Source: a virus
Strand: one strand, 5' to 3'
Length of the DNA stretch: 23,900 nt
IMG/VR virus record: IMGVR_UViG_3300036945_000370
Coordinates: 1-23,900 of that record
Shown piece by piece: positions 1 to 23,900 of the stretch. Below the pieces are notes generated by a model, which worked only from the letters and a program-made list of their open reading frames with translations, was not told where the DNA came from and ran no database searches. Made by a program: the position numbers and the translations under genes. Positions within the stretch are counted from its first letter, which is position 1. Every line of letters starts with the position of its first letter.

Positions 1-1
1 A

Positions 2-121
2 TTTATTCAGCCGCACATTAAAAAGCACTTGAAAGAGCTAGGCTACCCTTTGACGCCCGCAGGATTTGAGCAATTAGTACAAGATAATGTTGCGAAAACG
101 CTACAACGCTTGGCGGCTTAA
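2..121 (+). CDS. C-terminal end of an unidentified protein (partial)
   Basis: An open frame enters from the left edge and ends at TAA 119-121, giving 39 visible residues (ending LQRLAA). The segment is lysine-rich at first (HIKKHLKEL) and looks helical, without a motif I recognise. It is followed after about 15 bases by the first promoter of a series of small early-type genes, so it probably closes the previous transcription unit. The start lies outside the window. No function can be assigned. Confidence 0.6.
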   Translation, partial: FIQPHIKKHLKELGYPLTPAGFEQLVQDNVAKTLQRLAA

Positions 122-136
122 AATAATAGCCAAAAA

Positions 137-165
137 TAGGCATAAATTGGTGCCTGTGCTATAAT
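137..165 (+). promoter_or_regulatory. Early-type promoter, degenerate -35
   Basis: A perfect -10 TATAAT lies at 160-165. The -35 position (137-142, TAGGCA) is poor, but the TAAATT that follows the -35 box in the sister promoters is kept at 143-148, with the same 17-bp spacing. The leader (TTAACAAAAAGGGAGTTT) and the 30-base distance from -10 to ATG match the other cassettes. It is therefore a weakened member of the family, or depends on another factor for the -35 contact. Confidence 0.6.
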
Positions 166-195
166 ACGTTATCGGTTAACAAAAAGGGAGTTTAT

Positions 196-363
196 ATGAA
201 ACTTACTACAGCGATTTCAGTACTGCAAAAAGACGCAGAATTTGTGGGCATGAACTTTTTGGATTTCTTGAAATTCGTCAATGATCATCCTTTGGCTCAG
301 ACACAAAAAACTATGGAAGCCTATCGGGTGTTTAAGGCAGAAGCCATTGAGTTCTTTGCTTAA
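196..363 (+). CDS. Small early-type protein, 55 aa, unknown function
   Basis: ATG at 196 follows a clear Shine-Dalgarno AGGGAG six bases upstream, and the frame closes at TAA 361-363. The 55-residue product begins MKLTTAISVLQKDAEF and is predicted mostly helical, with no cysteine, membrane segment or known motif. It sits directly behind the first promoter-leader cassette, which suggests early expression on host polymerase, as for many small T4 host-interaction proteins. That role is inferred from position only. It is followed by a 27-codon membrane peptide, probably in the same transcript. Confidence 0.7.
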   Translation: MKLTTAISVLQKDAEFVGMNFLDFLKFVNDHPLAQTQKTMEAYRVFKAEAIEFFA

Positions 364-372
364 AGATAAACA

Positions 373-456
373 ATGACAGACTTACAAATTATTATAACCG
401 TGGCAGTAGTGATAGTTATCTTTGCTGTCAAGATTTGGATTCTTACTAAGATTTAA
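373..456 (+). CDS. Tiny single-pass membrane peptide, 27 aa
   Basis: The frame ATG 373 to TAA 454-456 encodes MTDLQIIITVAVVIVIFAVK followed by IWILTKI. Residues 5-25 are almost entirely hydrophobic (I, V, A, F, L) and form one convincing transmembrane helix, with Asp3 before it and Lys26 after. The ribosome site is weak (AAAGATAA). Support comes from the tight fit between neighbours: 9 bases after the 55-residue gene and 9 before the next ATG. Very small hydrophobic proteins are common in T4-like early regions, but I cannot name a family. It could be a chance frame, though the composition argues for a real membrane peptide. Confidence 0.5.
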   Translation: MTDLQIIITVAVVIVIFAVKIWILTKI

Positions 457-465
457 GGAGCAGAC

Positions 466-663
466 ATGGGTTACAAGGTTTTGAATTCTACAGATCGTAT
501 GCGTGAAAATTATGGCCCACGTAAGGGCTTGGAAGGTCCTTTCAACTACGATGGTCGGGTTCTTTACTATGACCCAAAAGAGGGCGCCTACTACGATCCA
601 ACCACAGACTTCTATGTGGAGAACGATGAGCTGGCTATCATCATGAAAATGGCTAGCGTCTAA
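466..663 (+). CDS. Conserved small phage protein, 65 aa, tyrosine-rich
   Basis: ATG 466 is preceded by AAGGAG with seven-base spacing. The 65-residue product has a compact central core (GRVLYYDPKEGAYYDPTTDF, about residues 30-49) of a type I recall from small hypothetical proteins of aquatic T4-like phages. The core has paired tyrosines and 'YDP' turns and probably forms a small beta-hairpin domain. There is no membrane segment, signal or catalytic motif. It shares a transcript with the two preceding small genes and is followed by a fresh early promoter. Function unknown. Confidence 0.75.
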   Translation: MGYKVLNSTDRMRENYGPRKGLEGPFNYDGRVLYYDPKEGAYYDPTTDFYVENDELAIIMKMASV

Positions 664-675
664 AATACCCATAAA

Positions 676-704
676 TTGACGTAAATTCGATTTTCTGTTA
701 TAAT
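676..704 (+). promoter_or_regulatory. Early-type sigma-70 promoter (cassette copy)
   Basis: The -35 TTGACG is at 676-681, directly followed by TAAATTC; the -10 TATAAT is at 699-704; the spacer is 17 bp. The ATG is 32 bases after the -10. The 20-base stretch before and through the -35 (from AAAATACCCATAAATTGACG) is repeated exactly ahead of the gene at 20015. Confidence 0.88.
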
Positions 705-736
705 TGATACATAGCGAAACAAAACAGGAGTTTTAA

Positions 737-943
737 ATGTATTACACTCAAAGACACGGAAGCCCTTACGATCGCGGTCAAGCTGACAGCTATTATGGTC
801 GTGATTATAACCCTCACTATTTCGTGGGTGATTCTTATAATTCGCCTAAAATTGAACTGGCTCAAATGTCAGCTCAAGAAATTGTTGCCTATACAGCTGG
901 CTATAGGGACAACGAAGCCAATGGCGACAAGAAAGAATGGTAA
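737..943 (+). CDS. Small conserved phage protein, 68 aa
   Basis: ATG 737 follows ACAGGAG at good spacing. The product begins MYYTQRHGSPYDRGQADSYY and is rich in Tyr, Asp and Gly. The 'RHGSPYDRG-ADSYYGR ... PHY' pattern (residues 6-27) recurs, from memory, in short hypothetical proteins of T4-like and other aquatic phages. Its C-terminal half (residues 40-68) is predicted helical and charged. It stands alone behind its own early cassette and is followed by another. Function unknown; expression is probably early. Confidence 0.75.
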   Translation: MYYTQRHGSPYDRGQADSYYGRDYNPHYFVGDSYNSPKIELAQMSAQEIVAYTAGYRDNEANGDKKEW

Positions 944-953
944 ATCCATTTAA

Positions 954-982
954 TTGACGTAAATTGGCTAGTGTGTTATAAT
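954..982 (+). promoter_or_regulatory. Early-type sigma-70 promoter (cassette copy)
   Basis: The -35 TTGACG is at 954-959 followed by TAAATT; the -10 TATAAT is at 977-982; the spacer is 17 bp and the -10 to ATG distance 30 bases. Downstream of the -10, ACATTATCG is identical to the cassette before the gene at 20015. Confidence 0.88.
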
Positions 983-1012
983 ACATTATCGACAGCAAAT
1001 AGGGAGTAATCG

Positions 1013-1390
1013 ATGACTACAGAATTCACAACTTGGGAAGACATGACAGAGTTGGAGCAGGCTCAATGCACTTTCTGGGATATGTACAAAGACGCACATG
1101 GCTTCCGTCCACGTCACATTGATACTTCTTCTTGGACACTTGAGCAATTCGACCAAGAGTTTGCTGAATTAACAGAAGTGATGCGAGCCAATGATATTGC
1201 ACAAACAATCAACGAAGAAGCCGCCGTTGAAAAGTTCGAACGCCGAGTTGCAGAACTAATTAGTATCGGTGCTAAAGATCGGGCAATGGCTATGCGCTGG
1301 ATTCACGAAGCAGAAGACACCCAAGGTGACAATGATTATCTTGCTTGGTCTCTGGGCTTACCCTATCAATACTTCCGCAAAGCGGCTTAA
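1013..1390 (+). CDS. Conserved phage protein, 125 aa, unknown function
   Basis: ATG 1013 has AGGGAG upstream. The protein is acidic and helical; residues 20-45 include FWDMYKDAHGFRPRHI, a signature I recall from hypothetical proteins of many T4-like phages. Residues 85-110 (KDRAMAMRWIHEAEDT) look like a second helical unit. There are no membrane segments or known catalytic motifs. It lies behind its own early promoter and 12 bases before the next gene, which has no promoter of its own, so the two are probably co-transcribed. No role can be assigned. Confidence 0.78.
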   Translation: MTTEFTTWEDMTELEQAQCTFWDMYKDAHGFRPRHIDTSSWTLEQFDQEFAELTEVMRANDIAQTINEEAAVEKFERRVAELISIGAKDRAMAMRWIHEAEDTQGDNDYLAWSLGLPYQYFRKAA

Positions 1391-1402
1391 TAAGGAAATA
1401 AA

Positions 1403-2632
1403 ATGGCGACAAAACGCACAACAAAAACTGTAGACTCTGGAAAAATCGCTTGGCGTTATGCCGAGCTTCCTAAGAAACTTGCATACCGAGAAGCAGATTC
1501 AAAGTACATTGGTGACGAGCCTGAGTTCCCTAGTATTGAAGAACAAGATCAGTGGACTCACAGTGAGTACACATCCAAGGTTATGCGAGCACTGAACTGG
1601 TATAACGCTACACAAGATTATAAGACAGCATACAGCTGGCTCAGTTTATTCCTTGCACGTAACCCACGTAGAGCTAAACTGGCAGAGCTTGCCAAGGATG
1701 GTACTCTACGTACAGGACCTACAATTGGTTTTATTACACGAGCAGGACGTGCCGGTCTTAAACTTCGCTTTCATACTTTGCGTACCATTGTAAAGACAAT
1801 TAAAGCCGCAGAAAACGACACCTATGTCAGTGGCTTTAGTGTGCAAGGTGCCAAGGATCGTGCACGGGCAGAAGCCGAAGAACTCAAAGCCAAAGCACCT
1901 ACTATTCAAGATCGTCTAGCAGAAAAGACAGCAGAGTGTGCCGGAGAAATCGAAGGACGTTTTGACGAGTTCATGACTGTTAATGAGTTCAAAGGCGATC
2001 CCAAGGCAGTTGACTTGTTAGTGCAGTACAACATTCAGCCAGCACATATGAAAACTATTGTGGCACTGGCAGAAGCCAAGGTTGCAGAATTCAATGAAGT
2101 CATGTCAACCAAGGACAGTCAAATTATTGAAGGCTACAAACATCTTGGCAAGCGCCAACTAACTGCCATTGTAAAGTGGTGGACTCAGGTTGTTGCGGAC
2201 TGTAACAGCTATGGCGTTATCAAGAAAGCCAGTAAGGCACCACGTAAGAAAAAGGCAGTGAGCCCTGAAAAGGTTGTTAGCAAAATGCAACACCTCAAAG
2301 AGTTCGCAGAACTGAAACTTAAAAGTGTGGACGCCACTACGATTCTCACAGCACAAGAGCTTTGGGTGTATAACACAAAGACACGTAAGTTGGGTATCTA
2401 TATCGTGGATCAGTATGCAGGTTCACTCGGTGTCAAAGGTACAGCAATCCAAGGCTTTGATGCCGCGGCAAGTGTGCAGAAAACACTGCGCAAGCCTGCA
2501 GATCAACTCAAAGAGTTTAGTGCTAACGGCAAACCTGCCGCTAAGAAATGGTTTAAAACTATTAAGGCCACTGAGACCAAACTTAATGGACGTATAAATA
2601 AAGACATGATTTTGCTAAAGGTATACAAATGA
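1403..2632 (+). CDS. Large conserved phage protein, 409 aa, unknown function
   Basis: ATG 1403 follows AAGGAAAT. The product is lysine- and alanine-rich with long predicted helices. Residues about 60-125 hold an aromatic/basic segment (NWYNATQDYKTAYSWLSLFL), residues about 145-195 an Ala/Glu/Lys-rich probable coiled coil, and residues about 275-290 a strongly basic patch (KKASKAPRKKK). The C-terminal part (about 315-409) seems a separate domain. Similar proteins of about 400 residues occur in marine T4-like phages as hypotheticals; a nucleic-acid-binding role would fit the basic patches but is a guess. Its TGA overlaps the ATG of the following lipoprotein gene (ATGA), implying translational coupling between a phage-type gene and cargo-type genes. 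Confidence 0.8.
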   Translation: MATKRTTKTVDSGKIAWRYAELPKKLAYREADSKYIGDEPEFPSIEEQDQWTHSEYTSKVMRALNWYNATQDYKTAYSWLSLFLARNPRRAKLAELAKDGTLRTGPTIGFITRAGRAGLKLRFHTLRTIVKTIKAAENDTYVSGFSVQGAKDRARAEAEELKAKAPTIQDRLAEKTAECAGEIEGRFDEFMTVNEFKGDPKAVDLLVQYNIQPAHMKTIVALAEAKVAEFNEVMSTKDSQIIEGYKHLGKRQLTAIVKWWTQVVADCNSYGVIKKASKAPRKKKAVSPEKVVSKMQHLKEFAELKLKSVDATTILTAQELWVYNTKTRKLGIYIVDQYAGSLGVKGTAIQGFDAAASVQKTLRKPADQLKEFSANGKPAAKKWFKTIKATETKLNGRINKDMILLKVYK

Positions 2633-2808
2633 AATATCTAAGTTTAATACTAGCAGTAACATTAACTGCCTGTGGTGGGGGCGGCAGTAGTGTGGTAATC
2701 GAGAATAATCCTTTTCAGGAAGCTCTGGGAAAGTCATTACCTACTCAACCAACAGCGCCTGCACCAACAGATCCTTTTGCACCCGTGTTAAAAAAGAACG
2801 GCGGTTAA
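2629..2808 (+). CDS. Small exported lipoprotein, 59 aa
   Basis: ATG 2629-2631 overlaps the preceding stop, and TAA is at 2806-2808. The product has a short basic/hydrophobic signal (MKYLSLILAVTLTAC) with a textbook lipobox L-T-A-C, so Cys15 should be lipidated and the protein anchored in a membrane. The mature part starts CGGGGSS, a glycine run I associate with betaproteobacterial lipoproteins, and continues with a proline/threonine-rich tail (about 38-52) and a basic end. There is no Asp at mature position 2, so outer-membrane sorting is expected. Small Pro-rich lipoproteins also act as outer spanins in lysis; no partner inner spanin is visible, so that is only an alternative. Two bases separate it from the exported PL5-like gene, suggesting joint function. 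Confidence 0.8.
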   Translation: MKYLSLILAVTLTACGGGGSSVVIENNPFQEALGKSLPTQPTAPAPTDPFAPVLKKNGG

Positions 2809-2809
2809 A

Positions 2810-4198
2810 ATGAAATATATCACTGAATTATTTTTATCACTGGTAGCACTTTTTTCTCCCGCAGTCTATGCCACTGACACATATAATCATGTAAACAATC
2901 AATTGTCAATTCCAGCAGTAGTGTTGGGAGAAACGATTTATCGTGATGTTGTTATCACAGTTGGCCCTATACTAACAGTGGGTGGTTCTAGCTTAGATTC
3001 CAAGTATCCTGCAAAACCTGCGGATACAATGGACTCTTATGACCCATACAAAAATCAACTTACAATCCCCAGTGTAAAAGCATATGGTTTTGTTTACTAT
3101 GACGTAGTTGTAAATGTAGGAACAGTGCTGTCAGTTAAATCCAGCGAGCCTAAGAACAAGGACATCGCTTGTACAGAACAGTCTTCTATTAGTTCGCTGA
3201 ACGCTAGCCCTATTTACAACTTTACTGGATTGACTAGTAGTTGGAATAATAGGTCTAGTATTCCTGGAGCAGATGATCACGAGAATTTTACAATCGCATT
3301 TTCTAACTATTCTGCTATTGCCAAAGAACGAAATGATATCGCTCTTAAAACTACATTAGTGTCTAAATTATATGGCTGGGCAAATGCTAATGCTTATCAG
3401 GGTAGTAGGTTGTGCTGGTCTCCGACAAGTAACTGGGACCCAACTTGTACACAATGGATAGATCCCAATGGCAATGATTTAAGTGCGATCCAAGATAATA
3501 ACTTTATTATGGAAATGGTTGAATCTTTGCGCAGATCATATAGTTTGCTGTCTGACTGGGCTAAGGTAAGTGAGCCCAGTAAACATGCAAAGATCATGGA
3601 ATGGCTACTCTTTTGGGACGTTAATACTCCTAATCCTGATAATGTATTCTTTGGTCTGGGCATGGGTAGATATCACTGGGAGATCCAGCGTGTTAAAGAA
3701 ACACAGGGTGTAGCGGCAACACTGCCCTTGGTTAATAGAATGATGACTGGTATAACTCCCTTGGTTAATGAGGATGGATCGATTGTTAATCGCACAACCC
3801 GAGGTAATCGTGGTATGTGGTATCATTATTCTAGTTTAAATGAAATTATAACTTCCATATATCTTGCACGTGAAGCAGGAGTTACTGTAGATCCTGTACT
3901 AGAAGCCCGCTTACATAAAGCAGTTGATTTATTTCTGAATACATTGGATAATCCAGATTACATTGTTAAATGGGCAAGTGTGGGTTACAACAATGGTGGT
4001 TCAGGAACAGCGCAAAACTTTAATTTTACTAACTGGTATGACGAACCCTATGCAGGATCCTGGATTTATTTGTATGCTAACTGGTATCCAGAGCAGAACA
4101 ATAGTCTAAGACTAAAACAAAAAGTTCCGTTTGCAACAGCGAAATCAGCAAGTCAGGATAGACAATTTGGTATACCGCTAGGTTGCTTGTTATACTAA
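2810..4198 (+). CDS. Secreted protein with alginate-lyase-like (PL5-type) domain and two N-terminal beta repeats
   Basis: ATG 2810 begins one base after the lipoprotein stop. Residues 1-21 form a signal peptide ending A-V-Y-A. Two tandem repeats follow (residues 25-58 and 77-110), each with NQL(S/T)IP-V ... Y-DVV(I/V)-VG, a module I associate with betaproteobacterial surface proteins. Residues about 155-430 are alpha-helical and tryptophan-rich. The segment from F281 to G357 resembles the catalytic core of family PL5 / Pfam 'Alginate_lyase': an aromatic GRYHW stretch (H289), 'EDGSI' (321-325), and R-GNRG-WYH with R331, R334, Y338 and H339 at places where PL5 enzymes carry Arg and the catalytic Tyr. 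The usual Asn-His pair before the Trp is not clearly kept, so activity or substrate may differ. Likely a polysaccharide lyase acting outside the cytoplasm. The terminator at 4209 closes the unit. Confidence 0.6.
   Translation: MKYITELFLSLVALFSPAVYATDTYNHVNNQLSIPAVVLGETIYRDVVITVGPILTVGGSSLDSKYPAKPADTMDSYDPYKNQLTIPSVKAYGFVYYDVVVNVGTVLSVKSSEPKNKDIACTEQSSISSLNASPIYNFTGLTSSWNNRSSIPGADDHENFTIAFSNYSAIAKERNDIALKTTLVSKLYGWANANAYQGSRLCWSPTSNWDPTCTQWIDPNGNDLSAIQDNNFIMEMVESLRRSYSLLSDWAKVSEPSKHAKIMEWLLFWDVNTPNPDNVFFGLGMGRYHWEIQRVKETQGVAATLPLVNRMMTGITPLVNEDGSIVNRTTRGNRGMWYHYSSLNEIITSIYLAREAGVTVDPVLEARLHKAVDLFLNTLDNPDYIVKWASVGYNNGGSGTAQNFNFTNWYDEPYAGSWIYLYANWYPEQNNSLRLKQKVPFATAKSASQDRQFGIPLGCLLY
2882..3139 (+). 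repeat. Two tandem beta-repeat modules in the PL5-like protein
   Basis: Residues 25-58 (nt 2882-2983) and 77-110 (nt 3038-3139) align without gaps: N-Q-L-(S/T)-I-P-(A/S)-V at the start and D-V-V-(I/V)-x-V-G-x-(I/V)-L-(T/S)-V at the end. The spacing between copies is 52 residues. The DNA of the copies has diverged, so the duplication is old or was inherited. Confidence 0.8.
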
Positions 4199-4208
4199 AC
4201 CTAACTAT

Positions 4209-4244
4209 AATCTCCCGCTAAATATACTTAACGGGAGATTTTTT
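4209..4244 (+). terminator. Intrinsic terminator with a late promoter in its loop
   Basis: The 9-bp perfect stem AATCTCCCG (4209-4217) / CGGGAGATT (4232-4240) is followed by TTTT, a classic intrinsic terminator for the PL5-like gene. The 14-base loop contains CTAAATATA, a T4-type late promoter. The 3' arm contains GGGAGA, the Shine-Dalgarno sequence of the next gene, whose ATG is at 4246. Confidence 0.85.
4217..4224 (+). promoter_or_regulatory. Late promoter GCTAAATA inside terminator loop
   Basis: GCTAAATA fits the T4-like late -10 element (TATAAATA; CTAAATA-type variants are reported for cyanophages). Applying T4 spacing puts the start at about 4230, just before the 3' arm of the hairpin. 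The transcript would carry a 16-base leader with GGGAGA before ATG 4246. It should drive the neck-protein gene at the start of the structural block. Confidence 0.6.
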
Positions 4245-4245
4245 C

Positions 4246-4992
4246 ATGGCTATCAAAGACGAAGTAATTAAGGAAATAGAGCTTAGATTGGGCGGCGGCA
4301 TGGTTGATGTCGAGCTAGATCTTGAGCATTATGAACTTGCAGTAAGTAAATCACTTCGTAAGTATAGACAGAGAAGCCAACGAGCTACAACAGAAAAGTT
4401 TATTCCTCTGGAAATCAAAGCAGAGCAAATTGAATACCAACTACCACTGAACGTAGTAGTAGTTCGTGACGTACTATTAAGACAGACAGGTAACTTGGGT
4501 GCAGGTCCAACAGGCTCTAACTTCGATCCTTTTGATGCCATGTACTTGACTAACATGTTGCTACAAAATGCCAACATGAGTGCAGGCTTAATTAACTACG
4601 AAATGTATGCGCATCGCAGAGAATTATTGGCACGTATGTTTGGTGGTTATGTAACACATACCTTCCTACAAAACGATCACAAGCTAGTTTTACATAGAAA
4701 GTTCCATGCAGATGATGTCGCTTATGTATGGTGTTTCGTGGAACGTGACGACGAAGACATTCTAATAGATCCCTATGCTGGTGGTTGGGTTCGTGATTAT
4801 GCGTTTGCGCAGGCCAAGTTTATTCTAGGCGAAGCACGTAGTAAGTTTGCTACTATTGCAGGTCCACAGGGCGGCACAAGTTTAAACGGTGATAACTTAA
4901 AAAGCGAAGCACAGGCAGAACTTGAAAAGCTAGAACAAGATCTAATCAATTATGTAGACGGTGGAACACCTATGGGGTTCATAATTGGATAA
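4246..4992 (+). CDS. Putative neck / head-tail connector protein (gp13-like)
   Basis: 248 residues; ATG 4246 with GGGAGA upstream. The N-terminus, residues 1-45 (KDEVIKEIELRLGGG, then MVDVELDLEHYELAVSKSL and KYRQRS), has the 'RLG ... V-V-L ... AL-KY' helical pattern of phage neck/connector subunits. The middle (95-165) is aromatic and probably beta-rich, and the end (185-248) contains GEARSKFATIAGPQGG plus an acidic helix. Close relatives, from memory, are structural proteins of aquatic T4-like phages; I favour the gp13 neck protein that sits between the portal and gp14, but cannot prove this. It opens the structural block behind a late promoter. Its end overlaps the next frame by 8 bases. 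Alternative: another head-tail adaptor. Confidence 0.6.
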   Translation: MAIKDEVIKEIELRLGGGMVDVELDLEHYELAVSKSLRKYRQRSQRATTEKFIPLEIKAEQIEYQLPLNVVVVRDVLLRQTGNLGAGPTGSNFDPFDAMYLTNMLLQNANMSAGLINYEMYAHRRELLARMFGGYVTHTFLQNDHKLVLHRKFHADDVAYVWCFVERDDEDILIDPYAGGWVRDYAFAQAKFILGEARSKFATIAGPQGGTSLNGDNLKSEAQAELEKLEQDLINYVDGGTPMGFIIG

Positions 4993-5281
4993 GCAATATA
5001 GAGTCACTAGTCAGACTTTTCGTCTTGAAGGTGATGATCCCAGTATTCCTGATGCGTATGTAGATCCAGTCGCTCTTGCAGAGCTTAAAAAACTGGCAGG
5101 CATAGACTCACTGAGTTTATTAAAACCATATACTGTACAGCCTCCACAGGAAAATATCAGTGATGCTGGCAATGAAAAGGCACAGTTCCAAAAGAAGAAC
5201 AACATTCGTCCAGGCACAGACGAATGGTTTAAGCTATGGTTTGCTAGACCAAAACTAACCGGCGAAGATCCTTTCAAATAA
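4985..5281 (+). CDS. Unknown phage protein, 98 aa, TTG start
   Basis: The frame overlaps the neck gene by 8 bases and the only plausible initiator is TTG at 4985; no ATG or GTG occurs in the following N-terminal region, which already looks like well-formed protein (YRVTSQTFRLEGDDPSIPDA). The overlap suggests translation by re-initiation after the preceding gene. The C-terminal part (about 70-98) carries a conserved-looking RPGTDEWFKLWFARPKLTG segment. The product is mixed charge and soluble, with no known motif. It probably belongs to the virion module by position. If TTG is not used, no alternative start is visible. Confidence 0.65.
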   Translation: MDKQYRVTSQTFRLEGDDPSIPDAYVDPVALAELKKLAGIDSLSLLKPYTVQPPQENISDAGNEKAQFQKKNNIRPGTDEWFKLWFARPKLTGEDPFK

Positions 5282-5282
5282 T

Positions 5283-5813
5283 ATGCTAACCAAAGATTCC
5301 GTGGCAGTGTTGGTAGACTGCTGGGAGACTGAGTACATTGAAACCGATGTCGATCGAGTCTACTCAAACATTATAAAAACATTAAACCGTACCGAAGAAA
5401 TTAAAGCAGTTATACTGGCTTCATATGACGTAGATGATATACCAACAGACAATTTATGGTATATGAATCATACGAAACTGCACAACCATAGTCAAAAAAC
5501 AGCGGATGTAATATTGAATTATGTCAACCCAGACAAATTACAAATAGCAATGACATCATTTGAAGACTTTGCCGGCTTCCTTGATAAGCATAGGGAAATT
5601 GAAAATATATATTTCATGGGGCAAAGTTGGAATAGCTGTATAATGAACCGCCCAATAGGTATAAAGTCCTGCGGTAATATACAACGAAATATTATTATTA
5701 ATCAAAAATGTGTTTGGAACGCAGACACTCATTCTTTGCTGAACATGGAACGTGATTGCCCAGAGGAAAGCTATATCAAATTAAAAGATCACGTTTACCA
5801 ATATATTTGGTGA
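5283..5813 (+). CDS. Unknown protein, 176 aa, possible cysteine-hydrolase-like fold
   Basis: ATG 5283 comes one base after the previous TAA with no strong ribosome site, so coupling is likely. Residues 7-15 (VAVLVDCWE) form a hydrophobic strand ending in Asp12, and residues 108-126 (a strand, then GQSWNSCIMNRPIG) place Cys119 at the head of a helix. An early Asp and a late Cys after a strand recall isochorismatase-like cysteine hydrolases (Asp-Lys-Cys triad), but I see no convincing Lys motif, so this is weak. Residues 30-60 include a second hydrophobic strand (AVILASY). The gene is AT-richer than its neighbours and sits between structural genes and the nucleotide genes. Confidence 0.65.
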   Translation: MLTKDSVAVLVDCWETEYIETDVDRVYSNIIKTLNRTEEIKAVILASYDVDDIPTDNLWYMNHTKLHNHSQKTADVILNYVNPDKLQIAMTSFEDFAGFLDKHREIENIYFMGQSWNSCIMNRPIGIKSCGNIQRNIIINQKCVWNADTHSLLNMERDCPEESYIKLKDHVYQYIW

Positions 5814-5831
5814 CCGTCCCACCATTAATTA

Positions 5832-5860
5832 TTGACAAATAGACACTGCGGCTGTATACT
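5832..5860 (+). promoter_or_regulatory. Consensus sigma-70 promoter for a leaderless transcript
   Basis: TTGACA (5832-5837), a 17-bp spacer, then TATACT (5855-5860). This is closer to the host consensus in the -35 box than the phage cassettes and lacks their TAAATT extension. The expected start point, about 7 bases past the -10, falls on or next to ATG 5867, so the message would have essentially no 5' leader. Confidence 0.8.
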
Positions 5861-5866
5861 AGTACT

Positions 5867-6352
5867 ATGAACATATATTTAGACATGGATGATGTAGTAG
5901 CAGACTGGATGAAGACTGCTAGAGAAATGGTACAACGTAACTGGAATTATGGAGAGCGTATTCCAGATGCTGACTGGAAAAAACTACAGCGAGATCAACA
6001 CTTTTATCGCAACCTACCTAAAAAACCAGGTGCAGATGAACTTGTACAGTGGTGCAGGGATTATAGAGACCGAACAGGCTGTGGATTATTCTTCTTAACA
6101 GCACTACCGCACGACTACACAATGCCCTATGCCGCCAGTGATAAAGTATGGTGGGCACACGAACGCTATCCTGATATTACTGTATTCTTTGGACCATTTA
6201 GTCATGACAAATGGCGCCACTGTAAACCCGGCGATATCCTAATTGATGATAGAACAAGTAACTGTGAAGAATGGCGAAACGCTGGAGGCCTATCACATAT
6301 CTATAAACAATGGCCTGAATGTAAAGTTTGGTTAGAGGAGACATTAAAATGA
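5867..6352 (+). CDS. 5'(3')-deoxyribonucleotidase, NT5C-type HAD phosphatase
   Basis: 161 residues. The N-terminus MNIYLDMDDVVADW carries the HAD nucleophile motif DxDxxxxD-like (Asp6 nucleophile, Asp8 acid/base). The second motif is Thr78 in FFLTALP, and the last is DILIDDR (123-129) with the Mg-binding Asp pair. The family (Pfam NT5C) removes phosphate from dNMPs; phage members may trim unwanted nucleotides or host dNMPs. Asp6 lies six codons in, so ATG 5867 must be the start even though it has no Shine-Dalgarno and sits only 6 bases after a sigma-70 -10 box. Its TGA overlaps the dNMP kinase start (ATGA), so the two nucleotide enzymes are translationally coupled. Confidence 0.85.
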   Translation: MNIYLDMDDVVADWMKTAREMVQRNWNYGERIPDADWKKLQRDQHFYRNLPKKPGADELVQWCRDYRDRTGCGLFFLTALPHDYTMPYAASDKVWWAHERYPDITVFFGPFSHDKWRHCKPGDILIDDRTSNCEEWRNAGGLSHIYKQWPECKVWLEETLK

Positions 6353-6990
6353 TTATTGGTGTATGTGGTTTTATTGGCAGTGGTAAAGACACTATTGCAG
6401 ATTATCTAGTAAACGTACATGGCTTCCGTCGTGAGAGTTTTGCTAATACATTAAAAGATGCAGTAGCCGCAGTATTTGGCTGGGACAGGATTCTCTTAGA
6501 AGGTCGTACCAAAGAAGCACGTGAATGGCGTGAACAAGTAGATCCATGGTGGGCACAGCGACTAAACATGCCTAACTTAACGCCACGTTGGGTATTACAG
6601 CAGTGGGGTACAGAAGTGTGCAGAAAAGGCTTTCATGACGATATCTGGATTGCCAGTGTAGAAAACAAATTGCGCAGAACCAATGATGATATCGTAATCA
6701 GTGATTGTAGGTTCCCCAATGAGATTGCCAGTATTAAACAAGCTGGTGGCGTAGTTGTGCGGGTTGTTCGTGGACCAGAGCCAGACTGGTACGATCTTGC
6801 TCTACAGCATAATCAGGGTTCAGCACAGGCAAACATAGAACTAATGAAGCTTAAAATTCATGCCAGCGAAACTGCCTGGGTTGGTACAGACTTTGATTAC
6901 ATACTAGACAATAATCGTTCTCTAGATGATTTGTTCAAACAAGTAGAAGAAATCACAGAAAACGAGATGCAACTCAATCAGCTAATTTAG
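6349..6990 (+). CDS. gp1: Deoxynucleoside monophosphate kinase (T4 gp1-like)
   Basis: 213 residues from ATG 6349, preceded by AGAGGAGA; an in-frame ATG 21 bases further upstream would add MVRGDIK but lies inside the preceding gene without a site. The P-loop GFIGSGKDT occupies residues 7-15. The stretch around residues 63-90 (REWREQVDPWW, then TPRWVLQQWGTEVCR) and DCRFPNEIASIKQAGG (about 118-133) are family hallmarks for nucleotide binding and the lid. The T4 enzyme phosphorylates dGMP, dTMP and hydroxymethyl-dCMP to diphosphates for DNA synthesis; substrate range here is unknown. It is coupled to the deoxyribonucleotidase and followed by a short hairpin before the tail sheath gene. Confidence 0.9.
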   Translation: MIIGVCGFIGSGKDTIADYLVNVHGFRRESFANTLKDAVAAVFGWDRILLEGRTKEAREWREQVDPWWAQRLNMPNLTPRWVLQQWGTEVCRKGFHDDIWIASVENKLRRTNDDIVISDCRFPNEIASIKQAGGVVVRVVRGPEPDWYDLALQHNQGSAQANIELMKLKIHASETAWVGTDFDYILDNNRSLDDLFKQVEEITENEMQLNQLI

Positions 6991-6996
6991 TAATAT

Positions 6997-7015
6997 GAGC
7001 TAAATAGGCTCTTTT
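6997..7015 (+). terminator. Weak hairpin with T-tract and late-promoter-like loop
   Basis: GAGC (6997-7000) and GCTC (7008-7011) form only a 4-bp stem, followed by TTTT. The loop again contains TAAATA, and GCTAAATA (6999-7006) is the same 8-mer as in the stronger terminator at 4217. It may be a weak terminator, a second late promoter for gp18, or both. Confidence 0.35.
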
Positions 7016-7026
7016 CTCCAAACCAG

Positions 7027-7034
7027 TATAAATA
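7027..7034 (+). promoter_or_regulatory. T4-type late promoter TATAAATA upstream of tail sheath gene
   Basis: TATAAATA is the exact T4 late consensus. It sits at the centre of an inverted repeat ACCAGTAT-AA-ATACTGGT (7022-7039). T4 spacing gives a start near 7040 and a 22-base leader with AAGGAG before ATG 7062. Confidence 0.8.
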
Positions 7035-7061
7035 CTGGTAACCTACATTAAGGAGAAAAAC

Positions 7062-9467
7062 ATGCCTACATTAGTTTCACCAGGCGTAGCAGTCAGCGTT
7101 ATCGACGAAAGCCAATACGGTTCTGCCGGTCAAGGCACAGTACCGTTAATCGTTATTGCTACCCAATCTAACAAAGCAAATGTAAGTGGAAGTGGTTATG
7201 CAGAAGGCACAATGCCTGTTAATGCTAACAAGCCATATTTACTAACTAGCCAACGTGAGTTGGTTGAATTATTTGGTAAGCCATACTTTAAAGTTATTGA
7301 TGGTACACCAGTTCACGGATCTGAAGTCAACGAATACGGTTTATTCACCGCTTATAGTTACCTAGGACTTGCTAACCGTGCATACGTATTACGTGCTGAT
7401 ATTGATCTAGCACAATTAGAGCCTACAGACGTAGAACCAGCAGGCGATCCTGCAAATGGAACATTATGGTTGGATGCTACTACCACAGCCTGGGGTATTT
7501 TTGAAGCATCTGCTACAGGTACAGCAAGCTGGCAAGCTAAAACACCATTAGTTATCACTAGTTTAGATGACACAACGGACAGCGCTGGTGTAACACCACT
7601 AGTAGACCTAGGTTCAAATGGCGACTACGCAGTTGTTGCAACCACAGTTGTATCTAGCTACCAAGTATACAAAAAGGTTGCAGGCGTATGGAAAATCGCA
7701 ACAAACGCTTCTCTAAGCCAAACAGTTTTTGCGGCTCCTCACTATCAGATTCCAAGTGCTACAGCAGTTGGTGATGTATGGATTAAAACTACAACACCTA
7801 ATTCTGGCGCCAGCATAGTAGTTAAAAAGTGGAATTCTTCAACACGCCAGTGGGCAACAGTAGCAGTTCCTGTATATGCAAGCAATTCAGATGCTTCAAC
7901 AGCATTTGGTTCTAGCCTAACAGCAGGTAAGTTATTTGCAAGAGCGGCAGCTATGTCTGCTAATTTTGAAATTCGTGCTTATGACGGTTCTAACTGGGAT
8001 TCAGCTTACGAAACACCAAGCACAACAGCATTAAAAGGTTCAACACCTGACGGTACATTATGGTATAACACAAGTTTAAATGTTGACTTGTACGTTAAAG
8101 CCAACGGTCAGTGGGAACCTGTAACAGACAACGTTACTATCGATGCCAGCGAGCCATCAAATCCAAGCGCAGGCGACTTCTGGATTAACAGTGATGATCC
8201 AGAAAACTATCCACGTATCTTCCGCTTTGACGGTTTCGCATGGGTAGAGCGTGATATCACAGACCAAACAACTCCTAACGGTGTTATATTTGCTGACTTG
8301 ACAATGACAGCGGCAGATACAAGCAACGGCGAAGGCGGTGCAGACGGTATTACTGACAGTCCTGATCCAGCATTACAACCAGACGGTATGCTATTATGGA
8401 ACAGTGCAATCAGCACAGGTAACGTTAAGATCTACGGTGATGTTGTATTAAGCGATGGTGAAACAACAGTTAAAGGTTGGAGCACATTCAGCGGCAACGA
8501 AGAAGACGGTCGTCCATATATGTTCCGCAAGGCACAACGTCGTGCAGTTGTTCGTGCAATGCAAGCCGTTGTAAACAACAACACACAAATTCGTGAAGAA
8601 ATGACTTACTTCACATTGATTGCGGCTCCTGCATATCCAGAGTTATTGGATGAGATGGTTGCACTTAATGTTGATCGTAAAGAAACAGCGTTTATTATCT
8701 TAGATACACCATTTAGATTGAAGCCACAAGGTCAAGAGTTATTGAACTGGATGAGTGGTAACTATGCAGTAACTAATGGTGAGCGTGGTATTACATCTGG
8801 TAGTGCTCAAGCTGCCTGTTATTACCCAAGTGGTTTTGCCAGTGACTTAGACGGCAATGATGTAGTTGTTCCTGCAAGTCATATTGTTCTAAGAACTTAT
8901 GCTTATAACGACCAAGTTGCTTATCCCTGGTTTGCTCCAGCTGGTTTGACACGCGGTGTTGTAACTAATGCTAGTAACGTAGGTTACATCAATGCAGAAG
9001 GTGAATTTATTCCTGTAGCATTGACTAATGGCCAACGTGATACATTGTATGGTGATGGTAGCAGAATGGGTATCAACCCAATCACACGTTTCCCTGGTCA
9101 AGGTCTATATGTCTTTGGTCAACGTACAATGCAACCATTCTCTAGTGCATTAGATCGTGTTAACGTTGGTCGCTTATTGGCGTACTTGCGTGAACGCTTT
9201 GATCCATTAGCTCGTCCGTTCATATTTGAACCTAACGACAAGATCACAAGAGCTAATGCTAAACAAGTTTTCGATGGCTTCCTTGCAGACATGATTAGCA
9301 AGCGAGCAATTTATGACTTTATCGTTGTTTGTGATGAAACGAACAACACACCTGCCAGAATTGATAGAAATGAATTGTGGATTGACGTAGCGATTGAGCC
9401 AGTTAAGGCTGCTGAATTTATCTACATCCCAATTCGTGTTGTCAACACAGGCGAGTTATCAGCTTGA
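7062..9467 (+). CDS. gp18: Tail sheath protein gp18
   Basis: 801 residues; ATG 7062 with AAGGAGA upstream. The N-terminus (PTLVSPGVAVSVIDES) and the C-terminal third (from about 480: RAVVRAMQAVVNNN, PGQGLYVFGQRTM, then VGRLLAYLRERF and FIPIRVV-like strands ending VVNTGEL) are typical of T4-family sheath subunits. They polymerise around the tail tube and contract to drive it through the envelope. T4 gp18 is about 660 residues; the extra length is a variable insertion, roughly residues 120-470, built from repeated Gly-x-(L/V/F)-W modules. The insertion should lie on the outside of the sheath. A late promoter precedes the gene, and its stop overlaps the late promoter of gp19. Confidence 0.95.
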   Translation: MPTLVSPGVAVSVIDESQYGSAGQGTVPLIVIATQSNKANVSGSGYAEGTMPVNANKPYLLTSQRELVELFGKPYFKVIDGTPVHGSEVNEYGLFTAYSYLGLANRAYVLRADIDLAQLEPTDVEPAGDPANGTLWLDATTTAWGIFEASATGTASWQAKTPLVITSLDDTTDSAGVTPLVDLGSNGDYAVVATTVVSSYQVYKKVAGVWKIATNASLSQTVFAAPHYQIPSATAVGDVWIKTTTPNSGASIVVKKWNSSTRQWATVAVPVYASNSDASTAFGSSLTAGKLFARAAAMSANFEIRAYDGSNWDSAYETPSTTALKGSTPDGTLWYNTSLNVDLYVKANGQWEPVTDNVTIDASEPSNPSAGDFWINSDDPENYPRIFRFDGFAWVERDITDQTTPNGVIFADLTMTAADTSNGEGGADGITDSPDPALQPDGMLLWNSAISTGNVKIYGDVVLSDGETTVKGWSTFSGNEEDGRPYMFRKAQRRAVVRAMQAVVNNNTQIREEMTYFTLIAAPAYPELLDEMVALNVDRKETAFIILDTPFRLKPQGQELLNWMSGNYAVTNGERGITSGSAQAACYYPSGFASDLDGNDVVVPASHIVLRTYAYNDQVAYPWFAPAGLTRGVVTNASNVGYINAEGEFIPVALTNGQRDTLYGDGSRMGINPITRFPGQGLYVFGQRTMQPFSSALDRVNVGRLLAYLRERFDPLARPFIFEPNDKITRANAKQVFDGFLADMISKRAIYDFIVVCDETNNTPARIDRNELWIDVAIEPVKAAEFIYIPIRVVNTGELSA
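7458..8408 (+). repeat. Degenerate Gly-x-x-Trp repeats in the sheath insertion domain
   Basis: At least four units begin G-(T/D)-(L/V/F)-W and end in an aromatic turn with W: GTLWLDATTTAWGIFE (from 133), GDVWIKTTT ... RQWATV (237-267), GTLWYNTS ... GQWEPV (331-354) and GDFWINSDDP ... FAWVERD (371-398). Weaker copies lie at 187-213 and 289-315, and a partial one at 442-449. The pattern suggests a string of small beta modules, as in surface adhesion or sugar-binding domains. Confidence 0.65.
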
Positions 9468-9473
9468 TAAATA
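9466..9473 (+). promoter_or_regulatory. Late promoter GATAAATA upstream of tail tube gene
   Basis: GATAAATA overlaps the gp18 stop codon (TGA 9465-9467). T4 spacing predicts a start near 9479 and a 17-base leader carrying AAGGAGAT before ATG 9496. It would allow extra transcription of the abundant tube protein. Confidence 0.65.
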
Positions 9474-9495
9474 TATTAGCCCAAGGAGATAAGAG

Positions 9496-10101
9496 ATGGC
9501 AGATTTAACACAATTCGGCGTACCAGCAGGCGGCACTAGCGTCATTATGATGCCAAAGTTACAATACAGATTCCGTGTGAATATGTATAACTTTGGCGCA
9601 GGCGCCAGCAGTAACGACTTCACACAAAACGTGATCAGCGTTACACGCCCTAGCGTAACACACGACGAAGTTACTATTGATGCATATAACAGCCGAGCAT
9701 ATTTGGCTGCAAAGCATACATGGGAACCAATTACAATTACTTTAAGAGATGACATGAACAACGGCGTAAGTCGTGATGTTGCTGCTCAATTGCAGAAACA
9801 ATTAAATCACGGTTTACAAAGTGCTCCTGCCGCTGGTAAAGACTATAAGTTCGGTATTGTTATCGAACAATTAGACGGTAGCCAGCCTGGAACAGTTATC
9901 GAGACATGGAGTTTGAATGGTTGTTTCATCCAGAATGCAAATTATGGTGAAAACAATTATGCAACCAGCGATGTAATGCAAATTACATTACAAATTCGTT
10001 ATGATAACGCTGACATTCACGCAGGTGAAGCTGGTTCCGGTGATCGCGGCGCACTAACACAGGGTAGTATGAGCGGTTCAGGATTCCAGAACGCAGTTTA
10101 A
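9496..10101 (+). CDS. gp19: Tail tube protein gp19
   Basis: 201 residues; ATG 9496 with AAGGAGAT upstream. The fold expected of gp19 tube subunits is visible as an N-terminal strand (LQYRFRVNMYNF, 22-33), a central 'SVTRPSVTHDEVTIDAYNSR' region (about 48-67), WEPITITLRDD (about 76-86) and a C-terminal paired-strand block ending LQIRYDNADIH. The family stacks as hexameric rings inside the sheath, forming the DNA channel. T4 gp19 has about 163 residues, so this one carries modest extra loops and a Gly/Ser-rich tail. It stands directly between gp18 and a second, divergent gp19-like protein. Confidence 0.93.
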   Translation: MADLTQFGVPAGGTSVIMMPKLQYRFRVNMYNFGAGASSNDFTQNVISVTRPSVTHDEVTIDAYNSRAYLAAKHTWEPITITLRDDMNNGVSRDVAAQLQKQLNHGLQSAPAAGKDYKFGIVIEQLDGSQPGTVIETWSLNGCFIQNANYGENNYATSDVMQITLQIRYDNADIHAGEAGSGDRGALTQGSMSGSGFQNAV

Positions 10102-10110
10102 GGAACGTAA

Positions 10111-10887
10111 ATGGCGGCATTAACTGACGCTATGAAGTGGTATGGTTTGGGCGCGGACAAGGCTCCGCGCCTAAAGTATCATTTCCAGGTGGCTTTTTAT
10201 AGTTCAAAAGTTACCAGCGCAAGATACATTTATGATTGCGTAAAATCAATAGAACTACCTAAATACAGCATAGATACTGAAGTAGTAAACTCATGGAACG
10301 TGAGACAGCTTGTTCCTACTAAAATAAGTTTTGAGCCTATCAGTATTGCATTTTACGATACACACGATAATAGATTTCAAGATTTCCTTGTAGGGTATCT
10401 TGGCCAAGCATCTAATAGTTTTAGAAAAACCAGCCCAGGTATACGTAACTCCTTTGACGGCTTTGGTTTAAAACTACAAGATTCAGATGCAATTATAGAC
10501 AGAATAGAAATTTCTAGATTCTATGGTGCAGATGCAGAAAGAACAAGTTTAAGTACAGAGAGTATCACTACTCTTTGGAAACCAAAAATAATAGATGTAC
10601 AGCACGATACACTGGATTACAGTGCCAGCGAAGCAGTGTCCTGGCAGATAAGTGTACGCTTTGAAAGTGTTACTTATGAAACAAAAGACGCAGGTGGTGG
10701 TAGAGTTAATAGTTCTAATAGCTCTAATCAAACAACAGAACCTCCTAAAATCTATGGAGCAAGTACTAACCCCGCAGTACAACAAGCAGTAAGGGACGCA
10801 ACAGGCGGCAGACTGGCGCCAAAAACAGCACCAACGTTTGCTGGTGTTGACATCATGGGCAATGTAACAGGATTCCCAGGAGAATAA
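10111..10887 (+). CDS. gp19-like second tail tube-fold protein, 258 aa
   Basis: ATG 10111 follows AAGGAAC nine bases after the gp19 stop, with no separate promoter. Residues 20-190 follow the gp19 plan: RLKYHFQVAFYSS, a 'V-SIELPKYSIDTEVVNSWN' segment, then FEPISIAFYDT and a closing block SWQISVRFESVTYETK. From about 195 the protein becomes a Gly/Ser/Asn/Thr linker (GGGRVNSSNSSNQTTEPP) followed by an extra 45-residue tail ending GFPGE. It is likely a virion protein built on a tube fold, for example a tube initiator/terminator or baseplate-proximal ring; T4 gp48 and gp54 are precedents for tube-like proteins at the baseplate. The exact place is unproved. Confidence 0.75.
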   Translation: MAALTDAMKWYGLGADKAPRLKYHFQVAFYSSKVTSARYIYDCVKSIELPKYSIDTEVVNSWNVRQLVPTKISFEPISIAFYDTHDNRFQDFLVGYLGQASNSFRKTSPGIRNSFDGFGLKLQDSDAIIDRIEISRFYGADAERTSLSTESITTLWKPKIIDVQHDTLDYSASEAVSWQISVRFESVTYETKDAGGGRVNSSNSSNQTTEPPKIYGASTNPAVQQAVRDATGGRLAPKTAPTFAGVDIMGNVTGFPGE

Positions 10888-10888
10888 C

Positions 10889-11167
10889 ATGAACTACGAA
10901 GCAAGTAAATTCGACGTGTTATATGGTAAACTTTTAAATAAAAAAGTGCCACAGTCTCTGGCAAAACAGTTAACAGTTGCAGTACTTAAAATAAGCGACA
11001 CCACTGGCGAAGACGTAGATTCTATAATCAAATATGTCACTGCTAGCGGCCTACGTTTTGACAATCACGTATATGACATACTGAATAATGGTAGATCAAA
11101 TAGTAGCCAAATCGGATTTTTAGATACTGCAAATATACCCAGTGGTATCTCTAGACAGGTTATTTAA
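10889..11167 (+). CDS. Conserved small phage protein, 92 aa
   Basis: ATG 10889 follows CCAGGAG one base after the previous TAA. The product (MNYEASKFDVLYGKLLNKKV ... GRSNSSQIGFLDTANIPSGI) is helical in its first two thirds. The C-terminal 'N-GR-NSSQ-GFLD--NIP' segment is strongly phage-like; I recall similar short proteins next to the head-completion gene of aquatic T4-like phages. The last base of its TAA is the first base of the gp4 ATG, so the two are tightly coupled. It is probably involved in virion assembly, but only the context says so. Confidence 0.75.
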   Translation: MNYEASKFDVLYGKLLNKKVPQSLAKQLTVAVLKISDTTGEDVDSIIKYVTASGLRFDNHVYDILNNGRSNSSQIGFLDTANIPSGISRQVI

Positions 11168-11637
11168 TGGCTTACAATTATACGCAGGGATTTTTTACAC
11201 CCACAAATCCCAGCCGTTATATAGGCAGTAACCAACCCAAATATAGAAGTGGTTGGGAATTAACAGTAATGCGTTTTTGTGACACGCATCCGGCAGTTAT
11301 AGGCTGGGCCAGTGAAAGTTTACGCATACCCTATATAAATCCTTTTACAGGTAAACAAACAACTTACTATCCTGACTTTTTAATAACGTATCAGGATAAA
11401 AATGGCAATAAGATCAGTGAAGTTATTGAGGTCAAGCCACGTAACCAAGCATTATTAGAGCTGTCAAAAACACAGCAAGAAAAAGCCGCAGTAGTATTAA
11501 ACATGGCTAAGTGGGAAGCATGTAGAGCTTGGTGCCAAAAGCATGGATTGAAGTTTAGAATACTCACCGAAGAAGATATATATAATAACTGGCAACCTAA
11601 TAACAAGCCAAAAGCAAAAAGAACACGTAAAAGATGA
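11167..11637 (+). CDS. gp4: Head completion protein gp4 (nuclease-like)
   Basis: 156 residues; ATG 11167 shares a base with the previous stop. Residues 24-90 contain the family signature: KYRSGWELTVMRFCDTHPAV, IPYINPFTGKQTTYYPDF and ISEVIEVKPRNQ. The layout Glu31, Asp70, Glu88-x-Lys90 matches a restriction-endonuclease-type (PD-ExK) nuclease centre. In T4, gp4 (also 50/65) acts after packaging to stabilise or trim DNA at the portal vertex before tail joining. The C-terminus is basic (KAKRTRKR), suited to DNA binding. It overlaps the small terminase gene by four bases (ATGA). Confidence 0.9.
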   Translation: MAYNYTQGFFTPTNPSRYIGSNQPKYRSGWELTVMRFCDTHPAVIGWASESLRIPYINPFTGKQTTYYPDFLITYQDKNGNKISEVIEVKPRNQALLELSKTQQEKAAVVLNMAKWEACRAWCQKHGLKFRILTEEDIYNNWQPNNKPKAKRTRKR

Positions 11638-12140
11638 CAAAAAAACTTGAAGACTTTTTCAATGTAGAGGGCAATGAACCCGACAGAAACGATGTAGAAG
11701 AATTACAGCTACCATTGGTGGCAGACACTGAACCAATGGTAATTCCAGATGTCAGTGAATTGACAGTGCAAATGGATATAGCAGACAGAATTGATCGAGC
11801 ATTACCTCAGGTACGTGGACTTGAAACTGAAGACAAGGATCTAGACGACTACGCTCAACAGGCCATGGATAGTTTTGGTAGACTCATGGATCTAGGCTTT
11901 AACATGGATGATAGAAATGCTGGTAAAATATTTGAAGTTGCCAGTACCATGATGGGCAATGCTATTACTGCTAAAACGGCCAAGCTGGATAAAAAGCTAA
12001 AAATGGTGGAATTACAGCTTAAAGCGGCTAGACTAGCACAGACGCAAAAGCCCGAGGAAGAATCACAGCAAAACAATGGTGAATTGAATACTGACCGCAA
12101 TGCTATATTGAATCTCATTAATCAGAACATGAAGAAGTGA
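11634..12140 (+). CDS. gp16: Small terminase subunit gp16
   Basis: 168 residues; ATG 11634 overlaps the gp4 stop. The acidic N-terminus (1-60) precedes the helical hairpin diagnostic of gp16: DDYAQQAMDSFGRLMDLGF (about 71-89), then AGKIFEVASTMMGNAITAK and DKKLKMVELQLKAARLAQ (about 124-141), matching the central coiled-coil of T4-like small terminases that oligomerises into a ring. The subunit regulates gp17 ATPase/nuclease activity and marks packaging DNA. The C-terminus is Gln/Asn-rich, ending in a short helix. It lies two genes before gp17, whereas T4 has 16 and 17 adjacent. Confidence 0.88.
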   Translation: MTKKLEDFFNVEGNEPDRNDVEELQLPLVADTEPMVIPDVSELTVQMDIADRIDRALPQVRGLETEDKDLDDYAQQAMDSFGRLMDLGFNMDDRNAGKIFEVASTMMGNAITAKTAKLDKKLKMVELQLKAARLAQTQKPEEESQQNNGELNTDRNAILNLINQNMKK

Positions 12141-12146
12141 TAAATA
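12139..12146 (+). promoter_or_regulatory. Late promoter GATAAATA in a palindrome
   Basis: GATAAATA lies within the perfect 15-base inverted repeat GATAAAT-A-ATTTATC (12139-12153) at the end of gp16. T4 spacing puts the start near 12152, leaving a 12-base leader with GGAGA before ATG 12164. Confidence 0.6.
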
Positions 12147-12163
12147 ATTTATCGGAGAAAAGA

Positions 12164-12769
12164 ATGTCAACCCTATTAGAATACTTAGAATCAGTTAAAA
12201 AGCAACACAAGGTTAGAATCAAATTAGCCTGCGGTTGCAGTAACGAGATACTTGATAAAATTGAACGTCACTTAGAAAAGTATGACGTAGAGCAAGTAAC
12301 TGCTCCACAAAAGACTATACTACAAAAGCGTCCTTTAGATTTCCCGCAGTTAGATCAAGCAGAAGTTTATATTATTGACTTCACTGCTAATCTACCTGTT
12401 AGCTTACAACAGTTGCACAGTGAACTTGCAGTTATGTTGCGTGTACCAGAAGGTCTTGTAGTAGTTCGTAGTCCTGAAGATCCACGTGAAACACAGGATG
12501 AAGCAGGTAAGACTTTAGCTACAGAACCATTGCTAACAGCAGAACTAACAGCAACTCCTGCCAAAGAAGAAACATTTGGTGACAAGTTCAACACTAGCCT
12601 GTTAAAAGAATTAAAAGCGTTATCAGACAAGCGCAAAGAAGATTTGAAACATACAAAAATTGCAGACCCAGATGTGCCTGCAACTGAACCAGAAATCGGA
12701 GACAGTGCAAGCACAAATAAAACTAGCCCTGTACGTAAATTTACAGCCCCAGTGGGTAAAGGAAAATAA
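12164..12769 (+). CDS. Conserved phage protein, 201 aa, probably virion-associated
   Basis: ATG 12164 is preferred because CGGAGAAAAG precedes it; an in-frame GTG at 12137 would place the late promoter inside the gene. The first 110 residues form a compact domain (KVRIKLACGCSNEILDKIER, 15-34; TILQKRPLDFPQLDQAEVYI, about 51-70; LPVSLQQLHSEL, about 76-87; VPEGLVVVRSPEDPRE, about 94-109), a pattern I recall from hypothetical proteins beside the terminases of marine T4-like phages. The rest (110-201) is a Thr/Glu/Lys-rich, low-complexity extension ending in a basic tail. Function unknown; the late promoter suggests structure or assembly. Confidence 0.78.
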   Translation: MSTLLEYLESVKKQHKVRIKLACGCSNEILDKIERHLEKYDVEQVTAPQKTILQKRPLDFPQLDQAEVYIIDFTANLPVSLQQLHSELAVMLRVPEGLVVVRSPEDPRETQDEAGKTLATEPLLTAELTATPAKEETFGDKFNTSLLKELKALSDKRKEDLKHTKIADPDVPATEPEIGDSASTNKTSPVRKFTAPVGKGK

Positions 12770-12771
12770 TC

Positions 12772-13803
12772 ATGAACTTTGAAACTATTCTAAGAAAACT
12801 AAACGCCATTGGTGGCATGCAAGGTGCTGTCACTGAAGAAAAGAAACCAGATGCTGACAAAGACGGTGTACCTGATTGGGCTGATAAAAAGCCCGGTGCA
12901 GATGACACTGAAAGCAAAGAAGATAAAAAAGAAAAAGCCAACGAAGACATCATGAACGTAATGCGTGGTCTTAAAGCTATTCAAGAAGCTGAAGAGTGTT
13001 CTGTATGTGGTCACACACCTTGTGACTGCGAAGAAGAAAAAGTCGATGAAGCTCTTAATACGAGCAAGTTGGCAGATACAATGGGTATAGATGCACAACG
13101 TTTACGTGGTGCAGTTGCCCGTGCTACAGCAGGTAAACAGACACGTAGTGATATAATGATGTTGTCTGATGCATTTGTTAAGTTATTAACTAACCCAGAC
13201 GATACAGCAATACAAGCGATTGCTAATTTAATTAAGTCAGGTAACTCTGCTTCTAAGCCAGAACAAGAACCAGGTAACATGGTTATGAAACAAGAAGGCA
13301 ATGAGTTCAGCGGCGCCTTACAGGCAGCCAAAGATGCTGGTGAAGAAGAATTCGAAGTTGGTGGTAAGAAGTATAAAGTAAACGAATGTGGTGACATGGA
13401 AATGAGTCCTATGACTGCAATGGCAGCCGCCGCTGGCGCTCCTGAAGAAAGCAAGGATCGTTATACATTAACTATCACTAAAGCAGACGGTAGCACATTA
13501 AACGCTACAACAGATATGCCACAGGATATCGCTAACTTGATCAAGCTAGCAGGTATTCCTGGTACAACTTCTGTAGCAAATGCGCCTGCACAACCAGAAG
13601 CTGATGTAGAAGAAGCATTTGGAAACACTCCAGCGCAAACACAGGAACGTGAACCACGTTCTTTTGGTGATACAAAGAACTGGGGACTACCTGGTACAGC
13701 TAGAGCAGACGTTCGTTATACACCACCTCAACAAGGTGACAATCCAATGAAAGAAGAAGTTGGAATGTTTGAGGAATACAAAGTATTTAAAGAGAGTAAA
13801 TGA
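12772..13803 (+). CDS. Acidic modular phage protein with Ca- and Zn-type motifs, 343 aa
   Basis: ATG 12772 two bases after the previous stop, with AAAGGAAA upstream. The protein is acidic, Ala/Glu/Lys-rich and low in hydrophobics. Residues 27-39 read DADKDGVPDWADK, a calcium-binding loop like thrombospondin type 3/dockerin repeats. Residues 76-86 read C-SV-CGHTP-C-D-C, a compact four-cysteine cluster suited to one zinc. Residues about 185-210 hold EEEFEVGGKKYKVNECGDME, then an Ala-rich helix. The composition suits a prohead core or internal head protein, and position between the terminase genes fits, but no family is certain. It overlaps gp17 by four bases (ATGA). Confidence 0.75.
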   Translation: MNFETILRKLNAIGGMQGAVTEEKKPDADKDGVPDWADKKPGADDTESKEDKKEKANEDIMNVMRGLKAIQEAEECSVCGHTPCDCEEEKVDEALNTSKLADTMGIDAQRLRGAVARATAGKQTRSDIMMLSDAFVKLLTNPDDTAIQAIANLIKSGNSASKPEQEPGNMVMKQEGNEFSGALQAAKDAGEEEFEVGGKKYKVNECGDMEMSPMTAMAAAAGAPEESKDRYTLTITKADGSTLNATTDMPQDIANLIKLAGIPGTTSVANAPAQPEADVEEAFGNTPAQTQEREPRSFGDTKNWGLPGTARADVRYTPPQQGDNPMKEEVGMFEEYKVFKESK

Positions 13804-15326
13804 GCGACTTCATCAAGGCGCCCTATAAGAAGGAAAATTATACAGAGGATCAGATAGCGGAGATTGTAAAATCCGCCACTGATCCTGTATACTTCTTAAA
13901 GGAGTACATGTGGATTCAACATCCCACCAAAGGTAAGGTAAAATTTGAACTCTACGACTATCAAGTAGATTTAATCAACGCTTATCACAATTTCAAATAT
14001 AGTATTAACATGTTGGGTCGACAAATGGGTAAGTCTACCTGCGCTGCTGGATACCTGTTATGGTATGCTATGTTTGTTCCAGATTCAACTATTCTAATTG
14101 CCGCTCACAAGTATACAGGTTCGCAGGAGATCATGCAACGTGTGCGCTTTATGTACGAGCATTTACCTAACTGGATTAAAGCAGGTGTTACAAGTTACAA
14201 CAAGGGTAGTATTGACTTTGACAATGGCAGTCGTATTGTCAGTGCTACAACAACAGAAAATACTGGTCGTGGTATGTCTATTACACTGGTATATCTTGAC
14301 GAGTTTGCTTTCGTTCCACCTCGTATTGCCAAGGAATTCTGGACAGCCCTAAGTCCAACACTGTCAACAGGTGGTAAGTGTATTATTACAAGTACTCCAT
14401 CACAGGATAATGACCAGTTTGCGCAGATCTGGAACGATGCTATCAAGAACATTGACGAGTACGGTAATCCAAGACCAGTTGGCAAAAACGGCTTTAAGAG
14501 TATCAAGTACATTTGGAGTGACCATCCAGACAGAGACGAAGCCTGGGCGGATCATGAACGCAGTAAAATTGGTGAGGATAGATTCTTTCGAGAACACGAG
14601 TGCAAGTTTATTGCCGCTGATGAAACATTGATTAACAGTATTAAGCTGGCTAATCTAGAGGGCGTGGATCCCATGGATAGAATAGGTCAGCTAAGAATAT
14701 ATGAAAAAGTAAACAAAGAAAAAACTTATGCCATAGGCTGGGACCCAAGTTTGGGTACTGGTGGTGACAGCGCGGCAATACAAGTGTTTAGCTTGCCAGA
14801 TCTAGCACAGGTTGCAGAGTGGCAACACAATAAAACAGATGTACGTGGACAATTACGAGTACTGGTGTCCTTACTAAACTGGTTAAAAGATCAGGGCTTG
14901 GACAACGAACAAATGTATTGGAGTGTTGAAAACAATACACTGGGCGAAGCCGCACTGGTTGCGATCGTAGAGTATGGCGAGGATAACATTCCTGGATATT
15001 TCCTCAGTGAGCCTGGCGCTAAACGCAAAGGCTTTAACACAACCAATAAGAGTAAACTAGCCGCTTGTACAAAGCTAAAATACTATATTGAGTCGGATAA
15101 AATGAAGCCCAAGAGTAAAAATTTAATACAAGAGCTAAAAACTTTTGTTGCCCATGGCGCTAGCTTTGCTGCCAAAGAGGGCGAAACGGATGACTTGGTC
15201 ATGGGTACAATACTTGCAGTAAGGCTAGTTGAACACTTGATGAAGTATGATGAAAACACATATAACGCATTGGTAGAACGTGGCAGTAGCGATTTTATTG
15301 CTCCCATGCCAATAGGTATAATATAA
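13800..15326 (+). CDS. gp17: Large terminase subunit gp17
   Basis: 508 residues (T4 has 610). The ATPase domain has Walker A GRQMGKST at 73-80, Walker B VYLDEF at 164-169 with catalytic Glu168, and the coupling motif TSTP at 197-200. The RNase H-like nuclease domain has Asp315 (GWDPSLGTGGD), Glu377 (VENNTLGE) and Asp464/465 (ETDDLVMG), matching the T4 Asp401-Glu458-Asp542 set. The enzyme cuts concatemeric DNA and pumps it through the portal into the prohead. The shorter length reflects a reduced N-terminus and C-terminal tail. ATG 13800 overlaps the preceding stop, so it is translationally coupled to the acidic 343-residue protein rather than directly to gp16. Confidence 0.96.
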   Translation: MSDFIKAPYKKENYTEDQIAEIVKSATDPVYFLKEYMWIQHPTKGKVKFELYDYQVDLINAYHNFKYSINMLGRQMGKSTCAAGYLLWYAMFVPDSTILIAAHKYTGSQEIMQRVRFMYEHLPNWIKAGVTSYNKGSIDFDNGSRIVSATTTENTGRGMSITLVYLDEFAFVPPRIAKEFWTALSPTLSTGGKCIITSTPSQDNDQFAQIWNDAIKNIDEYGNPRPVGKNGFKSIKYIWSDHPDRDEAWADHERSKIGEDRFFREHECKFIAADETLINSIKLANLEGVDPMDRIGQLRIYEKVNKEKTYAIGWDPSLGTGGDSAAIQVFSLPDLAQVAEWQHNKTDVRGQLRVLVSLLNWLKDQGLDNEQMYWSVENNTLGEAALVAIVEYGEDNIPGYFLSEPGAKRKGFNTTNKSKLAACTKLKYYIESDKMKPKSKNLIQELKTFVAHGASFAAKEGETDDLVMGTILAVRLVEHLMKYDENTYNALVERGSSDFIAPMPIGII

Positions 15327-15347
15327 TAAGAAAAGGTAAATAATACT

Positions 15348-16598
15348 ATGGCCGTTGATTTCAGTACTGTAGCAGATAGAATTTTTGACCAGCTTAAAGG
15401 CTTTGGTTACCAAATAGCCATCTTTGATGTAGGTGGTAAACAAACTCAGAATGCCAAAGAAGGTAGAAGATTTTACAGTATGGATCAGAAGTTCACTGTT
15501 GAACTATCTGAAAAAGAAAACGTTATCAAAATTAAATTTGGCGAAAGCACAGATAAAAATAAATTAAAAGAGTTACAGCGAACTATCAAAGGTGGGATCG
15601 CCAAAAAATACTTAATAGGAGTTGATGTTATGCCTTATTCAGGTACAGACATAGAATTAAAACATGCAGAGAACGTGGTAAGTGAAAGTTTAGGACCTAG
15701 CATGGGTTCTGTTAAAACTAGTTACCAACAAACAGAAGGCGCAAAGCTAATTATTCGTCATAACAAACCAGTTAACGAAGAAGTTCGTGGTAGTCGCAGT
15801 CGCAACATCAGTGCATTGTTCATTGAAAATGCACAGGGCGAGCGATTCAAGTATCCACATACACACCTAGCAGGTGCTCGTATTATGACTCAGCACGTTG
15901 CTGAAGGTGGTACACCTTATGATGAAGTTGGACAAAAGATTATTGGACTAAGTGAAGAACGCACACAGTTAATGCGTGTTACACAGTACATTCGTTCAAA
16001 TGGTCTACAAGAGCAAGCAGGCGATATTGGTTCCGTTGTTCAAATGAGATTGTCTGAGATTAAACAAATTCTTGGTAGATACAACGCAGAGTCATTGATG
16101 AACGATGTTCATGAAAGTGACGACACTGATGTAGCTTCTCTAAAAGAACGTTTAACAAAAAATGTCTTCGATGAAAGCATTGGCGAAATGTTACCAAAGC
16201 TAAATGGTTACATGAAGTCATATCAATCAAAGTTACAGGCAGAATCTGCAATGGCAGAATTAAAACAAGAAGTTGAAGAAAGTGTACACATTTACTTCAG
16301 CGAAATGCCTGATGTTGATATGAGCGAGATGATCGTTTATGAAAGTCCAACAATCAATACAACTGAACTTATCAATATGGTATTACCAGTATTGGAAGAC
16401 GAGTCAGTTAAACAAAAATTAACCGCTGTGGCAACACATGTTCAAGAAGGTTTACTGGACCCAGCACTAGTTGATAACATCACTAGAAGCATAGTTGGTA
16501 AGGCAGCCCTAGCAGAAAAAGTTTCCGATATCTTAGATACTAACAAGTTCTTTGAATCAGCTATCAGCAAGTTCTCTATCAGAGAAATCTTGAAATAA
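15348..16598 (+). CDS. Conserved structural-type phage protein, 416 aa
   Basis: ATG 15348 has AAAAGG about ten bases upstream. The first 110 residues form a strand-rich domain (RIFDQLKGFGYQIAIFDVGG, then EGRRFYSMDQKFTVELSEKE and KKYLIGVDVMPYSGTDIELK). A linker leads to residues 125-185 (SYQQTEGAKLIIRHNKPVNE; RNISALFIENAQGERFKYPH), and the remainder is long helices (Glu/Lys-rich coiled coils about 210-300 and 330-416). Similar proteins, from memory, are virion structural components of marine T4-like phages ('FD--G--T----EARRFF'). It is the last gene of the late block, directly downstream of gp17, and is followed by a terminator at 16621. Confidence 0.78.
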   Translation: MAVDFSTVADRIFDQLKGFGYQIAIFDVGGKQTQNAKEGRRFYSMDQKFTVELSEKENVIKIKFGESTDKNKLKELQRTIKGGIAKKYLIGVDVMPYSGTDIELKHAENVVSESLGPSMGSVKTSYQQTEGAKLIIRHNKPVNEEVRGSRSRNISALFIENAQGERFKYPHTHLAGARIMTQHVAEGGTPYDEVGQKIIGLSEERTQLMRVTQYIRSNGLQEQAGDIGSVVQMRLSEIKQILGRYNAESLMNDVHESDDTDVASLKERLTKNVFDESIGEMLPKLNGYMKSYQSKLQAESAMAELKQEVEESVHIYFSEMPDVDMSEMIVYESPTINTTELINMVLPVLEDESVKQKLTAVATHVQEGLLDPALVDNITRSIVGKAALAEKVSDILDTNKFFESAISKFSIREILK

Positions 16599-16601
16599 TG
16601 G

Positions 16602-16609
16602 TATAAATA
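16602..16609 (+). promoter_or_regulatory. Late-type TATAAATA facing a terminator upstream of gp32
   Basis: An exact TATAAATA lies just after the 416-residue gene. T4 spacing predicts a start near 16615, so the terminator hairpin 16621-16640 would sit at the very 5' end of the RNA. Either the element is idle, or late transcripts bypass the hairpin and keep it as a protective 5' stem-loop. Confidence 0.5.
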
Positions 16610-16620
16610 TCAATGTGCAG

Positions 16621-16640
16621 AATAGCCAAAAGGCTATTTT
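16621..16640 (+). terminator. Intrinsic terminator between the late block and gp32
   Basis: AATAGCC-AAAA-GGCTATT (16621-16638) is a perfect 7-bp stem with a four-base loop, ending in TTTT. It separates the structural block from the recombination block. Confidence 0.75.
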
Positions 16641-16644
16641 GTAC

Positions 16645-16674
16645 TTGACGTAGCATGTAATAACATGTTACAAT
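16645..16674 (+). promoter_or_regulatory. Probable early/middle promoter of gp32, variant of the cassette
   Basis: TTGACG (16645-16650), then TACAAT (16669-16674), spacer 18 bp. The -35 equals that of the early cassettes, but the TAAATT extension is replaced by TAGCAT and the spacer carries an inverted repeat CATGT-AATA-ACATG (16654-16667). This suggests separate control from the other early genes. Confidence 0.65.
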
Positions 16675-16679
16675 TCGTT

Positions 16680-16732
16680 CACTAACTGGGAGTAGTTAGT
16701 GTTCCAGGCAACTAAATTTGGTTAAACCCTGG
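16680..16732 (+). promoter_or_regulatory. Structured leader of gp32 mRNA (two hairpins)
   Basis: Hairpin 1: CACTAACT (16680-16687) / AGTTAGTG (16694-16701), 8 perfect bp with loop GGGAGT. Hairpin 2: CCAGG (16704-16708) / CCTGG (16728-16732), whose interior AACTAAATTTGGTT can fold further. Both lie between the predicted start and the gp32 ribosome site (AAAGGAAG). T4 gp32 represses its own translation by binding its structured leader (a pseudoknot nucleates binding); an equivalent role here is inferred. Confidence 0.55.
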
Positions 16733-16754
16733 CATTTTAAAGGAAGAAAATATT

Positions 16755-17762
16755 ATGGCAACATTAGCAGAAATTCGCGCTCGTTTGATGGAGCAAGAAA
16801 ACAAAACACAAAATAACACTCAAAAGTCCGCAATGGACAATGCAGTGTATCCATTCTGGAACGCACCAGAAAATTCAACAACAACTATTCGTTTCCTCCC
16901 TGATGGAGATGATACCAACACTTTCCCATGGCGCGAACGCCAAATGATTCGTTTATCTTTCCCTGGCGTTAAGGGCGGAGATGAAGGCAAGCCTGTAACA
17001 GTTACAGTACCTTGCATGGAAATGTGGAAAGAAACTTGTCCTATTCATGCTGAGATTCGTCCTTGGTACAAGGATGCAGGTCTTAAAGATCTAGCAAACA
17101 AATACTGGAAGAAGCGTAGTTACTTGTTCCAGGGTCTAGTAGTAGACAGCAAGCTGGCAGAAGAAAATCTTCCAGAGAATCCAGTTCGTAGATTCATCGT
17201 TAACCCAAGTATCTTTAACATTGTTAAAGCGGCTTTGATGGATCCTGAAATGGATAACCTGTTCACAGACATTGAAAACGGTACAGACTTCCGTTTGACT
17301 AAGACTACCAAAGGTCAATATGCAGACTACAGCACAAGTAGCTTTGCACGTCGTGAACGTGGCCTCAGTGAAGTAGAACGTGCTTCTATTGAACAATTTG
17401 GTTTGTACAACCTAAATGACTTCATGCCTAAGAAGCCAACTAAAGAAGAAGTTGATATCATTTATGATATGTTCAAAGCAAGCATTGACGGTGAATTGTA
17501 TGATCCACAGCGTTGGGGACAATACTTTAAGCCTGCAGGTTTGAACGTTGGTGGTGGCAACAGGACAGAGTCCTCAGGTGATGAACCAGCGGCTCGTCCT
17601 AGTGCACCGGCACCAGTGGCCAAGCCAGCAGTTGCAGTAGTGGCACCGTCAATGGATGACGATGAAGATCCTCCATTTGAAGCAGATAACGCCGCGGCAC
17701 CCGCAGGTAAAAAAGACGTCAACGACATCTTGGCAATGATCCGTAATCGTCAAAAGCAATAA
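16755..17762 (+). CDS. gp32: Single-stranded DNA-binding protein gp32
   Basis: 335 residues; ATG 16755 with AAAGGAAGA upstream. The N-terminal helix (1-30, basic/Gln-rich) corresponds to the self-cooperativity region. The core has PFWNAPENSTTTIRFLPDGD (33-52), CMEMWKETCPIHAEIRPWYK (87-106), KKRSYLFQGLVVD and NPVRRFIVNPSIFN, closely matching aquatic T4-like gp32. Cys87, Cys95 and His98 are candidates for a zinc site, though the spacing is not T4's His-Cys-Cys-Cys, so it may be degenerate. Residues about 270-320 are an Ala/Pro/Val linker and an acidic patch (DDDEDPPFEAD), the usual docking tail for replication and recombination partners. It protects and organises single strands in replication and recombination, upstream of uvsX and uvsY. 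Confidence 0.93.
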   Translation: MATLAEIRARLMEQENKTQNNTQKSAMDNAVYPFWNAPENSTTTIRFLPDGDDTNTFPWRERQMIRLSFPGVKGGDEGKPVTVTVPCMEMWKETCPIHAEIRPWYKDAGLKDLANKYWKKRSYLFQGLVVDSKLAEENLPENPVRRFIVNPSIFNIVKAALMDPEMDNLFTDIENGTDFRLTKTTKGQYADYSTSSFARRERGLSEVERASIEQFGLYNLNDFMPKKPTKEEVDIIYDMFKASIDGELYDPQRWGQYFKPAGLNVGGGNRTESSGDEPAARPSAPAPVAKPAVAVVAPSMDDDEDPPFEADNAAAPAGKKDVNDILAMIRNRQKQ

Positions 17763-17768
17763 ACACGG

Positions 17769-17800
17769 CCTGGGCCTCTGCATGTAAATGTACGCTCAGG
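17769..17800 (+). other. Imperfect hairpin between gp32 and the BPSL0761-like gene
   Basis: CCTGGGC (17769-17775) can pair with GCTCAGG (17794-17800) with one G-U pair across an 18-base loop. No T-tract follows, so it is not an intrinsic terminator; it may be a processing or stability element, or chance. Confidence 0.3.
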
Positions 17801-17848
17801 TTCTCTATGCTTAAAAAACGTTTACTATCACAGAGTAGAGAGTATCCA

Positions 17849-18121
17849 ATGACACTACCAGACGAACGATATCGCGCTGTGGCATCTGCCAGAGAGTTGC
17901 TAGCTGAAATAGCAAACTCTAATGGCAGATGGAAGCGTATACCAAAAGAATTACGACTCTATTGTATTCATGCATTACGACATTATCCTACTCAGTTTGA
18001 AATGAAATCTGTGGCAAGACAAGTACCTGAACTCTTTCAAGAGAAAATGGAACCGTTGACGAGAATGATTATGGTATACGACCAAGAACAAAAGGAAGAA
18101 CAAAATGACAAAACCATTTGA
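17849..18121 (+). CDS. BPSL0761-family-like small protein, 90 aa
   Basis: I choose ATG 17849 (MTLPDERYRAVASARELLAE) because that is where the family pattern begins; an in-frame ATG at 17807 would add 14 residues with no better ribosome site. The pattern 'M-(L)P-ER-RAV---REFL-(E)' at 1-20, 'P-ELR------LRHYP' at about 33-50 and 'VPELFQ' at about 63-68 resembles the BPSL0761 family of short helical proteins known mainly from Burkholderia and other betaproteobacteria. Function is unknown in bacteria too. It lies between gp32 and uvsX, overlapping uvsX by 17 bases, so it is co-expressed with recombination genes. It may be host-acquired, or part of a phage lineage of the family. Confidence 0.7.
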   Translation: MTLPDERYRAVASARELLAEIANSNGRWKRIPKELRLYCIHALRHYPTQFEMKSVARQVPELFQEKMEPLTRMIMVYDQEQKEEQNDKTI

Positions 18122-19172
18122 CGTAAGTAAATTTAGAAAAGAAATCACTAAGAGCATTGAAGGCCTTAGTATTGGTTTTAACGATCCAACTGATTGGATT
18201 AGCACTGGTAACTATACACTGAACTATTTGATCAGTGGCGACTTTTTCAAAGGCGTGCCTATGGGTAAGGTTACTGTATTTGCCGGTGAGTCTGGTGCAG
18301 GTAAAAGTTATATCTGTTCAGGTAACTTAATCCGTCACGCACAAGAACAAGGCATTTATGTAGTGCTTATTGACAGTGAAAACGCATTGGACGAAGCATG
18401 GCTTCATGCACTGGGTGTTGACACTGACGAAAGTAAGTTGCTTAAACTTAACATGGCTATGATCGATGACGTAGCTAAAACAGTTACAAAGTTCGTAGCA
18501 GACTATAGAGCATTGCCCGAAGACAACCGTCCCAAGGTATTGTTTGTTGTTGACAGCTTGGGTATGTTGTTGACTCCCACAGACGTTAACCAGTTTGAAG
18601 CAGGTGACTTGAAAGGTGATATGGGTCGTAAACCTAAAGCACTGACAGCATTGGTTCGTAACTGTGTTAATATGTTTGGTAATCTAAACATTGGTTTAGT
18701 TGCTACTAATCACACATACGCTAGTCAGGATATGTTTGATCCAGATGACAAGATCAGTGGTGGACAGGGCTTTATCTATGCCAGTTCCATTGTAGTTGCT
18801 ATGCGTAAGTTGAAGTTGAAGCTAGACGAAGATGGTAACAAGACTACATCAGTTAACGGTATTCGTGCTAGTTGTAAGATTATGAAAACTCGTTACGCTA
18901 AACCTTTTGAAACTGTACATGTACAGATTCCATACTCAACAGGTATGAGTCCCTACAGTGGTTTGTTTGACATGTTGGAAGAACGCGGATTACTCAAGCG
19001 AGAAGGTAACAGTTATACATATATTACCAAAGACGGTGAAATTCTAAAAGCAATGCGCAAAGGCTGGACCAATGATTTATTGGACAAAGCTATGGCTGAT
19101 ATTATGATCAGAGATATGACCGCCAGTGTAAATACACCGGACATTGTTAAGGAGGAAGAAGATGTTGCATGA
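18105..19172 (+). CDS. uvsX: UvsX, RecA-like recombinase
   Basis: 355 residues; ATG 18105 follows AAGGAAGAA inside the preceding gene. Walker A GESGAGKS occupies 61-68. Glu92 (IDSENALD) corresponds to the RecA catalytic Glu. Walker B is VLFVVD with Asp150, and loop L2 runs 201-222 (TNHTYASQDMFDP, then ISGGQG). The C-terminus is acidic (EEEDVA), as in UvsX, where it modulates DNA binding. UvsX forms filaments on gp32-cleared single strands and starts recombination-dependent replication and repair. The end overlaps the next small gene and uvsY follows directly, giving an unusually compact gp32-uvsX-uvsY cluster. Confidence 0.96.
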   Translation: MTKPFDVSKFRKEITKSIEGLSIGFNDPTDWISTGNYTLNYLISGDFFKGVPMGKVTVFAGESGAGKSYICSGNLIRHAQEQGIYVVLIDSENALDEAWLHALGVDTDESKLLKLNMAMIDDVAKTVTKFVADYRALPEDNRPKVLFVVDSLGMLLTPTDVNQFEAGDLKGDMGRKPKALTALVRNCVNMFGNLNIGLVATNHTYASQDMFDPDDKISGGQGFIYASSIVVAMRKLKLKLDEDGNKTTSVNGIRASCKIMKTRYAKPFETVHVQIPYSTGMSPYSGLFDMLEERGLLKREGNSYTYITKDGEILKAMRKGWTNDLLDKAMADIMIRDMTASVNTPDIVKEEEDVA

Positions 19173-19425
19173 TGATGAGGTAAATCTTATTGTCGACGTT
19201 TGGACAAGTATTAAGACTTATATCGATAAAAAAGAACGATATGATGCCGCTAGTACATTGTTGAGAACTTTAGAGAATCACTATGACATGGATAGTGTCA
19301 GTGAAGAATTGCTGGGCAATGATTCTGTATTGGATACTGTGATCAAAGATATCTACACTGTTGACGATATTGTCGACGATGAAGATGATTACAGCGAAGA
19401 CAATTACGACTACGATGATGATTGA
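19162..19425 (+). CDS. Acidic small protein between uvsX and uvsY, 87 aa
   Basis: ATG 19162 is chosen because AAGGAGG stands seven bases upstream; an earlier in-frame ATG at 19144 has no site. It overlaps the uvsX end. The N-terminal two thirds (MLHDDEVNLIVDVWTSIKTY; KKERYDAASTLLRTLEN) are helical, and the last 25 residues are almost wholly Asp/Glu/Tyr (ending NYDYDDD). The acidic tail could mimic DNA or bind UvsX, UvsY or gp32, all of which use charged tails. No family is recognised; a recombination accessory role is suggested by overlap with both neighbours (TGATG with uvsY). Confidence 0.75.
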   Translation: MLHDDEVNLIVDVWTSIKTYIDKKERYDAASTLLRTLENHYDMDSVSEELLGNDSVLDTVIKDIYTVDDIVDDEDDYSEDNYDYDDD

Positions 19426-19886
19426 TGAGTGACTGGTATAGACGTGTATCTGGTAACTTAGGCGAGTTACCAGATGCTATATCCTATTTTGAATCCGAGT
19501 TGGCTAGTGCTAGGATTGATACTAGTATTAAAGGCAACTTGGAGTCAAACGCCAGACTGATGCCTGGTATTGTTGAGTATAGGTTTAATCAACTTCAGGA
19601 AGTAGAAGCTATCTTAGAATGGCTAAACATACAGCTTAGAAAAAAGCGCAGTGAAATGTTTAAGAAGTATACTGAAAACTATAACCGCGCACTAACTAGC
19701 AGAGATGCAGATAGGTATGTTGACGGAGATCCTGATGTTGTTGAATGGCAGTTACTGATAAATGAGTTTGCCATGGTTAGGAACAAGTACCTTGGTTTGA
19801 TGAAGGCTATTGATGCTAAACAATACCAAATCAACAATATTACAAAACTGCGAGTCGCTGGCATGGAAGACACTACTATGGGCTAA
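19425..19886 (+). CDS. uvsY: UvsY, recombination mediator
   Basis: 153 residues from ATG 19425, overlapping the previous stop as TGATG. Helical throughout: N-terminal MSDWYRRVSGNLGELPDAIS, a middle Lys/Arg-rich stretch (IQLRKKRSEMFKKYTENYNR, about 66-85) and the UvsY-typical C-terminus, VVEWQLLINEFAMVRNKYLG followed by INNITKLRVAGMED, corresponding to 'LQYW ... DAIKSRGFAIKHIQDMR' of T4 UvsY. The protein loads UvsX onto gp32-coated single strands as a ring-shaped oligomer. Direct linkage to uvsX strengthens the call. A hairpin starts at its stop codon and a strong terminator follows. Confidence 0.85.
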   Translation: MSDWYRRVSGNLGELPDAISYFESELASARIDTSIKGNLESNARLMPGIVEYRFNQLQEVEAILEWLNIQLRKKRSEMFKKYTENYNRALTSRDADRYVDGDPDVVEWQLLINEFAMVRNKYLGLMKAIDAKQYQINNITKLRVAGMEDTTMG

Positions 19887-19895
19887 AGCCCATAG
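19876..19895 (+). other. Hairpin over the uvsY stop codon
   Basis: CTATGGGCT-AA-AGCCCATAG is a perfect 9-bp inverted repeat with the UvsY TAA (19884-19886) at its apex. No T-tract follows directly. Together with the terminator 7 bases later it may protect the 3' end or stall ribosomes/polymerase. Confidence 0.6.
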
Positions 19896-19902
19896 CTTAC
19901 AC

Positions 19903-19926
19903 AAAACCCGGTTTTTCCGGGTTTTT
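19903..19926 (+). terminator. Strong intrinsic terminator after uvsY
   Basis: AAAACCCGG (19903-19911), loop TTTTT, CCGGGTTTTT (19917-19926): a 9-bp stem merging into the T-tract. Classic rho-independent form. The A-rich 5' arm could also serve the opposite strand, but no reverse genes are present. Confidence 0.92.
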
Positions 19927-19955
19927 CATGCTTGAAAACCCAAAATACCCATAAA

Positions 19956-19984
19956 TTGACGTAAATTCAATTTTGCAGTATAAT
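19956..19984 (+). promoter_or_regulatory. Early-type sigma-70 promoter (cassette copy)
   Basis: TTGACG 19956-19961, TAAATT extension, 17-bp spacer, TATAAT 19979-19984; ATG 30 bases on. The region from AAAATACCC through the -35 duplicates the cassette at 676, and the downstream ACATTATCG matches that at 954. Confidence 0.9.
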
Positions 19985-20014
19985 ACATTATCGCTTAACA
20001 AAAGAGGGTTTGAA

Positions 20015-20287
20015 ATGCGTACAAAAACTATCATCGACGGCTTTAAAAATAGCCAAAAATTCCGTGTTATTTTCAAGGGCGACGGCAGTGAAAACGACAT
20101 CGGTATGTATATGACTGTTAAGCAAATGACAGAGCAGTTCGCTACAGTGACAGCTCGTACAGTATGCTGGGAAGCTCTGATGAAGCTGGCTTATATGCGT
20201 TATGAAGCTCAGCGCAAGGGCGAAATGAGCCCTACAGGGCTTGTGACTTCTATACGTAACAAGCAAGTTCAAGTGGATTTGGTATGA
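20015..20287 (+). CDS. Small early-type protein, 90 aa, unknown
   Basis: ATG 20015 follows AGAGGG; an upstream in-frame ATG at 19973 lies between the -35 and -10 of the promoter and cannot be transcribed from it. The product begins MRTKTIIDGFKNSQKFRVIF and has a beta-type first half (KFRVIFKGDGSENDIGMYMT) and a helical second half (ARTVCWEALMKLAYMRYEAQ). No recognised motif. It is overlapped by the following gene (ATGA). It begins the second series of early cassettes after the uvsY terminator. Function unknown. Confidence 0.78.
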   Translation: MRTKTIIDGFKNSQKFRVIFKGDGSENDIGMYMTVKQMTEQFATVTARTVCWEALMKLAYMRYEAQRKGEMSPTGLVTSIRNKQVQVDLV

Positions 20288-20463
20288 TTACAGGACCTTT
20301 AAACCCCTTTGAGGTTATGTTAGTAACCGCTGACCTTGAGGAAAAGGGTATAAAATACTACGATATGCGCCCTGGAAACGACTGTATTTGGGTTAATTAT
20401 GGATTAGTAAATTGTTATTACATTTTCCGAGACGGAAAAATAGCCGACATTCAGTTCGATTAA
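20284..20463 (+). CDS. Small protein, 59 aa, unknown
   Basis: The ATG 20284 overlaps the previous TGA (ATGA), and the frame ends at TAA 20461-20463. The product begins MITGPLNPFEVMLVTADLEE and ends FRDGKIADIQFD. The second half alternates hydrophobic and polar residues (CIWVNYGLVNCYYIFRDGK), suggesting a three-strand sheet. It has two cysteines and no membrane segment. Coupled translation with the 90-residue protein suggests a pair acting together, but no family is recognised. Confidence 0.68.
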   Translation: MITGPLNPFEVMLVTADLEEKGIKYYDMRPGNDCIWVNYGLVNCYYIFRDGKIADIQFD

Positions 20464-20473
20464 TTCCCAATAA

Positions 20474-20502
20474 TTGACGTAAATTCATTTTTGCAGTATA
20501 AT
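20474..20502 (+). promoter_or_regulatory. Early-type sigma-70 promoter (cassette copy)
   Basis: TTGACG 20474-20479, TAAATT extension, 17-bp spacer, TATAAT 20497-20502; ATG 31 bases on. The bases before it (TAATTCCCAATAATTGACG) repeat exactly at the 20928 promoter. Confidence 0.9.
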
Positions 20503-20533
20503 ATATACATACAGACACAAAAGGGAGAGAAAA

Positions 20534-20917
20534 ATGGCTAAAGTAAACTACGACAATTTCAACAGATTCGACCTCAACGAAGCCTGTGATCACTTTGACT
20601 GTGAAAAGCAGAGCAACTGGAAGAAGATCGGCAAGTTCATTGTAGCAGATGAACAGGAGTATACTCAGGTTCTAGAGTCTGAGTTTGACTTTGAGGATAC
20701 CACGTCTGACGAGTATTATGCTTTTGACGCAGGTGTCAAGTATGCTCTTTCAAAGATGAATTCCGCATTAAGAGCCGCGTCCCTGAACCTGGAAGTGTCA
20801 GAAGTTGACTTAGTGGAGAGCATGGGTTTTATGTTAGTGCGCACTGACGATACTCCAGAATCCTTTGTTAATCGTGTTATGAAGAAGCCTGTAGCGAAAG
20901 CAGAAGGTTGGGCATAA
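20534..20917 (+). CDS. Acidic early-type protein, 127 aa, unknown
   Basis: ATG 20534 with AGGGAGAG upstream. The product (MAKVNYDNFNRFDLNEACDH ... VNRVMKKPVAKAEGWA) is acidic, with a patch FDFEDTTSDEYYAF about 51-64, and is probably mixed alpha/beta. Cys18 and Cys24 lie close together near the N-terminus (C-DHFD-C), but no further metal ligands are obvious. It stands alone behind its own cassette and is followed by another, so it is expressed as a single early gene. Function unknown; acidic early proteins in T4 relatives often target host nucleic-acid-binding proteins, which is only a possibility here. Confidence 0.75.
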   Translation: MAKVNYDNFNRFDLNEACDHFDCEKQSNWKKIGKFIVADEQEYTQVLESEFDFEDTTSDEYYAFDAGVKYALSKMNSALRAASLNLEVSEVDLVESMGFMLVRTDDTPESFVNRVMKKPVAKAEGWA

Positions 20918-20927
20918 TTCCCAATAA

Positions 20928-20956
20928 TTGACGTAAATTCGGCTTTAGTGTATAAT
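20928..20956 (+). promoter_or_regulatory. Early-type sigma-70 promoter of the AAA ATPase gene
   Basis: TTGACG 20928-20933, TAAATT extension, 17-bp spacer, TATAAT 20951-20956; ATG 33 bases on. The leader AGTTAACGAAACAGGAGTTT resembles those at 166 and 705. Confidence 0.9.
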
Positions 20957-20989
20957 ACTAGTATCAGTTAACGAAACAGGAGTTTTTAA

Positions 20990-22069
20990 ATGGCTAATGT
21001 GACAGTTTTTAGCGGCAAGTATCGTAACATCGATATTCGTAACAGTACCTTCCGTCTTGTGCAAGATGTCCGTGAAGGTACCAAAGGTATGTACATCACA
21101 GTAGAAGACAACGGCAGTCTGGGACAGGGCGAAGGCAAAGAAGTTCGCATTCGTATCGCAGATCGCGATGACATCACAGTGTCAGGTAAAAGTGTGGCAG
21201 ATATGTCGGATACGGAAATCCGTAAAACTAACAAAGACGACAATGTGTTGACCATTGTTAAACCCAAAGAGCCAGAAGTCTATACCGAAAGTGAAGAAGC
21301 CGCTATTGAACGTATTCGTGAACGTTTTGACATTCTAGATCAAATGGCAGAAGGTACCACCACCGGTGCTGTCCGTGCTATGATTGTTAGTGGCCCTCCT
21401 GGCGTAGGTAAATCCTTTGGTGTTGAAAAGGTGCTTGAGCAAGCCAGTTTGTTTGACAAGATGGCTCAGCGTAAGAATCGTTTTGAAGTTGTTAAAGGTG
21501 CGATGAGTGCTATTGGTTTGTACTGCAAACTCTTTCAATTCGCAGACGAAGGTAATGTGCTAGTGTTCGACGACTGTGACAGTATCTTGCTTGACGACTT
21601 GTCACTGAACATCTTGAAAGCGGCATTGGATAGTTCTAAGAAGCGTACAATTTCTTGGAACATTGATAGCAATATGTTGCGTCGCGAAGGTGTCCCAGAT
21701 CGTTTTGATTTTAAAGGTAGTGTGATCTTTATCACTAACATCAAGTTCGAGCACGTTCGTAGCAAGAAGTTGCGTGATCACTTGGATGCTTTGGAAAGTC
21801 GTTGTCACTATTTGGACCTTACAATGGACACTCAGCGTGACAAGTATCTGCGTATCAAACAGATTGTTCGTGACGGCATGTTGAACAGTTATGATTTTGA
21901 AGCAGGCGCTGAAAACGACATCGTCGAATATGTCTGGGAACAGCGTAATCGTCTGCGTGAACTGAGTTTGCGTACAGTTCTTAAGATTGCAGACCTGCGT
22001 AAAATGAGTGCTCACAACTGGAAAAAGTTGGCAGAAACTACAATTTTGAAACGTGCAGAAGTGTGCTAA
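20990..22069 (+). CDS. AAA-family ATPase, 359 aa
   Basis: ATG 20990 with ACAGGAG. Residues 1-90 form a beta-rich N-terminal domain (TVFSGKYRNIDIRNSTFRLV; MYITVEDN; KEVRIRIADRDDI). The AAA core follows: Walker A GPPGVGKS at 135-142, Walker B LVFDDCD at 191-197 and sensor-1 Asn250 in VIFITN. Basic residues in SRCHYLDLTMDTQRDKYLRI (about 270-290) and the helical C-terminus (RNRLRELSLRTVLKIADLRK) act as the lid and arginine-finger region. The substrate is unknown. Similar ATPases occur as singletons in many phages; remodelling of a protein or nucleoprotein complex is likely. It is monocistronic: own early promoter before it, terminator at 22079 after it. Confidence 0.88.
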   Translation: MANVTVFSGKYRNIDIRNSTFRLVQDVREGTKGMYITVEDNGSLGQGEGKEVRIRIADRDDITVSGKSVADMSDTEIRKTNKDDNVLTIVKPKEPEVYTESEEAAIERIRERFDILDQMAEGTTTGAVRAMIVSGPPGVGKSFGVEKVLEQASLFDKMAQRKNRFEVVKGAMSAIGLYCKLFQFADEGNVLVFDDCDSILLDDLSLNILKAALDSSKKRTISWNIDSNMLRREGVPDRFDFKGSVIFITNIKFEHVRSKKLRDHLDALESRCHYLDLTMDTQRDKYLRIKQIVRDGMLNSYDFEAGAENDIVEYVWEQRNRLRELSLRTVLKIADLRKMSAHNWKKLAETTILKRAEVC

Positions 22070-22078
22070 ACTAACCAA

Positions 22079-22110
22079 AAAACCCAATTAATTGACGTTA
22101 ATTGGGTTTT
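22079..22110 (+). terminator. Terminator whose loop is the next promoter's -35 box
   Basis: AAAACCCAATTAA (22079-22091) and TTAATTGGGTTTT (22098-22110) form a perfect 13-bp stem ending in TTTT. The six-base loop is exactly TTGACG, the -35 of the promoter driving the subtilase gene. It closes the AAA ATPase transcript. Confidence 0.88.
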
Positions 22111-22120
22111 ATGTTATAAT
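22092..22120 (+). promoter_or_regulatory. Early-type promoter of the subtilase gene
   Basis: TTGACG 22092-22097, extension TTAATT (one change from the family TAAATT), 17-bp spacer, TATAAT 22115-22120; ATG 28 bases on with AAAGGAA. The change in the extension completes the terminator stem, as if selected for the double role. Confidence 0.88.
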
Positions 22121-22148
22121 AATTACTTAAACAGTAAAAGGAATTCAA

Positions 22149-23900
22149 ATGAAATTCAAACTAACTCTTGTAGCAGTGGCAGTTTCTACTCTAGCAGTAA
22201 GTGCGCAGGCGCAGGTATTTGCTAACAGAGAAGCAGAAACACAGACAAAATATCTGACAGCAATCGGCGCACCTCAGGCCTGGGCACGTGGTATCACAGG
22301 CAAAGGTGTTATCATTGGTATTGTTGACAACGGCTTTGATGCTAATCACACAGACATTAAAAAGAATGTTATTAGTGTGACTAATAATACTAAACTAAAA
22401 ACAGTGGCAGGTGTTCACGGTACACAGATGGCAAGTATTGCCGCAGGTACATTAGACGGCAATGGTACAGTTGGTGTGGCTCCGGATGCTAAACTGGTAT
22501 TGTTTCAAGCAACTAGTTCAATTAGTTCGTCTACAGGTTTGGCAAGTACAGGCATCGACATGGAGGCAGTTTATAGAAGTATAACACTGGCAGAAAAGGC
22601 AGGCGCCAGCGTTATTAATTTGAGCTTGGGCTCAAACTTTGATAATACATTTAAGACAACTACAGTAGAAGTCAGTCCCGGTATCTTCCGTGCTCCTAAC
22701 AACTATAACAGTGCAGTAACAGGCGGCAAGAGTTATCTTTATGGTACTTCGATGAAAAGTGTGGCATCCTTTGCTAATTCAACAAGTTCTGCGGTTATTG
22801 TAGCGGCATCAGGTAATGCAGGTGCAAAGTATACGCAGATGCCAGCGGCATTTGCAACACAGACAGACGCTAATGGCAATTTGCTTATGGGCGGTCGTGT
22901 ACTAATCGTTGGTAACGTGGTAGGTGATGGCAAAGGTGGTTGGACAATGAACGCCACTAGTAACCAAGCCGGCACTCTTTGTAACAGCTTTACTGGTAAT
23001 GTATGTAACGACAAATACTATGTCAAAGACTTTTATGTAGTGGCTCCTGGTACAGGTATGTGGGGCGCGGTTCCTGATGCAGGTAGAACTGCCGCAGGCA
23101 TTAAGGCAGGTGGTACTAACGGTATTGGTGCAGTCACAGGCACAAGCCCAGCGGCCGCAGTGGTTAGTGGTGGTGTTGCATTGTTGAAACAGGCCTGGCC
23201 ACAACTTAGCTCTGCACAGATTGTTCACCTGGTTAAGACAACTGCCACAGACATGGGTGCCAAAGGTGTAGACGAAGTTTATGGTTGGGGTATGGTAAAC
23301 TTTGACAAAGCTACACAACCACAAGGTTTGCTGACTATTGCTAACTTTAAAGGTTATAACAAAGCTATTCCTTTAACAGCTTCTGGTGTTGCATCTAGCG
23401 GCAGTGCTAGTATCAAAACAAGTAGTGTGCTACAAAACATTCAAGGCTTGGACAGTTACAATCGCAACTATACATTGGATATGACTAAGGCAACTGTGGC
23501 TAATCCAGTAGCAACTTACCGAGCTTCTAGTTCTTACTTGGCATTGAGTCCTGCTAACTACAGCGAAATGTCTGTGCCAGTAAACGAAAACTACAGCATT
23601 AAAATGATGCAAAGTCAGGCAGGTAATGCCAGCGAAGTTACTTACACTGAACAAGACGCTAGCTATAGTGTGCAGTTTGGTGCAATGACTGAAAAGTCGG
23701 GCTTCCTTGGTAACTATGGCGCTGGTGCTTTGGCATTTGGTGATAGCTCTACCAGTTATTTGCAATTTGGTACAGAACACAAGTTTGGTGACATGCAGGT
23801 ATTTGGTAGCTATGGTTTTGGTGTTACTCGTACAGGAAGTGTGGCAGATTCCATGATCCAACTTGGTAACCGCATTAGCAGTGACACTTGGAGACTGGGC
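22149..23900 (+). CDS. Exported subtilisin-like serine protease (S8), partial, possible autotransporter
   Basis: The frame starts at ATG 22149 (AAAAGGAA upstream) and stays open for all 584 codons to the right edge. Residues 1-21 are a signal peptide ending S-A-Q-A. The S8 triad is complete: Asp60 in IIGIVDNGFD, His90 in GVHGTQMAS and Ser333 in GTSPAAAVVSGG, with the oxyanion Asn223 in AASGN. 'GVAPDAKLVLFQ' and 'VINLSLGS' are further S8 hallmarks. Cys278/Cys286 could form a disulfide. After the catalytic domain (to about 385) comes a Ser/Ala-rich beta-rich region with alternating strands (GAGALAFGDSSTSYLQFG; MQVFGSYGFG) like the C-terminal part of NalP/AprN-type proteases with an outer-membrane barrel; the end is cut off. 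It probably acts outside the cytoplasm. Such proteases are rare in phages, and the gene is likely host-derived. Confidence 0.85.
   Translation, partial: MKFKLTLVAVAVSTLAVSAQAQVFANREAETQTKYLTAIGAPQAWARGITGKGVIIGIVDNGFDANHTDIKKNVISVTNNTKLKTVAGVHGTQMASIAAGTLDGNGTVGVAPDAKLVLFQATSSISSSTGLASTGIDMEAVYRSITLAEKAGASVINLSLGSNFDNTFKTTTVEVSPGIFRAPNNYNSAVTGGKSYLYGTSMKSVASFANSTSSAVIVAASGNAGAKYTQMPAAFATQTDANGNLLMGGRVLIVGNVVGDGKGGWTMNATSNQAGTLCNSFTGNVCNDKYYVKDFYVVAPGTGMWGAVPDAGRTAAGIKAGGTNGIGAVTGTSPAAAVVSGGVALLKQAWPQLSSAQIVHLVKTTATDMGAKGVDEVYGWGMVNFDKATQPQGLLTIANFKGYNKAIPLTASGVASSGSASIKTSSVLQNIQGLDSYNRNYTLDMTKATVANPVATYRASSSYLALSPANYSEMSVPVNENYSIKMMQSQAGNASEVTYTEQDASYSVQFGAMTEKSGFLGNYGAGALAFGDSSTSYLQFGTEHKFGDMQVFGSYGFGVTRTGSVADSMIQLGNRISSDTWRLG

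What the first reader, a model, noticed from the sequence alone, without database searches (positions are those of the whole stretch)
22149..23900. Phage-borne, signal-peptide-bearing subtilase with a probable outer-membrane barrel part
A complete Asp60-His90-Ser333 triad, an N-terminal signal peptide and a strand-rich C-terminal half make this look like a bacterial autotransporter-type S8 protease, not a lysis or prohead protease. It is driven by the same early cassette as the phage's own early genes, so it is integrated in the phage programme. Possible roles: shaving receptors to block superinfection, degrading competing or predatory factors, or releasing peptides for the host.
Basis: partly seen in the sequence, partly recalled or inferred. 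Interest (0 to 1): 0.82.

Follow-up and report, generated by a model that had tools for sequence, protein, structure and literature searches.

The report
Phage surface protease with outer-membrane barrel
A group of very large freshwater bacterial viruses carries a gene for a protein-cutting enzyme built like the self-exporting proteases that bacteria display on their outer membrane, and the viruses swap its cutting half while keeping its membrane anchor, which suggests they re-arm the surface of the infected cell.

Summary
Window 22149-23900 is the first 584 codons of a roughly 694-codon gene cut off by the contig end. It has a Sec-type signal peptide, an S8 subtilase domain (E 1.3e-31) with D60/H90/S333 invariant in 28 relatives, and the start of a strand-rich C-terminal domain. 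Complete relatives in viral contigs end in Phe. AlphaFold models their last ~215 residues as a 12-strand barrel (pLDDT 87.5) that aligns to autotransporter translocators (EspP Z 12.9, EstA 12.7, NalP 12.2) and is homologous to barrels behind bacterial S8 proteases (hhalign 99.8%). The domain matches no Pfam family. The phage is a T4-like jumbo relative of Pseudomonas phage PA5oct. The gene sits at one conserved site, behind a covarying terminator hairpin with a sigma70-type promoter -35 box in its loop. It is absent from some close relatives and replaced by another secreted hydrolase in one, so it is cargo. Catalytic and barrel halves have conflicting trees (AU p 1e-4 to 1e-82), so the passenger is exchanged between lineages. 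A separate prohead protease exists. Best reading: a phage-encoded autotransporter-type subtilase shown on the infected cell's surface. Its substrate and benefit are unknown. New variant of a known kind.

The parts
22079..22110 (+). Hairpin (14 bp stem, 4-nt loop) followed by T-rich sequence: probable terminator of the upstream AAA gene, with the -35 box of the next promoter in its loop and 3' arm
   Evidence: RNA fold -15.1 kcal/mol, z -4.7; in 16 loci 96% of cells paired, 5 of 14 pairs with changes on both sides, covariation score 0.255 against 0.142 in shuffles, 0 of 500 as high
22092..22120 (+). sigma70-type promoter TTGACG-17-TATAAT, same motif as five other promoters in the window
   Evidence: conserved upstream of S8 in many relatives
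22138..22142 (+). ribosome binding site AAGGA
   Evidence: sequence reading
22149..23900 (+). S8 subtilase gene, codons 1-584 of about 694 (3' end lies outside the record)
22149..22214 (+). Sec-type signal peptide, residues 1-22 (no lipobox cysteine)
   Evidence: sequence reading; position conserved in relatives
22299..23291 (+). Peptidase_S8 catalytic domain, residues 51-381 (the passenger)
   Evidence: PF00082 E 1.3e-31; Foldseek of the homologue's model finds subtilisins at E 1e-20, TM-score 0.85 on the target
22326..22328 (+). catalytic Asp60
22416..22418 (+). catalytic His90
23145..23147 (+). catalytic Ser333 (GTSPAAA)
23319..23558 (+). linker with the motif LDSYNRNYTLDM, also present between protease and barrel in bacterial homologues
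23592..23900 (+). first part of the C-terminal beta-barrel (about residues 482-584; remaining strands lie beyond the contig end)
   Evidence: AlphaFold of homologue L005; VIA-align to autotransporter translocators
20990..22069 (+). AAA ATPase (phrog_1250), conserved upstream neighbour that marks the cargo site

Best explanation
This is cargo of a T4-like jumbo-phage lineage: a self-sufficient, outer-membrane-anchored subtilase of the autotransporter type. Shown by computation: a signal peptide at the N-terminus (by eye), a complete S8 domain under purifying selection, a C-terminal 12-strand outer-membrane-type barrel in complete relatives, its own promoter insulated by a terminator hairpin, a fixed but optional genomic site, and exchange of the catalytic half between phage lineages while the barrel stays. 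Inferred: early in infection the phage promoter drives the gene; the protein leaves by Sec; BAM inserts the barrel; the protease is displayed on (or released from) the surface of the infected cell, where it cuts surface or nearby proteins. The most likely benefit is remodelling of the infected cell's surface (for example trimming receptors or pili, which would exclude competing phages and keep progeny from sticking), because the recurrent passenger swapping looks like a response to varying protein targets. The architecture is likely (about 0.85); the specific benefit much less so (about 0.35).
For: S8 domain and invariant triad. Barrel model pLDDT 87.5, pTM 0.83; VIA Z 12.9 EspP over 206 residues, 12.7 EstA, 12.2 NalP, itself a subtilisin-type autotransporter. 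C-terminal Phe/Trp in all complete relatives aligned. Profile match to bacterial S8-linked C-terminal barrels, 99.8%, E 1.8e-28. Invariant cysteine pair, fitting an exported protein. dN/dS about 0.1 in both halves. Promoter motif and covarying hairpin. Synteny UvsX-AAA-S8-UvsW in most viral loci. Optional site. Catalytic/barrel tree conflict. Other secreted hydrolases at the same site.
Against: The window's own barrel is incomplete. The barrel has no Pfam or PDB sequence match, and the Foldseek E-value to PDB is only 2e-3. Hydrophobic alternation in the strands is weak (p 0.02 to 0.21 by test). KdgM-type porins score as well as autotransporters (Z 14.0, 13.2), so export through the barrel is not proved. 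No expression, localisation, substrate or host is known.
Confidence: 0.6

Rival explanations
1. The barrel is only an outer-membrane anchor and the protease faces the periplasm, where it degrades host envelope or defence proteins during infection.
For: The barrel resembles small porins (KdgM Z 14.0) as closely as autotransporters. No defined autochaperone or pore helix was identified.
Against: Architecture signal-protease-linker-12-strand barrel is that of subtilase autotransporters. The alignments to EspP and NalP start before the barrel (model residues 24-27) and include the linker.
Confidence: 0.15
2. Nutrient acquisition: the surface protease digests environmental protein so the infected cell, which must build a very large genome, gains amino acids.
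For: The same site can hold other secreted hydrolases: an alginate-lyase-like lipoprotein in L006 and a dienelactone-hydrolase-like lipoprotein in L094.
Against: Recurrent replacement of the catalytic domain while neighbours stay about 74-95% identical fits a changing target better than bulk digestion.
Confidence: 0.15
3. Released protease that acts outside the cell on rivals, predators or bacteriocins.
For: Some subtilase autotransporters are released and cytotoxic (Ssp, PMC9977779; Ssp passenger 8e7f is among the sequence and structure matches).
Against: No release site could be identified; nothing links it to a target.
Confidence: 0.15
4. Phage structural or lysis protease.
For: Located in a T4-like genome near replication and packaging genes.
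Against: Signal peptide and barrel. A separate prohead protease S77 is present in 4 of 5 long relatives. The gene is absent from close relatives that keep the surrounding genes. No full-length relative in 50,697 phage records.
Confidence: 0.02
5. Bacterial gene joined to a phage contig by misassembly.
For: Bacterial homologues exist.
Against: The same gene order recurs in most of about 30 contigs from many metagenomes, and the phage sequences form one clade apart from bacterial ones.
Confidence: 0.01

Closest known systems
Subtilase autotransporters (NalP of Neisseria meningitidis, SphB1 of Bordetella, Ssp of Serratia marcescens, EprS-type)
   Same: N-terminal export signal, S8 protease passenger, C-terminal 12-strand outer-membrane barrel. 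Fold match to the NalP translocator Z 12.2 and to the Ssp passenger. NalP and SphB1 cleave surface proteins (PMC9977779).
   Different: Phage-encoded, shorter (694 aa), no long passenger extension, barrel sequence family unknown to Pfam, far below the NCBIfam EprS cut-off (45 against 1700 bits), passenger shuffled between phages.
Bacterial S8 proteases of 770-890 aa in Pseudomonadota with an unannotated C-terminal barrel (L067-L077)
   Same: Same order of domains, same linker motif LDxYxRxY, homologous barrel (hhalign 99.8%), terminal Phe.
   Different: Longer linker/barrel region (391-438 aa against 306), often a lipobox or Pro-rich N-terminus, only distant sequence identity.
A0A6J5TBB6, 'Peptidase S8/S53 domain containing protein' of an uncultured Caudovirales phage
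   Same: Barrel model matches at TM 0.94, 38% identity over 319 columns; evidently a family member already in databases.
   Different: Annotated only as S8 peptidase; no autotransporter assignment in its name.
Subtilases of Bacillus phages (Goe3, Goe8, BSP12, BSP14) and Moorella phage MTATph1
   Same: S8 catalytic domain in a large phage.
   Different: Gram-positive hosts, match confined to about 120-210 residues of the catalytic domain at 28-36%, none of the barrel.

Membership tests
Peptidase family S8 (Pfam PF00082) | Profile match above cut-off with Asp-His-Ser triad in order | tested here: met
   110 bits against cut-off 21.8; D60, H90, S333 invariant in 28 sequences
Peptidase family S8 (Pfam PF00082) | Subtilisin fold | tested here: met
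   Foldseek E 1e-20, target TM 0.85 to subtilisins for the homologue L005
Classical (type Va) autotransporter | Sec signal peptide at the N-terminus | tested here: inconclusive
   Clear by eye and conserved, but no signal-peptide program was available
Classical (type Va) autotransporter | C-terminal 12-strand outer-membrane barrel | tested here: met
   AlphaFold pLDDT 87.5 with 12 long strands; EspP, EstA, NalP, BrkA, Hbp and AIDA-I at Z 11.6-12.9. Tested on the homologue L005, as the window gene is truncated
Classical (type Va) autotransporter | Terminal aromatic residue | tested here: met
   Phe or Trp ends every complete relative in the alignment; the window's own end is not in the record
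Classical (type Va) autotransporter | Sequence match to the Pfam autotransporter beta-domain (a usual, not an essential, criterion) | tested here: not met
   No such match for any of 29 barrel rows at E 0.1, nor at E 5 for L005 and four others; bacterial S8-linked homologues do not match either. Hence 'works like', not filed as a member of that sequence family
Classical (type Va) autotransporter | Passenger crosses the outer membrane | not testable with these tools
   Needs a surface accessibility assay
EprS autotransporter equivalog (NF051851) | Curated cut-off 1700 bits | tested here: not met
   44.8 bits, on a truncated query; 40.9 bits for complete L005
Type VII mycosin (TIGR03921) | Curated cut-off 278.75 bits | tested here: not met
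   118.8 bits
Phage prohead protease (S77) | PF03420 match | tested here: not met
   The gene matches PF00082 only; S77 lies elsewhere in 4 of 5 long relatives

The most novel reading that the evidence does not exclude
A lineage of aquatic jumbo phages carries a surface-display system of its own: a conserved barrel, signal and insulated promoter into which different protease passengers are recombined, used to strip receptors or appendages from the infected cell and so exclude competing phages, with other secreted hydrolases as alternative cargo at the same site.
Probability: 0.25. Interest if true: 0.82.

Novelty: new variant of a known kind. Interest (0 to 1): 0.63.

Why it matters
My searches of the paper library found no description of a jumbo phage carrying an autotransporter-type protease. 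If right, these phages do not only take over the inside of the cell; they re-equip its outer surface with a swappable enzyme during infection. That gives a directly testable route to superinfection exclusion or surface remodelling in uncultured aquatic phages, and a natural set of passenger/barrel chimaeras for studying outer-membrane protein secretion.

Tried and rejected
Prohead/lysis protease: rejected. Misassembly or host gene: rejected. Membership in EprS, mycosin or the Pfam autotransporter domain: not met. PDB sequence search with the barrel profile: nothing up to E 10. Foldseek of the barrel alone against the PDB: only weak outer-membrane barrel hits, best E 2e-3; the second aligner was clearer. 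Hydrophobic alternation of the predicted strands: first statistic p 0.21, later ones p 0.06 and 0.02; I treat it as weak support only. Plasmid collection: no match at E 1e-10. Papers on phage-encoded autotransporters or S8 proteases in jumbo phages: none on the subject found in eight searches.

Full report
WHAT IS THERE. The ORF at 22149 on the + strand runs open to the last base of the record, and the window is itself the whole record of a virus fragment. It encodes 584 residues. Pfam Peptidase_S8 covers residues 51-381 with E 1.3e-31. Residues 1-22 read as a Sec signal peptide without lipobox.

THE MISSING END. Searches of viral contigs gave 16 and then 37 loci. The nearest, L002, is 96% identical but is also cut off, at residue 671. 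Complete relatives are mostly 676-712 residues (900-1000 in the more distant L054-L055), and all those aligned end in Phe, or Trp in L054/L055. The complete relative L005 (86% identical) was modelled. Its last 306 residues alone, with 29 sequences, gave pLDDT 87.5 and pTM 0.83, with twelve long strands filling residues 94-303. Foldseek against the PDB finds only weak outer-membrane barrel hits. VIA-align on these places EspP (Z 12.9, up to 206 residues, 3.2 A), EstA (12.7), BrkA (12.3), NalP (12.2), Hbp and AIDA-I near the top, together with KdgM-type porins at 13-14. The match to EspP and NalP begins before the barrel and includes the linker. The full-length model matches subtilisins and the Ssp autotransporter passenger. 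No Pfam family matches the barrel, so it is a barrel family not described there.

BACTERIAL KIN. A scan of 398 genomes of one bacterial phylum (that of the alphaproteobacterial locus L023) found many S8 proteins; several of 770-890 residues extend far past the protease. Their C-terminal parts share the linker motif LDxYxRxY and the final Phe, and match the phage barrels at 99.8% probability, E 1.8e-28. In a barrel tree the 19 phage rows of the main group form one clade (100/99), apart from the bacterial rows. The gene is therefore a phage branch of a wider S8-barrel family.

THE PHAGE. TerL is 56% identical to Pseudomonas jumbo phages PA5oct, MIJ3 and Paride; the AAA protein points the same way, and the sheath's best matches are again PA5oct-type and other jumbo phages. 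PA5oct has no S8 gene after its AAA homologue, and no phage record in the annotated collection holds a full-length relative. Relatives of the window gene lie in contigs up to 233 kb. In nearly all loci of the group the order TerL - gp32 - UvsX - AAA - S8 - UvsW is kept as far as the loci reach. Four of five long records also encode a T4-type prohead protease, so S8 is not needed for capsid maturation.

AN OPTIONAL CARGO SITE. Searching with the AAA protein showed that the S8 gene is optional. Among loci with enough sequence downstream, 17 have S8 right after AAA, while L087, L092, L093, L107 and L108, with AAA 85-89% identical to the window's, go straight to the UvsW helicase. L094 has a predicted secreted dienelactone-hydrolase-like lipoprotein there instead. 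L006 has S8 followed by an alginate-lyase-like lipoprotein that is 53% identical to the window's own secreted protein at 2810-4198.

CONTROL. Upstream lies a 14-bp hairpin followed by T-rich sequence, with the -35 box TTGACG overlapping its loop and TATAAT downstream. Across 16 loci 96% of pair cells are kept, with 5 pairs changed on both sides and a covariation score no shuffle reaches; the hairpin folds at z -4.7 to -6.9. The same -35/-10 motif precedes five other genes in the window, while the sheath gene has a T4-late-like TATAAATA at 7027. This suggests early or constitutive expression of S8, independent of the AAA gene. Timing is inferred, not measured.

PASSENGER SWAPPING. L005 and L014 are 89-95% identical in DNA over the end of the AAA gene, fall to 37-69% over the catalytic part, and return to 81-92% over the barrel. 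By protein they share 37-55% in the protease but 85-95% in linker and barrel. Catalytic and barrel trees disagree: L049 joins L014/L016 in the protease tree (100/100), but their barrels lie in different clades. Barrel data reject the protease groupings (p 2e-82 and 1e-4) and protease data reject the barrel clade (p 3e-8); the groups were named after seeing the trees, so these p values are optimistic, but the DNA profile shows the same. The two phages closest to each other, window and L002, are near-identical outside S8 yet differ by a cluster of replacements at residues 490-527. Both halves are under purifying selection, dN/dS about 0.1. So the protein is functional and modular, and its cutting half is what changes most.

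INTERPRETATION. Shown: a complete protease, export signal, barrel in relatives, its own promoter-like element, optional site, exchange of the passenger. Inferred: surface display during infection. A varying protease on a constant anchor suggests a varying protein target outside or on the cell. Known subtilase autotransporters NalP and SphB1 cut surface proteins (PMC9977779). I therefore favour surface remodelling of the infected cell, with nutrient gain, attack on rivals and a periplasmic role as open alternatives.

LIMITS. The window's own barrel is incomplete. Surface exposure, activity, timing and host are unknown. Strand hydrophobicity gives only weak support. The literature search covers open-access papers only.

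Noticed in passing
window 2810-4198 (+); L006 10114-11268: A second secreted protein of the same phage, alginate-lyase-like (PF05426, E 6e-5, just above cut-off), with two surface-type repeats at its N-terminus; in L006 a lipoprotein version sits directly behind the S8 gene. No match in annotated phages.
   Followed up: partly
window 22079-22120: Composite element: terminator hairpin with the -35 box of the next gene's promoter in its loop and 3' arm, kept by compensatory changes across phages.
   Followed up: yes
L094 5042-5815: A predicted lipoprotein of the dienelactone hydrolase family occupies the site after the AAA gene where relatives carry S8.
   Followed up: partly
L064 (second S8 gene of the 231-kb record of L044): A second, different S8 protein of about 535 aa without signal peptide, next to a repetitive tail-like gene.
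   Followed up: no
L054-L057: Phage-like contigs with 900-1000 aa relatives of the S8-barrel protein that carry a lipobox and a long Ser/Thr-rich N-terminal extension (lipidation as reported for NalP and SphB1).
   Followed up: partly
L053 11495-12901: Phage-borne IscU-like iron-sulphur scaffold gene that appears interrupted by an intein-like insertion.
   Followed up: no
L022 (contig NZDU01000042.1): An S8-barrel protein typical of diderm bacteria or their phages in a genome labelled Pacearchaeota: probably a mis-binned contig.
   Followed up: no
window 23616-23729 (residues 490-527 of S8) versus L002: Cluster of amino-acid differences in the first barrel strands between two otherwise near-identical phages, as if a short tract had been exchanged.
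   Followed up: partly
L098 67-873: One contig has an S8 gene upstream of the AAA gene instead of downstream.
   Followed up: no
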